From NCBI GenBank assembly GCA_012840135.1, contig DUMA01000022.1:186001-250000 (forward strand): a stretch of DNA of 64,000 bases, written 5' to 3'. Position 1 is the first letter of the stretch. Each line of letters starts with the position of its first letter. The position numbers were made by a program, and so were the translations under genes. The notes beneath the pieces were generated by a model. It was not told the origin of the DNA. It made no database searches and saw only the letters and a list, made by a program, of their open reading frames with translations. Of this stretch, positions 1 to 64,000 are shown piece by piece. Source of the DNA: Thermoanaerobacterales bacterium. Its GTDB lineage: Bacteria; Bacillota; Thermosediminibacteria; Thermosediminibacterales; Tepidanaerobacteraceae.

Positions 1-174
1 CCTGATAGATTCATTCAAACCTATATAAAAGAGTTGATTCCCCTGCATGGGCATATCTAAAACAAGATTGTCAAATTCTATATCTTCCACTTTGGAGGGG
101 AAAAAAATATTCTGGTTTCCTCTTTCGACTTCAATGTTTACTTTCATACCAACTTTAAATACTGTATAGTCCAA
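1..174 (-). CDS. ycgR: YcgR/PilZ-type flagellar brake protein, N-terminal part (cut by window edge)
   Basis: The frame begins at a TTG at 174-172, eight bases after an AGGGGTG ribosome-binding site, and runs off the window. The 58 visible residues include a VGMKVNIEVERG stretch, then DNLVLDMPMQG and LFYIGL. This is the pattern of the YcgR-N (YpfA-like) domain that precedes a C-terminal PilZ domain in Gram-positive flagellar brakes. Family knowledge: the PilZ domain binds c-di-GMP and the protein then slows or stops the motor. The PilZ domain itself lies outside the window, so c-di-GMP binding is inferred. It follows flhG by only about 17 bases, so it is probably the next gene of the flagellar operon. 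Confidence 0.72.
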   Translation of the reverse strand, partial: MDYTVFKVGMKVNIEVERGNQNIFFPSKVEDIEFDNLVLDMPMQGNQLFYIGLNESIR

Positions 175-191
175 TCCTTTGACACCCCTGT

Positions 192-1064
192 TCAGTTTTT
201 CAAAAAAGCCATCAGTTTTTTTACCCATCCCTCAAAGGTGTAATTATATTGAATAGGTTTTTGTTCACCGTAAAGAAGCTTTCTTCCAAGATTCAAAATA
301 CATTTGGAAGCCAGACTGTCTGGAAATCTTGCATAAAATGGGATTTGTTCCATGTTTGATTTTAAAACGCTCCTGTCTTCCAGCACATATCCAAGATAAT
401 CTATATCGGTATGTAAGAATTTACGGGAAGCGTTTGACAATTTTTGAACGGTGTATTCAGCATCTCTAAAGTTATCAACCCTATTTATTATGACATGTAT
501 CTTTTGAGAATACTTGTGGATTAATTTTATTACGGCATAAGCATCGGTGATAGCACTTGGTTCCGGAGTAGTTACGATAATGACTTCATCCGATGATTGA
601 ACAAAGCCAAGTACATTTTTCGATATACCGGCACCTGTATCTATAATAACAATGTCAAAATCATGAGAAATACTATTGAACGCCTTTATCAGAAGATTTA
701 ATTCCACAACGGATAGATTAGCCATTTCATAAAGGCCCGAAGCTCCAGGTAGAATCTTAATCCCCATCGGCCCTTCTATTATGATTTCATTTATGTTTTT
801 TTCGCAACTGATTATATGAGAAATATTGTATTTCGGATATAAGCCTGCAATTACATCCACATTGGCCAGCCCCAGATCAGCATCCACCAGCAGTACTCTT
901 TTGCCCAGCTCTTGCAATACCATGGACAAATTGATCGAAAGGTTTGTCTTCCCCACTCCCCCTTTTCCGCTGGTAACACAATAAACTTTGAACGTTCCTT
1001 GAAAGACTTTATGATTCTGTCTTTCGTCCATTATTCTCTTTAGCTTCGAAGTCTGTTCATACAT
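192..1064 (-). CDS. flhG: FlhG (YlxH), MinD-like ATPase controlling flagellar number/placement
   Basis: 290 residues. A deviant Walker A motif, SGKGGVGKT, lies near residues 32-40, followed by LLVDADLGLANVD (Walker A') and DIVIIDTGAGIS (Walker B-type), as in MinD/ParA ATPases. The N-terminal extension of about 25 residues resembles the FlhF-activating segment of FlhG. Family role: a membrane-associated ATPase that stimulates FlhF GTPase and limits flagellar number and position. The start codon overlaps the end of flhF by 8 bases, so the two are translationally coupled. Identification is secure from the motifs and the flhA-flhF-flhG order. Confidence 0.95.
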   Translation of the reverse strand: MYEQTSKLKRIMDERQNHKVFQGTFKVYCVTSGKGGVGKTNLSINLSMVLQELGKRVLLVDADLGLANVDVIAGLYPKYNISHIISCEKNINEIIIEGPMGIKILPGASGLYEMANLSVVELNLLIKAFNSISHDFDIVIIDTGAGISKNVLGFVQSSDEVIIVTTPEPSAITDAYAVIKLIHKYSQKIHVIINRVDNFRDAEYTVQKLSNASRKFLHTDIDYLGYVLEDRSVLKSNMEQIPFYARFPDSLASKCILNLGRKLLYGEQKPIQYNYTFEGWVKKLMAFLKN

Positions 1065-2214
1065 ATGTATACTCCCCCAGAATCATACCTGCCAGTTTTT
1101 CAGCCGAAGCTATTTCTATATCATCTGGAACGTTTTGCCCCACTGTAAAATATGATAAATTGCTAGAGGTCATTTTAACGGCATTCATAATGGTGCCGTA
1201 TGTTCTTGTTTCATCAAGTTTCGTTATAACCAATTTGTTGAAATTTAACTCTTTATAACTGTTTAAAATATCGCCTATATCATTTCCTTTGGTTGTAGCG
1301 CTGATTACCATGTAGACATCGGTGGGATTTATCGCATCCAGTAAATTCTTGACCTTTTTGATCTGCATTTTATTATTTGGGCTAGAGCCCATGGTATCTA
1401 TCAAAACCAGATCATATCCTTTAACCCTGTTCAAAGCCGTCTGTACATCATCATTTCCGTATATTACTTCTACCGGTACTTCCAGCAGTTCTCCATAAGT
1501 TTTTAACTGCTCTATGGCACCAACTCTGAACGTATCGGCTGTAATCATGGCTACTTTTTTATCATCATACAGGGTAAACTTTGCTGCCAGTTTTGCAATG
1601 GTTGTGGTCTTCCCGACTCCTGTGGGACCTATGAAAGCTACAATAACATTTTCATTATCGGTCAAATGGATGGGCTCGATTTTACCAATCTGAGATATTA
1701 ATTCATTCTTGATTATGGTAAAAAGTGCATTTTCATCCTTCAAGTCTTCGGGTTTTAGAACTTTTGAAACCTTGCTTAATATGTCCTTTATGAGATCTTC
1801 ATTTATTTCCATTGCCATCATTTTTTTATAAAACATCTCAAAGGCCGGTGAAAAATCCCGTTCCAAAACCGGACTTCTTTGGCCATGGTTAAAGTATAAA
1901 TCTTTAATCATATCTTTAACTTCATCAATGTCCTTTTTTATATCCTGAATATCTTTAGAGGTAGGGGTGGCTGGTTTCACAGGCGGAACCGTTTCAAGCA
2001 ATCCATTACTTGCATAGGGCCTTTTAGGTGGTGTTTGAGTTACTGCCAGGTCATTGGCAGCCACAACTTCTACCATGGATCTTGAGAAAAATCCCAGGAT
2101 TCCACCCTTTCTTATATGTTTTGTCTGTAATATTATAGCATCTTTTCCCAGATCGCTTTTTATCTTGTACATGGCTTCCTGCATATTGCTGGCCACATAT
2201 GTTTTTATCTTCAT
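1057..2214 (-). CDS. flhF: FlhF, SRP-family GTPase for flagellar placement
   Basis: About 385 residues. The N-terminal B domain (MKIKTYVASNMQEAM..) is followed by a linker and an SRP-type NG GTPase domain. P-loop [18 protein letters not shown] lies near residue 195, ITADTFRVGAIEQL is the insertion-box region, and ITKLDET is the G4 motif. The G3 motif reads DTMGSSPNN where SRP GTPases normally have DTAGR, which is unusual. The ATG at 2214 overlaps the flhA stop (TGATG), so it is preferred to the TTG one codon upstream. FlhF recruits early flagellar parts to the assembly site; FlhG, encoded next, is its regulator. Confidence 0.95.
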   Translation of the reverse strand: MKIKTYVASNMQEAMYKIKSDLGKDAIILQTKHIRKGGILGFFSRSMVEVVAANDLAVTQTPPKRPYASNGLLETVPPVKPATPTSKDIQDIKKDIDEVKDMIKDLYFNHGQRSPVLERDFSPAFEMFYKKMMAMEINEDLIKDILSKVSKVLKPEDLKDENALFTIIKNELISQIGKIEPIHLTDNENVIVAFIGPTGVGKTTTIAKLAAKFTLYDDKKVAMITADTFRVGAIEQLKTYGELLEVPVEVIYGNDDVQTALNRVKGYDLVLIDTMGSSPNNKMQIKKVKNLLDAINPTDVYMVISATTKGNDIGDILNSYKELNFNKLVITKLDETRTYGTIMNAVKMTSSNLSYFTVGQNVPDDIEIASAEKLAGMILGEYTYV

Positions 2215-4244
2215 CAAATCATCACCGTTCCTACTGATTGGACTTCTACACCGGATTCCAGCTCATTATAAGAAATCACCGGAAGGTATGAAGCATAATC
2301 TTCTACTAATCTTCGAAAGTACATCCTTACCATGGGACTTGTAAGTATAACTGGCGATATTCCTTTTAATCCGAGCTCATTTACTAATTTTAAAAGTGCT
2401 GACCTTATTTTTTGGATGTACGAAGGTTCCAGTGCAAGATACGTCCCGTGGTCATTCTGACGGACGGCGCTTAAAATCTGATTCTCCAGTTGTCCGTCAA
2501 TAGTAATAACCTGAACTTTTTGACCGTTAGTAAACCGGTGGGTTATAACCCTTTTAAGTCTTTGTCTTACGTATTCAGTCAGCATATCAGTATCTTTTGT
2601 CAAACCTGCGTAATCTCCCAAAGCTTCCAGAATGGTGACCATATCCCTGATGGGTACATTCTCTTTTAATAAGTTGGAAAGTACTTTTTGAACTTCTCCC
2701 AGAGATAGTACTTTTGGAACCAGTTCCTCGATAAGGGATGGATACTGCTCTTTTAAATTGTCCAGGATATTTTTTACTTCCTGCCTGCCTATAAGCTCGT
2801 GGGCATATGCTTTGATTATTTCCGTAAGGTGGGTGGCCAGAACCGAAGATGCATCCACTACCGTATAACCCTTCATCTCGGCCTTTTCTTTATTTTCGCT
2901 GGTAATCCACTTGGCAGGCAGGCCAAAAGCGGGTTCCTTTGTTGGTATTCCTTCGATGTCGGGCATACCTCCCATAGGATTCATTACCATAAAATGGTCC
3001 GTCCTTATTTCTCCGCGGGCTGCTTCGACACCTTTGATCTTAATCACATATTCGTTGGGTTTCAACTGGATATTATCCCTGAGTCTCACCATAGGAACAA
3101 CCATCCCGAGATCCAGTGCACACTGACGCCTAATCATAACCACTCTATCAAGTAAATCACCGCCCTGATTCACATCAGCGAGAGGAATAATATTATATCC
3201 AAACTCCACTTCTATGGGATCGACCTGAAGGAGTGAAAAAATATTTTCGGGTTTTCTCATTTCTTCCAATTCTTTCTCTTTTCGTAGTTCATCTTTTTTC
3301 AACTTTTCGTGTTCCGAAATCCTCTGAACGGATAAGCCCATATATCCCAGGCCGCCTGCCAGAACTATAAAAGGAATGTGAGGGAGCCCTGGAATGATTG
3401 CAAAAAATGCTAATACTCCAGAAGCTAAGAGTAATAGTTTGGGATATGAGACGAGCTGTTTTATCAAATCCTCGCCGAGATTTCCTGCACTTGCAGCCTT
3501 AGTCACCACTATGCCAGTGGCTGTGGACACCAGAAGGGCCGGAATCTGGCTTACAAGACCATCTCCGACTGTAAGCAGCGTATACCGGTTTACCGATGTC
3601 ATAATGTCCCAGTTATGAAACAATACTCCGGTAATCAGTCCCCCGATTATGTTTATTACCGTGATGATTATTCCCGCTATGGCATCGCCTTTTACAAATT
3701 TGCTGGCACCGTCCATCGCTCCGTAAAAATCGGCCTCTCTTTGTATCTCTGCCCTTCTCTGACGGGCTTCGCTCTCACTTATTAAGCCCGAGTTCAGGTC
3801 CGCATCAATGCTCATCTGTTTTCCTGGCATGGCATCAAGGGTAAATCTGGCTGCCACTTCAGCAACTCTTTCAGCACCTCTGGTAATGACTATAAACTGC
3901 ACAATAATGATAATAAGAAATATTATAAATCCTACCAGCACGTTTCCCTTGACGACGAAATTGCCGAAGGACTCGATGACCTTTCCTGCATAGCCGTTTA
4001 ACAGTATTAGCCTGGTGGATGAAATGTTGAGGGATAGTCTCAATAATGTGGTAAGCAAAAGCAATGAAGGAAAAATAGAGAAATCTAGAGGTTTTTCCAT
4101 GTTCATTGAAATTAAGAGAATGACCAGAGAAAAGGTAATATTGAACGACAGCAACAAATCAAGGATGGATGAAGGCAGGGGTATTATCATAATTATGACT
4201 ACCATTATTGCCAGCAGTGCAACAGCAATGTCACTAAACTTCAA
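2214..4244 (-). CDS. flhA: FlhA, flagellar type III export gate protein
   Basis: 676 residues, normal for the family. The N-terminal half is hydrophobic, with about eight predicted membrane segments. The conserved cytoplasmic FHIPEP-family loop is present around residues 140-195 (DAMPGKQMSID, then ADFYGAMDGASKFVKGD). The C-terminal ~340 residues form the soluble domain that docks chaperone-substrate complexes. Its start overlaps the flhB stop by 4 bases and its stop overlaps flhF. It works with FlhB, FliP, FliQ and FliR, all encoded immediately upstream. Confidence 0.97.
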   Translation of the reverse strand: MKFSDIAVALLAIMVVIIMIIPLPSSILDLLLSFNITFSLVILLISMNMEKPLDFSIFPSLLLLTTLLRLSLNISSTRLILLNGYAGKVIESFGNFVVKGNVLVGFIIFLIIIIVQFIVITRGAERVAEVAARFTLDAMPGKQMSIDADLNSGLISESEARQRRAEIQREADFYGAMDGASKFVKGDAIAGIIITVINIIGGLITGVLFHNWDIMTSVNRYTLLTVGDGLVSQIPALLVSTATGIVVTKAASAGNLGEDLIKQLVSYPKLLLLASGVLAFFAIIPGLPHIPFIVLAGGLGYMGLSVQRISEHEKLKKDELRKEKELEEMRKPENIFSLLQVDPIEVEFGYNIIPLADVNQGGDLLDRVVMIRRQCALDLGMVVPMVRLRDNIQLKPNEYVIKIKGVEAARGEIRTDHFMVMNPMGGMPDIEGIPTKEPAFGLPAKWITSENKEKAEMKGYTVVDASSVLATHLTEIIKAYAHELIGRQEVKNILDNLKEQYPSLIEELVPKVLSLGEVQKVLSNLLKENVPIRDMVTILEALGDYAGLTKDTDMLTEYVRQRLKRVITHRFTNGQKVQVITIDGQLENQILSAVRQNDHGTYLALEPSYIQKIRSALLKLVNELGLKGISPVILTSPMVRMYFRRLVEDYASYLPVISYNELESGVEVQSVGTVMI

Positions 4245-5323
4245 CTATAATTCCTCCTTTCCCTCAAACTGTAAACAAAGGCCAATATTTCCGCCACTGC
4301 ATGGTAAAGATTCTCCGGAATCACTTCGCCAACTTCTACTGACTTATACAAAATCTGTGCTAGTGGCTTGTTCTCTACAATAGGTATATCCTCCAGTAAT
4401 GCAATTTGTTTGATTTTTTCCGCAATCCTGTCACTGCCTTTGGCCAGGACCACCGGTGCAGGATTTTTGCCGGCATCATAGGCCAGTGCCACTGCCAGGT
4501 GAGTGGGGTTGGTAATAACCACATCGGCCTTTTTTACATCGCTCATCATCCTGCTTCTGGCCATCTGCCTCTGTATTTGTTTTATTCGGGATTTTATTAG
4601 AGGATTGCCCTCCACTTCTTTGAATTCTTCCTTAATGTCTTCCTTTGACATCATAAGTCCGGTTTCATACTCACGCCACTGATAAATGTAATCAAAGATG
4701 GACAGGATAAATAAGACTATAGCCGCCTTTACACCAATTTTAAAAGAAATCCCGGCAAGTGTTTCAAAAGATGAATAGATATCCATATCCATCATAAGGG
4801 GAAATAAATCTATAACTTGAATGATACTGCCGTAAATTATGTATCCCACGACGAGGATTTTGACTATCGATTTGACAAGTTCTATAAAGCTTCTTTTGGA
4901 AAAAATCCTTTTTATGCCTTCCAGGGGGTTAATACGTTCAAGTTTTGGTACAATAGGTTCAAAACTCAGCACAGCACCAACCTGAAGAACGTTTGCAAGT
5001 ATTCCCATAAACAAAACACTTAAAGCCAGCGGGAGAGTTGTTTTTGCTATGAAAATCATTGCTTCGGTAAAAATACTCAAAAGCCCCGGAATTGTAAACA
5101 AATCCTCTTTATTTAAGAGATTAATCCATGATGATTCGATATAGCCTATCATATTTTCAATTAGATTTTTCCCAAAAAGTTTCAAAACTGCAAAACCAGT
5201 CAACAACACTACCGATGAAACAAGTTCCCTGCTAGAAAATACCTGGCCACGTTCTCTGGCTTTTTGCCTTTTTCTTGGTGTTGCTTTCTCGGTCTTTTCC
5301 TGGGCAAATAACTGCAAGTTCAT
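4241..5323 (-). CDS. flhB: FlhB, flagellar export gate / substrate-specificity switch
   Basis: 360 residues. The opening QEKTEKATPRKRQKARERGQ is typical of FlhB. It is followed by four membrane segments and a cytoplasmic domain with the autocleavage motif NPTH (within DVVITNPTHLAVALAYD, near residue 264). Family knowledge: cleavage between Asn and Pro is needed to switch export from rod/hook to filament substrates, together with FliK, which is encoded in this operon. The start overlaps the fliR stop by 4 bases. Confidence 0.97.
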   Translation of the reverse strand: MNLQLFAQEKTEKATPRKRQKARERGQVFSSRELVSSVVLLTGFAVLKLFGKNLIENMIGYIESSWINLLNKEDLFTIPGLLSIFTEAMIFIAKTTLPLALSVLFMGILANVLQVGAVLSFEPIVPKLERINPLEGIKRIFSKRSFIELVKSIVKILVVGYIIYGSIIQVIDLFPLMMDMDIYSSFETLAGISFKIGVKAAIVLFILSIFDYIYQWREYETGLMMSKEDIKEEFKEVEGNPLIKSRIKQIQRQMARSRMMSDVKKADVVITNPTHLAVALAYDAGKNPAPVVLAKGSDRIAEKIKQIALLEDIPIVENKPLAQILYKSVEVGEVIPENLYHAVAEILAFVYSLRERRNYS

Positions 5324-6105
5324 GGCACTTTTAACATTCCCTGCAACAAAGTCAATATATTATCGTATGTACCGTTGAAAATAACATCCAATGCTATGAG
5401 ATACGCCGGAAAAATTATAATCATTCCTATGAATCCTACCAGAATCTTGATGGGTAAGCCCACCATAAAAACATTCATCTGTGGAACCGTCCTGGCTATA
5501 ATCCCCAGAGCAAGATCTGTGATGAAAACTATAGAAACCACAGGTAAACTTACCTTAAATCCCATCAGGAACATTTCCCTGAAAGCTGATATAATAGTAT
5601 TTAGAAAACCCAATCCAAAAGTTGCTCCAGATATAGGCACCATTTCAAAGCTTTTAACCAGAGCCGATATTAAGACATGATGACCATTCACCGTTAAAAA
5701 CACGAGAACAGCTAAAATATAATAAAAATTACCAATTACAGGCACCTGTGCATTGCTCTGAGGGTCTATGACATTTACTATGCCAAAACCCATTTGCATA
5801 TCAATTATTTCCCCCGCCACATAAATCGAAGAAAACATCAGTAAAGTAATGAAGCCGATGGAAAATCCGATAAATGTTTCTCTTATTATGAGTACCGCAA
5901 AATTCCATATATCGAGACTTATTGTCAAATCCGGAATAAAAGGATAAACAATAAATGAAAGTAAACCAGCCAGGCCAATCTTAGCCTGATTTGGAAATTC
6001 CCGCCTTCCGAATACTGGAGTTAACATTATAAACCCGGAGCATCTTAACATAATTAAAAGAAATTTGATTATGTCTTTATCATAAAAAGTGTTCATAACA
6101 TTCAC
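5320..6105 (-). CDS. fliR: FliR, flagellar export apparatus membrane protein
   Basis: 261 residues, almost entirely hydrophobic. An early LRCSGFIMLTPVFGRREFPNQAKIGLAG segment is diagnostic of FliR/SctT, and QMGFGIVNVIDPQSNAQVPVIGNF lies mid-protein. FliR forms the FliPQR pore complex at the base of the export machine. It lies between fliQ (10-base gap) and flhB (4-base overlap), the standard order. Confidence 0.95.
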   Translation of the reverse strand: MNVMNTFYDKDIIKFLLIMLRCSGFIMLTPVFGRREFPNQAKIGLAGLLSFIVYPFIPDLTISLDIWNFAVLIIRETFIGFSIGFITLLMFSSIYVAGEIIDMQMGFGIVNVIDPQSNAQVPVIGNFYYILAVLVFLTVNGHHVLISALVKSFEMVPISGATFGLGFLNTIISAFREMFLMGFKVSLPVVSIVFITDLALGIIARTVPQMNVFMVGLPIKILVGFIGMIIIFPAYLIALDVIFNGTYDNILTLLQGMLKVP

Positions 6106-6115
6106 CGGGATTTAA

Positions 6116-6385
6116 TCAATAAATATAATTGGGTAGCTCGCTGAAAAGATTCTGAGTAAACTGAGTTATCACTGTAAGCATCCATGGCCCGAATATTAAG
6201 ATGGCAGCTATAACAACAACAATCTTGGGGACGAAGGTCAATGTTTGTTCCTGGATCTGAGTAGCCGCCTGTAAAATGCTGATTATAATACCTACCAGCA
6301 TCCCAAAGCCCAGCATGGGTGCTGAAACAAGTAAGACCACCGTTAATGCCTGTTGTCCCAAATGAACAATAGTCTCCTGTGTCAA
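6116..6385 (-). CDS. fliQ: FliQ, flagellar export apparatus membrane protein
   Basis: 89 residues with two hydrophobic hairpin helices. The sequence shows the FliQ pattern: VSAPMLGFGMLVGIIISILQAATQIQEQTLTFVPKI, described here as residues ~20-55, with the conserved QAATQIQEQTL core. A slightly longer reading frame overlaps this one on the same strand (6102-6395) but gives no family resemblance. The gene sits between fliP and fliR as expected. Confidence 0.95.
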   Translation of the reverse strand: MTQETIVHLGQQALTVVLLVSAPMLGFGMLVGIIISILQAATQIQEQTLTFVPKIVVVIAAILIFGPWMLTVITQFTQNLFSELPNYIY

Positions 6386-6402
6386 TCTGCATCACCTTCC
6401 TG

Positions 6403-7170
6403 TTAGTGAAACCCTGCCAGGAGTGAATTCACTACGATATTCCATCCATCCACCATTACAAATAACAGTATTTTAAATGGAAGGGAAATCATAACGGGCG
6501 GAAGCATCAGCATGCCCATAGACATCAATGTGCTCGAAACGATCATATCTATTACCAGAAAAGGTATGAATATAACAAATCCCATCTGAAAGGCAGTTTT
6601 GAGTTCGCTTATTATAAAGGCTGGAATTAAAACATATGTAGGAATATCATCCAGCGATTTTATATCCTTTTGAAGTTTTGCATAATGCAAAAACAGTGCC
6701 AGGTCTTTTTCCCGGGTCTGCCTGAACATAAAATCCCTCAAAGGGACCTGGGCCCTTTTTATGGCTTCTTCGGTGCTGATCTGCTGGTTCATATATGGCT
6801 GAAAAGCCTCAGTATTTATACTGTTCCAGACAGGAGCCATAACAAAAACAGTCATGAAAAGAGCAAGACCTATCAATACCTGGTTTGGCGGTACCTGCTG
6901 CACTCCCAGGCCATTTCTGACAAATGAAAGAACAACTATGATCCTGGTGAAGGATGTCAACATAATCAACAATGATGGTGCCAGTGACAATATGGTCAAA
7001 AGCAGTATTATTTGTAACGTTACCGCCGTTTCTGCAGGACTTTTGGCCGGTTGAATAAACTGAAACGATGGAATGGGAATTTCCGGTGCTGCAAGTAATC
7101 CCTTATTAAAGCTTAGAAAAACAGTAGTTAGCAGTATTGTCTTGTATACTAATCCCTTACCTTTATTCAT
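6403..7170 (-). CDS. fliP: FliP, flagellar export apparatus membrane protein
   Basis: 255 residues. A cleavable signal peptide is predicted at the N terminus (KTILLTTVFLSFNKGLLAAPE), as in other FliP proteins. Family motifs include PSLLIMLTSFTRIIVVLSFVR and VLIGLALFMTVFVMAPVW, followed by C-terminal membrane helices ending in MLMLPPVMISLPFKILLFV. FliP oligomerises with FliQ and FliR into the export pore. The start overlaps the fliO-like gene by 4 bases. Confidence 0.96.
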   Translation of the reverse strand: MNKGKGLVYKTILLTTVFLSFNKGLLAAPEIPIPSFQFIQPAKSPAETAVTLQIILLLTILSLAPSLLIMLTSFTRIIVVLSFVRNGLGVQQVPPNQVLIGLALFMTVFVMAPVWNSINTEAFQPYMNQQISTEEAIKRAQVPLRDFMFRQTREKDLALFLHYAKLQKDIKSLDDIPTYVLIPAFIISELKTAFQMGFVIFIPFLVIDMIVSSTLMSMGMLMLPPVMISLPFKILLFVMVDGWNIVVNSLLAGFH

Positions 7171-7718
7171 GAATGATCACCATTATGTTTTTTCCCCGGT
7201 TCTCTCTTTAATCGTGTTAAAAAATACTCTAACTGATTGGAAAAATTTTTGTTCATGAAACCCGTGTTTGATTCAACTTCATTAATCAGTTCGGCTTCGT
7301 CGGAATCTAATTTTGAAATAATGGAAAGGTTCTTTTCCGATACTCCCACCATCATTAACCCCTTGGGTGTCTTTATAATATATATGCCCTTATTGTTGCC
7401 CAGTGGCAACACATCGATAACCTCCATGTATTTGCTTTTGGGCTGGGCGTTCATCTGGAATCTTGCTATCCATTTTGTGGTTAAAAATGCCAGTAAAGAT
7501 ATAACTAAAAATAATATAAAATATATAAAAAAAGTAAAAACACTTTTTGCAGGATAATTATTTTGAGCATCCTGTTTATTTGGAGTATCGAAGTTGTATG
7601 TTTTCAGATTGTTTACATCAGGTGAAGCGGCGTAAGCATTACCTAAAATTGCCATGATCAAAATAAATAATATCAAACATACATGCCATTTTGAACCGAA
7701 TAGTCTATCCATAAACAT
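7167..7718 (-). CDS. fliO: FliO/FliZ-family flagellar export assembly protein
   Basis: 183 residues. An N-terminal hydrophobic signal segment (residues ~10-30) is followed by a second membrane span near residues 60-82, then the FliO-type cytoplasmic region (MEVIDVLPLGNNKGIYIIKTPKGLMMVGVSE). FliO acts as a scaffold/chaperone for FliP ring formation. Sequence conservation in this family is low, but hydropathy, the GIYIIK-type motif and the position just upstream of fliP support the call. Confidence 0.85.
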   Translation of the reverse strand: MFMDRLFGSKWHVCLILFILIMAILGNAYAASPDVNNLKTYNFDTPNKQDAQNNYPAKSVFTFFIYFILFLVISLLAFLTTKWIARFQMNAQPKSKYMEVIDVLPLGNNKGIYIIKTPKGLMMVGVSEKNLSIISKLDSDEAELINEVESNTGFMNKNFSNQLEYFLTRLKREPGKKHNGDHS

Positions 7719-7724
7719 TCCCTT

Positions 7725-8084
7725 CTAGCCAAGGGCTTTTCTCACGGCTTCCACTACTCTTTCAGGTTGAAAGGGTTTTACAATAAAGTCCCTGGCACCC
7801 GCTTGAATTGCGTCAATTACCATAGCCTGCTGTCCCATAGCTGAACACATTATTATTTTTGCGTGAGGATCTTTCGCTTTTATTCTTTTTACCGCTTCAA
7901 TGCCATCCATCTCCGGCATCGTTATATCCATAATCACAAGGTTGGGTTTTAAATTATTATATACTTCAACGGCAATGGCTCCATTCTCGGCTTCCCCGCA
8001 TACCTGAAAGCCATTTTTGTTCAATATATCCTTAATCATCATCCTCATAAAAGCTGCATCATCTACTATTAAAATTCCTCCCAT
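7725..8084 (-). CDS. cheY: CheY, chemotaxis response regulator
   Basis: Single receiver domain of about 119 residues starting GGILIVDDAAFMR. The acidic pair is in IVDDA, the phosphoacceptor Asp is in LVIMDITMPEMDG, the Ser/Thr switch is in MCSAMGQQ and the conserved Lys is in FIVKPF. The ATG at 8084 is chosen because the GGGGAGGATG ribosome-binding site lies about 9 bases ahead. Two in-frame Met codons upstream are too close to it or inside fliY. It lies directly after the switch genes fliM and fliY, so phospho-CheY from this gene probably binds FliM and is dephosphorylated by FliY. Confidence 0.93.
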   Translation of the reverse strand: MGGILIVDDAAFMRMMIKDILNKNGFQVCGEAENGAIAVEVYNNLKPNLVIMDITMPEMDGIEAVKRIKAKDPHAKIIMCSAMGQQAMVIDAIQAGARDFIVKPFQPERVVEAVRKALG

Positions 8085-8101
8085 TAAAATCATCCTCCCC
8101 A

Positions 8102-9199
8102 CTACTGTAAGCTATTTACTCTTTCTATTGAATTTATGATTTCGGTAATTCTAACGCCAAAATTTTCATCTATTACTACAACTTCACCTTTGGCCACATG
8201 TTTTCCATTGACTAAAATGTCCACCGGTTCACCGGCCATTTTGTCCAATTCCACTATAGAACCGGGGCTAAAGCCCAGTATTTCTTTTATGGTTTTAAAC
8301 GTTCTGCCCAATTCAACTGTTACTTCCAGCGGTACATCCATAATTAAATCCAGGCTGGCATTAGAGGGGGGGACCGGTTCTTCTTGAAATGTTTCAAATT
8401 GAACCGGGTTCACTGTAATACTTTTCCTCCTTTCAGGTTTATTTTTTTCCTCTTTTTCTTCGGGAAAAGATAACATGTTATCTTGCATATTATCCGAAAC
8501 TACGGTGCTCTCTTTTTCGGAAGCTTGCTGCCAATTATCTCCGCTCATGGATAGATTATAAAGATATTTTACAAGGGTTTTTGCAAAAGGAATGGGCATT
8601 AGCTGTAAGATTTTGCTATCCAGAAAGTCTCCCACTTGCATATTAAAAGAAATTACAACTATTTCTTCATTTTCCTTAAAATAACCTTCTAGGGAATCAG
8701 TTGCAAAATTTATCCTGCTGAGCTTTGGCGGGGAAATGTTTATATCTTTTTTCAACATGGTAGACAAAGATGTAGAAGCAGATCCCATCATCTGATTCAT
8801 GGCCTCTCCTACAGCGCTTAACCTTATCTCATCTAGCTCTGCTTCAACATTTTTCCCGTCCCCTCCCATCATTAGGTCTGCGATTATTTTTGCATCATTT
8901 TCTTCTATGATCATAATATTGCTTCCGCTCAAACCTTTGGTATAAGAGACTTCTATGGCGATAAAAGGAACGGGATACATTTTTTTTAATTCATTTATTT
9001 TTTTTATGCTTACATTAGGAGTTGTTATTACCACCTTATTTCGGAGCAAAGAATACAAAGTGGTGGCCGACGTCCCTATCGAAATGTTGCCTATTTCTCC
9101 AAGGGCATCCTTTTCTTCTCTAGTAAGAATATTTTCCTGGGGTTCTTCGTTTCTTGTCAGTTCTTTTATTTCATCATCAGACAGTATATTTTCATCCAT
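8102..9199 (-). CDS. fliY: FliY, switch protein with CheC-type phosphatase and FliN domains
   Basis: 365 residues. The N-terminal half is a CheC/CheX-type phosphatase with the paired Glu/Asn motifs LGEIGNISIGTSA and VGEAMNQMMGSAS. The C-terminal ~80 residues are a SpoA/FliN domain (IMDVPLEVTVELGRT.. to ..FGVRITEII). A low-complexity charged linker joins them. This architecture is FliY of Gram-positive bacteria, which replaces FliN in the C-ring and hydrolyses CheY-P. It overlaps the end of fliM by 8 bases. Confidence 0.95.
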   Translation of the reverse strand: MDENILSDDEIKELTRNEEPQENILTREEKDALGEIGNISIGTSATTLYSLLRNKVVITTPNVSIKKINELKKMYPVPFIAIEVSYTKGLSGSNIMIIEENDAKIIADLMMGGDGKNVEAELDEIRLSAVGEAMNQMMGSASTSLSTMLKKDINISPPKLSRINFATDSLEGYFKENEEIVVISFNMQVGDFLDSKILQLMPIPFAKTLVKYLYNLSMSGDNWQQASEKESTVVSDNMQDNMLSFPEEKEEKNKPERRKSITVNPVQFETFQEEPVPPSNASLDLIMDVPLEVTVELGRTFKTIKEILGFSPGSIVELDKMAGEPVDILVNGKHVAKGEVVVIDENFGVRITEIINSIERVNSLQ

Positions 9200-10187
9200 T
9201 GCGTTCTTCCTCCTCTGTCACTGTTCTTGTTATTTTAACAGCCATTTTATTATGATGGATACCTACAATGCCCTTGAACTTTAAATTGTTGTGGATAAAA
9301 ATATCGGTTTCGCTTCTAATGTTTTTATCCAGCGGTATAACATCCCCCAGCTTTAAATTAATAAAATCACTTACGGTTATTTGTGCCCTTCCTATTACTG
9401 CTTTAACTTCCACCTGCATGCTGTTTATTTTTTTGCTTAAAAAATGCACGGTTTTTTCCGATACTTCTTTTTTAGTGTTGGAAAGCCATATCCGGGTGGA
9501 TAGCTTCGATATTATAGGTTCTATGACAATATGGGGTATGCATATATTGATCATCCCTTCGCTTTTTCCGACTTTAACGTTAAAGGTGACTAATGCTACC
9601 GCCTCGTTTGGAGACACCAGCTGTATGAACTGGGAATTGGTTTCTAATTTCTCCATTGATGCATTTATTTCGGTGATGTCTTTCCATGCTTCATGAAGAA
9701 TTGATGTCATCTTTATAAAAATCTTTTCTATAATGCCATTTTCAATTTCAGTAGGTTCTCTCAATTTTTCCCTGTACTCACCGGTGCCTCCCAGTAACCT
9801 GTCTATAATGGAAAAGGCTACCGAAGGGTTTATTTCTATTATGGCCGCACCTTTTAAAGGGGAAAAATCTACTACGGAAATCAATGATGGATTGGGAATA
9901 GAGGAAATAAACTCTGTATAGGTCATCTGCTCCACATAATAGACGTTTACCTGGACCAGCGTCCTTAGCTGAGCGGAAAGATATGTAGTCAATAACCTTG
10001 CAAAGTTCTCGTGGATGATGCTCAATGTATGGAGCTGCTCCTTTGAAAACTTGTTTGGCCTTTTAAAATCATATACCTTTATTTTTTTATCTGTTTCCTT
10101 ATTTTTTATTTCTTCAGCTTTGATTTCGCCTTTTGAGAGGGCGGAGAGGAGAGCGTCTATTTCATTTTGCGAGAGAATCTCTGACAA
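9192..10187 (-). CDS. fliM: FliM, flagellar motor switch protein
   Basis: 331 residues from a TTG start preceded by AGGAGGG. The extreme N terminus carries the CheY-P binding peptide (LSQNEIDALLSAL), followed by the CheC-like middle domain and a C-terminal SpoA domain (LKLGDVIPLDKNI). FliM sits between FliG and FliY in the C-ring and receives the CheY-P signal. A 16-base gap separates it from fliL. Confidence 0.96.
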   Translation of the reverse strand: MSEILSQNEIDALLSALSKGEIKAEEIKNKETDKKIKVYDFKRPNKFSKEQLHTLSIIHENFARLLTTYLSAQLRTLVQVNVYYVEQMTYTEFISSIPNPSLISVVDFSPLKGAAIIEINPSVAFSIIDRLLGGTGEYREKLREPTEIENGIIEKIFIKMTSILHEAWKDITEINASMEKLETNSQFIQLVSPNEAVALVTFNVKVGKSEGMINICIPHIVIEPIISKLSTRIWLSNTKKEVSEKTVHFLSKKINSMQVEVKAVIGRAQITVSDFINLKLGDVIPLDKNIRSETDIFIHNNLKFKGIVGIHHNKMAVKITRTVTEEEERNG

Positions 10188-10203
10188 GATTTTCCCTCCT
10201 CTT

Positions 10204-10659
10204 TCAATTCACAATAATGCTTGTAAAATATACATCAATAATTTTATCGCCGGCTAATATTGAATTGATAGCCTCTCTTATCTGTTTCCTGAGATCCTCC
10301 ATACCGCGGCTATCCTTAACTGAATCAAAGTTCTTTGACCTCAATATAGAAAATATCCTGTCCCTTATCTCATAATCTTTGGACTGGAGTTGTTTTTCAA
10401 CATCCTTGTTCTCCAGCAGATAGATAAGAGAAACCTTAATATAACCTCTATCGGATAGATTAGTCAAAAAATCCCCGGCAGAATATGTAACGGGCTGTTT
10501 ATTTGATTCCACTTGTTCGGGTTTGACTTGAAAATAATTCTTCACAACAAAATAGGCTATTCCTGTGGTCATAATCATCAACAAAAACAGTACCAATATG
10601 ATGAGTATTATGCTTCGAAAATTTATCTTGTTGCTTTGATTGGTTTGAACCGTAGCCAT
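10204..10659 (-). CDS. fliL: FliL, flagellar basal-body/stator-associated protein
   Basis: 151 residues. A single membrane segment at residues ~16-38 (IILIILVLFLLMIMTTGIAYF) is followed by a soluble domain with the FliL pattern (YIKVSLIYLLENK.. IRDRIFSILRSK..). The C terminus, KIIDVYFTSIIVN, is typical. FliL surrounds stator units and supports torque generation, which fits its place directly after motB. Confidence 0.93.
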   Translation of the reverse strand: MATVQTNQSNKINFRSIILIILVLFLLMIMTTGIAYFVVKNYFQVKPEQVESNKQPVTYSAGDFLTNLSDRGYIKVSLIYLLENKDVEKQLQSKDYEIRDRIFSILRSKNFDSVKDSRGMEDLRKQIREAINSILAGDKIIDVYFTSIIVN

Positions 10660-10671
10660 TGATTTTCCTCC

Positions 10672-11421
10672 TTATTTAGGCTCCTCATTTTCCGAAACTG
10701 ATTTTAAAATAATAATATCCACCCTCCTGTTTAAAGCCCTATGCTTATCCGTGTCATTGGGCGCCACAGGCCTATATTCACCGTATCCTGCCGCGGATAT
10801 CAAATACGGAGAAAAATTATGCTTATCTATAAAATATCTTACCACATTTACGGCTCTGGCAGTGGATAATTCCCAGTTTGAAGGAAATTCCCGGGTATGT
10901 ATTGGAATATTGTCAGTGTGTCCCTCGACCCTTATTTGCCTATGGCTTTGCTTTAGAATAGGAGCCATTTTATTCAGTACGACTTTGGCAGGTTCTTTAA
11001 TATCAGCCTTTCCGGAATCAAAAAGGACCCCTTCCATAAACCTTATCACAAGCCCCCGTTCATCCAGGTTGACTTGAACACCATTTAAATTATTCTGACT
11101 AACTATGTCTTTCACATTTTGCTCTAGCTTTTGAAACTGCTTCTGCTCTTCTTGAGAGGCCAGAAGCTGACCTATATCCCCTGCTTCAATAAACTCGCCT
11201 TTCTCCACAGTCTGACCTCCCTGCATGATTCCAAGGGAACCCTGAAGGGAAGTCATAAACATGTCGAATTTTTTCGTATCGGTACTGGACAATGCAAAAA
11301 GAAGTGCAAAAAAAATCAAAATCTGTGTCATCAAATCTCCGTATGTTACCATCCAGAGTGGGGCGCCGGGAGGCTGTCCATCGCCGTTACCTCGTCGTCT
11401 GCTGCCAGGCAAGGTCCTCAC
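10672..11421 (-). CDS. motB: MotB, stator protein with peptidoglycan-binding domain
   Basis: About 245 residues. The N-terminal membrane helix begins APLWMVTYGDLMTQILIFF and includes the ion-conducting Asp of the TYGDLM motif. The C-terminal OmpA/MotB domain has VEGHTDNIPI and NWELSTARAVNVVRYF. The exact start is uncertain: GTG codons at 11421/11418 and a TTG at 11410-11412 are possible. A longer frame opening upstream would overlap motA by about 100 bases and add residues not seen in MotB. It overlaps the 3' end of motA, so translation is coupled. Confidence 0.92.
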   Translation of the reverse strand: MRTLPGSRRRGNGDGQPPGAPLWMVTYGDLMTQILIFFALLFALSSTDTKKFDMFMTSLQGSLGIMQGGQTVEKGEFIEAGDIGQLLASQEEQKQFQKLEQNVKDIVSQNNLNGVQVNLDERGLVIRFMEGVLFDSGKADIKEPAKVVLNKMAPILKQSHRQIRVEGHTDNIPIHTREFPSNWELSTARAVNVVRYFIDKHNFSPYLISAAGYGEYRPVAPNDTDKHRALNRRVDIIILKSVSENEEPK

Positions 11422-12205
11422 CACCGCTCTCTGCTGTTTTGGTTTTGCGAAAATTATATCGTTTTTTAGGCGATAAAAAAGCATTCAATTTCTCTTCTAT
11501 TATCCTCGGGTTTTCACCAGCTTGGATGGATAGCATGCCTTCTATCATTACTTCCTTTAAGAGTATTTCTTCTCTGCTTCTGACTTTAAGCTTCCCGGCT
11601 ATGGGTATAAACAGTAGATTTGCAAAAACGGCTCCGTAAAAAGTGGTTATCAAGGCCACGGCCATACCCGGCCCAACAGCTTCTGGATTGTCCAGATGTC
11701 CCAGCATATTTATAAGGCCGATTATGGTTCCTATCAGACCAAAAGCCGGCGATAGTGCGCCCATACTCTCGAATATACTCTGGCCTTCTTTATGCCGTTC
11801 CTCCAGAAAAGCCAGTTCTGTTTCAAGAATATTTCGCACCAGCTCCGGATCTGTCCCGTCAACTATCAGCAGGATCCCCTTCTGTAAAAATTCATCCTTC
11901 AGTTGATAGGCAGCTTCTTCCAGTGCGAGAAGGCCTTCCCTCCGCGCCGTTTCCGCCAAACTAACAATATTTTTTATGATCTCTCCCGCATCAAGCTGTT
12001 TTTCCTTAAATACATTTTTTAATATCTTCAATACATCCAGCAGCTTTGCAAATGGATAATTAATCATAGTGGCTGCCAGAACACCACCAAAAACAATAAG
12101 TGCCGACGGAATGTCAATGAAAGCACCTAAAGATCCTCCCATGCTGATTGCCCAAAAAAATATGACCATGCCGCTGATTATACCTATAATTGTAGCAAGG
12201 TCCAT
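11387..12205 (-). CDS. motA: MotA, flagellar stator ion-channel subunit
   Basis: 272 residues with four predicted membrane segments and the large cytoplasmic loop between segments 2 and 3. The conserved prolines near the channel are visible in GALSPAFGLIGTIIGLI and in the later membrane hairpin (VALITTFYGAVFANLLFIPIAGKL). Partner MotB overlaps it downstream. Whether the motor uses protons or sodium cannot be decided from what is visible here. Confidence 0.95.
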   Translation of the reverse strand: MDLATIIGIISGMVIFFWAISMGGSLGAFIDIPSALIVFGGVLAATMINYPFAKLLDVLKILKNVFKEKQLDAGEIIKNIVSLAETARREGLLALEEAAYQLKDEFLQKGILLIVDGTDPELVRNILETELAFLEERHKEGQSIFESMGALSPAFGLIGTIIGLINMLGHLDNPEAVGPGMAVALITTFYGAVFANLLFIPIAGKLKVRSREEILLKEVMIEGMLSIQAGENPRIIEEKLNAFLSPKKRYNFRKTKTAESGGEDLAWQQTTR

Positions 12206-12252
12206 CAGCTACACTTCCCTTCGATGAAGTTAATCGCACATTCTTCGTCCTT

Positions 12253-12447
12253 TTATAAGTCTTTACTCCCGTAAATCATTTTTTTGTAATCTATTACCCT
12301 ATTGACAATTTCTTCTTTTGATTCTTTGACCACGTATTTGGTTTCATTGGTAAGGGTAATCACAGTATCTGGAGTGCTCTCGATAGCCTGAATTAAATCG
12401 GCATTTAACACAAATACTTTGCCGTTAAGCTTTGTAAGCTCAATCAT
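12253..12447 (-). CDS. flbD: FlbD/SwrD-family small flagellar protein
   Basis: 64 residues starting MIELTKLNGKVFVLNADLIQAIE, the usual N terminus of the FlbD family. The ATG at 12447 is chosen over one 33 bases upstream because of the ribosome-binding site (AAGAGGT) just before it. The upstream extension also lies in a GC-rich hairpin. Bacillus SwrD, a homologue, raises motor torque by supporting stator function, which fits a location between flgE and motA. Confidence 0.88.
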   Translation of the reverse strand: MIELTKLNGKVFVLNADLIQAIESTPDTVITLTNETKYVVKESKEEIVNRVIDYKKMIYGSKDL

Positions 12448-12466
12448 ATTACCGATACCTCTTTTG

Positions 12467-12492
12467 CCGGGCCCGGTCATAACCGGACCCGG
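12467..12492 (-). other. GC-rich intercistronic hairpin between flgE and flbD
   Basis: Arms CCGGGCCCGGT (12467-12477) and ACCGGACCCGG (12482-12492) pair with one mismatch around a CATA loop. There is no T run after it in the transcribed direction, so it does not look like an intrinsic terminator. It ends about 10 bases before the flbD ribosome-binding site. Such hairpins can protect the 3' end of an abundant upstream message, here the hook gene flgE. That role is inference. Confidence 0.6.
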
Positions 12493-12518
12493 TTAATTTA
12501 TTCACTTTACTTTAAACT

Positions 12519-13778
12519 CTATCTTTTCAGGTTTACCAGTTCCTGAAGCATTTCATCCGATGCCGTTATTATCCTGGAGTTTGCCTGGAACCCCCGCTGG
12601 GTAATGATCATCTGAGTAAATTCTTCGGAAAGATCCACATTGGACATTTCAAGGGAACCCGGTGATATGGTGCCCCTGCCGCCGGTGCCCGATGTACCTA
12701 TCTGGGGCTCCCCAGAATTGTTGGAGTAGCGATACAGGTTCTGACCGGCTTTTATTAGTCCTCCGGGATTGTCAAAATTGGCCAGGGCCACCTGGGCAAG
12801 TTCTTTACTCTGCCCATTGTCGAATACCCCGGAAATGACTCCATTGGTATCGGTTGAAATACCCAGCAAAGTCCCTGCGGCATAGCCATTTTGGGAAGAT
12901 AGGTCTACGGTAGTATCCTTGGCGTACTGGGTTACTTGACTAAAATCAGGTGTAAATCTAATCTGTGCGGCTCCAGTTACGTCTATAACCACTTCAGCTA
13001 TAGTGCCCGTTGCAGCTGAGTCATATTGTCCATTTACTTTGAATTTTAACGGTCCACTAGAACCACTTGAGACTTTTATTAAACTGTCGTTCGGATCTGC
13101 GGTAATTTGATATTGCCATTCGTTCGGATTAGTAGCCGATTTATTTGTAAAAACTATATTTAAAACATGCTCTCTGCCTAGTGAATCATATACTTTAAAC
13201 GGCAATGTATAACTATCCCCATCCGCAGTTTCTGCATTCAGGTTTTTTGCAAAGCTCACTTTATCTGTAGCCCTGGCTTCCATCATCATGCCCTTTTTAA
13301 CAACTATCTGGTTAATATTCTGCGGGGTTTTGTCAGCAGGGATCGTATATGAATCGGTATCCTGCCATCCCATCACTTTCAACCCATTGGCCGTGTTGAT
13401 AAGGTTCCCCTGTTCGTCGAAACTGAAATTTCCTGCCCTGGTATAGTACATATCCAAACCGTCGCTCACTATGAAAAACCCATCGCCTTCGATGGCCATA
13501 TCAGTCATATTGCCTGTAGATTCCACGCTGGTAGGTGAGTGTATGGTATCGATAGTGGCAATTGTCATGCCAAGACCTACCTGCATTGGGTTTGTCCCAC
13601 CGCGGTTTCCCTGGGGAGATGCAGCACCTCTCATAGTCTGGCTGAGCGCATCCTTAAAGGTAACCCTGCTCTTTTTAAATCCAACGGTGTTGACATTGGC
13701 TATGTTGTTTCCAATGACATCCATCTTTATCTGATGGTTCCTCAATCCCGTCACACCGGAAAACATTGACCGCATCAT
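12519..13778 (-). CDS. flgE: FlgE, flagellar hook protein
   Basis: 419 residues. The N-terminal rod/hook motif MFSGVTGLRNHQIKMDVIGNNIANVNTVGFKKS and the C-terminal LSEEFTQMIITQRGFQANSRIITASDEMLQELVNL are the two conserved helical segments of axial proteins. A FlgE D1/D2-type insert lies between them (DSLGREHVLNIVF is a hook-family motif). It follows flgD and the TIGR02530-type gene, as in other Clostridia. It is assembled by export, with FlgD as the hook cap. Confidence 0.95.
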   Translation of the reverse strand: MMRSMFSGVTGLRNHQIKMDVIGNNIANVNTVGFKKSRVTFKDALSQTMRGAASPQGNRGGTNPMQVGLGMTIATIDTIHSPTSVESTGNMTDMAIEGDGFFIVSDGLDMYYTRAGNFSFDEQGNLINTANGLKVMGWQDTDSYTIPADKTPQNINQIVVKKGMMMEARATDKVSFAKNLNAETADGDSYTLPFKVYDSLGREHVLNIVFTNKSATNPNEWQYQITADPNDSLIKVSSGSSGPLKFKVNGQYDSAATGTIAEVVIDVTGAAQIRFTPDFSQVTQYAKDTTVDLSSQNGYAAGTLLGISTDTNGVISGVFDNGQSKELAQVALANFDNPGGLIKAGQNLYRYSNNSGEPQIGTSGTGGRGTISPGSLEMSNVDLSEEFTQMIITQRGFQANSRIITASDEMLQELVNLKR

Positions 13779-13853
13779 AATAAACTCCTCCTTGTTTATT
13801 CGGTGCCCGCTCCTTCGGTCATTCCGGAGCTTTGAGCCTCCTTGCGGTCCAGC

Positions 13854-14237
13854 TCATACAATCACGGCACCATCTATATTTGTAAACACATTCTCCTTTA
13901 TACTGGGACCATCCACGGCCGTTATAACGGTCCTGTTCCTGATGCTCACCACAAAAGCCAGATCATTCATCAGGATAAGGGATTCCCTTACGCCCTTTTG
14001 GGCTGCCCTTTCCACAGCGTTATTAAGTTTTGCCATTTGCTCCTGGTTAAGATGGATATTTCTCATATTCATTCGCATTTGAGCATGATTGGATATCTTT
14101 AAAACCTTCTGATCGATCTTTTGCTGCAATATCTTCTCAAAAGTTTCGGCTTTGTTCCAGCCCTGTTCTCCCCTTGTCCCTAGCAATTCAGGTCTTATCG
14201 CACCTGATTCCGTCTGAATTTTTATATAGTCTGCCAT
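13854..14237 (-). CDS. TIGR02530-type flagellar operon protein
   Basis: 127 residues, no membrane segment. The middle reads ISNHAQMRMNMRNIHLNQEQMAKLNNAVERAAQKG and the C terminus LAFVVSIRNRTVITAVDG. This is the signature of the small conserved protein found between flgD and flgE in Firmicute flagellar operons (TIGR02530). Its biochemical role is not known to me. Position and conservation suggest hook assembly. The stretch between it and flgE (13779-13853) holds only the flgE ribosome-binding site and short GC-rich repeats. Confidence 0.85.
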   Translation of the reverse strand: MADYIKIQTESGAIRPELLGTRGEQGWNKAETFEKILQQKIDQKVLKISNHAQMRMNMRNIHLNQEQMAKLNNAVERAAQKGVRESLILMNDLAFVVSIRNRTVITAVDGPSIKENVFTNIDGAVIV

Positions 14238-14251
14238 CGCATTTTCCCGCC

Positions 14252-14659
14252 TTATCTAATTGCAATTACATTCTCTAATGCAATTTTCTTTTCATCGTCT
14301 CCTATTATTAAATCAACCTTACCGTTGCTGAAGATTACTCCGTTAATCTTGCCGGAAATCTCATTCCCGTCATCATCCAGCGCAGTGGCTGTTCTTCCTA
14401 TTGCACTAACAGCCGAAAGGCTGGCCACCTGAGCGTTCAGATTCTGCATCTGTTCCATGGAACTAAACTGGGCCAACTGTGCGATGTATTCCTTGCTGTC
14501 CATGGGCTCGAGCGGATTCTGATTTCTAAGTTCCGTCACGAGAAGCTTTAAAAAATCATCCTTTCCCAGATAGGAGCTGCCGTTTTTTTGATTTTCACTG
14601 CTGGACGTTCCATTTATGTTATAATAAGTATTTATAGATGACACAATATCCCTCCTCAT
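14252..14659 (-). CDS. flgD: FlgD, hook cap / hook assembly scaffold
   Basis: 135 residues. The FlgD N-terminal signature is clear: LGKDDFLKLLVTELRNQNPLEPMDSKEYIAQLAQFSSMEQMQNLN, at residues ~30-75. The protein is short, as in many Clostridia, and lacks the large Ig-like insert of proteobacterial FlgD. The start overlaps the fliK stop by 4 bases. Confidence 0.93.
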   Translation of the reverse strand: MRRDIVSSINTYYNINGTSSSENQKNGSSYLGKDDFLKLLVTELRNQNPLEPMDSKEYIAQLAQFSSMEQMQNLNAQVASLSAVSAIGRTATALDDDGNEISGKINGVIFSNGKVDLIIGDDEKKIALENVIAIR

Positions 14660-15948
14660 ACAACATAATTGACGCTCACTGTATTTTCCAAGCCGTTATA
14701 ATACCTAAGCTGAGTTATTTCCATCGACTGTTCTTCATCATTTGGGCTATATCTTACTCTTCTGTAATAGCGCGATTCATAGTTCTGCTCATATTCCCTG
14801 CCGTTATAGGTCCCCCCCTGCCAATCGGATGTCTGATAAATATTGATTTCTGTCAGATTATATCCGTGCTGCTGCATCTGGTTTTTCAGTTCCTGAGCGT
14901 GATACTGCAGGGCTTCGTGTATATAGGCATTCTCTATGAAAAGTTCAGCTCTAAGTTTGTTTCCTTCAGAAAAAATCTTTACCATGACATTTCCCAGATG
15001 TTCAGGCTTTAGCTTGAGGCTTAATTCGCTTGTTCCATCTTTCAGAGCCAGTTGAATCTTATCCACTATTTGTTCCAATGTTTTGCCGGAAAACAGTCTT
15101 ATACCCTGGGATGTTTCGGGCTTTTCATCAATACTCTTAAAGCTGCTCTCAAATGAAATTCCGCCTGAGTATCTTTCTAAAACTTGAAAGCTGATGTTTG
15201 AATTGTTTTCATGCGATTTTTGCACCAGAAGCTCTTCAGAATAGCTATTTTGTGTTTTTGAAACTCTATCCATTATCTGGTTTTTACCTCTTACCGCCTC
15301 CTGCTCTATTGCCTTAACATCTTGCTTTACTGAAGGTTCACTTTCCATCTTATAATTTTTAACTTTTTCCACCGGTGCAGGATCAAAGTTTTGTGTTTTT
15401 TCTACCTCAACGGACTTCGTTGCAATAAAGCCTTTGTTTTCCCCTGCAGTTTTAAAATCTTCGGCTTTTTGTTCTAACAGGTTTTTCAATTGTTCCAGAA
15501 ATGAACCGATATCTGCTTTTGCTATTTCCGGAAGGCATGATTTAAGAGCTTTGAAAAATTTTACCGCCATTTTTTCATCAAGCTTGCCTTCCGCAAAAAA
15601 ATTGTTTACTATATCTTCCCATAGCCTGTTCATATCACCATTGCCGAGAAGGCGCGCAGCAATTTGTTCCGGTGATTGGTTTTTCTGTAAGCTGTCAGCA
15701 TTACCAACTGGCATTTCAGCGATTTTTTTATCAGATAGAAAACCTGTACTCAAAAAAGCCAAAAGCTGCAATAAAATATCATTGATATCATTGAAATTTT
15801 GATTCACATTCGTATCTTTTACGGTTTCTTTGCCATATTCCTGCAAAATAGCATCAAAATCAGCTTCTGTTATAAGAGCGTCTTTTTTGCCGGCAGCAAT
15901 CTTGTTCGGACCATTATTTAAAACTTCGGATACAACTGTCATATTCAT
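14656..15948 (-). CDS. fliK: FliK, hook-length control protein
   Basis: About 430 residues. Most of the protein is low-complexity, Gln/Glu/Lys-rich and poorly conserved, as expected. The C-terminal Flg_hook domain is recognisable (LSLKLKPEHLGNVMVKIFSEGNKLRAELFIENAYIHEALQYHAQELKNQM, around residues 300-370). The ATG at 15948 follows a strong AAAGGAGGTGAGAG site; an in-frame Met 45 bases upstream would add unsupported residues. FliK measures hook length and triggers the FlhB switch. Confidence 0.88.
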   Translation of the reverse strand: MNMTVVSEVLNNGPNKIAAGKKDALITEADFDAILQEYGKETVKDTNVNQNFNDINDILLQLLAFLSTGFLSDKKIAEMPVGNADSLQKNQSPEQIAARLLGNGDMNRLWEDIVNNFFAEGKLDEKMAVKFFKALKSCLPEIAKADIGSFLEQLKNLLEQKAEDFKTAGENKGFIATKSVEVEKTQNFDPAPVEKVKNYKMESEPSVKQDVKAIEQEAVRGKNQIMDRVSKTQNSYSEELLVQKSHENNSNISFQVLERYSGGISFESSFKSIDEKPETSQGIRLFSGKTLEQIVDKIQLALKDGTSELSLKLKPEHLGNVMVKIFSEGNKLRAELFIENAYIHEALQYHAQELKNQMQQHGYNLTEINIYQTSDWQGGTYNGREYEQNYESRYYRRVRYSPNDEEQSMEITQLRYYNGLENTVSVNYVV

Positions 15949-15982
15949 TCTCTCACCTCCTTTCACTGGTCTTGCATGTCTT

Positions 15983-16552
15983 CTATATTCCACTCATCTT
16001 TTTTGTAATGGTTGCCGCTCTTTTCGGATCCATGGCAGATAAAATCTGCGATACAGATTCTTTTTTCATATTCTGGAATATCTGAATGATAAGCTCATCA
16101 TCCATAGCGGCAAAAATTTTGGCCGCATTTCCTGGATCCATGTTTTCGTAATACTGGGAAATATCCTTTATATTCTTCAAATTTGTTTCAACCTTTGTTT
16201 GGGTGGCCATCAGTTCCGATTCTTTTGATTTTAATTCCTGTTCGCGATTATTAAGTTCCTGTTCCTTTATTTTTAATTCCTGATTTTTCTTTTCTATATT
16301 GTCCCATTCCTCCTTGATCTTATTTTTTTCTTCCTCAATGAGTTGCTGCTGCCTCTGCAATTCGTCTATCTGTTGTGCCTGTTGTGCTTTATGGCTGAAA
16401 CCCGGTATAATTGAAAAAATCTTTGCCATAAAAGGATTTACTTTGCTCAAATCCGCATTGAAATATAGAACAAGTCCCATGACAATAACCGCCATGACAA
16501 TAAATAAAGACAGTGCTATTACGAGGTTCTTATTGTTGAGAAAATCCATCAA
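15983..16552 (-). CDS. MotE-like (YlxF) protein with MgtE-N domain
   Basis: 189 residues: an N-terminal membrane anchor (residues ~8-30), a long coiled coil rich in Glu/Gln/Lys (residues ~58-115), then a MgtE intracellular N-type domain ending PGNAAKIFAAMDDELIIQIFQNMKKESVSQILSAMDPKRAATITKKM. Homologues in flagellar operons are called YlxF or MotE, the latter acting as a periplasmic chaperone for MotC in rhizobia. In Firmicutes the function is not established. It overlaps fliJ by 4 bases. Confidence 0.8.
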   Translation of the reverse strand: MMDFLNNKNLVIALSLFIVMAVIVMGLVLYFNADLSKVNPFMAKIFSIIPGFSHKAQQAQQIDELQRQQQLIEEEKNKIKEEWDNIEKKNQELKIKEQELNNREQELKSKESELMATQTKVETNLKNIKDISQYYENMDPGNAAKIFAAMDDELIIQIFQNMKKESVSQILSAMDPKRAATITKKMSGI

Positions 16553-17001
16553 TCTTTCCCCTCTCGAAAGATGTACATGGTGGCGGCAGATTCATCGCTG
16601 TTTTTTTGCTCTTCCGAGTTCATTTCTTTTATATAGGCTTTAAATCTTTTTTCTTTAATTCTTTCAAAAACCTGCCTTTCTTTCCTTTTTTCAATAAAGG
16701 ACATCCAGCTATATTTGTAAGCCTCTATTGCGTTATCTAAGCTATTTTTTTGAGATTTGATTCTTGAGTTTAAGTCATCGATATATGTGTTAAACAAAGA
16801 TACCTCTTTAATTCTTATCGAACTTGAAAGCAAGCTTTGCAGTTCACTTATAATCTTTGAATTAGTCTGCAGCAAATGATTGAGGCGTTCTTCTTCTCTT
16901 GATTTTGCAATAATTGCTTCTGCCAGTTTTTGCTTGCATATTTCTTCGGTGATTTTTTTCACCCTTAGAGGAGTTTCCAGTTTAAATCGGAATTTCTTCA
17001 T
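16549..17001 (-). CDS. fliJ: FliJ, flagellar export chaperone
   Basis: 150 residues, highly charged and almost wholly coiled coil. It begins MKKFRFKLETPLRVKKITEEI, the typical FliJ opening (FRF.LE.LL..+). The ATG at 17001 is preferred because upstream in-frame codons lie inside fliI and do not match the family. FliJ sits in the FliI hexamer and links it to FlhA. It overlaps fliI by about 20 bases. Confidence 0.9.
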   Translation of the reverse strand: MKKFRFKLETPLRVKKITEEICKQKLAEAIIAKSREEERLNHLLQTNSKIISELQSLLSSSIRIKEVSLFNTYIDDLNSRIKSQKNSLDNAIEAYKYSWMSFIEKRKERQVFERIKEKRFKAYIKEMNSEEQKNSDESAATMYIFREGKD

Positions 17002-18325
17002 TTTGCCCTTCCTCATTAAATATTGATTCCAATTTGCGAAGCGTATCTTCATAATCTACTTTTTCGTCAATTTCCTGCCGCAAAAAGTCGTAAATCCGGT
17101 CTATATACATTATCGCCTCATCGATTCTAGGATTATTTCCTCTTACGTAAGCTCCTATATTTATAAGGTCTTCCGCTTCCCGATACACCGAGAGAATGTT
17201 TTTAACCCTGCCCGCCAGCATTTTATGTTCCTTAGTAATGACATCGTTCATCAACCTGCTTACACTTGCCAGAACATCAATGGCGGGATAATGATTTCTG
17301 TTGGCAATACTTCGTGACAGCACTATATGGCCGTCCAGAATACCCCTTACCGCATCGGAAATGGGTTCATTCAGGTCATCACCATCTACCAGTACCGTAT
17401 AAATTCCGGTTATTGAACCTCTTTGCGATGTCCCCGCCCTTTCCAACAGTTTTGGCAATATGGCAAATACTGAAGGTGTATACCCTCTTGTCACAGGTGG
17501 TTCCCCTGCCGCCAGACCCACCTCTCTTTGAGCCATGGCAAACCTGGTAAGGGAATCCATCATCAGCATAACATTCATATTCTGATCTCTAAAATATTCC
17601 GCAACGGCAGTAGCGGTAAAGGCAGCTCTAGTCCTAACAAGGGGCGGCTGGTCGGACGTTGCTACTATTATAACAGACCTTTTCAGCCCTTCTTCTCCCA
17701 GATCTTTGTTTATAAAGCCGTTTAATTCCCTGCCCCTCTCTCCTATAAGTCCTATTACATTTATATCTGCTCGGGTGTTCCGCGCAATCATGCCCAGCAA
17801 GGTACTTTTTCCCACACCACTGCCTGAAAAGATACCCACTCGCTGACCGCTCCCGCAAGTTAGCAGTGCATCGATGGCTTTTATTCCCAGGGGCAGTGGT
17901 TCTGTTATAAGAGGCCTTTGGACGGGGTTTGGAGGGCTATTAAACACCGGATAACGACCTTCATGTACCAGAGGCCCCTTGCCGTCGATAGGATTTCCCA
18001 GGCCGTTCAATACTCTGCCGAGAAGGCCCGGCCCCACGGGCACAGTCAATTTTTTGCCGCTGGCTTCCACTTCCCATCCAGGTCCAACATCTTCCATATC
18101 CCCCAAAGGCATTAAAATGACCGTTTTTTCATGAAATCCAACTACTTCTGCGATGATTTTTTTATTCGCTTTTGAATTTGTAATTGTACAAATCTCACCT
18201 ATTTCTGCCGGCGGACCAAGAGATTCTATTGTCAGGCCTACTATTTTCGCTATTTTGCCTCTGGGTTTTATGGTTTCTGCCTCATCTATGGCTTTATACA
18301 CACGATGGAACAGGTTTTCATGCAT
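16982..18325 (-). CDS. fliI: FliI, flagellar export ATPase
   Basis: 447 residues, F1-beta-like. Walker A is GIFSGSGVGKSTLLG (near residue 168), Walker B is MLMMDSLTRFAMAQREVGLAAGEPP, and the conserved ERGRELNGF segment lies between them. FliI powers unfolding and delivery of export substrates with FliH and FliJ, encoded on either side. It overlaps fliH by 8 bases. Confidence 0.97.
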   Translation of the reverse strand: MHENLFHRVYKAIDEAETIKPRGKIAKIVGLTIESLGPPAEIGEICTITNSKANKKIIAEVVGFHEKTVILMPLGDMEDVGPGWEVEASGKKLTVPVGPGLLGRVLNGLGNPIDGKGPLVHEGRYPVFNSPPNPVQRPLITEPLPLGIKAIDALLTCGSGQRVGIFSGSGVGKSTLLGMIARNTRADINVIGLIGERGRELNGFINKDLGEEGLKRSVIIVATSDQPPLVRTRAAFTATAVAEYFRDQNMNVMLMMDSLTRFAMAQREVGLAAGEPPVTRGYTPSVFAILPKLLERAGTSQRGSITGIYTVLVDGDDLNEPISDAVRGILDGHIVLSRSIANRNHYPAIDVLASVSRLMNDVITKEHKMLAGRVKNILSVYREAEDLINIGAYVRGNNPRIDEAIMYIDRIYDFLRQEIDEKVDYEDTLRKLESIFNEEGQNEEIPI

Positions 18326-19085
18326 CCTCGATTACACCTATTTCCTTCAGGGTAGACCTGATATTTTCCAATTGGGTATGTATTCCGGCATCTATTTTAA
18401 AATAATCGCTGTAAATGATACAATCACCGGAAGAGAGCAGGGGGTCTTTGATTAAATTGATTTTACCCTGCCCGTTTATCAGATTTGATAAATCTTCCAT
18501 TGCGCTAACTTTTTCATAATCCTGCTCTGATAATCTTATAAAGACCTTATCTACTACCACCTTCTCTAGAGCTTTTTTTATCATTTTTACATAGCATTCC
18601 GGTTCAACTTCTATTTTTTGACATAAAATCTTTTCGGATATAAATAGGGCAAGTTTAAGAGCTTCCTTTTCAAGATAATCCAGGTACATTTTGTTTTGAT
18701 CCAATAGCTGCTTCCTGAGCATACTGAATTGGGAAAGGTGTTCTTCCCATAAAAGCCCATACTGCTGCCGTGCTTCCTGCCTTCCCTTTTCAAAACCCTC
18801 TTTGTAACCTTTTTCAAAGGCTTGCTCCTCAATCTTTTGCTTTTGGTCATGGGCTTCGGCCACAATCTTTTCCGCTTCAGCTTTAGCTCTGCTCAGGGTA
18901 TCCCGTGCTCTGGCCACAGCATCTTCCATCAATATTTTCAGTCGATCCTCATTAAACCTGTGGCGTGTCGCTCTCACCATTTCAAGCTTGTTTTCGTCAA
19001 CTATATCGTTAGCTTCTGGTTTAAAGCTTCTCAGCACGTAAGGAGAATGACTGTTAACATCCACATATTTCAATACCCTAGACAA
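18318..19085 (-). CDS. fliH: FliH, negative regulator / stator of the FliI ATPase
   Basis: 255 residues. The central part carries long charged helices with Gly-spaced repeats (GYKEGFEKGRQEARQ), typical of FliH. The C-terminal ~120 residues match the FliH/V-type ATPase E-subunit pattern (ALKLALFISEKILCQKIE.. and LLSSGDCIIYSD). It overlaps fliG by 8 bases upstream and fliI by 8 downstream, in the standard fliF-G-H-I-J order. Confidence 0.92.
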   Translation of the reverse strand: MSRVLKYVDVNSHSPYVLRSFKPEANDIVDENKLEMVRATRHRFNEDRLKILMEDAVARARDTLSRAKAEAEKIVAEAHDQKQKIEEQAFEKGYKEGFEKGRQEARQQYGLLWEEHLSQFSMLRKQLLDQNKMYLDYLEKEALKLALFISEKILCQKIEVEPECYVKMIKKALEKVVVDKVFIRLSEQDYEKVSAMEDLSNLINGQGKINLIKDPLLSSGDCIIYSDYFKIDAGIHTQLENIRSTLKEIGVIEDA

Positions 19086-20094
19086 TTATCTCGTCACCTC
19101 CACCGCGCGAGATAATTATTTCTCCTGCATCTTCGAGTTTCCTTATAATATTGACTATCTTCTGTTGGGCTTCTTCTACATCCCTCAAACGAACAGGCCC
19201 CATATACTGCATTTCTTCATTTACCATTTCTGCCTGGCGCTTGGACATGTTGCTGAAGATTTTTTTCTTAACCTCCTCACTGGCACCTTTTAATGCCAGT
19301 GTAAGATCCTTATTATCCACCTCTCTGAGGGTGCGCTGTACGGATCTGTTATCCAGAGTGAGAATATCTTCAAACATAAACATTCTTCGTTTTATTTCCT
19401 CAGCAAGATCGGGATTATCTATCTCAAGAGCTTCTATAATATTCTTTTCAGTGCCTCTATCTACGTTATTCAGGATATTTACTACGGCCTGAATTCCTCC
19501 AACATTGGTGTAATCCTCGTTTACCACAGAAGCCAGCTGTCTTTCCAGCACCTTCTCAACTTCAAGGATAATGTCCGGGGAGGTCCTGTCCATCGTAGCA
19601 ACTCTCCGCGCAATATCCACCTGTTTTTCAGGAGGTAGCGATGACAGAAGGGAAGCCGATTGTTCCGGGTTTAAATAGGTCATTATAAGCGCGATGGTCT
19701 GCGAGTTTTCATTCTGGAGGAAATTCATCAACTGGGTGGGATCCGCTTTTCTTATAAAATCAAAGGGCCTCACCTGTAGAGAGGACGTAAGCCTGTTGAT
19801 TATTTCCAGAGCCTTCTGAGTGCCCAGCGCTTTTTCAAGAATATCTCTGGCATAATCAATCCCGCCTTCGGATATATAGTTCTGGGCCACCATCATCTGG
19901 TAAAATTCTTCCACTACGGCATGTTTATCCTCGCTGGAAACCTTTTTTAGATTGGCTATTTCCAGGGTTAACTGTTCGATCTCTTCTTCTTTTAAAAATC
20001 TATACACGTTTGCGGCTATTTCTGGCCCCAGTGAAACTATCAGGATAGCTGCTTTTTGTTTCCCGGTCAATTTAGTCAAGGGCAATTTCTCCAC
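19078..20094 (-). CDS. fliG: FliG, flagellar rotor/switch protein
   Basis: 338 residues, full length. The N-terminal opening LTGKQKAAILIVSLGPEIAANVYRFLKEEEIEQL, the middle-domain SQTIALIMTYLNPEQSASLLSSLP and the C-terminal torque helix (LREVDNKDLTLALKGASEEVKKKIFSNMSKRQAEM) are all present. FliG couples the MS ring to the C-ring and interacts with MotA. The middle-domain motif reads ENSQTIAL rather than the common EHPQTIAL. Confidence 0.97.
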   Translation of the reverse strand: MEKLPLTKLTGKQKAAILIVSLGPEIAANVYRFLKEEEIEQLTLEIANLKKVSSEDKHAVVEEFYQMMVAQNYISEGGIDYARDILEKALGTQKALEIINRLTSSLQVRPFDFIRKADPTQLMNFLQNENSQTIALIMTYLNPEQSASLLSSLPPEKQVDIARRVATMDRTSPDIILEVEKVLERQLASVVNEDYTNVGGIQAVVNILNNVDRGTEKNIIEALEIDNPDLAEEIKRRMFMFEDILTLDNRSVQRTLREVDNKDLTLALKGASEEVKKKIFSNMSKRQAEMVNEEMQYMGPVRLRDVEEAQQKIVNIIRKLEDAGEIIISRGGGDEIIV

Positions 20095-20096
20095 CT

Positions 20097-21656
20097 CTAA
20101 TCCTCATTCAACCATGTCTTTAACAACCTGGCCACATCTTCAGGATTGCGACGGGCAAGTTTTTCTATATTTGCGTAAATATCGTCCTTTGTGTTTTCAG
20201 CCGTTTGAGCAGCTGCCTGCTCTGCTGCAGCAGCCTGAGCTTCAGCAAGTTCTCGGGCCATTCTTTCTTCTTCTCTTTGCCTTCGTCTCTGTATGGCTTT
20301 AAAACCAAAAGTACCCAATAATAAAGCAGCCATCAGACCTGCAACGGTTAAAGCAAGATTTCGCTGTTTGGCTCTTTGCTGTTGTAGACTGGTCATTTCC
20401 TTGGTCATTGCTGTAACAAGGTCATTGTTAAATGTCATACCTTCTACCGAAATCTGGTCCCGCTGAGGATCATAACCGATAGCATTGCCTACCAGGCGGG
20501 AAATAGCATCTTTATCATTGTCATTTAAAGTCCTGTTGACCACTACAGAAACCGTCAGCCTGTCCACAGCTCCCGGTGCTATTGTTAAATTCTCGTGGGT
20601 TTCATTTATCTCGTAGTTTTTGGTTACTTCTGTTTTTTGATAATCCGAATTACCTCCATTTACCTGTTGATAACCGGGAACATTAGCGGCAACTCCCGGA
20701 GTTCCTCCAGGTACATTGCCCGTTCCGGTAAAATGCTCCCGCAGGTCCTGGACGCTTCTTAGAATTCCCTCGCCGGTATCTTTATTGACCGGTGAAAATA
20801 ACTTATTTTCTACAATTTTTTTATCAAAATTTAGCTTTGCACTTACTCTGACCACCACATTTCCAGGACCGAAAACTTGCTCCAGCAATGATTGAACGTT
20901 GGCCTGGAGCTGCTTTTGAAAATTATTCTGAATTGCCAGTTGCGAATTGATAACTTCCTTTGTGTTTTCATCCTCAGTTAATGGAATATTAGAGAGAATC
21001 CTGCCGTAATCATCAATCACCGTTACATTCTCAGGCTTCATCCCTTCCACTGAATGTGATATCAGATTTATTATTCCTCTGACCTCTTCTTCAGTCATCT
21101 GAGCTCCAGGTTTTAATTTCAAAAAAACCGCAGCAGAAGGTTCCGATTTTGGCCCGGTTTCAATAAAAAGGCTCTTTTCCGGTTGAACAATATGTATTCT
21201 TGCAGAATCAACTTCTGCCATTTCTTCAATTGTTCGTGTAAGTTCGCCCTGAAGGGCCTGGTTATACTGCAACTGTCTTTCCCAGTCGGTGGTACCCAGC
21301 TTGGTTTTATTGAAGATATCGCTGAAATCCATTACCCCGCCTTTTGGAAGCCCTTCCTGGGCCAGCATAAGCCTCGTTTTATAAACTTGCTTGGGGTCAA
21401 CCATGATTGTCCTTCCGTTATCTGCTAGCTTGTACGCTATTTTTTCATCATCAAGCTTCTTTACTATTTCTCCTGCATCTTTTGCATCAAGGTTGGTATA
21501 AAGCGGAGCATAAGTAGGCCGGTTCAGAAGAAATACAAGGAAACCAACAGCACCTATTATAAAAAAAGCACTTAAAGATATTTTAATTTTTTGTACCTTA
21601 TTTCTACTCAGCCAGAAGTCGCTCACCTGCTGCCAGAGTTTCTTAAAAAAATCCAT
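20097..21656 (-). CDS. fliF: FliF, flagellar MS-ring protein
   Basis: 519 residues. Membrane segments lie near residues 24-44 and 440-460. YscJ/FliF ring-building motifs lie between them (YAPLYTNLDAKDAGEIVKKLDDEKIAYKL, and ARIHIVQPEKSLF). The C-terminal cytoplasmic tail (NPEDVARLLKTWLNED) is the FliG-binding segment. It is the first ring to form and the platform for the export gate. Confidence 0.97.
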   Translation of the reverse strand: MDFFKKLWQQVSDFWLSRNKVQKIKISLSAFFIIGAVGFLVFLLNRPTYAPLYTNLDAKDAGEIVKKLDDEKIAYKLADNGRTIMVDPKQVYKTRLMLAQEGLPKGGVMDFSDIFNKTKLGTTDWERQLQYNQALQGELTRTIEEMAEVDSARIHIVQPEKSLFIETGPKSEPSAAVFLKLKPGAQMTEEEVRGIINLISHSVEGMKPENVTVIDDYGRILSNIPLTEDENTKEVINSQLAIQNNFQKQLQANVQSLLEQVFGPGNVVVRVSAKLNFDKKIVENKLFSPVNKDTGEGILRSVQDLREHFTGTGNVPGGTPGVAANVPGYQQVNGGNSDYQKTEVTKNYEINETHENLTIAPGAVDRLTVSVVVNRTLNDNDKDAISRLVGNAIGYDPQRDQISVEGMTFNNDLVTAMTKEMTSLQQQRAKQRNLALTVAGLMAALLLGTFGFKAIQRRRQREEERMARELAEAQAAAAEQAAAQTAENTKDDIYANIEKLARRNPEDVARLLKTWLNED

Positions 21657-21675
21657 CTTGCTACACCTTCATCTA

Positions 21676-21960
21676 TTATACTTGCATTCTCATAATTTCC
21701 TGGTAGGCTTCGATGGCTTTATTCCTTATTTGCAAAGTGAGCTCCAGTGAAAGTCTTGCCTTTTCTCCGGCTATTACCACATCATGAATATTGATGCTTT
21801 CATCTACCAGCTGCCTCTGTAATAATTCATCATAATCATTTTGCAATTTATTTGCCGAATCAAAGGCTGCCTTTAATATATCCTGAAAAGACTTTTGCCC
21901 CTGCTCTTTAATAGCTCCGTAAGTTTTGGGTATTGTTTCATTGATACTGGAAATGTTCAA
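21676..21960 (-). CDS. fliE: FliE, MS-ring/rod junction protein
   Basis: 94 residues. The C-terminal half has the FliE pattern: SINIHDVVIAGEKARLSLELTLQIRNKAIEAYQEIMRMQV. It sits between flgC and fliF, its usual place. Thirty bases separate it from flgC. Confidence 0.93.
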   Translation of the reverse strand: MNISSINETIPKTYGAIKEQGQKSFQDILKAAFDSANKLQNDYDELLQRQLVDESINIHDVVIAGEKARLSLELTLQIRNKAIEAYQEIMRMQV

Positions 21961-21990
21961 GAGTTCATCTCCCTTCCGGCTTTATGGAAA

Positions 21991-22434
21991 TCATATCTTT
22001 CCTATCTCCAGGGCTTTTGAAATCATGCTTTTCGCAGAATTAATGGCGGTGACATTGGCTTCATAGCTTCTGGTGGCCGAAATCATATCTACCATCTCCG
22101 TAACTATATTAACATTGGGCATCCTTACATATCCTGAAGCATCGGCATCGGGATGAGTTGGATCATATACCAGTTTGAAAGGTGCCGGATCCTTTTCAAT
22201 AGCAACCACCTTTACACCACGTCCGGGACGATTTTCAGAAAAACTTGAAAGTATTTCCCCGAAGGAAGACCCTTCGCTATTTTCCTGGAACACCACCCTT
22301 TCCCGCCTGTATGGTCCTCCTTCATCGGTTCTTGTGGTATTCACATTGGCTATGTTGTTTGAGATTACATCCATCCTAAGCCTCTGGGCGGTAAGACCTG
22401 AAGCGCTTATATCCATCGAGTCAAAAAAACCCAC
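21991..22434 (-). CDS. flgC: FlgC, proximal rod protein
   Basis: 147 residues. The N-terminal DISASGLTAQRLRMDVISNNIANVNTT and the C-terminal NIVTEMVDMISATRSYEANVTAINSAKSMISKAL are the rod-protein signatures. It is two bases from flgB, so the two are translationally coupled. Confidence 0.96.
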   Translation of the reverse strand: MGFFDSMDISASGLTAQRLRMDVISNNIANVNTTRTDEGGPYRRERVVFQENSEGSSFGEILSSFSENRPGRGVKVVAIEKDPAPFKLVYDPTHPDADASGYVRMPNVNIVTEMVDMISATRSYEANVTAINSAKSMISKALEIGKI

Positions 22435-22436
22435 TG

Positions 22437-22838
22437 CTAGCTCCTCCCTTCGCTTATAGCCATATTTAGCAGTTGAAAAGCTCTCTGAAGCTGATCCGCC
22501 GTCATGTTGTAAGAAAGAGTATTCTTGGTAAGTTCAACCATTTCCTTATCTATATCCACATTATTATTGTCATTTCTCATGGTGGTTTCATTCTGAACAA
22601 AAACTATCGGTTTTATATCGCTCATTTTCTTCACGTTACTTATATGGTTTTTATGGGTAGTAGTCAATGATAATACATTTTCCCGCATATTCTTTTCAAG
22701 TATTTCTTCAAAAGATACATCCGATCTTTTATAACCAGGAGTATCCGCATTGGCAATATTATTTGAAAGAACACTATTTCTGAGCCACTTTGCATCTAAA
22801 AGCTTTTCCATCAATGAAATACTGTCTAAAAGAGCCAT
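22437..22838 (-). CDS. flgB: FlgB, proximal rod protein; first gene of the flagellar operon
   Basis: 133 residues. Rod signature AKWLRNSVLSNNIANADTPGYKRSDVSF lies at the N terminus, and KNTLSYNMTADQLQRAFQLLNMAISEG at the C terminus. It is the first flagellar gene, and a riboswitch leader with a terminator lies just upstream (22952-23080). Confidence 0.96.
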   Translation of the reverse strand: MALLDSISLMEKLLDAKWLRNSVLSNNIANADTPGYKRSDVSFEEILEKNMRENVLSLTTTHKNHISNVKKMSDIKPIVFVQNETTMRNDNNNVDIDKEMVELTKNTLSYNMTADQLQRAFQLLNMAISEGRS

Positions 22839-22951
22839 GGGGGTTTTGCCACCTCTTTTTTCGACCTTATTTTATCAGTTTCGTCTAATTTAACTAAATT
22901 CGCCAAAAAAATCAAATTTCCTTTTTTAATGCCGTGATTTTATATTAAATT

Positions 22952-22978
22952 AAAAAAAAACTACCTTGAAAAGATAGT
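22952..22978 (-). terminator. Intrinsic terminator of the flgB leader (riboswitch expression platform)
   Basis: In the transcribed sense, arms ACTATCTT (22978-22971) and AAGGTAGT (22967-22960) enclose TTC and are followed by eight or nine T residues (to 22952). One arm can instead pair with riboswitch sequence: GAAAGGATAG (22992-22983) is complementary to CTATCTTTTC (22977-22968), with one G-U pair. The two structures exclude each other, so this reads as a regulated terminator. Confidence 0.85.
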
Positions 22979-22980
22979 CA

Positions 22981-23080
22981 TCCTATCCTTTCAGCAGCCT
23001 AGCTAGCATAGTACATTGTGCACCTTAGCCCTATGGCTTTGCGCCCTCCCCTTTCGGTGAAGTTTGCCTTTTTAGGGATT
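22981..23080 (-). ncRNA. c-di-GMP-I (GEMM) riboswitch ahead of flgB
   Basis: In the transcribed sense the leader contains AAAGGCAAAC (near 23071-23062), a GAAA-capped helix (CTTCACC-GAAA-GGGGAG) and then GGGCGCAAAGCCATAGGG with CTAA (near 23044-23026). These are the hallmark conserved blocks of the c-di-GMP class I aptamer (consensus GGCAAAC.. GAAA.. GACGCAAAGCC..). P1 can form between TCCCTA (about 23078) and TAGGA (about 22985). One core base is unusual: G rather than A in the ACGCAAAG block. A terminator follows at once. In Clostridioides difficile the same riboswitch class precedes flgB and switches transcription off when c-di-GMP is bound. The same logic is inferred here. Confidence 0.88.
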
Positions 23081-23142
23081 TTTTGTTATTTTTCATAGAT
23101 ATATTATTAGACAAAAAATGCTAAAATCCTTCTTTGTTCAAT

Positions 23143-23174
23143 AAAAAATGCGTGAATCTATTCACGCATTTTTT
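23143..23174 (-). terminator. Intrinsic terminator after codY
   Basis: A perfect 15-base inverted repeat, AAAAAATGCGTGAAT (23143-23157) and its complement (23160-23174), ends in a T run in either direction. It lies 7 bases beyond the codY stop and separates codY from the flagellar leader. The rest of the 343-base gap (22839-23181) holds the riboswitch leader and A/T-rich sequence that should contain the flgB promoter. I could not fix a convincing promoter. Confidence 0.88.
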
Positions 23175-23181
23175 ACCAGCA

Positions 23182-23970
23182 TTAAGCTCTAACTTTTTTC
23201 AATTCTTCTAAAAGCTTATCATTTAGTATTTTGATGTAAGTACCTTTCATGCCCAGAGATCTTGATTCGATTACACCGGCGCTTTCAAATTTCCTCAAGG
23301 CATTTACAATGACGGACCTGGTAATTCCCACTCTATCTGCAATTTTGCTGGCCACCAGCAGACCTTCATTGCCGTCCAGCTCTTCAAAGATATGTTCCAC
23401 AGCTTCCAGCTCCGAGAAAGATAGCGTCCCTATGGCCAGCTGAACCACAGCTTTCTTGCGGGCCTCCTCTTCTATCTCCTCGCTCTTGGATCTTAGGATT
23501 TCCATTCCCACTACAGTGGCGCTGTATTCGGCCAGAACCAGGTCTTCGTCTGTAAATTTATCGCCAAACCTGGCCAGTACCAGAGTCCCCAATCTTTCAC
23601 CACCGCCGTTTATTGGAACTATTGTCGTGAGCTTATCAGGGTAGGGACACTTTGTTACATTGTCGAATACGCACTCCAAAGTATCTTGAGGCACATTTGG
23701 TCTGGTTTCGTGGATTTCCAACAGCTTATCATTGTAATGTTTCGGGAACATTTTTTCTTCCAGGACCTCGTCCTGAACAGCGTCACAGTCATAGTTTTCC
23801 ATCAGATAATAACCCAGCACCTTGCCTTTTCTGCTGGCCACGTAGGCATTGGCAGAAAGAACTTCTCCCAGCGTTTTGCACACCTCATTAAAATCCACAG
23901 GATATCCTGCAGATCTCTGTAACAACTTGTTGATCCTTCTTGTTTTTTCTAGTAAACTTTCACTCATCAT
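23182..23970 (-). CDS. codY: CodY, GTP- and branched-chain-amino-acid-sensing repressor
   Basis: 262 residues, the usual length. The N-terminal GAF-type sensor starts [26 protein letters not shown]. The C-terminal winged helix-turn-helix contains [43 protein letters not shown], the near-invariant CodY DNA-binding segment. It follows hslV-hslU, as in Bacillus and many Clostridia. CodY represses many stationary-phase genes including motility genes. No clear CodY box could be picked out here by eye. Confidence 0.97.
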
Positions 23971-23996
23971 AGTTCCTCCTTAATTAATTTAATTTA

Positions 23997-25400
23997 TTAT
24001 AAAATATACATGCTAAGATCTTTATCTTTAATAATATCCTTTAATTTTTCATTGACGAATTTTCTATCAATTGTAATATCACTCGTTGTAAGCCTGAGTT
24101 CCGGAGCATTGAAGGATATGTCTTCCAGCAATTTTTCCATAATAGTATGGAGCCTTCTGGCACCGATATCCTCCGATTGCTGATTGACATATGTTGCCAC
24201 TTTTACTATTTCATCAATAGCATCTTCTGAAAAATGAATTTTTATACCTTCTGTTTCGATTAATGCGGTATATTGCTTAATTAATGAATTTTTGGGCTCT
24301 ATTAAAATCTTCTTTAAATCCTCTTCTGACAAACTTTTTAATTCAACCCGTATAGGAAACCTTCCCTGAAGTTCCGGAATCAAATCCGAAGGCTTGGAAA
24401 CATGAAAAGCTCCCGCAGCGATAAAAAGTATATGGTCGGTTCTAACGGGTCCATATTTAGTTACAACAGTAGATCCCTCCACAATAGGAAGGATGTCTCT
24501 TTGAACTCCTTCTCTTGATACGTCCGGACCGTAGGATTCCTTGCCGGCGATTTTGTCTATTTCATCTATGAAGATAATGCCGGTTTCCTCGGTTCTTTTT
24601 ATAGCCTCATTAATAACTTCATCCATATCTATTAATTTCTGGGCTTCTTCCTGGATTAATATCCGGCGGGCATTTTCAATTGTGACCTTCCTCTTTTTGC
24701 GTCGCTTGGGAAGTAATCCTCCAAACATATCCTGAAGATTTATTCCCATTTCTTCTATGCCAGAACCCGAAAATACTTCAAGCATGGGAGGAGCATTGTC
24801 CTCCGTCTCTATTTCAATAGTTTCTTTATCCAGTTTTCCTTCTTTCAGGTCCCTCAATATCTGTTTTCTTCTCTCTTCTATGCTCCTTGTCCTTTCTTGA
24901 AAATCGCTTTCCTCTTCGCGATAGTCATTTTTAGAAAAGCCCGTGAGGATAGCTTCAAACGGATTCCTGGCACCAGGTTTCACAGGGTCCGGGCATAGTA
25001 TTTCTGCTATTCTTTGTTCCGCCATAATCATTGCCCTGTCTTTTACTTTTTCCATTTTTTCCTGCTTTACCATTCGTATGGATGTTTCCAGCAGGTCCCT
25101 TACCATAGAATCAACATCCCGACCCACATAGCCCACTTCAGTAAATTTTGTAGCTTCCACCTTAACAAAAGGAGCATTCACAAGGCGTGCAAGTCTTCTG
25201 GCTATTTCTGTTTTTCCCACGCCGGTAGGCCCTATCATCAGGATGTTTTTAGGCATGACCTCTTCCTGCATTTCTTCGGAAAGTTTTTGTCTTCTCTGCC
25301 GGTTCCTGAGAGCTATGGCCACGGATTTCTTTGCCTCATCCTGGCCGACTATATATTTATCCAGTTCTTCTACTATTTTTCTGGGAGTTAAATCTTCCAT
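23997..25400 (-). CDS. hslU: HslU (ClpY), ATPase of the HslUV protease
   Basis: 467 residues. Opening [32 protein letters not shown], Walker [18 protein letters not shown], the pore-loop region with [16 protein letters not shown], Walker [10 protein letters not shown] and the sensor region are all present. The C terminus ends in LSMYIL, typical of the tail that docks into HslV. It lies 14 bases downstream of hslV. Confidence 0.97.
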
Positions 25401-25414
25401 GATGCATCACCTCC

Positions 25415-25945
25415 TTAAAGGGTTTCCACAGAAATGTAATTATTGGTGTATATGCATATTTCTGAGGCTATCTTCAGAGATTCCTCCACTATTTTTTCCG
25501 CAGGCAGATCGGAAAACCGGCATAAAGCTCGTGCCGCAGCCAGCGCATAAGGACCTCCTGATCCGATAGCTGCTATGTTGTCATCAGGTTCGATAACTTC
25601 TCCATTGCCTGAAATAACCAGTACATGCTCTCTATCGGCTACGATCAGCAGTGCTTCTAGTTTTCTGAGCATCTTGTCAGTGCGCCATTCTTTTGCCAAA
25701 TCCACTGCAGCCTTCATCAAATTGCCGTGAGATTCTTCCAATTTACCTTCAAATTTCTCAAATAAAGTTATCGCATCGGCCACGGAACCGGCAAATCCCG
25801 CCAGCACCTTGCCATTATAGATTTTTCTTATTTTCCTGGCATGATGCTTCATTATTGTATGCTCACCGAAGGTAACCTGACCGTCACCTGCAATGGCTGC
25901 CCCGTTATCATTAACGACAGCAACGATGGTTGTGGCATTAAACAT
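25415..25945 (-). CDS. hslV: HslV (ClpQ), peptidase of the HslUV protease
   Basis: About 176 residues starting [10 protein letters not shown]. Family knowledge: a short propeptide is removed to expose the N-terminal catalytic Thr (TTIVAV). GDGQVTFG and [16 protein letters not shown] are family motifs. The ATG at 25945 follows GGGAGGAATC, so the six-residue longer start is rejected. It lies between xerC and hslU, the conserved codV-clpQ-clpY-codY arrangement. Confidence 0.96.
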
Positions 25946-25959
25946 GATGATTCCTCCCT

Positions 25960-26853
25960 TCATTTGTGGGGAAAGGATTTAGTATAGACTTCCTTAAGCC
26001 TTTCCTTTGTTACATGAGTATATATCTGGGTTGTGGAAAGGCTGGCATGCCCCAGCAGTTCCTGAACAGTTTTTAGATCTGCTCCATTGTTCAGCATATG
26101 GGTGGCAAAACTATGCCTCAGAGCATGAGGGCTTATTTTTTGATTTAACGAAGCGATCTTTACATATTTTTCTATAATTCTCCTGATACTCCTATCGGTA
26201 ATGCCGGTTCCGTTCTTGTTCAGGAATACAAAATCACAAGCAGTATCCTTTGCCAGGAAGGGTCTGCTCTTTTTCAGGTATTCTTCAATGCTCCGAGCAG
26301 CTTTTGAACCAAAAAATACAACCCTCTCCCGAGAGCCTTTACCAAAAACTATAATAAAGTTTGTTCCCATGTTCAGGTCTTTAAGTTTCAGTGATACTAG
26401 TTCCCCAACTCTCATGCCTGTAGCATATAAAAGTTCCATTATAGCCTTATCTCTGATTCCCAAAATATCATCAGAAGGAGCTGAAAGAAGGGTTTCGATC
26501 TCGGTCGGGTATAAAAAAACAGGTAACTTTTTGGGCAATTTAATGCCTTTTATTGACAATGCCGCATTTTCTTCAATTATTCCTTCCATGACAAGATACT
26601 TAAAAAAAGACCTGACCGCAGAGATTTTTCTTGCTATAGTTCTTTTTGAAAGTCGTTTTTCATTTAAATATATCAAAAATCCCCTTAAAATAAAATAATT
26701 TACGTTTTTAAAGGCTGGTTCAGATATTTTATTTTGTTTTAAATATTCAAGAAACTGATTCAAGTCTTTAGCATAGGACCTAGCAGTATTGACAGATTGA
26801 TTTTTTACACCTTTCAAGTAGCTTAAAAAACTGTCAATCAAAGCCTCATCCAA
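25960..26853 (-). CDS. xerC: XerC/CodV-type tyrosine recombinase
   Basis: About 297 residues. The N-terminal SAM-like core-binding domain is followed by the catalytic domain: Arg in [14 protein letters not shown], Lys in [34 protein letters not shown] and the nucleophile Tyr in that last motif. The start is uncertain; a TTG at 26853 with GAGAGG upstream gives a normal N terminus ([12 protein letters not shown]). Family role: resolving chromosome dimers at dif. The position next to hslV, together with topA and trmFO, is conserved in Firmicutes. Confidence 0.93.
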
Positions 26854-26965
26854 TTCTATCAACCTCTCAATAACATTTAATATACTACCACAACATTTTA
26901 TTTTATGCAAGATTCAATTCTAAATTATTTTTAAATTCATTGTTAATTTTTTTTGAGAAAAACTC

Positions 26966-28276
26966 TCATTGATTTATTTCGGCTTCAACCAACAACTTGA
27001 TGGCAGAAAGAGATCTATCCGCCAGTATTCTGTTCTTCTCTTTTTTTGAACCAACTTTTCGGTCTAACGGGGACAATATTCCAAAATTAGATTTCATGGG
27101 TTGAAAGTTGTCAGGATTTGCTGATGTAATATAATGGCAGAGAGCTCCAATGACGGTTTCGGTAGGAAAAACCAGGGGATTTTTACCTTCTAAAGACCTT
27201 GATATATTTATCCCGGCAACTATTCCAGAAGCCGCCGACTCGATATAACCTTCCACGCCCGTAAGTTGGCCTGCAAAATACAGATCTTTTTTATATATGC
27301 ATTCCAGAGTAGGTTTTAAAAACCTGGGGCTTGAAATAAATGTGTTTCTGTGTATAAAACCATAACGGATAAACTCCGCCTTTTCGAGGCCCGGAATCAG
27401 GCCAAAAACTCTTTTTTGCTCCCCCCATTTTAAGCTGGTCTGAAATCCAACTATATTGTACATGGTGCCTTCTTTATTTTCTCTTCTCAGCTGTACAACC
27501 GCAAAAGGTTCTTTGCCCGTCCTGGGATCTATTATCCCGACGGGTTTTAAAGGGCCAAAAAGCAAAGTTTTGGGGCCTCTTTTTGCCATAACCTCCACTG
27601 GCATACAGCCTTCAAAAAAAACCGGTTTTTCAAACTCCTTAAAGGGATGTACTTCAGCATGTATGAGCTCCTTATAGAAAGCATCATATTCCTGTCGGGT
27701 TAAGGGCAAATTCACATAGTCCTCGTCACCCTTGCCGTATCTTGAACCCCAGAAAGCCCTTTCCCAGTTTATAGATTCTCCCGCAACAATTGGGCTTGCT
27801 GCATCATAAAAATATAGATGATCGATGCCCAAAAAAATCCCCAGAGCCTCGGAAAAATCATCCGAGGTCAGAGGCCCTGTAGCGATTACCGCAGGGGGTT
27901 CGGGAATATTCTTTATCTCCTCTCTGTGAACGGTTATATTGGGATGTTCGTCTATAATACGGGTAATTTTAGTTGAAAACTGTTGCCTATCAACTGCCAG
28001 AGCCCCGCCTGCCGGTATTTTCGTTTCATCTGCCACTTTAATTATCAGAGAATCCAGCAGGCGCATCTCTTGTTTTAACAGGCCGGCAGCATTTGTAATC
28101 TCATCAGATCTCAGTGAATTACTGCAAACAAGCTCAGCCAGCATATCTGTATGATGAGCCGGGGTACTTTTGTGGGGGCGCATTTCATACAGATCAACTT
28201 TGATTCCTTTTTTAGCTATCTGCCAGGCGGCTTCACATCCTGCAAGGCCGCCTCCTATTACCTTTATGCTTTGCAT
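26966..28276 (-). CDS. trmFO: TrmFO, folate/FAD-dependent tRNA(m5U54) methyltransferase
   Basis: About 436 residues. The N terminus has the FAD-binding Rossmann motif IKVIGGGLAGCEAAWQIA. Later family motifs include ELVCSNSLRS, FWGSRYGKGDEDYVN and LYFAGQLTGVEGYIESAASGIVAGIN. The ATG at 28276 follows GGTGGAG and gives the usual MQSIKVIGGG start. It lies directly after topA. Confidence 0.96.
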   Translation of the reverse strand: MQSIKVIGGGLAGCEAAWQIAKKGIKVDLYEMRPHKSTPAHHTDMLAELVCSNSLRSDEITNAAGLLKQEMRLLDSLIIKVADETKIPAGGALAVDRQQFSTKITRIIDEHPNITVHREEIKNIPEPPAVIATGPLTSDDFSEALGIFLGIDHLYFYDAASPIVAGESINWERAFWGSRYGKGDEDYVNLPLTRQEYDAFYKELIHAEVHPFKEFEKPVFFEGCMPVEVMAKRGPKTLLFGPLKPVGIIDPRTGKEPFAVVQLRRENKEGTMYNIVGFQTSLKWGEQKRVFGLIPGLEKAEFIRYGFIHRNTFISSPRFLKPTLECIYKKDLYFAGQLTGVEGYIESAASGIVAGINISRSLEGKNPLVFPTETVIGALCHYITSANPDNFQPMKSNFGILSPLDRKVGSKKEKNRILADRSLSAIKLLVEAEINQ

Positions 28277-28299
28277 TTCTCCACCTTCGGTCAATTAAA

Positions 28300-30381
28300 T
28301 CATTGAGACAATTCTTTATACTTGCACTCGTTTTTTGAACATATTTCAATCTCTCCGCTTTTGGTATTCTTAATCACCATGTAGCTTCCACATTTTGGAC
28401 AGTGCTTACCACTGGGTTTATCCCATGAAACGAACTTACATGTGGGATAATTGGCACATCCGTAAAATACTCTGCCTTTTTTGGTCTTTCTTACAACCAC
28501 ATTGCCTCCGCAGATGGGACATTTAACTCCAATTTCTTCCACTAAAGGTTTTGTGTTTTTGCATTCGGGGAATCCTGAACATGCCAAAAATTTTCCATAC
28601 CTTCCCCTCTTTATCACCATATTCTTACCGCATAATTCACATTTTTCATCGGTAATCTCATCTTCAATTTTTACTTTTTCTATAGTCTGTTCGGCGGTTT
28701 TTAACTCCTTCTCAAAAGGTATATAAAAAGATTCTATGACTTTTTGCCATTTCTCCTCGCCTGATTCGATTCTGTCCAATTGATCTTCCATTTCCGCTGT
28801 AAAATCCACATCCACAATATCCTTGAAATACTCCTGCATGATCTGAACTACAATTTCTCCCAGTTCGGTAGGTTTAAACCTACCTTTTTCTTTTTCCACA
28901 TAACCGCGCTTTTGTATTATATCGATGATGGGAGCATAGGTGCTGGGCCTTCCTATACCTTTTTCTTCCAGAGTCTTAACCAGCATAGCTTCGGTATATC
29001 TCGGAGGTGGCTGAGTAAAATGCTGTTCGGGCAAGAGTTTTACAAGTTTCAATAACTGCCCCGCCTCAAGGGGGGGTAAGCTACTTTCTTCTTTTTCGGT
29101 CTCTTCATCGGTGCTTTCTATATATACAGCCATAAAACCTTGAAACTTCAATACCGAACCGGTAGCCTTAAAACTATATTGTCCCGCCTTTATATCTACA
29201 GTAACCGTGTCATATACTGCCGGAGCCATCTGGCTGCTTACAAATCTCTCCCAGATCAGCTTATACAACCTGTACTGATCTTTTGTGAGAGAGTCTTTGA
29301 CGCTTTCCGGTGTCCTGAAAACCGATGTTGGCCTTATGGCTTCATGGGCATCCTGGATGTTTTTTTTATTTTTTTGAACCGGCGGCTTTTCTGAAATATA
29401 TTCTTTACTGAAATTTTTATTTATATATTCTCTTGCCTCATCCACAGCCTGGGCGGCTACTCTAGTGGAATCGGTCCTGATGTAAGTCACAAGGCCAACA
29501 GTTCCTTCACCCTTTATATCAAGTCCTTCATACAACTGCTGGGCTACCATCATGGTCTTTTTAGCTGTAAATTTCAGTTTTCTGGCAGCTTCCTGCTGCA
29601 TGCTGCTTGTGGTAAAAGGCGGTGACGGATTTCTTTTTCTCTCGCTTTTTTTAACATCTGATACTGCAAAAATTTCATTTTTTAATTCGGATAAAATAAG
29701 GTCAGATTCTTGCTTATTTTTAATTTCTACTTTCCTGTCATTTTTGGAATATAGCTGAGCTTTTATGCTGGAGCCAGTTTTCTCATCCGACAGGATGGCA
29801 TCGATGGTCCAGTACTCTCTCGGAACAAATTCCCTGATTTCTTTTTCTCTATCACATATTATCCTTACCGCCACAGACTGAACGCGACCGGCGCTCAATC
29901 CCCATTTTACTTTTCGCCACAATATGGGACTTATTTTATATCCCACGAGCCTATCAAGGATTCTCCTGGCCTGTTGGGCTTCCACCAGATTCTTATTTAT
30001 TATCCTGGGATGTTTAATGGATTCAGAAACTGCATTTTTGGTGATCTCATGAAATTCTACCCTGCATGGTTCATCTTCCGACAAACCTAAAAGATTCGCC
30101 AGATGCCAGGATATGGCTTCACCTTCTCTGTCAGGATCAGTAGCCAGTAAAATTTTTTCGACTTTGGAGGCTTCCTTTTTTAAGCTCTCCAGAATGGCTC
30201 CTTTTCCTCTGATGGTTATATATTTTGGGGTAAACCCCTTCTCTATATTAATCCCCAGCTGACTTTTAGGCAGGTCCCTTACATGCCCCATGGAAGCCTG
30301 GATCTTGAAGTTTCTACCTAAAAATTTACTTATGGTTTTGGCCTTCGCCGGAGATTCTACTATGATTAATGATTTGGCCAT
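28300..30381 (-). CDS. topA: TopA, DNA topoisomerase I
   Basis: About 693 residues. The TOPRIM domain has IVESPAKAKTISKFLG and TDPDREGEAISWHLA. The catalytic Tyr is in GLVTYIRTDSTRV (near residue 300). Three C-terminal zinc ribbons follow (CELCGKN, CPICGGN and CPKCGSY with downstream Cys pairs). The ATG at 30381, giving MAKSLIIVESP, is the family start. It relaxes negative supercoils. Confidence 0.97.
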   Translation of the reverse strand: MAKSLIIVESPAKAKTISKFLGRNFKIQASMGHVRDLPKSQLGINIEKGFTPKYITIRGKGAILESLKKEASKVEKILLATDPDREGEAISWHLANLLGLSEDEPCRVEFHEITKNAVSESIKHPRIINKNLVEAQQARRILDRLVGYKISPILWRKVKWGLSAGRVQSVAVRIICDREKEIREFVPREYWTIDAILSDEKTGSSIKAQLYSKNDRKVEIKNKQESDLILSELKNEIFAVSDVKKSERKRNPSPPFTTSSMQQEAARKLKFTAKKTMMVAQQLYEGLDIKGEGTVGLVTYIRTDSTRVAAQAVDEAREYINKNFSKEYISEKPPVQKNKKNIQDAHEAIRPTSVFRTPESVKDSLTKDQYRLYKLIWERFVSSQMAPAVYDTVTVDIKAGQYSFKATGSVLKFQGFMAVYIESTDEETEKEESSLPPLEAGQLLKLVKLLPEQHFTQPPPRYTEAMLVKTLEEKGIGRPSTYAPIIDIIQKRGYVEKEKGRFKPTELGEIVVQIMQEYFKDIVDVDFTAEMEDQLDRIESGEEKWQKVIESFYIPFEKELKTAEQTIEKVKIEDEITDEKCELCGKNMVIKRGRYGKFLACSGFPECKNTKPLVEEIGVKCPICGGNVVVRKTKKGRVFYGCANYPTCKFVSWDKPSGKHCPKCGSYMVIKNTKSGEIEICSKNECKYKELSQ

Positions 30382-30437
30382 TAAAATCACCTTTTAGCAA
30401 ATTCGTATTAATATTTTATAAATATCATGTGAAAAAG

Positions 30438-31526
30438 TCAAATCTTCATTACATATCCGCCTGGGAGAGTTACAATCAGTCCTTTTAACTCCAGGCGCGT
30501 AATTATGGAGTTAATCTCCCTTGATGTCTTTTTGGATTCTGTCAGCAGTTGTTCTATATGTACCGGCTGAAAATCTATTAATTCAAAAATGGCTCTTTCT
30601 TCTCCTGAAAGGTCAGCGGTAGTTCCTGATTCTTTTATATCACCGGAAAAAGCACTTTCCAATCGCAATTCACTCAATATATCATCAATCTTTTCTACCA
30701 ACTTGGCACCCTGCTTTATCAGCTTATGAGTTCCGCGACTGTAAGGACTCATAATACTGCCAGGTACTGCAAAAACCTCCCTCCCCTGTTCCAGGGCAAA
30801 ATCAGCAGTTATAAGAGAGCCGCTCTTTTCTGCAGCTTCCACCACCAGCGTGCCCATGGAAAGACCGCTTATTATACGGTTTCTAGCTGGAAAGTTGTTC
30901 GGAAGAGGTCTCATGCCCATGGAAAAACTTGTTATAATGCACCCGCAATGTATGATTTTTTTCATCAGGTTTATGTTTTCCGGAGGATATATTATGTCTA
31001 TGCCACACCCCAGCACCGCAGTGGTGGGACCTCCGGCATCCAGAGCGCCCTTGTGGGCATGAGAATCAATTCCCCTGGCCATTCCGCTCACCACATTGAT
31101 CTCACGGGAAGCCAGTTCTCTGCCAAAATATTCGGCTACGTTCCTACCATAAGAAGATGCTTTACGGGTGCCTACTATAGCTATTGCATTATATTTTAAC
31201 GTCGATGCATCCCCCAGCACGTATAACACAGGAGGAGGATCGTAGATCTGCCCCAGTAATTCGGGGTAATCCTTATCTGCAATAGTAATAATCCGGGCTC
31301 CGATTTTTTTTGCCTTGATTATCTCCTCGGAAGGGTTAATTTTATCCCTGTTTTTTAATATATGCTCACACAATTTATCGCTTATTCCTGAGATTTGAAG
31401 TATTTCGTCCCGACCGGCTTTCATGAAACTCTGCATATCTTTAAAAGTTGAAGCTATATCGCTGATTCTCTTTGATCCCAACATGGGGATCATATTAAGA
31501 GCAATTAAAAGCTCGGTGTCTTCCAT
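30438..31526 (-). CDS. dprA: DprA/Smf, DNA-processing protein
   Basis: 362 residues. An N-terminal helix-hairpin region is followed by the Rossmann-like DprA core (AIVGTRKASSYGRNVAEYFG, VSGMARGIDSHAHKGAL, VLGCGIDIIYPPEN) and a C-terminal winged-helix segment (DFQPVHIEQLLTES). DprA loads RecA on incoming single-stranded DNA. With comM nearby, it points to at least ancestral competence. Confidence 0.95.
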   Translation of the reverse strand: MEDTELLIALNMIPMLGSKRISDIASTFKDMQSFMKAGRDEILQISGISDKLCEHILKNRDKINPSEEIIKAKKIGARIITIADKDYPELLGQIYDPPPVLYVLGDASTLKYNAIAIVGTRKASSYGRNVAEYFGRELASREINVVSGMARGIDSHAHKGALDAGGPTTAVLGCGIDIIYPPENINLMKKIIHCGCIITSFSMGMRPLPNNFPARNRIISGLSMGTLVVEAAEKSGSLITADFALEQGREVFAVPGSIMSPYSRGTHKLIKQGAKLVEKIDDILSELRLESAFSGDIKESGTTADLSGEERAIFELIDFQPVHIEQLLTESKKTSREINSIITRLELKGLIVTLPGGYVMKI

Positions 31527-31540
31527 ATTATACCTCCAAA

Positions 31541-32068
31541 TCAGTACTCTATGCCCGGCTGACTTGGGATCCCCTTCCTGTAATGATGTTTAATCTCCTT
31601 TACTTCACTTATCATATCGGCTTTATCCATGATTTTTTCAGAAGCATAGCGGCCGGTAAGCACCAGAGTTACATGTTCAGGTTTTAACGAGATGAGTTCT
31701 AAAACATCTTCTTCATGAATCAAACCAAAGTCGACAGCCACATTTATTTCATCCAGGATTACCAAATTATGGTTACCTTCGGAGATAACCTTTCGGGCAA
31801 GATCCATGCCTTCCTTGGCAAGCCTCAAGTCTTCCTGAGTCGGATTTCCCTTTTTTACGAATGTATCCTGCCCCTTTTGTACAAGGTCAAACCCCGGTAA
31901 ATATTTTCTTATAGCTTTAATCTCACCGTAACTTTCGCTGCCCTTCATAAACTGAATCATATATACCTTCTCACCGTGACCCATGGCGCGCAAGGCAAGG
32001 CCTAGAGATGCGGTAGTCTTACCTTTGCCGTTACCTGTATAAAGCAGTATCAATCCTTTTTTACTCAT
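31541..32068 (-). CDS. cobO: CobO/BtuR-type cob(I)alamin adenosyltransferase
   Basis: About 175 residues. P-loop TGNGKGKTTASLGLALRAMGHG lies at the N terminus, followed by FMKGSESYGE, VILDEINVAVDFGL and the C-terminal HHYRKGIPSQPGIEY tail, as in BtuR/CobO/CobP. It transfers adenosyl from ATP to cob(I)alamin or its precursor. It sits alone between comM and dprA with no other cobalamin gene in view, so whether it serves de novo synthesis or salvage cannot be told. Confidence 0.93.
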   Translation of the reverse strand: MSKKGLILLYTGNGKGKTTASLGLALRAMGHGEKVYMIQFMKGSESYGEIKAIRKYLPGFDLVQKGQDTFVKKGNPTQEDLRLAKEGMDLARKVISEGNHNLVILDEINVAVDFGLIHEEDVLELISLKPEHVTLVLTGRYASEKIMDKADMISEVKEIKHHYRKGIPSQPGIEY

Positions 32069-32135
32069 TATAGTTGCCTCCATTTTATTTGAAATATATT
32101 TAATGAATGTTGTATAATATAGACGTCACAATAAA

Positions 32136-33668
32136 TTATATTTTTAAATTCTGATAATACTTGTCCAGATTTCGATATCTTAAAGCTTCGGCTAAATGAT
32201 CTTCTTTTATATCCTGGCTCTGTTCAAGATCTGCTATGGTTCTTGAGACTTTTAATATTCTGTTATAGGCTCTGGCACTCAACTTAAACCTGTTAAAAGC
32301 ATCCTTTAATAAAAGTTTTTCCGCCCGGCCCAGTTTGCAATATTTACTTATGAGACCAGGCGTAAGCTGAGAGTTACAATAAATATTTTCCCCTTTATAT
32401 CTTTCCAATTGTAACAGTCTTGCATTCTCCACCTTTTTTTTGATAGTGGCGGAGTCGGTGATGCTGGTACTTTCAAAATCGGAAAACTTTACCGGAGCTA
32501 CCTCGGTCTGGATGTCAATCCTGTCTAAAAGCGGCCCTGATATCTTTGCTAGATATTTATGTATCTGTTGGGGAGAACAGGAACATTCATGGAAAGGATC
32601 ACCGTAAAAACCACACGGACACGGATTAGCAGAAGCGATTAAAAAAAATCTGCTTGGATATGAAACTGTCGCATTTAAACGTGTAATGGTTATTTTCCCA
32701 TCCTCCATAGGCTGTCGCAAAAGCTCCAGTACTTCTCTAGGAAATTCCGGCAATTCATCAAGAAAAAGCACCCCGTGATGAGCTAAAGTTACTTCTCCGG
32801 GCTTTGGTATCCTGCCACCTCCCACCATTCCTATGATAGAGATGCTGTGATGGGGAGCTCTAAAGGGCCTCTCGGAAATCAACCCTGAGTGGCTGGATAA
32901 AAGGCCGGCTATACTGTATATCTTGGTAAGTTCCAGAGATTCTTCAAAGGTCATGGATGGCAGGATGGTGGGGACCCTTCGTGCAATCATGGTTTTGCCA
33001 GAGCCGGGCGGTCCAATCATAATTACATTATGGTGCCCTGCAGCAGCAATCTCCAAACAGCGCTTCAGGTTTTCCTGACCTCTTACTTCCGAAAAATCCC
33101 CTTCAAATCTGTATGGTGTTTGCCCTTTGGGCGTCGTTTTAGCTGCTTTTATACTGAACTTACCTTTAAAAAAATCTACTGCATCCTTCAATGTATCGAC
33201 ACCTATGACTTCAATGCCCTGGATTACCGCCGCTTCTTCGGTATTTTCCCATGGGACTATGATGCCTTTCAAATTTTTTTCCTTAACCTCTATGGCCATA
33301 GGCAAAATACCATTGACGGGCCTTACCTTGCCGTCCAAAGATAATTCTCCCACAACTGCATATTGTTTTAAAGATTCAGCAGATAACTGTTCTGTAGCGG
33401 ATAGTATCCCGAGAGCGATGGGGAGATCAAAATGGGGGCCTTCTTTTTTTATATCAGCCGGAGCAAGATTTAGAGTAATCCTTTTAATTGGAAAGTCAAA
33501 GTTCTGGTTTTTTATAGCAGCCCTTACTCTCTCCCTGGACTCCTTCACGGCCGCATCCGGAAGGCCAACAATATCAAAGGCCGGTAATCCGCTGGAAATA
33601 TCTACCTCCACATCTACCAGAAAGCTTTCAAGGCCATATATAGCACAGCTTTTAACTTGCGATAGCAC
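32136..33668 (-). CDS. comM: ComM/YifB-family Mg-chelatase-like AAA+ ATPase
   Basis: About 510 residues. An N-terminal Lon-protease-like fold segment (SCAIYGLESFLVDVEVDIS.. DIVGLPDAAVKESR) is followed by the AAA+ core with Walker A MIGPPGSGKTMIARR, Walker B LFLDELPEF and a zinc-like Cys cluster (NPCPCGFYGD, CSCSPQQ). ComM is a branch-migration helicase in transformation. The GTG at 33668, ten bases after AAGGAGGT, is chosen as start; an upstream TTG lies inside a relic of yraN. A second, truncated comM start is present at 42369-42476. Confidence 0.94.
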   Translation of the reverse strand: MLSQVKSCAIYGLESFLVDVEVDISSGLPAFDIVGLPDAAVKESRERVRAAIKNQNFDFPIKRITLNLAPADIKKEGPHFDLPIALGILSATEQLSAESLKQYAVVGELSLDGKVRPVNGILPMAIEVKEKNLKGIIVPWENTEEAAVIQGIEVIGVDTLKDAVDFFKGKFSIKAAKTTPKGQTPYRFEGDFSEVRGQENLKRCLEIAAAGHHNVIMIGPPGSGKTMIARRVPTILPSMTFEESLELTKIYSIAGLLSSHSGLISERPFRAPHHSISIIGMVGGGRIPKPGEVTLAHHGVLFLDELPEFPREVLELLRQPMEDGKITITRLNATVSYPSRFFLIASANPCPCGFYGDPFHECSCSPQQIHKYLAKISGPLLDRIDIQTEVAPVKFSDFESTSITDSATIKKKVENARLLQLERYKGENIYCNSQLTPGLISKYCKLGRAEKLLLKDAFNRFKLSARAYNRILKVSRTIADLEQSQDIKEDHLAEALRYRNLDKYYQNLKI

Positions 33669-33685
33669 TACTCTTTCGACCTCCT

Positions 33686-33930
33686 TCAAAAGGTGTTTTT
33701 TATATGAATGATCTCATGTGTCTTTTTTCGATTTATCAATATGTCTATCACATTAAATCGCAGGTTATCGAATTTATGTTTTACCCCGCCTATGGATCTC
33801 GCCAGCTTCATTAACTCCGGCACCAGCTCATGATCCTTGCTTTTCAATTCCGCTCGGCGTCGTATAGCTTTAAGATTCTTGTCTCTATATCTGATTAATA
33901 TTTTCCAAAAAAACTCCTAGTATATCTTGA
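33686..33930 (-). pseudogene. yraN 3'-end relic upstream of comM
   Basis: A stop-bounded frame without a start codon ends in LRFNVIDILINRKK and HIKNTF. The intact yraN at 42.5 kb ends LRFDVIDIVMKDHD and HIKNAF, so the last ~30 residues clearly align. The upstream part (IRYRDKNLKAIRRRAELKS..) aligns poorly with yraN, so either the relic is diverged or it is joined to unrelated sequence. It abuts the intact comM, just as yraN normally does. Its stop (33688-33686) is directly at the comM ribosome-binding site. Confidence 0.75.
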
Positions 33931-34037
33931 TTCGGCACTTTTATTCAAAATCCTGCTTTTTCATATCCATGGCAAAAAAATCATCATTTGAGTCAAGCAA
34001 ATTACAGTTTTGCTGGGCACGCGGCGCACAGTAAACA

Positions 34038-34062
34038 ATAAAGAGGCTTTTAGCCTCTTTAT
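34038..34062 (-). terminator. Intrinsic terminator after the SASP-like ORF
   Basis: Perfect 11-base arms ATAAAGAGGCT (34038-34048) and AGCCTCTTTAT (34052-34062) surround a TTT loop. In the minus direction the stem is followed by T-rich sequence (TTTATTGTTTAC). It lies 20 bases past the SASP-like stop. Confidence 0.75.
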
Positions 34063-34081
34063 CGTAATGCCATAATTTTTA

Positions 34082-34207
34082 TCATTTTCCCCTTGTTTCT
34101 CTATCATTATTGATCTTGCCTTCTTTTTTGTCCATTTCTTCTTCTGCAAGGTCTATCATTTTCCTTACCATGTTGCCGCCAATCTTTCCCACTTCTCGTG
34201 TGGTCAT
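34082..34207 (-). CDS. Short SASP-like (alpha/beta small acid-soluble spore protein) ORF, possibly truncated
   Basis: 41 residues: TTREVGKIGGNMVRKMIDLAE forms most of the sequence, then a charged tail. The T-REVG-IGG-MV+-MI--AE pattern matches the C-terminal DNA-binding segment of alpha/beta-type SASPs, which coat spore DNA. Usual family members are 60-90 residues with an additional N-terminal segment, which is missing here, and I see no good ribosome-binding site. It may be a relic. The terminator just downstream suggests it was a transcribed unit. Confidence 0.5.
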   Translation of the reverse strand: MTTREVGKIGGNMVRKMIDLAEEEMDKKEGKINNDRETRGK

Positions 34208-34268
34208 CTCTTAAAAAATTTTTCACAATTCTACAGAGCATTCATGGCATTTACTTTATGGCTATATA

Positions 34269-34297
34269 TTGACCTTTCCTGACCTTTATAATATCAT
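34269..34297 (+). promoter_or_regulatory. clpB promoter with overlapping CtsR-type operator
   Basis: The sequence has -35 TTGACC (34269-34274), a 17-base spacer and -10 TATCAT (34292-34297). On the opposite strand the same region reads GGTCAGG-AAA-GGTCAAT. This is a tandem heptad close to the CtsR consensus GGTCAAA-NAN-GGTCAAA. CtsR represses clp genes in Firmicutes and releases on heat or protein stress. No CIRCE element is visible. About 135 bases of leader without other recognisable features separate it from clpB. Confidence 0.65.
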
Positions 34298-34433
34298 AAT
34301 ATTAAGCGTTTTTAAAATAAGCTTTGCTATATAAAACTGCAGCCTGTTTAACAAAGCACAACCAGTAATGAAAACACATTTGTATTTTAGTTTTAATATG
34401 TTGTGAAAATATTTTATAAAAGAGGTGTTAAAG

Positions 34434-37007
34434 TTGAATATAAATAAATTAACGCAAAAATCCGCCGAAGCCCTAGCGGAGGCTCAGAAGCTGGCTGTGG
34501 AGCGCCATCATCAGGAGGTGACGCCCCGCCATCTTCTTCTTTCCCTGCTCAGCCAGGAAGACGGCTTTATCCCCCGGCTTCTGACTCTGGCCGGTGTAAA
34601 TTATGAGATGTTCAAAACCTCGGCAGAGGATATTGTAAGGCGCATTCCTTCTGTTCATGGATACGACGGACCTATGGCCATGAGTTCAGGACTTTTACGG
34701 GTGTTGGTCCGCTCAGAAAAAGAAGCGGCTCAGATGAAGGACGAATACGTCAGTGTGGAGCATCTTCTCTTATCCCTTCTGGAAGAGGGAGACGGAGACA
34801 TAAAAGATGTTTTCAAAGATTTTGGGCTGGACCAAAACAGGATTCTCGACGCTTTGAAAAAGATTCGGGGCAGCCAGCAAGTCACCAGCGAAAACCCCGA
34901 GGCCACTTATGACGCCCTCAACCGATACGGCAGAGACCTCACCCGGCTTGCCCGGGAGGGAAAGCTGGACCCGGTCATCGGCCGGGATGAAGAAATAAGA
35001 AGAGTCATTGAAATTCTTTCCAGGCGCACCAAGAACAATCCTGTTATCATCGGCGAGGCCGGAGTAGGGAAAACGGCCATCGTGGAGGGCCTGGCCCGGC
35101 GCATAGTATCCAAAGATGTGCCCGAGGGTTTGAAAGATAAGAAAATAATAGCTCTGGATATGGGTGCCCTCATCGCCGGCGCCAAGTTCAGGGGAGAATT
35201 CGAGGAAAGGCTGAAAGCTGTGTTGAAAGAAGTGCAGAACTCCGACGACCGGATCATATTGTTCATCGACGAGCTTCACACCGTAGTGGGAGCCGGCGCC
35301 GCGGAGGGTGCGCTGGACGCCGGCAATCTCCTGAAGCCCATGCTGGCCAGGGGTGAACTCCGGGCCATCGGGGCCACCACCATAGAGGAATATCGAAAAT
35401 ACATCGAAAAAGACAAAGCTCTGGAGCGCCGTTTCCAGCCGGTGCTGGTAGATCCGCCTTCGGTGGAAGACACCATTTCCATATTGAGGGGTCTTAAAGA
35501 AAAATACGAGGTTTATCACGGGGTCAGAATAAAAGACAGCGCCATCATCGCCGCCGCGGTGCTCTCCGACAGATATATTCCTGATAGATTCCTGCCTGAC
35601 AAGGCTATAGACCTGATGGATGAAGCGGCGGCGCGACTCAGGACGGAAATTGACAGCATGCCTGCGGAACTGGATGAAATCCTGCGAAAAATTACCCAGG
35701 TCCAGATAGAAGAAGCGGCCTTAAAGAAGGAAAAAGACCCCCAGTCTATGGAACGGCTTGAAAAAATTAAAAACCAGCTTGCCCAGTTAAACGTCAAAGC
35801 CGATAGTATGAAAGAACGCTGGAAACAGGAAAAAGACCGGATAACGAAAATTCACGACCTTAAAAAACAGATTGATGAAGTTAAAATCCAGATTGAAAGA
35901 GCCGAACGGGAATATGATTTAAACAAAGTGGCGGAATTGAAATTCGGCAGGTTGAACGAACTGGAAAGAAGGTTGAGCGAAGAAGAAAATGCCATGATGA
36001 AGGAACATGCAAAAGACGCTCTCTTAAAAGAAGAGGTGGATGAAGAAGAAATAGCGCGGGTTGTAAGCCAGTGGACCGGTATTCCCCTGAACCGCATTAT
36101 GGAAGGAGAAAAGCAAAAGCTGCTGCACCTGGAGGATATCCTCCGCAGGCGGGTGGTAGGCCAGGAAGAGGCTGTTAAAGCCGTGGCCGATGCAGTCCTC
36201 AGAGCCCGGGCCGGCATAAAAGACCCCGGAAGGCCGGTGGGTAGCTTTATCTTTCTCGGTCCCACGGGAGTAGGCAAAACAGAACTGGCCAAATCTCTTG
36301 CAGAAGCCCTTTTCGACGATGAGCGCAACATCATAAGGATCGATATGTCCGAGTATATGGAAAAGCATTCGGTTTCAAGGCTCATAGGAGCGCCTCCCGG
36401 ATATGTGGGTTACGAAGAGGGCGGCCAGCTGACTGAGGCGGTCAGGAGCCATCCCTATTCGGTCATACTTCTGGATGAAATAGAAAAAGCTCACAGCGAT
36501 GTGTTCAATGTGTTGCTGCAGATCCTTGACGATGGCAGACTAACCGACGGCAAGGGGCGAACCGTGGACTTTAAGAATACCGTCATCATCATGACCTCCA
36601 ATCTGGGAAGCCAGGAAATCCTGGAATTTCAGTCAGGAGATGGCAAAGATTTTTCCATAGTTAAAGAGCGGGTACTTAATCTCCTGAGGCATCAATTCAA
36701 ACCCGAGTTTTTAAACCGGGTGGATGAAATCATAGTATTTCATCCTCTGGATAAATCTCATATGAAACAAATCTCCCAAATGCTTCTTGAGAAATTCGCC
36801 CAAAGGGTAAGGGATTTTGCCGGCTTGGAACTTACCTGGTCCGACAGAACTTTAAATCATTTTTCCGAAAAGGGATATGATCCTTCCTATGGGGCAAGGC
36901 CCCTGAAGAGGCTCATCCAGCAGGAAATTGAAACCCCATTGAGCCGTATGATAGTTCAGGGCGTAAAATCAGGCGAAAAAATAAGCCTGGATGAGCTGAT
37001 AAATTAA
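34434..37007 (+). CDS. clpB: ClpB, protein disaggregase
   Basis: About 857 residues, ClpB length. An N-terminal double Clp repeat ([15 protein letters not shown].., [13 protein letters not shown]) is followed by AAA1 with [15 protein letters not shown], the long coiled-coil middle domain (residues ~400-530) that separates ClpB from ClpC, and AAA2 with [18 protein letters not shown]. The start is probably TTG at 34434, six to seven bases after AGAGGTG; a GTG at 34425 overlaps that site. It is the only clear plus-strand gene. Its G+C-rich codons (GGC, CCC, CGG) differ from its neighbours, which suggests acquisition. It rescues aggregates with DnaK. Confidence 0.95.
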
Positions 37008-37111
37008 TATTTCCGTATAGTGTATAAAATACCCCAACTATCAGTAGCCTGAACAAGTAGTTTGCGGAGTCGAAAAAAACAAGCAACGATACTTATTTTT
37101 ATCACAGCAAA

Positions 37112-38737
37112 TTAGTCGTTTTCACCGGCGGCGATCAATGCCGCACCTAAAGCACCGACGATCTGAGGTTCAAAGGGTATTATGATCTTTTCCTGGATTT
37201 TGTTTTCTATTTCATACACCACTCCATTGTTTTTGGCGACTCCGCCTGTCATCATGTATTTGGCGCGCTTTCCCACCCTACCCAAAAGCGAGGCGACCTT
37301 CGATGCCACCGACCTGTTCAATCCCCTGATAATATCCCTTTTATCTTTATTTTGTGCAATCAGGGAGATGACTTCGGATTCGGCAAAGACGGTGCACATG
37401 CTGGTTATTGTGATATCCTCTTTAAAATCCCTTACAACCTCTGCCATGTCTTCAATGGGAACCTGAAGAACTCTTGCCATGACATCCAAAAACCTTCCGG
37501 TTCCTGCCGAACATTTGTCATTCATGACAAAATCAACCACGTTTCCGCAATCATCCAGCCTTATCACCTTGCTGTCCTGGCCGCCAATGTCTATTATCGT
37601 CCTCACGCCGCTGTCAAGGTAAAATGCCCCTTTTCCATGACAGGTTATCTCCGTGACGGATTTGTCTGAAAAGGGAATACTTATTCTTCCATACCCTGTG
37701 GAAACAACGCAGGAGATATCTTCTCTTCTTAAATTGGCTTTCTCAAGAGCAATCCGATATGCCTCCCAGGCGCTGTCCAGGGCCTTTGCTCCGGTAGGGA
37801 GGATGGAATAGGAGACAATGTTTTTATCCTGATCCAGTATCACGGCATTTGTCGACGTGGACCCGCTGTCGATGCCCATGAAGTATCCTCTGTTTTTTAC
37901 CTGCACTTCGATTTTTCTGACTCCAACGGATTCCAGAAAGGCATCCACCCTGTTCAGGATTTGACCACTGTCAAAATCCAGGTAATCCGTTTCAATCTTT
38001 AATATGGGCACATTCAAAAAATTTTTCAGGGAAGCATACTCATAAGAGTAAAAATCGCAAAACTTCACGGTGTTATAAATAATGCCCTTTAGATTGTAAT
38101 TTTTTAAAAAAGCCAGCCTATCTGCGGTCATCCTCATGCAAGGATAAGAATTCATAATTGCAGACGCATAGTTGAAAATTAAATCATTCCTTTGCATTAT
38201 ATTTGACAGCCTGTGCTCCCCCGTGCACGTCAAATTTATTACATTGATATTGCACCTTTTCCCTATGTTTTTTATTACGTCATCTCTGAACCTCGCACCC
38301 AAAACCGCGATACATTCATTTGAGTCATAAATTTTTGCCTTGTGTTCTTTTAATATATTTTTAAACCTATCTTGATCAAATTTCTTACCCTTATATTCTT
38401 CATAAGCTCTGATAAACTCAAGTAATTCCGCATAAAACAAATTGCATGCGCTCTCATTTATCTTTCTCGGCAGGTCGATCACATGCAAAAATTTAACCTT
38501 ATTCTTTAATATTTCGGCAAGTCTTCTTATACTATCACAGCAGTTTACCAGGACCACCTCGTCAATATTTTTTTGCAGTATATCCTCCAGGGTCCCCTTC
38601 ATAAAGCTGCACATATTGGGGTGGGTCAAACCTTCGGCTTTTTCATAAGTCTTAATTTCCGGATCAATCCTTGACACTTCCTCATCAAAGGCTTTGATTA
38701 TCTCCACAGGTGTGTATTTGCAGACATAACCTATCAT
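37112..38737 (-). CDS. Fusion of a short 2-hydroxyacyl-CoA dehydratase-like domain with a BadF/HgdC-type activase
   Basis: 541 residues. Residues ~1-270 resemble a compact HgdA/HgdB-type subunit (VLVNCCDSIRRLAE, SYPCMRMTADRLA, GIIYNTVKFCDFYS, GQILNRVDAFLES). Residues ~285-541 are an ASKHA ATPase/activase: GIDSGSTSTNAVILD, TGYGRI, DIGGQDSKVI, then the iron-sulfur Cys in DKCSAGTGRFLD and in TSMCTVFAESEVI, and MTGGVAKNNGVV. Family role: the activase dimer holds a [4Fe-4S] cluster and uses ATP to inject a low-potential electron into a partner. It is four bases from the partner gene at 38742. The substrate is unknown. Confidence 0.82.
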   Translation of the reverse strand: MIGYVCKYTPVEIIKAFDEEVSRIDPEIKTYEKAEGLTHPNMCSFMKGTLEDILQKNIDEVVLVNCCDSIRRLAEILKNKVKFLHVIDLPRKINESACNLFYAELLEFIRAYEEYKGKKFDQDRFKNILKEHKAKIYDSNECIAVLGARFRDDVIKNIGKRCNINVINLTCTGEHRLSNIMQRNDLIFNYASAIMNSYPCMRMTADRLAFLKNYNLKGIIYNTVKFCDFYSYEYASLKNFLNVPILKIETDYLDFDSGQILNRVDAFLESVGVRKIEVQVKNRGYFMGIDSGSTSTNAVILDQDKNIVSYSILPTGAKALDSAWEAYRIALEKANLRREDISCVVSTGYGRISIPFSDKSVTEITCHGKGAFYLDSGVRTIIDIGGQDSKVIRLDDCGNVVDFVMNDKCSAGTGRFLDVMARVLQVPIEDMAEVVRDFKEDITITSMCTVFAESEVISLIAQNKDKRDIIRGLNRSVASKVASLLGRVGKRAKYMMTGGVAKNNGVVYEIENKIQEKIIIPFEPQIVGALGAALIAAGEND

Positions 38738-38741
38738 GTTG

Positions 38742-40001
38742 TCACCTTCTCTTCAGCATTTCCAGAAAGGCCTCAAGCCTTGTCCTTATCTGGCCCTCCT
38801 GATTATTTCTCTTATCTATTGCGTCACCGTCTACAGCCAGAAAGGGAATGCCTCTTTCCCTGAAATAATTCCTGTAAATGCCGACGCCGCCGATGGATTG
38901 TTTACACCCCCAATGACAAAACTGTATTATACCGTCTGGCTTTATCTCATCAACCAAATTGGAAACGGCCTTTACTCTCCTTTCGAAACCGCCGTTGTAT
39001 ATGTTTAAAATCATCTTTTCGGCTATGGCTTCAAAGGGATCCGGACAATACATTTCGTTGAGGAAATCGTAATTCAAATCACTACCTAAAATTTGAAACT
39101 CACTGCTGAAATTTAAATATTTCTTAAAACTCTTTTCAAACATCGGGAGCAGATGGACAAAAAATATGCCTTTACCGCTCCTGTCGGGCGCTTTTTTTAT
39201 ATCATCCACAAGGCGCTCATAAAAATCGAACGTCTCTTCAAGTCCCATAAAAACATGGGAGGTAAAGAGCATGTACATCTCCGTAGCCATAGTAGTGTTA
39301 AAACTTTTATATTTCAAGTTATTAATATACTCTTTTATTAATTTTCTAGTCCGGTTTTCCAGCGAAATTATCTCCCTCAATCTGTCAAGGTCTAGTTTTT
39401 TGTTAAAGACGCCTTCAATCAATCCTATCATTTCAAGTAATTGTCCTTTTACGTATTCAACGGTATTCCGGTTATATTCATACGGAATATCAATTATGTA
39501 AATAGGGATATCGAATTTGGCGGCCAGATATCTGAAGGTGTTAATGTTTGCGTCACAGACCATGGAAGTGGTTACAGCCATTTTGGGTTTTGGGAGTATT
39601 CCCAATTCACCGGAACCTATGAAAGCCTTGTGATAGCTGCAAAGAGTATTAGATATGCCAGCGGATTCGGCTTTATCTATGAGACAATCTTCTACACAAA
39701 ATCCCGACATATATGATGAATAGGCTTCGATAAAGAGCGGATATATGTCCATGGCATGCAGGAACTCTGTCGGTGCAAAGATATTGACCCAGACGGCGTT
39801 TTGCGGGTTATCTATGGGTGCCCTTATATATTTAAAGCACAATTTGGTTAAAGACCGGAGAGATTCGGGCAATCTTCTGTCCGGGAAAAAGCTGACGTAT
39901 TTTTCCGCCACATTAAGGCCGTATTTTATAAATTTATAAGCTATGGTAGGTTTGTCAAGGTTTTTTCTCACCAGTTTTAGGTATGCGTTCACCGCGTTCA
40001 T
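38742..40001 (-). CDS. 2-hydroxyacyl-CoA dehydratase / double-cubane-cluster-type iron-sulfur protein
   Basis: 419 residues. Family motifs and Cys positions: GFCVEDCLID, TLCSYHKAFIGSGELG, TTSMVCDANINTFRYLA, MYCPDPFEAIAE, FCHWGCKQSIGG and a C-terminal GIPFLAVDGDAID.. GQIRTRLEAFLEML. This is the HgdB/BadD/BzdO-like fold, and candidate cluster ligands are plentiful. With only one such full subunit next to an activase, it could be a homodimeric double-cubane protein or pair with the activase's own N-terminal domain. No CoA-transferase or acyl-CoA dehydrogenase gene is nearby to reveal a fermentation pathway. Confidence 0.78.
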   Translation of the reverse strand: MNAVNAYLKLVRKNLDKPTIAYKFIKYGLNVAEKYVSFFPDRRLPESLRSLTKLCFKYIRAPIDNPQNAVWVNIFAPTEFLHAMDIYPLFIEAYSSYMSGFCVEDCLIDKAESAGISNTLCSYHKAFIGSGELGILPKPKMAVTTSMVCDANINTFRYLAAKFDIPIYIIDIPYEYNRNTVEYVKGQLLEMIGLIEGVFNKKLDLDRLREIISLENRTRKLIKEYINNLKYKSFNTTMATEMYMLFTSHVFMGLEETFDFYERLVDDIKKAPDRSGKGIFFVHLLPMFEKSFKKYLNFSSEFQILGSDLNYDFLNEMYCPDPFEAIAEKMILNIYNGGFERRVKAVSNLVDEIKPDGIIQFCHWGCKQSIGGVGIYRNYFRERGIPFLAVDGDAIDKRNNQEGQIRTRLEAFLEMLKRR

Positions 40002-40028
40002 GTCAATCCATCACATCCTGCAACGACA

Positions 40029-40877
40029 TCAGGCATTTTGGAAAAACAGCGCCAGGGTGCCGGGACCGGCATGACTTCCTATTACCGGCCCTATCCACGA
40101 AATAATTATATCTTTTACACCGTACTTCGTTTTTATTGTATCCGCCAGTTCAAGAGCCATTTCTTCGTTATCACCATGGCTTATGCCAATTATCTGGTTT
40201 TCAATATTTTTGCCCCTTTGTGCCATTATCTCCACCATTCGCTTTATCACATTTTTACGGCCCCTCACCTTTTCCAGGGGTTGGATGGCTCCATCCACAA
40301 AATGCAAAATTGGCTTTATGTTGAGCAGGCTTCCCACAAAAGCCTGAGCAGCAGAAATCCTTCCTCCGCGCTTCAGGTGATCCAGGGAATCCACGGTAAA
40401 TATGTGCTCCATGTGTTCGGCATAGGGCACAATTTCCTCGACAATTTCTTTTGGGTTTTTACCGTCCCGGGCCATTTTAGCCGCTTTCATCACCACAAGG
40501 CCTTGTCCCAGACTCGCACACTTTGAATCCAGTACCACTATATCATCACTTTTCAGAGTATCTTTTGCCATTAATGCTGATTGATAACTGCTTGTGAGTT
40601 TCGAGGACAGTCCTATGACCACCGGCGCATAATTTTCTTTTAAGCACTCTTCGAAGGTCTTTATAAAAGTTGCTACAGAAACTTGAGAAGTAGTGGGCAT
40701 GATCTGATTATTTCTCATCATATCGTAAAACTCTTTTACAGTAAGACCGGAAATGTTCATTTCAGGTTTGTCTTTTACCGAAACGGGCATTGGCAAAACC
40801 TTTATAGGATATTGATCAATTATCTCTCCTGGAAGGTCGCAGGATGTGTCTGTAATTATAATAGCTTTTTTCATCAT
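40029..40877 (-). CDS. DegV-family fatty-acid-binding protein (first of two)
   Basis: 282 residues. The N terminus AIIITDTSCDLPGEIIDQYPIKVLPM, the TTSQVSVATF motif and the C-terminal GPVIGSHAGPGTLALFF are DegV hallmarks. Family knowledge: DegV/FakB proteins bind a fatty acid and present it to the FakA kinase, though many members are untested. It precedes the dehydratase-like pair by 27 bases and is probably co-transcribed with it. A TTGACA element near 41008-41013 could be its -35, but the -10 is weak. Confidence 0.9.
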   Translation of the reverse strand: MMKKAIIITDTSCDLPGEIIDQYPIKVLPMPVSVKDKPEMNISGLTVKEFYDMMRNNQIMPTTSQVSVATFIKTFEECLKENYAPVVIGLSSKLTSSYQSALMAKDTLKSDDIVVLDSKCASLGQGLVVMKAAKMARDGKNPKEIVEEIVPYAEHMEHIFTVDSLDHLKRGGRISAAQAFVGSLLNIKPILHFVDGAIQPLEKVRGRKNVIKRMVEIMAQRGKNIENQIIGISHGDNEEMALELADTIKTKYGVKDIIISWIGPVIGSHAGPGTLALFFQNA

Positions 40878-41016
40878 ATTCCTCCTAAATTTATATTACT
40901 ATTCACATAAGCTTTTCCTTTTCTATTTTTTCTCTGGAATATGAAAAAATATTGAAGCCAAGATAATCGATTTTTCTAATAAGCTTAGCATTTAAATCTC
41001 TCCCTTTTGTCAAAAT

Positions 41017-41452
41017 TTAATCTAATACTATTCGTATTGCATTTAAGGCGTCAGGCAAATTTTCCTTGTCCTCATCCAGCATAACCTGTATAGCTGTCCC
41101 AAACATTGCTCCCAGAATCATCCTGGCTAAGAGGGCCGGAGAGTACCCCTGCAAATTTTCCATTAAATGGCTATTCTTTAAAATCAGTTCTTCTATCATG
41201 TTTGATAAATCTTTAAATAAGTTTCGCAGCAGGGTGCTAAAAGAAGGAGACCATAGGGCAAGGCCGGTGAAATCATATAATAAGCGGAATAGCCCCGGAT
41301 TGTTTTTTAACATTTCTTTAAAAAAATTAATCAATGACTGACGATAGCCTTTCCTTTGCGGTTTTCCCTTTCTTTAAATAGCTTTCCACTTCAAATAGAT
41401 ATTTTTTTATCATCATTTTTATTACTTCCTTGAAAAGTCCCTCTTTGTTTCT
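41017..41452 (-). pseudogene. TetR-family regulator relic (DNA-binding part missing, frameshifted)
   Basis: The frame from 41334 down gives a typical TetR ligand-binding end (FFKEMLKNNPGLFRLLYDFTGLALW.., ALLARMILGAMFGTAIQVML). Just upstream, in another frame, RNKEGLFKEVIKMMIKKYLFEVE is the segment that follows the TetR helix-turn-helix. The shift lies next to a run of seven T (near 41325-41340). The helix-turn-helix itself is gone: at 41452 the sequence turns directly into the end of the sir2 relic. It would have regulated degV and the dehydratase genes, by position. Confidence 0.82.
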
Positions 41453-42083
41453 TATAACTTCAAAATTGACGCCAGCTCTTCAAAAAATTCGCCTGCTTTG
41501 CAGTGAGCTGTTACGGCGGCTCGGCTATCAAACGGGGTCGGTTCTTTGTTGATGATTACCATTTGTCTTGCAAGATAAGGCATGTCTGCCACCGGGTATA
41601 CTTGCAGACTGCTTCCTACCACCATTAAGAGTTCGCAACCCTCTAAAGCCTCCAGCGCCCTGTAATAGTCGCTGCTCATGGGGTCTTCGAACAGCACTAC
41701 ATCAGGCCTGAGTATTCCGCCGCATGTTTCGCATCTTGGTGGAACTATCCCGTCTTCAAACTGCCGCACAGCTTCGGAAAAATCATATTTATGATTGCAA
41801 CCCATACATCGACACGTGCGAAGGTGGCCGTGAACTTCCCATACGTTTCTGGAACCTGCTTTAATGTGAAGCCCGTCGATATTTTGGGTTATAACTCCAT
41901 GGATAAAGTTCTTTTCTTCATCTTTGCAAGAACCTGGTGAGCGGTATTCGGCTTGGCATTTGCGTATTTAATCCACCGGGGCAGATTAAAATTATAAAAT
42001 TCTACAGGGTCGGAAATTAATGCCGAAAGGCTGGCCTTTGACATTGGGTCATATTTTTCCCACAACCCCGAGCCTTTGCTTAT
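41452..42083 (-). pseudogene. Sir2-family NAD-dependent deacetylase relic (5' truncated, frameshifted)
   Basis: Two frames together give the sirtuin order: GSGLWEKYDPMSKASL (normally preceded by the FRSP motif), then after a one-base shift near 41920-41927 NFIHGVITQNIDGLH, VWEVHGHL with the catalytic His, zinc Cys pairs CMGC and CETC, LRPDVVLFED and MVVGSSLQVYP. The first ~30 residues, with the NAD-binding GAG motif and PDFR, are absent and upstream sequence is unrelated. The last 117 residues remain open. Confidence 0.85.
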
Positions 42084-42372
42084 TCAGATTCACAGTCCTT
42101 TTATGTACCAATACGTTATTTGCTTTCCTTTGGCTTTTTAACATCTCAACATAATTTTCATTGAAGATTACACAGTCCAATGCCATTCTGATTAATTCCG
42201 ACGGGTTTAATCCATTCTTCTGCGATAAGTTTAAAAGCTGTTGATGGCAGCTCTCGGTTAAACCGAGTCCGACATTATACGATAGGGGTTCTCCGCTTAT
42301 GTTAAGACTTCTTCTTATGGTTAGAACCTTAAAAGCATTTTCTTTTGATAATATTTCTTTATGGAAATTTAA
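42049..42372 (-). pseudogene. Ribbon-helix-helix-like ORF remnant
   Basis: An open frame of about 105 codons with no good start runs into the comM relic at its 5' end and the sir2 relic at its 3' end. The middle reads LTESCHQQLLNLSQKNGLNPSELIRMALDCVIF, which has the strand-helix-helix spacing of CopG-type DNA-binding proteins or antitoxins. I do not recognise the family with certainty. It is probably a truncated gene, since it overlaps sir2 in another frame. Confidence 0.4.
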
Positions 42373-42476
42373 CCTACATTGTCAAAGGCGGGTAGGCCGC
42401 CGGATATATCTATTTCTACATTCACCAAAAAACTTTCAAGTCCATAAATGGCGCAGCTTTTAACTTGTGCCAGCAT
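42369..42476 (-). pseudogene. comM 5'-end relic after yraN
   Basis: An ATG at 42476, preceded by AGAGGAAA, opens MLAQVKSCAIYGLESFLVNV and continues EIDISGGLPAFDNVG before a stop. The intact comM starts MLSQVKSCAIYGLESFLVDV.. DISSGLPAFDIVGLP. About 34 residues align with few changes, then homology ends abruptly. It sits right after yraN, the place where comM belongs, so this is the left stump of the ancestral yraN-comM junction. Confidence 0.9.
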
Positions 42477-42488
42477 TATTTTCCTCTT

Positions 42489-42842
42489 TTAGAAGGCATT
42501 TTTTATATGTGTTATTTCAGCAGAGTCATGGTCTTTCATCACTATGTCTATCACGTCAAATCTCAGGTCAGTAAAGCCCACTCTATTATCATTGAGAAAA
42601 TTCATTGCGACTTTTCTGATCTTTTGCTGTTTGCTATGATTGACTGCCTCCATTCCCAGGCCGAAGGCTAAAGAACTCCTGGTTTTTACTTCAACAAAAA
42701 CAAGGGTGCTCCCCTGTTTTGCAATTATATCTATCTCGCCCTGTCGGCACCTGTAGTTTACAGCAAGTATATGGTAATTGTTACGCTTCAAAAACTCTAT
42801 TGCCCGCTTTTCACCCATTGCACCGATTTTTTTATTGTCCAC
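42489..42842 (-). CDS. yraN: YraN-family (UPF0102) nuclease-like protein
   Basis: 117 residues from a GTG start. GAMGEKRAIEFLKRNNYHILAVNYRCRQGEIDIIAKQGSTLVFVEVKTR is the conserved UPF0102 core, which resembles an endonuclease/Holliday-junction-resolvase fold with the Asp-Glu-X-Lys arrangement (EIDII.. FVEVKTR). The function is not established. It is one base from rnhB and followed by a truncated comM. Confidence 0.93.
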   Translation of the reverse strand: MDNKKIGAMGEKRAIEFLKRNNYHILAVNYRCRQGEIDIIAKQGSTLVFVEVKTRSSLAFGLGMEAVNHSKQQKIRKVAMNFLNDNRVGFTDLRFDVIDIVMKDHDSAEITHIKNAF

Positions 42843-42843
42843 C

Positions 42844-43488
42844 TTACATCTCCAGCCCTTTTATTGAAAAACTCTTCCTGTGAATGGGACAAAAGCCGTA
42901 TTTTTTAATTGAATTTACATGCTCTTTGGTCCCGTATCCCTTATTCCGCGAAAAACCATACTGGGGATATATTTTATCGTAGTTTTTCATTATCCTATCC
43001 CGCTCTACTTTTGCCACCACTGAAGCAGCCGCTATACATGCGCACAGATTATCACCGTGAACTATCGCTTGCTGAGGAATATCTATACCGGGTATTTTGA
43101 GAGCATCCACGAGAATAAAATCCGGCTTAACGCTCAGTTTCTCCACAGCCCTCTTCATGGCATAAAGTGTAGCATTTAAGATGTTGTGCTCATCTATGTA
43201 TTCTCGGTCAACCACATCAAAAGCGTAAGATACAGCAGCTTTAACTACTTTTTCGTATACAGCCTCTCTTTTTTTCTCGCTTAAAAGTTTGGAGTCCTTC
43301 AAATCTATTAAATCTATTAAAGGAGTATTCGGCTCAAGGATAACAGCTCCCGCCACTACTGGTCCTGCCAGAGGCCCACGGCCGGCTTCATCAACCCCAG
43401 CAATAAAGACATGGCCTTTTTGTCTGAGCCCCCATTCCATATCGTAGAGCTTTGAGAGCCTGATAATCTCTTTTTTTAAATCAACCAT
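42844..43488 (-). CDS. rnhB: RNase HII
   Basis: 214 residues. The catalytic GVDEAGRGPLAGPVVAGAV motif (Asp, Glu), FILVDALKIPG (third Asp) and VAKVERDRIM are present. It removes RNA primers and misincorporated ribonucleotides. It lies between ylqF and yraN, the usual Firmicute order. Confidence 0.96.
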   Translation of the reverse strand: MVDLKKEIIRLSKLYDMEWGLRQKGHVFIAGVDEAGRGPLAGPVVAGAVILEPNTPLIDLIDLKDSKLLSEKKREAVYEKVVKAAVSYAFDVVDREYIDEHNILNATLYAMKRAVEKLSVKPDFILVDALKIPGIDIPQQAIVHGDNLCACIAAASVVAKVERDRIMKNYDKIYPQYGFSRNKGYGTKEHVNSIKKYGFCPIHRKSFSIKGLEM

Positions 43489-43515
43489 AAAAAATACCCT
43501 CTTCCATCTGCCCTT

Positions 43516-44373
43516 TTATTCTTGATTCGATATGTTTTGCCAAAATCCTCCTTGTATATCGGGGGCCTCCAGGGATATTCTTCCGAGTTTGCCCTGACGG
43601 TACTCTATTAATAAGGTTTTTGCACTTCTTTCTTTATCGGGCATCCCTCCCGCCATCAGAAATCCTCTTTTAAAAGCAATGTCGTCCAACAGTTCCCGGG
43701 GACTTTTCCCGATATCGATTTTATACCTTTCTCTCAGGCTGTCGGGATATTCTTTTAAAAGAAATTCCAGAAAGACATAGGATATTTCTTCAATATTGAT
43801 CAATTCTTCTTTAATTGAACCGAGTATTGCGAGCTTTATTCCGGTAGCTTTATCTTCGAATTTTGGCCATAGAATGCCAGGAGTATCGAGCAGTTCCAAT
43901 CCCTTCTCCACTCTCAACCACATCTTGCCCTTGGTGACTCCCGGTATATTTCCGGTTCTGGCGCCTTTCCTGCCGGCCATCTGATTTATGATAGACGATT
44001 TTCCCACATTTGGGATGCCGATAATCATGCACCTGGTCGGTCTGCCTCCGGGCTTTTTGCCGGAAATGGTCATTATCATATTTATCAGTTTCTTAACGGT
44101 GCTCCGATCCAGGGAGTTCACATCAATGGCTTCCAGATGCAATTCTTGAAATTTTTTTATCCATTTTTTTGTAATTTTCTCGTCTGCAAGGTCAGCTTTA
44201 TTTAAAACTACAATTTTTTTCGCACCATCCGAAAGCTCATCAAGATCCGGCAGGTGACTGGCCAGAGGTGCACGCGCATCAACCAATTCTATTACTACAT
44301 CTACCAGCCGAACGTATTGCTTTATCATCTTTCTGGCTTTTGCCATATGGCCTGGATACCACTGGATCTCCAT
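43516..44373 (-). CDS. ylqF: RbgA/YlqF, ribosome biogenesis GTPase
   Basis: 285 residues. It is a circularly permuted GTPase: G4 (VVLNKADL) comes before G1 (IGIPNVGKSSIINQMAG) and G3 (LLDTPGILWP). The opening IQWYPGHMAKARK is the family signature. RbgA promotes late 50S assembly. It directly follows rplS and precedes rnhB, as in Bacillus. Confidence 0.96.
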   Translation of the reverse strand: MEIQWYPGHMAKARKMIKQYVRLVDVVIELVDARAPLASHLPDLDELSDGAKKIVVLNKADLADEKITKKWIKKFQELHLEAIDVNSLDRSTVKKLINMIMTISGKKPGGRPTRCMIIGIPNVGKSSIINQMAGRKGARTGNIPGVTKGKMWLRVEKGLELLDTPGILWPKFEDKATGIKLAILGSIKEELINIEEISYVFLEFLLKEYPDSLRERYKIDIGKSPRELLDDIAFKRGFLMAGGMPDKERSAKTLLIEYRQGKLGRISLEAPDIQGGFWQNISNQE

Positions 44374-44418
44374 TATATGTTACACCACCTGAAATCGATA
44401 AAATAATACAAAATAATA

Positions 44419-44438
44419 AGGGACTGTCATCAGTCCCT
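44419..44438 (-). terminator. Hairpin at the rplS stop codon
   Basis: Perfect arms AGGGACTG (44419-44426) and CAGTCCCT (44431-44438) surround a 4-base loop, and the rplS stop codon lies in the loop edge. In the minus direction T-rich sequence follows (TTATTATTTTG). It probably ends or attenuates transcription between rplS and ylqF. Confidence 0.75.
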
Positions 44439-44771
44439 CTCCTTTATTCTCGCTGCTTTGCCCCTCAAATTTCTCATGTAATAAAGTTTAGCACGGCGGA
44501 CACGCCCTTTTTTCACTACTTCTATTTTATCGATGCGGGGAGAATTTAGAGGAAAAATTCTTTCCACGCCCACACCGTAAGAAACTTTTCTGACAGTAAA
44601 AGTTTCCCTTAGACCTCCGCCTCTTCTGGCTATGACCGTGCCTTCAAAGACCTGAATACGTTCCCTTCCGCCTTCCACAACTTTTGTGTAAACCTTTACC
44701 GTATCTCCCGGTCTAAAGTCAGGAATGTCTTTCTTTATTTGCTCCTGTTCTACAGCAGTTATTATATCCAC
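44430..44771 (-). CDS. rplS: Ribosomal protein L19
   Basis: 113 residues. [36 protein letters not shown] and the conserved [21 protein letters not shown] end identify bL19. The GTG at 44771 after an AGGGAGG site gives the normal short N terminus ([10 protein letters not shown]). Confidence 0.96.
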
Positions 44772-44868
44772 GCATTTTCCCTCCCTTGCGTTTAATGACA
44801 AAAAATATTATAGCATAAAGGTTTTTTGTTGGCAATTAAAATCCATATCCCCGACATACAGGAAAAAA

Positions 44869-45588
44869 CTAGTTGAGCAGTTCCAGGTCCTGTTCGCTTA
44901 AGTTTAGCTTTTCAAACAAGTCCGGCCTTCGCTCGCGGGTCCTTTTTAAAGCCTCTCTGCGCCTGAATAGTTCTATCTCTTTATGATTTCCGGAAAGGAG
45001 CACTTCAGGTACCCTTAAATCTCGATAAACTTCAGGCCGGGTATACTGCGGATATTCCAGTAATCCTTCGCAAAAAGACTCGTTTACCGGTGACTCACGG
45101 CTGCCAAGAACTCCCGGAATAAATCTGGCAGCAGCATCCACCACGGCAAGAGCAGGAAGCTCTCCTCCTGTAACTATAAAGTCTCCTATGGAAATCTCAT
45201 CGGTTATTATGGTCTTTACCCTTTCATCAACGCCTTCATAGTGGCCGCAGATTATAATTAGATGCTCCTGCTCCGAAAGGCTTCTGGCCTTTTGACTGTT
45301 AAAAGGTTCACCCTGGGGCGACATAAGAATTATTCTTCTTTTGGCAGCTTTGAAGTCTTCCATGGCATATTCCACTGCTTCAAATATAGGCTCTGGTTTC
45401 ATTACCATGCCGCATCCGCCGCCATAGGGATAATCGTCAACCTTTTTATGCTTGTCGTGGGAAAAATCTCTTATATTGATAAGCTTTATTTTTATAAGCT
45501 CCTTTTCCCTGGCTCTCTTTAATATGCTTACATCTAAGGGCCCTGTGAAAAACTCGGGAAAAAGGGTGAGGATATGGATGTATAACAC
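44869..45588 (-). CDS. trmD: TrmD, tRNA (guanine-37-N1)-methyltransferase
   Basis: 239 residues. The opening [11 protein letters not shown], the trefoil-knot SAM site with [13 protein letters not shown] and [31 protein letters not shown], and the [17 protein letters not shown] loop are all present. The start overlaps the rimM stop by one base. It prevents frameshifting by modifying G37. Confidence 0.97.
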
Positions 45589-46097
45589 TATACCATTCCC
45601 TCCATAAGCCTGACTATCATTTTATTGTTTTCTAAATCTATCTGCCTTACCACTTCTTTGATGGCGGGAAGAAGTATTTGATTTCCTGTATCTCCGCTTA
45701 CCACATAAACATCATTGGCCCCTGTCTGCAAGACATCCACTACTTTCCCGAGAAGTTCACCGCTCTCGGTAAAGACAAAAAGTCCTATTATATCGCAGAT
45801 GAAATAACTTCCTTCAGGTAATTTGACTGCATCTTCCCTTGATACTTTCAAATGCTCTCCCCTTAGCTTTTCAGCCTGTTCCGGTGAATCAACATTTTTG
45901 AGCTTTAAAATTACAAAAGCTTTTTTTAAATAAAGTACCGATTCTACATCATAGGGGATAAGTGAATTATTTGTATCAACATATACTTTTTTAAGCTTAT
46001 CAAATCTTTTAATGTCGTCTGTCAGAGGTTCGACTTTAACCTGACCTCGAACACCCCAGGATGATAATACCCTCCCCACCGTTATATACTGTTCCAA
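45588..46097 (-). CDS. rimM: RimM, 16S rRNA processing factor
   Basis: 169 residues. The N-terminal RimM domain ([22 protein letters not shown]) is followed by a PRC-barrel ([36 protein letters not shown]). It helps 30S head maturation. It is encoded upstream of and coupled to trmD. Confidence 0.95.
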
Positions 46098-46134
46098 GGT
46101 GCATTTTCACATCCTTGCAACAAACTTGCAAAAA

Positions 46135-46155
46135 GGGTTAGGTTCTGCCTAACCC
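46135..46155 (-). terminator. Intrinsic terminator between khpA and rimM
   Basis: In the minus sense, arms GGGTTAGG and CCTAACCC enclose CAGAA and are followed by TTTTT. The stem lies ten bases past the khpA stop. Because rimM and trmD follow on the same strand, this probably trims read-through inside the operon or marks a second promoter for rimM. The second promoter was not identified. Confidence 0.75.
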
Positions 46156-46164
46156 CCTTGCAAA

Positions 46165-46392
46165 TTATATTATTTCTACAACTACTCTTTTGCCGTCTTT
46201 TGCGGCGGCTGCTTTGACAACGGTGCGTATAGCCTTGGCAATTCTACCCTGTTTTCCTATAACCTTGCCCATATCTTCGGGATCGACTTTAAGTTCAAGG
46301 ATAATTGATTGTTCACCTTCCACCTGATTGACGGTGACATTTTCGGGATGGTCCACCAGGGCTTTTGCAATGTATTCTACTAATTCTATCAC
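46165..46392 (-). CDS. khpA: KhpA-type KH-domain RNA-binding protein
   Basis: 75 residues from a GTG after [28 protein letters not shown] opens the protein and the KH motif [34 protein letters not shown] is complete. KhpA forms an RNA-binding pair with KhpB (Jag) in Gram-positives. It sits between rpsP and rimM, as usual. Confidence 0.94.
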
Positions 46393-46466
46393 AATAACTT
46401 CCTCCTTTTGTTCCTTCCCTGTCATTTTAAAATTTCACAGTGAAACCCAAGTACAAAAATATTGAA

Positions 46467-46760
46467 TTAGGCTTCACCTGTACTGGGTTCGGCAACTGTT
46501 TTTACCTTGTTGCTGTTGTTCAGGATACCGACGATCTTGAATAAATGCTTTACAGTATCCGTAGGTATTGCACCTTTTTTCAACCAATCGGTAGCCTTTT
46601 CCTCGTTAATTTTTATCTCAGCAGGGTCAGTGAGAGGATTATAATACCCTATTTCCTCTATAAATCTACCATCCCTTGGCATCCTGCTGTCGGCTACCAC
46701 CAACCTGTAAAAGGGCTTTTTCTTGGCGCCCATTCGCCTTAATCGGATCTTAACTGCCAC
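46467..46760 (-). CDS. rpsP: Ribosomal protein S16
   Basis: 97 residues. [41 protein letters not shown] is the bS16 core. The C-terminal tail ([11 protein letters not shown]) is slightly longer than in many homologues. It lies 14 bases after ffh, the conserved ffh-rpsP order. Confidence 0.97.
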
Positions 46761-46774
46761 TGTTTCACCTCCTT

Positions 46775-48115
46775 TTAAAAACCAAAAAACGGAAATCTTT
46801 GCTTTCCTCTTTTACGGCTCTTTTCCATATCAGTCATCTGTTTTATCATTTTTCGGGTTTGTTCATATTGTTTCAAAAGACGGTTTACATCCTGTATGGA
46901 AGTGCCACTGCCGGCGGCAATGCGTTTGCGCCTGCTGCCGTTTATGATGGAAGGATTTTTTCTTTCCTCGGGTGTCATAGAATTAATAATAGCTTCCACA
47001 TGGACCAGTTCTTTTTCGTTCAGTTCCAGACCTTTTAATTTCTGCTGAGAAAAACCAGGTATCATGCTCAAAATCTGGTCCAGGGAACCAATTTTTTTAA
47101 CCTGTGATAGCTGCTCAAGAAAGTCGTTTAAGTCAAAGGACTGGGTTTTTAGCTTTTGTTCCAGTTCCTGAGCCTTTTTCAAATCAAAAGTCTGACTCGC
47201 TTTTTCGATGAGGGTAAGCACGTCACCCATGCCCAGTATTCTTGAAGCCATACGCTCCGGGTAAAAAGGTTCCAGGTTTTCGAGCTTCTCACCCATACCT
47301 ACAAACTTTATGGGGCATCCCGTAACTGCCTTTACGGACAGAGCAGCACCTCCCCTGGTGTCGCCGTCCAGCTTTGTCAGGATGAGACCGGTCAAAGCCA
47401 GGCGCTTATTGAACTCTTCCGCCACATTCACTGCATCCTGACCTGTCATGCTGTCAACTACCAGTAGTATCTCGCTGGGATTTACCGCCTGCTTTATCCT
47501 TGAAAGTTCATCCATGAGCTCTTCATCTATGTGCAATCGCCCTGCGGTATCTATTATTATTACATCATTGTTATGCCTGTTGGCATATTCCACAGAGGCC
47601 ATGGCAATGTTAACAGGATCCTGCTGTCCCATGGTAAAAACAGGTATATCCAGTTTTTCTCCTATCACCTGCAGCTGTTTTATGGCGGCGGGACGGTAGA
47701 TATCTGCAGCTACAAGAAGAGGTTTTTTGCCACTTTTAGAAAGCAATTTGCCTAACTTTCCAGCTGTAGTGGTTTTACCCGAACCCTGAAGGCCCACGAG
47801 CATTATGACAGTAATGCCGCCAGGAGAAAAATTCAGTTTTGCTTCCTTAGAACCCATCAACCGTACCAGTTCGTCATTTACTATTTTAATGACCTGCTGT
47901 CCCGGAGTAAGGCTTTCCATGACCTCCTGCCCCACGGCCCGCTCGCTTATTCTCTGGATTAGCTCTTTCACAACCTTAAAATTAACGTCAGCTTCCAGCA
48001 GAGCGAGCTTTACCTCCCTCATGGCCTGTTTCACATCAGCCTCGGTCAGTTTACCCTTGCCCTTGAGCATTTTAAAAATATCATTTAACTTCTGAGTAAG
48101 TGCTTCAAAAGCCAT
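46775..48115 (-). CDS. ffh: Ffh, signal recognition particle protein
   Basis: About 446 residues. The N domain is followed by the GTPase with [31 protein letters not shown] and [14 protein letters not shown], then the Met-rich M domain ([15 protein letters not shown] and the [24 protein letters not shown]-binding helix-turn-helix). It binds 4.5S/6S-type SRP RNA and signal sequences, and partners with FtsY. The ATG at 48115 gives the family start [10 protein letters not shown]. Confidence 0.97.
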
Positions 48116-48116
48116 T

Positions 48117-48476
48117 CTACTCACCGCTTTCTTTTAACAATGAAGCAACATCATTGGATATCTTTCGGATTCTATTCCTGTAATCTTCAGGGACGTTTAC
48201 TTCCAGCTCTTTTAAAGATTGAAGTATCTTTTCAACCTTTTTTTCAAGATCTTCAAACCGCCTTATCATGCCCAGTTTTTCTTCACATCCGTTCAAAATA
48301 TCCTGGGCCCTTTTAAGGATGTCGTAGACCCCCTGACGGGTTACTCCATAATTTTCGGCAATTTCCCCCAGGGAAAGGTCGTTTAAAAAATGAAGCTCAA
48401 AAATTTCCTTCTGCTTGTCAGTCAGAAAATCTCCATAAAAATCATACAACAAATTTATTTTCGTAAGTTCATCCAT
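48117..48476 (-). CDS. ylxM: YlxM/p13-type SRP-associated helix-turn-helix protein
   Basis: 119 residues. LYDFYGDFLTDKQKEIFELHFLNDLSLGEIAENYGVTRQGVYDILKRAQDIL is the UPF0122 signature, a sigma-region-4-like helix-turn-helix. It lies just upstream of ffh. In streptococci the homologue binds SRP components and modulates their GTPase activity. The ATG at 48476 is set by AGGTGA; that site is inside a strong hairpin (48484-48511). Confidence 0.93.
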   Translation of the reverse strand: MDELTKINLLYDFYGDFLTDKQKEIFELHFLNDLSLGEIAENYGVTRQGVYDILKRAQDILNGCEEKLGMIRRFEDLEKKVEKILQSLKELEVNVPEDYRNRIRKISNDVASLLKESGE

Positions 48477-48483
48477 AAAAATC

Positions 48484-48511
48484 ACCTGTAAAGGTTTTAC
48501 CCTTTACAGGT
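48484..48511 (-). promoter_or_regulatory. Hairpin covering the ylxM ribosome-binding site
   Basis: Perfect 11-base arms, ACCTGTAAAGG (48511-48501 in the minus sense) and CCTTTACAGGT (48494-48484), enclose GTAAAA. The Shine-Dalgarno AGGTGA (48487-48482) is mostly in the second arm, and the ylxM ATG follows five bases later. No T run follows in the transcribed direction, so a translation-control hairpin is more likely than a terminator. The ~90 bases between it and ftsY look A/T-rich and could hold a promoter. Confidence 0.7.
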
Positions 48512-48599
48512 TGATTATACAATAATAAATTAATCAAGTCAAGGAACCTATACACATTTTTTTAATTCTGATATGTTAAGTGCATTTCAACTTCACGCA

Positions 48600-49496
48600 T
48601 CACAGTATGGCATCTACAAATTCATCAGAGTTAAATTCCTGCAGGTCGTCTATCCCCTCGCCAACGCCTATAAACCATACGGGTAGATTCAACTCCTGAG
48701 CAATTGCAATGGCAATACCGCCTTTAGCGGTCCCGTCCAGTTTAGTAAGGACGATGCCGGAAATGTCCACTGCATCTTTGAATATTCGTGCCTGGGCAAG
48801 AGCATTCTGGCCTGTAGTAGCATCGAGCACCATGAGGCTTAGCAGTTGAGCGTCAGGATACTCCTTTTGACACACTCTGTAAAGCTTTCTTAATTCTTCC
48901 ATGAGGTTTTTTTTGGTATGAAGCCTGCCGGCAGTATCGCATATTATTATATCAGTCCGCCGGGATTTTCCGGCCTGGATGGCATCAAAGAGCACCGATG
49001 CAGGATCGGATCCTTCCTGATGTCTTATCACATCCACCCCTGATCTCTGTCCCCAGATCTCCAATTGTTCTGCCGCCGCAGCTCTGAAGGTATCCCCTGC
49101 AGCCATAATGACTTTGTAACCCTGGTTTTTAAATATGTGAGCAAGCTTTCCTATTGACGTGGTTTTTCCAACGCCGTTGACTCCAACTACAAGCAAAACA
49201 GAGGGCGGTTGTAACGACATCTTTTTCTGAGGAAAGAGCCCTTTAATCTCATCTTTTAAAGCAGTTTTCAGGTCCTCAGAACTTCTTATCCTCGATGTTT
49301 TCACGCGCTCCCTTAAACTATCCATGAGTTTCTGGGTCACATTTATTCCTACATCGGCTGAAATCAATACCTCTTCCAGTTCCTCAAGAGTCTCTTCATC
49401 AACTCTCTTGGTAAATTTTAATAAGTTTTCGATTCTATCAGTAAAATTGTTTCTGGTCTTGCTCAAGCCCTGCTTTAACTTATCAAAAAAACCCAA
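48600..49496 (-). CDS. ftsY: FtsY, SRP receptor
   Basis: About 298 residues from a TTG ([17 protein letters not shown]..). The N domain is followed by the GTPase with [49 protein letters not shown] and [14 protein letters not shown]. No acidic N-terminal A domain is present, as usual in Firmicutes. It lies 33 bases after smc. Confidence 0.96.
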
Positions 49497-49529
49497 TGTC
49501 CTCACCTCTTGTATAGATTCATATCAGTA

Positions 49530-52500
49530 TCAGTTATCCAGTCTTACCGCCAGCACTTTTGATACTGCCGTTTCTTCCATAGCTATACCGTAAAGAGCAT
49601 CGGCAATGGCCATGGTGTTTTTGCGATGAGTAATAATTATAAACTGGGTGTGAGATGCCATCTTCTTTAGGTATGATGCAAACCTTTCGATATTGGCATC
49701 ATCCAGCGCTGCTTCTATCTCGTCAAGGATACAGAAGGGTGTAGCTTTAATATTCAATATGGCAAAAAGAAGAGCTATGGCCGTCAGAGCCTTTTCTCCT
49801 CCTGAGAGCAGGGAAATGCTCTGAAGCTTTTTCCCGGGAGGCTGTGCTATAATTTCAATTCCTGCATCAAGCACGCTGCCATCACCTTCTATAATCAGGT
49901 CAGCCTTGCCGCCTCCGAAAAGTTCTGTAAAAACTTTTTTAAACTCCTCCCTTACCCTTTCAAAGGAGCTTAGAAACATATCTTCCATCGTTTTTGTTAT
50001 TTCTTTTATCAAACTGTCCAGTTTATCCTTTGCCTCTTGTAGATCATTCCTCTGAGCCAGTAAAAAATCATACCGCGACTTTAAATTGTCGTAATCTTCT
50101 ATAGCCTGCAAATTCACGATACCCAGGGATTCAATATCCTGCTGAAGGGCTGAGATTCTTTCCTTCATCTCAGGAATACTCCCGATTTCTTTTTTATAAT
50201 TCAGGGCCTGTTCGACAGTCAGTGAATACCTCTCCATCAATTTCCCTTTGATCTGCTCGAATTCCATATTGATAGCTGTTTCATCAACTCTACAATCATT
50301 CAGCTTTCTTTCAAGCTTTTTTTGTTCTTCCTCAAGGCGATTAAATTTTGCCTGATTTTCTAAAAGAGCTTTCTTCAGTGATTCCTTTTTTTCTTTAAGA
50401 TTATCTACTTTGGCCATCAAATCCTTTTCAAGTTCTATATATTTTTTAATTTCCTCAGTAAAATTTAAAACTTTTTCTTTTGCAATGTCAATGGAAAGTT
50501 TATTTTGCTCGAGTTTGTCCTCCAGAATCTTTAGTTCTTTAGACCATTCTTGAATGTTTTCTTCTATATTCTGTATATTTTGTTCCAAACTTATTTCTTC
50601 CTGTTTGTGAGATGCGAGTTGGACCTTCAAATCAGTAATCTGTTGTGCCAGTATTTCTCTTTTTAACCTGTCATCGGATAATTGTTGCTGAAGGTGTTTC
50701 ACTTTGCTCTGACTGGAAATGTTTTTAGTATCTATACTTCCTATATCTTTTTGTACAGAAACTATCTGTGAATCTATATCCGCAGTTTGGATTTTAATGT
50801 ACTCAAATTCGGATTCAAGCTGACTTTTTTTATGTTCTCTTTCATTTATAATCGTCGTTTTTTCCTTCAGCTCCCTTTCTATGACGGCTATCTCGGATTT
50901 TAAATTAAAAACAGCATTTTTAAAGGAATCTACAGTTTTCCAGTGTTCCTGATAATCCCTCTCCATGCTTGCGCACTCTTGTTTAATTATGGCCAGCTCT
51001 TTTTCTGATTTCTCTATTTTTTCTTCAAAATCCTGAAGTTCTCTCTTCCTCGATAGAATAAGGCTTGATTTCTTCTGACTCCCTCCCGTTATGGAACCAC
51101 CGGGGTTAAACAATTCACCATCAATGGTTACTATCTTTAAACTGAACCGGCATCTTCTGGCTATGGCTATTGCATTATCCATACAATCCACCACGATAAC
51201 CCTTCCCAGCAGATTACCAATCACCGGTAAGAACTTTTCTTCGCAGGTTGTCAAATGGTCGGCTGTATCTATACAGCCCTGCATTGATAAAACTTTTTTC
51301 TCTTCGGCATCAAGGCTTCTAGGCCTTATCGTATTTAAGGGTAAAAATGTCACCCTGCCTAAATCATGCTTTTTCAAGTATTCTATCGCCCTTTTTGCGT
51401 GTTCTTCGGTTTCGCAAACAATATTCTGAAGAGCCCCTCCCAGTGCAGTTTCAATAGCCACTTCATAAGTTCTGTCTACAGAAATAATATCGGCTAAGGC
51501 GCCGTAAAGGCCTTCCCCATCCAGTTTCTTATTTCTTATAGAATGCAGAAGGTTTCTCACGCCAAATTGATAACCTTCAAAACTATCATTGACCTCTTTT
51601 AGAGCTTTAAACCTTGAAACCAGAGCCGACAATTCTTCTCCCTTTTTTACGCTTAAAACCTTTTTTTCTTCCAGGGTTGAACCTAATTTAATCATATAAT
51701 TCTGAGCATCCTGGATCTGTTTTTGCTTTTGTTCGCATTGAAGAGTCAGATTTTCTATTTTCTCCTTTAAACTATGTATCTCAGAACGGGTTTTATTATT
51801 TGATTCATCCAGCAGAAAAATCTCTTTTTGAATCTGCTTTAATCGGTTTTCCAGATTAACTTTCATGGCAGTGAGGCTGGTAATCATATTCCTCTTTTCC
51901 GAGGCGAAATTCAAAAGGTCGATGACATCACCCTTTAGACCTTCAATGAGATCTTCTTTTTTTCTAATAGAATCGTCTACTATAATAAGCTCCTTTTCCC
52001 CTTCTTTTATTTTAATCTCAATACAGTTAATATCTTTTATTTTCTGTTCCAGTACATTTATTTTTTGAGCCAGGCTGTTTTTAACTTCCAAGATCTTTTG
52101 CCGCAGATTGCTAATATTGCCGTTTAGCTCTTGCTGTTCAAAATAGAGTCTCTTTTCTTCGTCTTTGGTCCACTGTAAATCTTTTTCCATATCTTTTCTT
52201 CTTGTGCCGGCATCAAAAGCTTGTTTCTGACAGTTTTCATAGTCCTTTTCAAGAAGTTCAAGTTTTGCACCATCGTTTGCTATGTTTTCCTGAAGCAGAA
52301 CCTTTTCTTTTATGACTCCCTGCAGCAAAATCTGGTTTTCCTCAATAGAATTTTTAAGTTGAGATGCCTTTTTTTTAATTCTTGATATTTCGGCAAGCAG
52401 CAGGTTGACATCCAGCTGTTTCAACTGTTCCGCAAGTTTCTTGTATTCCTGAGCTTTTTCCTTCTGTAATTTTAAAGGTTCCAGTTGATTTTGGATCTCA

Positions 52501-53093
52501 GCAAGAATATCATCTATCCTCACCATATTGTCAACGGTTTCTTCCATGCGCTTTTCAGCTTCTTTTTTTCTAGCCTTGTGTTTCATAATGCCAGCAGTTT
52601 CTTCGAAAATAGCCCGCCTTTCTTCTGAACGGCCGGTAAGGATCTCATCTACCTGACCCTGACCTATAATAGAATAACCGTCCTTGCCTATACCGGTATC
52701 CATCAATATTTCCTGAATATCCTTCAACCTGCACGGTACCCTGTTCAGGTAAAATTCGCTCTCTCCGGAGCGGAACACCCTACGGGTAAAACTTACTTCA
52801 AGGTATTCCAGCGGCAACAATTTGTCTGAATTATCCAGAGTTATTGTAACTTCCGCCATACCCATGGGCTTTTTTTTATTGCTGCCCGCAAAGATGACAT
52901 CTTCCAGCTTGGAGCCTCTAAGATTTCTCACGCTTTGTTCACCAAGCACCCACCTTATGGCATCCGTGATATTGCTTTTTCCGCTACCGTTGGGACCCAC
53001 TATGGCATTTATACCTGGACCGAATTCGATATCGATTCTATCTGCAAAGGATTTGAACCCGTGCAACTCTACTCTTTTAAGGTACAAAGACAT
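49530..53093 (-). CDS. smc: SMC, chromosome condensation/segregation ATPase
   Basis: About 1187 residues. Walker A GPNGSGKSNITDAI lies near the N terminus, followed by coiled coil, a hinge near residues 510-670 (FEGYQFGVRNLL.., GGALQNIVCETEEHA, NPGGSITGGS), a second coiled coil, then the ABC signature LSGGEKALTAIALLFAI and Walker B FCILDEIEAALDD. The ATG at 53093 gives MSLYLKRVELHGFKSFADR, the family start. It acts with ScpAB, which are not in this window. Confidence 0.97.
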   Translation of the reverse strand: MSLYLKRVELHGFKSFADRIDIEFGPGINAIVGPNGSGKSNITDAIRWVLGEQSVRNLRGSKLEDVIFAGSNKKKPMGMAEVTITLDNSDKLLPLEYLEVSFTRRVFRSGESEFYLNRVPCRLKDIQEILMDTGIGKDGYSIIGQGQVDEILTGRSEERRAIFEETAGIMKHKARKKEAEKRMEETVDNMVRIDDILAEIQNQLEPLKLQKEKAQEYKKLAEQLKQLDVNLLLAEISRIKKKASQLKNSIEENQILLQGVIKEKVLLQENIANDGAKLELLEKDYENCQKQAFDAGTRRKDMEKDLQWTKDEEKRLYFEQQELNGNISNLRQKILEVKNSLAQKINVLEQKIKDINCIEIKIKEGEKELIIVDDSIRKKEDLIEGLKGDVIDLLNFASEKRNMITSLTAMKVNLENRLKQIQKEIFLLDESNNKTRSEIHSLKEKIENLTLQCEQKQKQIQDAQNYMIKLGSTLEEKKVLSVKKGEELSALVSRFKALKEVNDSFEGYQFGVRNLLHSIRNKKLDGEGLYGALADIISVDRTYEVAIETALGGALQNIVCETEEHAKRAIEYLKKHDLGRVTFLPLNTIRPRSLDAEEKKVLSMQGCIDTADHLTTCEEKFLPVIGNLLGRVIVVDCMDNAIAIARRCRFSLKIVTIDGELFNPGGSITGGSQKKSSLILSRKRELQDFEEKIEKSEKELAIIKQECASMERDYQEHWKTVDSFKNAVFNLKSEIAVIERELKEKTTIINEREHKKSQLESEFEYIKIQTADIDSQIVSVQKDIGSIDTKNISSQSKVKHLQQQLSDDRLKREILAQQITDLKVQLASHKQEEISLEQNIQNIEENIQEWSKELKILEDKLEQNKLSIDIAKEKVLNFTEEIKKYIELEKDLMAKVDNLKEKKESLKKALLENQAKFNRLEEEQKKLERKLNDCRVDETAINMEFEQIKGKLMERYSLTVEQALNYKKEIGSIPEMKERISALQQDIESLGIVNLQAIEDYDNLKSRYDFLLAQRNDLQEAKDKLDSLIKEITKTMEDMFLSSFERVREEFKKVFTELFGGGKADLIIEGDGSVLDAGIEIIAQPPGKKLQSISLLSGGEKALTAIALLFAILNIKATPFCILDEIEAALDDANIERFASYLKKMASHTQFIIITHRKNTMAIADALYGIAMEETAVSKVLAVRLDN

Positions 53094-53135
53094 CCCTCCG
53101 CTTATAAATTCTATCACATATTTATAATAATAAAA

Positions 53136-53163
53136 ATACCTGTCCTTTCAACAGGACAGGTAT
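53136..53163 (-). terminator. Intrinsic terminator after spoVS
   Basis: Perfect arms ATACCTGTCCT and AGGACAGGTAT surround a 6-base loop. In the minus direction the stem runs into TTTTATTATTATAAA. It lies 18 bases past the spoVS stop and separates spoVS from smc. Confidence 0.85.
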
Positions 53164-53180
53164 AAATCCCAAATTGATTT

Positions 53181-53441
53181 TTAACGGGGTTCGACAATAA
53201 ATTTTATGGCTGTCCTTTCTTCTCCGTCAATGTCAATCTCAGCAAAAGCGGGAACAGTTACCAGATCGATACCGTTAGGCGCTACGAAACCTCTTGTGAT
53301 TGCAATAGCCTTAACCGCTTGATTAACGGCTCCGGCACCTACCGCCTGAAGTTCAGCTACTCCTTTTTCCCTCAGTACGGCCGCCAGAGCTCCTGCAACA
53401 GATTTGGGTTTTGATTGAGCTGATACCTTTAGTACTTCCAT
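53181..53441 (-). CDS. spoVS: SpoVS, sporulation regulator
   Basis: 86 residues, full length: MEVLKVSAQSKPKSVAGALA at the start, then AVGAGAVNQAVKAIAITRGF and a C-terminal RTAIKFIVEPR. This is the highly conserved SpoVS (Alba-like fold) family found in spore formers and some others. A sigma-H-like promoter precedes it and a terminator follows, so it is probably a single-gene unit. Confidence 0.96.
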   Translation of the reverse strand: MEVLKVSAQSKPKSVAGALAAVLREKGVAELQAVGAGAVNQAVKAIAITRGFVAPNGIDLVTVPAFAEIDIDGEERTAIKFIVEPR

Positions 53442-53483
53442 TCAACAAATCCCCCTTAAAAATATTTATTAATCCTTGTTTAT

Positions 53484-53512
53484 ATATTCTATGAGGGAGA
53501 TAAAATTCCTTC
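53484..53512 (-). promoter_or_regulatory. Sigma-H-type promoter of spoVS
   Basis: In the minus sense, GAAGGAATT (53512-53504), an 11-base spacer and ATAGAATAT (53492-53484) match the sigma-H consensus RnAGGAwww-N11-12-RnnGAATww at every informative position. In Bacillus spoVS is a sigma-H-dependent early sporulation gene, so the match makes biological sense. Confidence 0.7.
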
Positions 53513-53534
53513 TTTTTTAAATATTATATTTCCA

Positions 53535-54242
53535 TCACTTTATATTATTTAGTGCTTGTTTTGCGGCAAGCTGTTCTGCTTCCTTTTTACTCTTTCCGGA
53601 CCCCATGCCCATTACTTCACCTTTCCATAAAACCTCTACGTGAAAAACCTTGGCATGATCTGGACCTTCCTCTTTTACGACCTCATAGCACACCCTTTCC
53701 GGTGACAACTTTTGCAGCATTTCCTGTAGCAGGGTTTTATAATCCCGGGATTCTTCCCCCTCTACAGCTTTTTGAATGACACCTTCAAGGTTTTTTATAA
53801 TGAACTGCCTCGCAGTTTCAATGTTTTTATCAAGATAAATGGCACCAATTAGCGCTTCGAAAGTATCCGCCAGTATGGACGGTTTTTCTCTGCCACCGGT
53901 ATTTTCCTCTCCCTTGCCAAGCACCAGATAATCTCCCAAAAGCAAGTTTTTAGATGCTGCGGCAAGGCTCTGTTCGCATACGGTGTAAGCTCTGGCTTTT
54001 GTCATCTGACCCTCGGTCATCTCAGGATATTTTTCATAAAGATAGTGGCTTACCACCAGTTCCAGAACCGCATCTCCAAGGAATTCAAGCCTCTGGTTGT
54101 TCTCTGATGATATGCTGTTCTGCTCATTCGTATAAGAAGGGTGTATAAAAGCATTATTCAAAAGCTCAATACTGTTAAATGCAATTCCTATGATTTCCTG
54201 CAACCTTTTAAGTTCTCGAAGCCTATTTGGATCAAGTTGCAT
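53535..54242 (-). CDS. rnc: RNase III
   Basis: 235 residues. The nuclease signature QRLEFLGDAVLELVVSHYL and the downstream ADTFEALIGAIYLD provide the catalytic Glu/Asp set. The C-terminal dsRNA-binding domain is complete (DYKTLLQEMLQK.. GMGSGKSKKEAEQLAAKQAL). In most Firmicutes it lies between acpP/fabF and smc, as here. About 280 bases of GC-rich palindromic DNA separate it from fabF. Confidence 0.97.
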   Translation of the reverse strand: MQLDPNRLRELKRLQEIIGIAFNSIELLNNAFIHPSYTNEQNSISSENNQRLEFLGDAVLELVVSHYLYEKYPEMTEGQMTKARAYTVCEQSLAAASKNLLLGDYLVLGKGEENTGGREKPSILADTFEALIGAIYLDKNIETARQFIIKNLEGVIQKAVEGEESRDYKTLLQEMLQKLSPERVCYEVVKEEGPDHAKVFHVEVLWKGEVMGMGSGKSKKEAEQLAAKQALNNIK

Positions 54243-54299
54243 TCTTTATAACCCCTTTTTAATATTGATATAGGTGTAAAAACTCCGGCGTTCGTGGTT

Positions 54300-54480
54300 C
54301 GTGACGGCCAAAGGCACCGTAGAGTGAAGCCAAAGACGTTCTCAAGCTCAAAACGAGCGGAGCAGGGCCGGCATGCACGGATGCATGCCGGCCGGCATTG
54401 AGGCAGGATTCGGAATTGGCGGCGTAACCCTGCGAAGCGAAGGAGCAAGCTTTAGAACGTCTGGCTGAACGATCAGGAGC
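54300..54480. repeat. GC-rich palindromic intergenic element between fabF and rnc
   Basis: The core is a perfect 12-base hairpin, GGCCGGCATGCA / TGCATGCCGGCC (54366-54393), with a CGGA loop. It is nested in a longer imperfect inverted repeat: AGCCAAAGACGTTCTCAAGCT (from about 54328) pairs with the complement of AGCTTTAGAACGTCTGGCT (to about 54465). Outside these, GTTCGTG is repeated in tandem near 54290. G+C is far above the flanks. It codes for nothing recognisable. It may be a miniature mobile element or REP-type repeat; one copy in this window cannot show that. Confidence 0.6.
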
Positions 54481-54521
54481 GAGGCTATCATAATCACCTA
54501 AAACGACTTTATACACCCAAA

Positions 54522-55760
54522 TCAATATTTTCTCACAATCACGCAGGCATTATGGCCCCCGAACCCCATAGAGTTTGACATGGCAATGGATACGTCCTTT
54601 TTTATGGATTTATTGGGCACATAATTCAAGTCACACTCGGGATCAGCATTTTCGTAGTTGATGGTGGGATGGATTTGACCGCTGGTCACCGTAAAAACAG
54701 TTGCTATCAGTTCTACGGCGCCGGCAGCTCCCAGAAGGTGTCCTGTCATGGATTTGGTAGAGCTTATAGCCAGATTGTATGCGTGTTCGCCAAATGTGTT
54801 CTTAATGGCCAGGGTTTCAAACTTGTCGTTAAGAGGTGTGGACGTCCCATGGGCATTAATATAATCCACCTGTTCGGGTTTTATCCCCGCATCTGCAATG
54901 GCTGCTTTCATAGCTCTTGCCGCTCCCTCTCCCTCGGGTGCAGGTTGGGTCAGGTGGTATGCATCGGCGGTAGAGCCATATCCTATAATTTCAGCGTAAA
55001 TATGGGCATTTCTTTTTAAAGCATGGTCCAGCGTTTCTAATATCATGACTCCCGCACCTTCTCCCATGACAAAACCATCCCTGTCCCTGTCAAAAGGTCT
55101 GCTCGCCCTATGAGGTTCATCATTCCTGGTAGACAGGGCTTTCATGGATGAAAAACCTGCCAGGGAAAGAGGTGTAATGGGCGCTTCAGTACCCCCGGTT
55201 ACCATGATATCCGCATCATTTCTCTGAAGAATGCGGAACGCTTCACCTACAGCATTGGTCCCGGATGCGCAGGCAGTAACTACTGTAAAGTTGGGACCTT
55301 TAAGATTAAAGGCCATGGATACCTGGCCCGAGGCCATATTGGCAATCATCATTGGGATAAAAAAGGGGCTTATTCTTTTCGGCCCTCTTTCTACCAGGGT
55401 CGTATGCTGCTCTTCCCATGTTTGGCTTCCTCCTATGCCGGACCCCATGACAACGCCGGCCCTGGTATTGTCTATAGAGGAAAGAACCAGCCCCGAATCG
55501 TCGAGAGCCATTTTTGTGGCAGCTATTGCGAACTGGGTGAACCTGTCCAGCCGTTTTAATTCCTTTTTTTCGATATAATCCTCAGGATTGAAATCCTTTA
55601 CTTCCCCTGCGATCTTCGTGGGAAAATCATCACAATTGAACTTTGTAATTAATTCTATGCCCGATTTGCCATTTATTAAGGAATTCCAAAATTTTTCTTT
55701 TCCTGTTCCCACAGGAGAAATAACTCCTATCCCAGTAATTACCACTCGCTTCTTTTCCAT
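54522..55760 (-). CDS. fabF: FabF, beta-ketoacyl-ACP synthase II
   Basis: 412 residues. The catalytic Cys-His-His triad is visible: [24 protein letters not shown] and [11 protein letters not shown]. The opening [15 protein letters not shown] and the closing [17 protein letters not shown] are typical. It elongates acyl-ACPs. It follows acpP with two hairpins between. Confidence 0.97.
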
Positions 55761-55811
55761 AAGCTTCCTCCCGGTTAAATTATAATCTATTGCAATCTTT
55801 TATTTATATAA

Positions 55812-55870
55812 AAGGGGTCTTGCCCCTGAGACTCTCTAAAGTAAAGTCCCGTATATTGCTACGGGACTTT
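55812..55870 (-). terminator. Tandem hairpins between acpP and fabF
   Basis: The first hairpin after acpP has perfect arms AAAGTCCCGTA (55843-55853) and TACGGGACTTT (55860-55870). The second has AGGGG/CCCCT (55813-55827) and in the minus sense is followed by TTTATATAAATA. Neither has a long T run. Their place after the highly needed acyl-carrier-protein gene suggests partial termination or 3'-end protection of an acpP message. That is inference. Confidence 0.6.
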
Positions 55871-55876
55871 TGGAAG

Positions 55877-56119
55877 CTATGCAGTGTGATTCTTTATGTA
55901 ATCTATCACATTTTGAACCGTCTTTATCTTCTCTGCATCTTCATCGGGGATCTCCAGATCAAATTCCTCTTCAAAAGCCATAATCAATTCCACAATATCA
56001 AGAGAATCTGCTCCCAGATCATCGATGAAAGAAGCTTCCGGCACCACCTCATCCTCATCAATACCCAGCTGTTCGGCTATGATTCTTTTAACTTTATCCA
56101 ATATTTCCACTTTATTCAC
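55877..56119 (-). CDS. acpP: Acyl carrier protein
   Basis: 80 residues. The phosphopantetheine Ser lies in [18 protein letters not shown], the conserved ACP motif. The protein is acidic throughout, as expected. It carries the growing acyl chain for the Fab enzymes encoded on either side. Confidence 0.97.
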
Positions 56120-56179
56120 CCCCCTTCTTCAGTAGCATATTATGATTACTTTTATATATTTTATTCCTTTTTAAAGATA

Positions 56180-56920
56180 TTATAAAGTAAGTCCACCGTC
56201 AATAGCTATTATTTGGCCAGTAATATATTCTGCTTTTTTGGATGCCAGGAAAACTGCCAGATGTGCTACATCTTCAGGGGTTCCCAGCCTCTTTAATGGA
56301 ATTTTTTCTTCTATGCCTACACTTTTATCAATTATGGCAGAAGTCATATCAGTTTTGATGAATCCTGGTGCAATGGCATTGACGGTAATTCCCCTGCTTC
56401 CCAGTTCCTTTGCCAGAGCTTTAGTAAAACCTATAATTCCAGCCTTTGCGGCAGCATAATTTGCCTGGCCGATGTTTCCATAAATGCCGACAATAGATGA
56501 GATGTTGATGATTCTTCCCTGTTTTTGCTTTACCATGTACTTTGCGGCAGCTTTTGTTGTGTTGTAAACCCCTGTCAAATTTGTTGTAATCACATTATTC
56601 CAGTCATTTTCACTCATGCGGAGCAATAATGCATCCTTTGTGATACCGGCATTGTTCACCAGTATGTCGATGTGACCGAATTTACTATGGATTTCATCTA
56701 TCATTTCCGCCGCCTGTCTGAAGTCGGAGATATCGGCTTTATGAGCATAAGCTTTTTGACCGAGCTTTTCAATTTCTGTCACTACCTCCATTGCAGCCTT
56801 TTCGTTGGAACAATAATTCACTATGACGGTAGCTCCAACCCTCGCCATTTCGATGCATATTCCACGTCCTATTCCCCGGGAACCCCCGGTTACTATACAT
56901 ACTTTGTCGGAAAGTTCCAT
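56180..56920 (-). CDS. fabG: FabG, 3-ketoacyl-ACP reductase
   Basis: 246 residues. The NADPH-binding VTGGSRGIGRGICIEMA, VNNAGIT, catalytic Ser (INISSIVGIYG) and Tyr-x-x-x-Lys (ANYAAAKAGIIGF) are present. The start overlaps the fabD stop by one base. Confidence 0.96.
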   Translation of the reverse strand: MELSDKVCIVTGGSRGIGRGICIEMARVGATVIVNYCSNEKAAMEVVTEIEKLGQKAYAHKADISDFRQAAEMIDEIHSKFGHIDILVNNAGITKDALLLRMSENDWNNVITTNLTGVYNTTKAAAKYMVKQKQGRIINISSIVGIYGNIGQANYAAAKAGIIGFTKALAKELGSRGITVNAIAPGFIKTDMTSAIIDKSVGIEEKIPLKRLGTPEDVAHLAVFLASKKAEYITGQIIAIDGGLTL

Positions 56921-57861
56921 TAAATCTTCCTCCCGAAATAGTTCATTGTATTTTTAAGGGACTCAGTATCTTCTACATTTAATGTAACAAGATTTTTATC
57001 TATTTTTTTAACAAATCCTGTCAGCACCTTGCCGGGGCCGAGTTCCACAAAGGTGTCAACACCGCTTTCAATCATTTTTCTTATGCTGTCTTCCCACAGC
57101 ACCGGTGAACTTACCTGCTTTATCAGCAGTTTCTTAATATCGGAAGCTTTATGTGTAAAATCCGCATTTACATTAGAAACAACAGGTATCTTTGTATCTT
57201 TTATTTCCACTCTGTCCAGCTCTCTGGCAAGCTTTTCCCCGGCGGGCTTTAGCAGACTGCAGTGGAAGGGAGCACTCACTGCCAGGATCATAGCCTTTTT
57301 TGCCCCACGACTCTTTGCAAGTTCCACTGCCTTTTCGACGGCTTTTACTTCTCCGGAGATCACGATCTGGCCCGGACAGTTAAAGTTTGCGGCTTCAACC
57401 TTGCCTGTTTCGGAAGCCTGCTGGCATATTTCCATAACAGCATCTCTGTCAAGGCCCAGGATCGCTGCCATGGTGCCAGATCCCAGGGGCACAGCCTCCT
57501 GCATGTATTTCCCCCTCTTTTGAACCAGCGGAACCGCCTGGTCAAAATCTAAGGATTCTGCCGCCACCAGGGCAGAATACTCTCCCAAGCTGAGACCGGC
57601 CACCACATCGGGAAGAATGCCTTCTTCTTTCAATATCGAAAAACACACCATGCTGTGTGTCAATATGGCAGGCTGCGTATTTACCGTTTCTTTCAATTTA
57701 TCTTCGGGCCCCTCGAAACATACATTGGAAATCTTGAAGTTTAATGAATCGTCCGCCTGCTCGAAGATTCTTCTCGCTACAGAAAAATTTTCATACAGAT
57801 CCTTGCCCATGCCAACGTACTGAGCTCCCTGTCCTGAAAACAAAAATGCTATTTTTGTCAT
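56920..57861 (-). CDS. fabD: FabD, malonyl-CoA:ACP transacylase
   Basis: 313 residues. FLFSGQGAQYVGMGKDLY opens the protein, the active Ser is in VAGLSLGEYSAL, and the His is in VSAPFHCSLL. It loads malonyl on ACP. It lies five bases after fabK. Confidence 0.97.
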   Translation of the reverse strand: MTKIAFLFSGQGAQYVGMGKDLYENFSVARRIFEQADDSLNFKISNVCFEGPEDKLKETVNTQPAILTHSMVCFSILKEEGILPDVVAGLSLGEYSALVAAESLDFDQAVPLVQKRGKYMQEAVPLGSGTMAAILGLDRDAVMEICQQASETGKVEAANFNCPGQIVISGEVKAVEKAVELAKSRGAKKAMILAVSAPFHCSLLKPAGEKLARELDRVEIKDTKIPVVSNVNADFTHKASDIKKLLIKQVSSPVLWEDSIRKMIESGVDTFVELGPGKVLTGFVKKIDKNLVTLNVEDTESLKNTMNYFGRKI

Positions 57862-57865
57862 AGTT

Positions 57866-58816
57866 TTACCTCCATTCCGGATTGTTTGCCATATCGGACA
57901 AAACCTTTCTTGCTTCGTTCAATAAATCCTCAATGATTTTGGCTGCAGGCTTAACATCATTTACCATCCCTGCTATCTGCCCTGCCATAACAGAACCGTT
58001 ATCTACATCTCCGTATAACACTGCAGCCTTCAATCGCCCAGTCCCCAGGGCTTCCAGTTCCTTAATGTCCGCTCCCCGACTTTCAAGTGCCTCAAATTGA
58101 TGAGACAATTTGTTCTTTAATACTCTGACAGGGTGCCCTGTGGGTCTTCCCGTTACTACTGTACTCCTGTCTTTCGCCTTTATTATTGCATTTTTATAAT
58201 TTTCATGAACGGTACATTCGCTGGCACACACAAATCTGGTGCCCATCTGGATTCCCTTTGCCCCCAGTGCCAGTGCGGCAATAAGGCCTCTGCCGTCAGC
58301 AAAACCTCCAGCAGCTATGACTGGGATACGAACAGCATCCACCACCTGAGGGACCAGAGCCATAGTAGTAATATCCCCAATATGCCCGCCGCACTCCATC
58401 CCCTCGGCAATAAGAGCATCCACACCGATCTTTTCAAGCCTCTGAGCCAGAGCCACAGAAGCAATTACAGGAATCACCTTTATATTGGCTTCTTTCAACA
58501 GCGGTATGTACTTTCCGGGGTTGCCAGCACCGGTAGTTACCACAGCAACTTTTTCTTCAATTACGGTATTCATCACATCGTCTACAAAAGGTGACATAAA
58601 ATAGACATTTACTCCGAAAGGTTTATCAGTCAATTCTTTCGCTTTTCTTATCTGATCCCTCACTACATCGGCCGGAGCATTTCCGGCACCTATTATACCG
58701 AGGCCACCGCCGTTGGATACTGCAGCGGCCAGTTCAGCAGTAGCTACCCACGCCATTCCTCCCTGGATTATCGGATACTTTATTCCAAGAAGGTCACAGA
58801 TTTCAGTATGAAACAT
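57866..58816 (-). CDS. fabK: FabK, FMN-dependent enoyl-ACP reductase II
   Basis: About 316 residues. CDLLGIKYPIIQGGMAWVATAELAAAVSNGGGLGIIGAGN, AEGMECGGHIG and IPVIAAGGFADGRGLIAALALGAKGIQMGTRF are the nitronate-monooxygenase-like FabK motifs. It is the only enoyl reductase in the cluster; no fabI is seen. The ATG at 58816 gives MFHTEICDLLG, and a longer frame is not supported. Confidence 0.94.
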   Translation of the reverse strand: MFHTEICDLLGIKYPIIQGGMAWVATAELAAAVSNGGGLGIIGAGNAPADVVRDQIRKAKELTDKPFGVNVYFMSPFVDDVMNTVIEEKVAVVTTGAGNPGKYIPLLKEANIKVIPVIASVALAQRLEKIGVDALIAEGMECGGHIGDITTMALVPQVVDAVRIPVIAAGGFADGRGLIAALALGAKGIQMGTRFVCASECTVHENYKNAIIKAKDRSTVVTGRPTGHPVRVLKNKLSHQFEALESRGADIKELEALGTGRLKAAVLYGDVDNGSVMAGQIAGMVNDVKPAAKIIEDLLNEARKVLSDMANNPEWR

Positions 58817-58861
58817 ATAAATCCTCCTCACCGTCGACGGTTTTTGCTTAGAATAAATCAA

Positions 58862-59695
58862 TCAGTAATAGATAATTCCTATAGCTCCGGGGCCGGTATA
58901 TGTTCCAATGACGGCCCCAATGGTAGAGATAGTGAGTTCTTTAAAGTTATAATGTTTCTCAAAGGCTTCCCTGTACCGTTCAACTTCATCTTTGCACCCG
59001 GCATGCACAAGAGTTCCTCTGAGAGTTCCTTTGCTTGCATCCATTGCTACCTTCTCTAATAGCTTATCCAGCGTCCTCGCTTTTCCCCGGATCTTTTCCA
59101 CGGGGGTTACGAGGCCGTCCTGTATTGTAAGCATAGGCTTTATATTCAAAAGATTGCCCAAAAAAGCCGAAGCCCTCCCGATACGGCCTCCCTTTTGAAG
59201 ATAGTCCAGGGTATCCACCACAAAAAAAGCCTTTAACTTTTTTATCATCTCATCAATGAGGCTCAGGATACTCTGTCGATCCATCCCTTCTTTTGCAGCT
59301 CTGGCTGCTTCCAGCACTGTAAAACCTATCATCATGGATGCCCCTTTTGAATCTATGACATCCACTGGAACCTTTACCATATCCTTTGCCAGAACCGCTG
59401 ACTGGTAAGTGCCGCTTAATTTGCTCGAAAGATGTATGGAAATGATGTGGTCAGCTTTTTTAGAAAGTTTCTCATAACACGCAGCAAATTCGGCCGGCGA
59501 AGGCTGGGAAGTTCTTGGATGATGAGGTGATGACTTTAATTTATCGTAAAACTGATCTGGAGTAAGGTCTACCCCTTCTCGGTACTCTTCATCTCCAAAA
59601 AAAATTTTAAGAGGCACCACAGCAATATTATATTTTTCCAAAAGTTCAGGAGTAATGTCTGCGGTGCTATCAGTGACAATACTAATATTGCCCAT
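58862..59695 (-). CDS. DegV/FakB-type fatty-acid-binding protein (second of two)
   Basis: About 277 residues from the ATG at 59695 (GNISIVTDSTADITPELLEKYNIAVVPL). TSQPSPAEF and the C-terminal GAVIGTYTGPGAIGIIYY are DegV motifs. It is embedded in the fatty-acid operon between fabH and fabK. In Gram-positives with FakAB, FakB presents exogenous fatty acids for phosphorylation, and plsX in this operon can exchange acyl-phosphate with acyl-ACP. No fakA is in the window. Confidence 0.92.
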   Translation of the reverse strand: MGNISIVTDSTADITPELLEKYNIAVVPLKIFFGDEEYREGVDLTPDQFYDKLKSSPHHPRTSQPSPAEFAACYEKLSKKADHIISIHLSSKLSGTYQSAVLAKDMVKVPVDVIDSKGASMMIGFTVLEAARAAKEGMDRQSILSLIDEMIKKLKAFFVVDTLDYLQKGGRIGRASAFLGNLLNIKPMLTIQDGLVTPVEKIRGKARTLDKLLEKVAMDASKGTLRGTLVHAGCKDEVERYREAFEKHYNFKELTISTIGAVIGTYTGPGAIGIIYY

Positions 59696-59705
59696 AAGAC
59701 TCCCC

Positions 59706-60695
59706 CTAGTCTTCCAGATTCCATTCCAGCAGATTGGCTCCCCAGGTGAGACCTGCTCCAAACCCCACCAGAATCAACTTATCACCTTTTTTTATTTTCT
59801 TTTCCCTGTATGCTTCATCAAGAGCCACAGGTATAGAAGCTGATGACATATTCCCATATTTATCTAGGTTTACAATTACCTGTTCTTTGGGAAATTTAAG
59901 CCGCTTTATAGCAGCATCGATGATTCTGATATTGGCTTGATGCGGAACGATGTAATCCACATCCTCTATAGTAAGATTGGCTTTTTCTGCTGCTTTCCTT
60001 GCGGCTTCTTCCAGTATTCTGACTGCAAATTTAAAAACCTCGTTGCCATTCATAAAGATATAGTGCCGGCGGTTTGTTATGGTGTCAGGACTGGCAGGCT
60101 CTCTCGAACCTCCTGCCGGAAGTGCGAGTAAATCAGCACCGCTGCCATCTGCTCCCAGTACGCTTGATATTACTCCACCATCCTCGACTACGCTCACAAC
60201 AGCAGCACCGGCACCATCCCCAAACAGTACGCATGTATTTCTATCTTCCCAGTCGGTTATTCTGGAAAGCATTTCTGCACCGATCACCAGGATGTTTTTA
60301 TATAATCCCGTGCCGATAAATTGAGCCGCTGCAGTCAATGCATATACAAACCCGGTGCATCCTGCCTGAAGGTCAAAAGCAGCTGCCTTCATGGCACCTA
60401 TTTTACTCTGTATAATGCAGGCGGTAGAGGGAAATATCATGTCGGGACTGGCAGAAGCTACTATAATCAAATCGATATCTTCTGGAGAAAGTTTCGCATG
60501 CTCCAGCGCCCTTTTTGCGGCTTCTACTCCCAAATCTGATGTACACGCATTTTCCGGTCCTATCCTTCTGAAGGAAATGCCTGTCCTCGTCTTGATCCAT
60601 TCGTCTGACGTATCCACCATCTTTTCAAGATCAAAATTTGAAAGAACCTTATCGGGAACATATGAACCGATGCCTATTATACCTGCTTTCTTCAA
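59706..60695 (-). CDS. fabH: FabH, beta-ketoacyl-ACP synthase III
   Basis: 329 residues. The active-site Cys is in DLQAGCTGFVYAL, the His in DYIVPHQANIRI and the Asn in DKYGNMSSASIPVAL. It starts elongation from an acyl-CoA, branched or straight. It is one base after plsX. Confidence 0.97.
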   Translation of the reverse strand: MKKAGIIGIGSYVPDKVLSNFDLEKMVDTSDEWIKTRTGISFRRIGPENACTSDLGVEAAKRALEHAKLSPEDIDLIIVASASPDMIFPSTACIIQSKIGAMKAAAFDLQAGCTGFVYALTAAAQFIGTGLYKNILVIGAEMLSRITDWEDRNTCVLFGDGAGAAVVSVVEDGGVISSVLGADGSGADLLALPAGGSREPASPDTITNRRHYIFMNGNEVFKFAVRILEEAARKAAEKANLTIEDVDYIVPHQANIRIIDAAIKRLKFPKEQVIVNLDKYGNMSSASIPVALDEAYREKKIKKGDKLILVGFGAGLTWGANLLEWNLED

Positions 60696-60696
60696 G

Positions 60697-61698
60697 TTAA
60701 ATCATCCCTTCCGTGTACATTTCAAGACTTTTTTTCATCTTATTATTGATATCAGCTTCCGCAAATCTTTTTGCCGCCTTTATACCATTATAGATGGCTT
60801 TACTGTCTGAAGAACCATGGCATTTTACGAGAACCCCGTTGAGGCCCAGCAACATGGCTCCCCCATACTCCGAATAATCCATACTGGATTTTACTGCTTT
60901 CATGGCCGGCATGAGCAGCAAAGCTCCCAGTGAATATGTAATCTTTTTTTTAATCTCCTGTTTTAACATGTCGAAAATAAACAAGCCAAAACCTTCTACT
61001 GTCTTTAAAAAAATATTTCCTGTAAAACCATCACAGATTACCACATCGGCACCTTGGTTGAAAAAATCTCTGGCTTCTATATTTCCTACAAAATTTATAT
61101 CTTCAATGGATTTAAGGGAAGAATACGCTGATTTTATAATGGAATTGCCCTTTTCCTCCTCTACACCTATATTCAAAAGGCCTACCCTGGGATCTTTTCT
61201 TTTCAACACTTCTCTGGCGTAAAAGCTACCCATTAATGCAAACTGAACAAGATTCTTGGATTTTACTTCACTATTGGCACCTGCATCTAAAAGCAGTATC
61301 GGGTCTTTTTTTGAGGGTATTACCACCGCTATAGCGGGACGGTCAACCCCCTCAAAACGCCCGAGGATAAATAAACCGCCGGCCATTAAAGCTCCTGTGC
61401 TGCCCGCTGACACCATTGCATCCGCCTGCATTTCTTTTAATAAACAAAGACCTTTTACAATGGATGAATCCTTTTTTCTTTTAATGGCATTGACCGGTGA
61501 TTCATCATTTGAAATAACTTCCCGAGCATCAACGATTTCAATGCTGTCATGTTTTGACCCGCCCAAAACAGATGCAATTTCTTCACGTCTTCCTACCAGG
61601 ATTATTTGTAAATCCATTTCTTCAGAAGCCCTGACAGCTCCAAGCACCGTTTCCCGGGGAGCATTATCCCCGCCCATGGCATCTACTAAGATTTTCAT
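60697..61698 (-). CDS. plsX: PlsX, acyl-ACP:phosphate acyltransferase
   Basis: 333 residues. [20 protein letters not shown] opens the protein. The mid-protein [19 protein letters not shown] and the C-terminal [17 protein letters not shown] are conserved. It makes acyl-phosphate for PlsY and so links fatty-acid and phospholipid synthesis. It overlaps fapR by 4 bases. Confidence 0.96.
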
Positions 61699-62270
61699 TG
61701 TTTCACCTCATCATCGAGTGATACCAGTATGAATTTACCTCTAAAAACTTCCTTTTGCTTTACAAAAATCCTGACAAAAACGAATTTTTTGTTTCCCCTG
61801 ACCCTGGTTACCTCAGCTTTGGCCACCAGTTTTTGTCCGGCATATACCGGTAGCTTGTATTTTATGTTAGCCACTCCCGTCAGAGCCACATTGGCGTCGA
61901 TCACCGCTATAGCCAGGGAATTGGCCTGGGCAAAAATTATGTCTCCCCGTACAACTCTTGTCTTGCCAAAAGTCATATCCTGAGTAGTCTCCAGGATAGA
62001 TATTCCTCTTTTATCAAGTTCCAGGTCCACGATCTCGCCAATAATTTCTTTAACATCGATAGAACGGACTTTGGAATAATTTTGCTGGGCTACACTTCTA
62101 ATTCTCTCTCTTAACTCGGGCAGTTTGAGTTCCATTCTATCCAGTCTTATGGTCTGTATGCTGACCTGAAACCTTTCAGCGAGTTCTTCATCGTTTAAAA
62201 AAGGGTCATCGCTTAGAATCTGCTTGAGGCGCTCCTGCCTTTCTTTTTTTGATAACCCTTTTTTTACCAA
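61695..62270 (-). CDS. fapR: FapR, malonyl-CoA-responsive repressor of lipid synthesis
   Basis: About 190 residues. An N-terminal helix-turn-helix ([32 protein letters not shown]) is followed by a hotdog-fold effector domain ([37 protein letters not shown]). The start could be TTG at 62270, GTG at 62273 or GTG at 62279; the GAGGTG site at 62284-62279 makes the first two likelier. It heads the lipid operon. A palindromic operator overlaps its own promoter, so autoregulation is expected. Confidence 0.95.
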
Positions 62271-62310
62271 CACAATCACCTCAAAACATTACTTGCTTTT
62301 AAGAGCAGCT

Positions 62311-62345
62311 ACTAAAAGTATATAATACTTTTAGTATAAAATCAA
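62311..62345 (-). promoter_or_regulatory. fapR promoter with FapR-type operator palindrome
   Basis: Perfect 10-base arms ACTAAAAGTA and TACTTTTAGT (62311-62335) flank TATAA. In the minus sense, -35 TTGATT (62345-62340), a 17-base spacer and -10 TATACT (62322-62317) lie across the palindrome. The TTAGTA-type half-site resembles the Bacillus FapR consensus (TTAGTACCTAG..). Malonyl-CoA should release FapR and open the operon. Confidence 0.82.
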
Positions 62346-62368
62346 TATCGCCCAAAAAGTTTTTTAAA

Positions 62369-62400
62369 TAAAAACCCCGCTTTCGTAAAAGCAGGGTTTT
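62369..62400 (-). terminator. Intrinsic terminator after rpmF
   Basis: AAAACCCCGCTTT and AAGCAGGGTTTT form a stem around CGTAA, with A/T-rich sequence on both sides. It separates the yceD-rpmF unit from the fapR promoter that follows. Confidence 0.85.
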
Positions 62401-62405
62401 AAAAT

Positions 62406-62588
62406 TTATTCGGCTTCGACTTTCAAAACCTCGCGATTCTTATAGTAACCGCAGTTAGGACACACCCTGTGTGGCAGCTTGGGCTGTCGGCACTGGGGGC
62501 ACTCCGAAAAAGCAGGAGCTGTCAATTTCCACTGGCTCCTTCTCATATCTCTTCTGGATTTAGAAGTCCTGTGCTTTGGGTTGGCCAT
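62406..62588 (-). CDS. rpmF: Ribosomal protein L32 (zinc-binding form)
   Basis: 60 residues. [20 protein letters not shown] is the bL32 start. [20 protein letters not shown] supplies two Cys pairs, so this is the zinc-containing C+ form. It follows yceD, and the two are usually paired. Confidence 0.97.
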
Positions 62589-62606
62589 TCTTGCACCTCC
62601 TCGATT

Positions 62607-63113
62607 CTAATCCCCTTTCAGCAACTGTTTTAAGACCGACAAACGAGGATCTATTTCCTCATCCTTGCAGTCGCACTCCGTTGTGTTCAAATTAGCACCG
62701 CAGCGAGGACATATCCCCCTACAATCGGGCTTGCAGAGTATTTGACCCGGCCAGTTAAGTACAATCTCGTTTAATATATAAGGCCGAAGTTCAATTTCAT
62801 CTCCTGAAAACAGGATTATTTCCTCTTCGTCGGATTCAATGGGAATATCGCTAAATTTAAGACAAAAACTTACATTAAGCTCTACCTGAGTTTTGGTAAG
62901 GCATCTATAGCAGTAATCCTCTACACAGGTTTTTATTGAGCCCCGGACTTCCAATATTCTATCCCCGATATTTTCAACTTGACCTTCTACTACTACCGGA
63001 CCGGCAAAGTTCAGATCATCCCGCTTTACTCTGATCTGCTTTATATCTTCTTCAAACCTGAAGTCCAGAACATTACCCTCAGATTGCTTTACCCTTGCTA
63101 AAGATAGCCTCAA
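62607..63113 (-). CDS. yceD: YceD-family (DUF177) protein
   Basis: 168 residues. The C-terminal Cys cluster CKPDCRGICPRCGANLNTTECDC and the tail DPRLSVLKQLL are the DUF177 signature; an additional EDYCYRCL segment lies mid-protein. Family members are linked to 23S rRNA or large-subunit accumulation in plants and E. coli. It is directly upstream of rpmF. Confidence 0.92.
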   Translation of the reverse strand: MRLSLARVKQSEGNVLDFRFEEDIKQIRVKRDDLNFAGPVVVEGQVENIGDRILEVRGSIKTCVEDYCYRCLTKTQVELNVSFCLKFSDIPIESDEEEIILFSGDEIELRPYILNEIVLNWPGQILCKPDCRGICPRCGANLNTTECDCKDEEIDPRLSVLKQLLKGD

Positions 63114-63192
63114 TTGGATTCACCTCAAAACACTAACAACTATTATATATATACATCTTCTTTGTGTCAAGAAAATTTGTGCGAGGTTAATT

Positions 63193-64000
63193 CTATATTA
63201 GAGATACTGTATCGAGCGCTATCATCAATTCTTCATTGGTGGGGATCACAAGTATACGGGTTTTGCTGCCATCTGCAGAAATATCCGCTTCTTTTCCCCT
63301 TACATTGTTTTTTGTTTCATCAATTTTTATACCAAAATAGTCCATTTCATCACAAATCATTTTCCGAATGCTGATGGAATTTTCTCCGATGCCCCCGGTA
63401 AACACAATGGCATCAAGCCCATTCATGGCTGCGGCATAGGAACCAATATATTTTTTAGCCTGATAGGCAAATACCTCCAATGCTAATTTTGCCCTTGAAT
63501 TTCCTTTCCCTGCAGCCTCTTCTATATCCCGAAAATCGCTGCTGACACCTGAAATACCCAGCACCCCGCACTTTTTATTCAAATAATCATTTACCTTTTC
63601 GGCTGTTATTCCTTCCTTTTCCATGATGAAAGCCACAATAGCCGGGTCAATACTCCCGCATCGGGTCCCCATGACTATGCCTTCCAGAGGTGTAAAGCCC
63701 ATGCTGTTGTCTACAGATTTGCCATTTTTGACCGCTGTGATACTTGAACCGTTGCCTAAATGTAAAGTGACCATTTTTAAATCTTCTACAGGCTTGTTCA
63801 AGAATTTGGCAGCCCGCATTGAAACATACCGGTGTGAAGTGCCGTGAAATCCGTACCTTCTGATAGAATACTTTTTGTACATCTCATACGGAACACCATA
63901 AATGTAAGCATATTCCGGCATGGTCTGATGAAAAGCCGTATCAAACACACCCACCATAGGGACATCGGGAAGTAGTTCCCGGGCTGCCTCTATGCCTATA
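63193..64000 (-). CDS. ackA: Acetate kinase (N-terminal part outside window)
   Basis: About 269 C-terminal residues, still open at the window edge. The phosphoryl-transfer region has [27 protein letters not shown], the [12 protein letters not shown] motif and [58 protein letters not shown] is the C-terminal signature. It makes ATP from acetyl-phosphate, which fits a fermentative or acetogenic metabolism. pta would be expected upstream. Confidence 0.97.

Follow-up and report, generated by a model that had tools for sequence, protein, structure and literature searches.

A c-di-GMP-I riboswitch and a candidate sigma-H-type promoter behind its terminator in a flagellar operon leader of the Thermosediminibacterales

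The flagellar operon in the 64 kb window (the whole stretch of DNA analysed here) appears to have two entrances. Transcription from an upstream promoter would be gated by a c-di-GMP-I riboswitch, and a sigma-H-type promoter behind the gate would start RNA free of that control; this arrangement is favoured here with reasonable, though not strong, confidence. A sequence-only reading of the same DNA had described a c-di-GMP-I riboswitch placed before the entire operon and equipped with a complete OFF logic. The riboswitch and its modelled OFF logic are very likely right, but they probably do not control the operon completely, because a second, ungated candidate promoter, conserved among relatives, lies behind the terminator.

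The aptamer between codY and flgB

All window features described here lie on the minus strand. The leader is bounded upstream by codY (23182-23970; NCBIfam NF003170, 410 bits, and TIGR02787, 395 bits, both over cut-off) and downstream by flgB (22437-22838; TIGR01396, 116.5 bits, over cut-off), the first gene of the flagellar operon, whose ATG follows the ribosome binding site GAGGTGG (22849-22855) at a distance of 10 nt. Behind flgB, closely packed flagellar genes fill 192-22434 on the same strand, including flgC, fliE, fliF, fliG, fliH, fliI, fliK, flgE and motA, as well as fliM, fliP, flhA and flhF-like and flhG-like genes. A hairpin with a T run at 23143-23174 (-19.1 kcal/mol, z -6.4) closes codY, so that, barring read-through from codY, the leader is a separate transcription unit; a hairpin resembling this codY terminator is found in the leaders of most relatives.

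A cmscan search with Rfam 15 places a c-di-GMP-I aptamer (RF01051) at 23078-22990, scoring 76.4 bits (E 3.1e-13) against a gathering score of 35 bits and covering model positions 1-87 of 87, that is, the full length. It is the sole Rfam match over the gathering cut-off in the window. The sequence-only reading had named this class on the minus strand and suggested a covariance-model search as the check, and the search bears it out. The three conserved core blocks that it listed, GGCAAAC, the GAAA loop (GNRA type) and CGCAAAGCC, are all present in the aptamer, and the ligand-contact bases known for the class are retained; binding of c-di-GMP would be expected of this computed structure. In AAGGCAAAC, the window carries G at Vc2 position 20, which we take to mark the c-di-GMP type, with A there marking the cGAMP-type GEMM-Ib. 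The earlier reading had also singled out a G for A in GGCGCAAAG as a variant core base. The G is real but appears to be an ordinary polymorphism, frequent among flgB-linked aptamers: the base is A in leader L040, from the same genus, and G in L041, L050 and many others. Altered ligand specificity arising from this base was considered and rejected, as all four bases are found at or near the position in flgB-linked aptamers.

Both the class and its placement before flgB are already known, and the window aptamer is a further instance. The precedent cited earlier from Clostridioides difficile holds (Cd1/Cdi1_3 there), and c-di-GMP-I aptamers, one of them of the GGC subtype RF03167, stand in 31 of 80 flgB leaders of the phylum, a non-random sample ranked by FlgB similarity. 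Within the class, 5 of 20 flgB leaders carry an aptamer above threshold. L042 lacks the aptamer itself but still carries its 5' flank, AAAAAATCCCTAAAAA, some 250-150 bases ahead of flgB, an apparent riboswitch deletion. Elsewhere, the flgB-linked matches in L143, L144, L145 and L148 span 175-187 nt, indicating a long insertion within the 87-position model, and L187 has tandem aptamers (224-307 and 380-463) ahead of one flgB.

The expression platform

Two mutually exclusive hairpins had been read behind the aptamer core, and both were recovered at the positions proposed. In the antiterminator, GAAAGGAUAG (22983-22992) pairs with CUAUCUUUUC (22968-22977) through 10 pairs, including one G-U (-13.2 kcal/mol, shuffle z -5.9). 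The alternative is an intrinsic terminator at 22952-22978, with an 8-bp stem (22978-22971/22967-22960), a 3-nt loop and a T run reaching down to 22952; it is weak at -6.9 kcal/mol (shuffle z -3.7). Given a short, A/U-rich terminator and the presence of thermophiles among the relatives, termination may be leaky. A built-in terminator scan also flagged 22993-22967, which is the antiterminator with a short T-rich stretch behind it and not a second terminator.

The unbound minimum-energy fold of the leader holds the antiterminator in the window, L040, L041 and L050, and in leader folding the antiterminator stays the default with aptamer helices P2 and P3 forced. For the window leader, aptamer plus antiterminator is computed at -34.6 kcal/mol vs -30.0 kcal/mol for aptamer plus P1 and terminator, both being equilibrium estimates at 37 C rather than a description of co-transcriptional order. 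A gap of a few kcal/mol is one that ligand binding could pay, turning a default ON state to OFF. In the computed structures, the terminator with its U run excludes the antiterminator, which shares the 3' strand of P1; termination in the cell would follow from this overlap.

The earlier proposal that P1 closure on TAGGA blocks the antiterminator stands in part. The P1 strand does overlap the antiterminator arm, but GGAU (22988-22985) is a likelier strand than TAGGA. Most likely, judging from base pairing, P1 is formed by AUCC (23079-23076) with GGAU, so that its 3' strand is nested wholly within the antiterminator 5' arm. In the window sequence taken alone, the registers are separated by only some 1 kcal/mol, so the preference depends on a single relative, L050, in which AUCCCU/AGGGAU gives a perfect register of 6/6 pairs whose strand is the antiterminator arm; the window forms 5/6 pairs in the same register.

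The platform is common to the window, L040 and L041, with one-sided changes only and all pairs kept in the latter two. In L050, which is identical to contig L060 of Thermosediminibacter litoriperuensis, two terminator pairs are changed on both sides (U-A, U-A to C-G, C-G) and the antiterminator is kept with 9/10 pairs in register; changes in the terminator stem are thus accompanied by changes in the P1/antiterminator arm, with pairing preserved in both. The core pairs of the terminator are kept 7/7 in four relatives. Both helices survive, with modest evidence of covariation from four sequences of few lineages. The OFF polarity proposed from the sequence is supported in the model by the default antiterminator, its overlap with the P1 3' strand and the compensatory changes in L050.

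The promoter upstream of the aptamer

Upstream of the aptamer, at 23130-23106, AGGATTTTAGCATTTTTTGTCTAAT is likely, from its sequence, to be the promoter of the riboswitch RNA, though with less certainty than the element downstream of the terminator. It is sigma-H-like, with GTCTAAT for GTCGAAT (a G-to-T difference in the -10-like part), and almost every Tepidanaerobacteraceae-like flgB leader keeps the GTCTAAT form; L050 and L043 have a TATAAT-bearing stretch in its place. Genome-wide, the GTCTAAT pattern alone is not above control. Two of the three other exact matches with an 11-base spacer precede MCP genes, but a motility-specific motif was rejected given that result. A sigma-70 consensus scan for promoters returned none on the minus strand.

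A candidate promoter behind the terminator

Between the terminator and flgB, at 22898-22922, lies the sigma-H-type promoter candidate AGGAAATTTGATTTTTTTGGCGAAT, of the form AGGAAAT-N11-GGCGAAT. It fits AGGAWWW-N11-RNNGAAT exactly and has the elements and spacing of the Bacillus subtilis SigH consensus, RNAGGAWWW N11-12 RNNGAAT. It is also a perfect match to AGGAWWW-N(9-13)-GNCGAAT, for which the genome has 31 matches vs 2 for the reversed pattern, an enrichment that rests on the tool's own reversed-pattern control. In most of these matches the spacer measures exactly 11 bases and the site is intergenic with an open frame following it; one precedes spo0A, a classical sigma-H target, in the same genome. 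The motif is enriched in 7 of 8 relatives too. The gene for sigma-H itself is present in the genome (TIGR02859, 373 bits vs a cut-off of 294.8) and in six relatives.

The element is perfect in the window, L041, L043 and L050, and no perfect copy arose in 200 dinucleotide shuffles of each leader. When the parts of five leaders that follow the terminator are aligned, invariance is seen in 19 of 25 element columns vs 25 of 94 other columns (Fisher p 1e-5, a guide only, as columns share phylogeny), and no block of the downstream leader is conserved more strongly than 22922-22898. The riboswitch-less leaders L044-L049 keep the element with one or two mismatches. From the motif and its computed conservation and enrichment, together with the sigma-H gene, we infer that a second, ungated promoter acts at 22922-22898, a conclusion that we regard as probable.

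A plain C. difficile-type arrangement, in which the riboswitch alone gates the operon and 22922-22898 is no promoter, seems unlikely. The class, placement and OFF direction do match Cd1/Cdi1_3 (PMC3649979, PMC5386303), and the riboswitch is found in many flgB leaders of the phylum. However, a non-promoter would not be expected at a block that exceeds the rest of the downstream leader in conservation, perfectly matches an enriched promoter motif at its preferred spacing, and persists where the riboswitch is absent (L044-L049) or decayed with its terminator intact (L043).

The last of these leaders, from a putative Thermosediminibacter oceani (G013), carries a c-di-GMP-I remnant ahead of flgB (L043, 1411-1533; 33.0 bits, below the gathering score). 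Its antiterminator retains 5/10 pairs and its terminator 7/7, the minimum-energy fold holds the terminator, the downstream sigma-H-type element is perfect, and the flgB frame is open. Read literally, this model predicts that upstream transcription should stop at the intact terminator, and the perfect downstream element offers a putative route to operon expression. Flagella have been observed in T. oceani and its cells were reported to be non-motile (PMC3035372). Leaky termination alone could explain the flagella. The species represents a natural test, its gate being broken shut.

The 3' half of the downstream element also resembles a Spo0A box (TGNCGAA), and GGTCGAA, a Spo0A-box-like heptamer, lies just 5' of the ribosome binding site at 22860-22866. 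Most Thermosediminibacteraceae-like leaders have TGTCGAA at this position; across L043-L050, GGTCGAA or TGTCGAA stands directly before the flgB ribosome binding site. It is conceivable, if rather improbable, that 22922-22898 and GGTCGAA are instead Spo0A operators that repress the flagellar operon at the entry to sporulation. In favour of this, the leader conserves TGGCGAA and TGTCGAA-like heptamers, the genome has spo0A, and the flagellar genes of C. difficile are inhibited by Spo0A (PMC5386303), but the AGGAWWW half is conserved as well, at a fixed 11-nt spacing that a Spo0A box alone would not need. The operator and promoter readings are compatible rather than exclusive, and Spo0A-box-like heptamers near the sigma-H-type element could add repression to it. 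That the window riboswitch is already non-functional and being lost, as it is missing or decayed in most relatives of the class (5 of 20 leaders having it above the threshold, with remnants in L042 and L043), is very improbable given its 76.4 bits, its intact ligand-contact bases and the platform pairs all kept in L040 and L041.

In the favoured arrangement of a gated and an ungated promoter, RNA started at the sigma-H-like promoter 23130-23106 would make the aptamer first. Without c-di-GMP, GAAAGGAUAG would pair with CUAUCUUUUC, the terminator would be blocked, and flgB and the operon would be transcribed. With c-di-GMP bound, P1 (AUCC 23079-23076 with GGAU 22988-22985) would be held closed and the antiterminator would lose its 5' arm, whereupon the 22978-22960 hairpin and its U run would end the transcript near 22952. 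The sigma-H-type promoter at 22922-22898 would start RNA behind this terminator, so that the operon could be expressed at any level of c-di-GMP when sigma-H is active.

Comparison with known systems

The closest counterpart is C. difficile, where measurements showed a terminated RNA of 160 nt and repression that depends on c-di-GMP (PMC3649979). As with Cd1/Cdi1_3, the window has an RF01051 aptamer at the head of the flgB operon with OFF control predicted to work through early termination directly after the aptamer (PMC3649979, PMC5386303). The C. difficile arrangement has a sigma-A promoter and a following 338 nt that contain the invertible flagellar switch; a construct without the riboswitch and native promoter was tested for a promoter, and the flagellar switch was judged to act after initiation (PMC5386303). 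Unlike that system, the window leader lies behind codY and has a sigma-H-type promoter candidate after the terminator, and no invertible flagellar switch of the C. difficile kind was found in it. SigH promoters of C. difficile, assigned by 5'-end sequencing, include AGGATTA-N11-GTAGAAT, and 22922-22898 shares their -35-like and -10-like elements and spacing (PMC7438776). SigH reduces motility expression in C. difficile (PMC3865298, PMC5386303), and an activating sigma-H flagellar promoter would be the opposite wiring. No report of a sigma-H promoter between a riboswitch terminator and flgB was found in the open-access literature, which likewise yielded nothing on point for promoters that bypass riboswitches.

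In the Bacillaceae leaders L119 (Bacillus salacetis) and L127 (Bacillus sp. P14.5), a c-di-GMP-I core similarly lies just after codY, at the place of a putative flgB leader; these were matched by pattern only, and their expression platforms differ from that of the window. By pattern match only, c-di-GMP-I-like cores downstream of codY in Bacillaceae occur at L119 3476, L127 3472 and L129 4533.

GGDEF is matched 8 times and EAL once in the window genome, which also carries 10 c-di-GMP-I riboswitches. Other c-di-GMP-I riboswitches of this genome (G000) are found at C11:26173-26257, C11:25985-26070, C6:262-350 and C11:76217-76300, with one tandem pair among them. Perfect sigma-H-type motifs lie 20-142 bases upstream of these riboswitches, and the genes behind them encode a transglutaminase-like protein, CheW and a Big_5 protein.

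Implications

With the window riboswitch, a known form of motility control is extended to anaerobes of a group that has received little study. Of the two elements, the downstream promoter is the more consequential: if it is active, riboswitch annotation alone would mispredict the regulation of the operon, and c-di-GMP and a sporulation sigma factor would provide two parallel entrances to motility. It is tentatively proposed, as a possibility we do not yet lean towards, that the flagellar master operon of the Thermosediminibacterales type combines a c-di-GMP-gated entrance with an overriding, conserved sigma-H entrance, which may permit transition-phase flagella at high c-di-GMP, and that in some lineages the gate has decayed and only the second entrance has been left.
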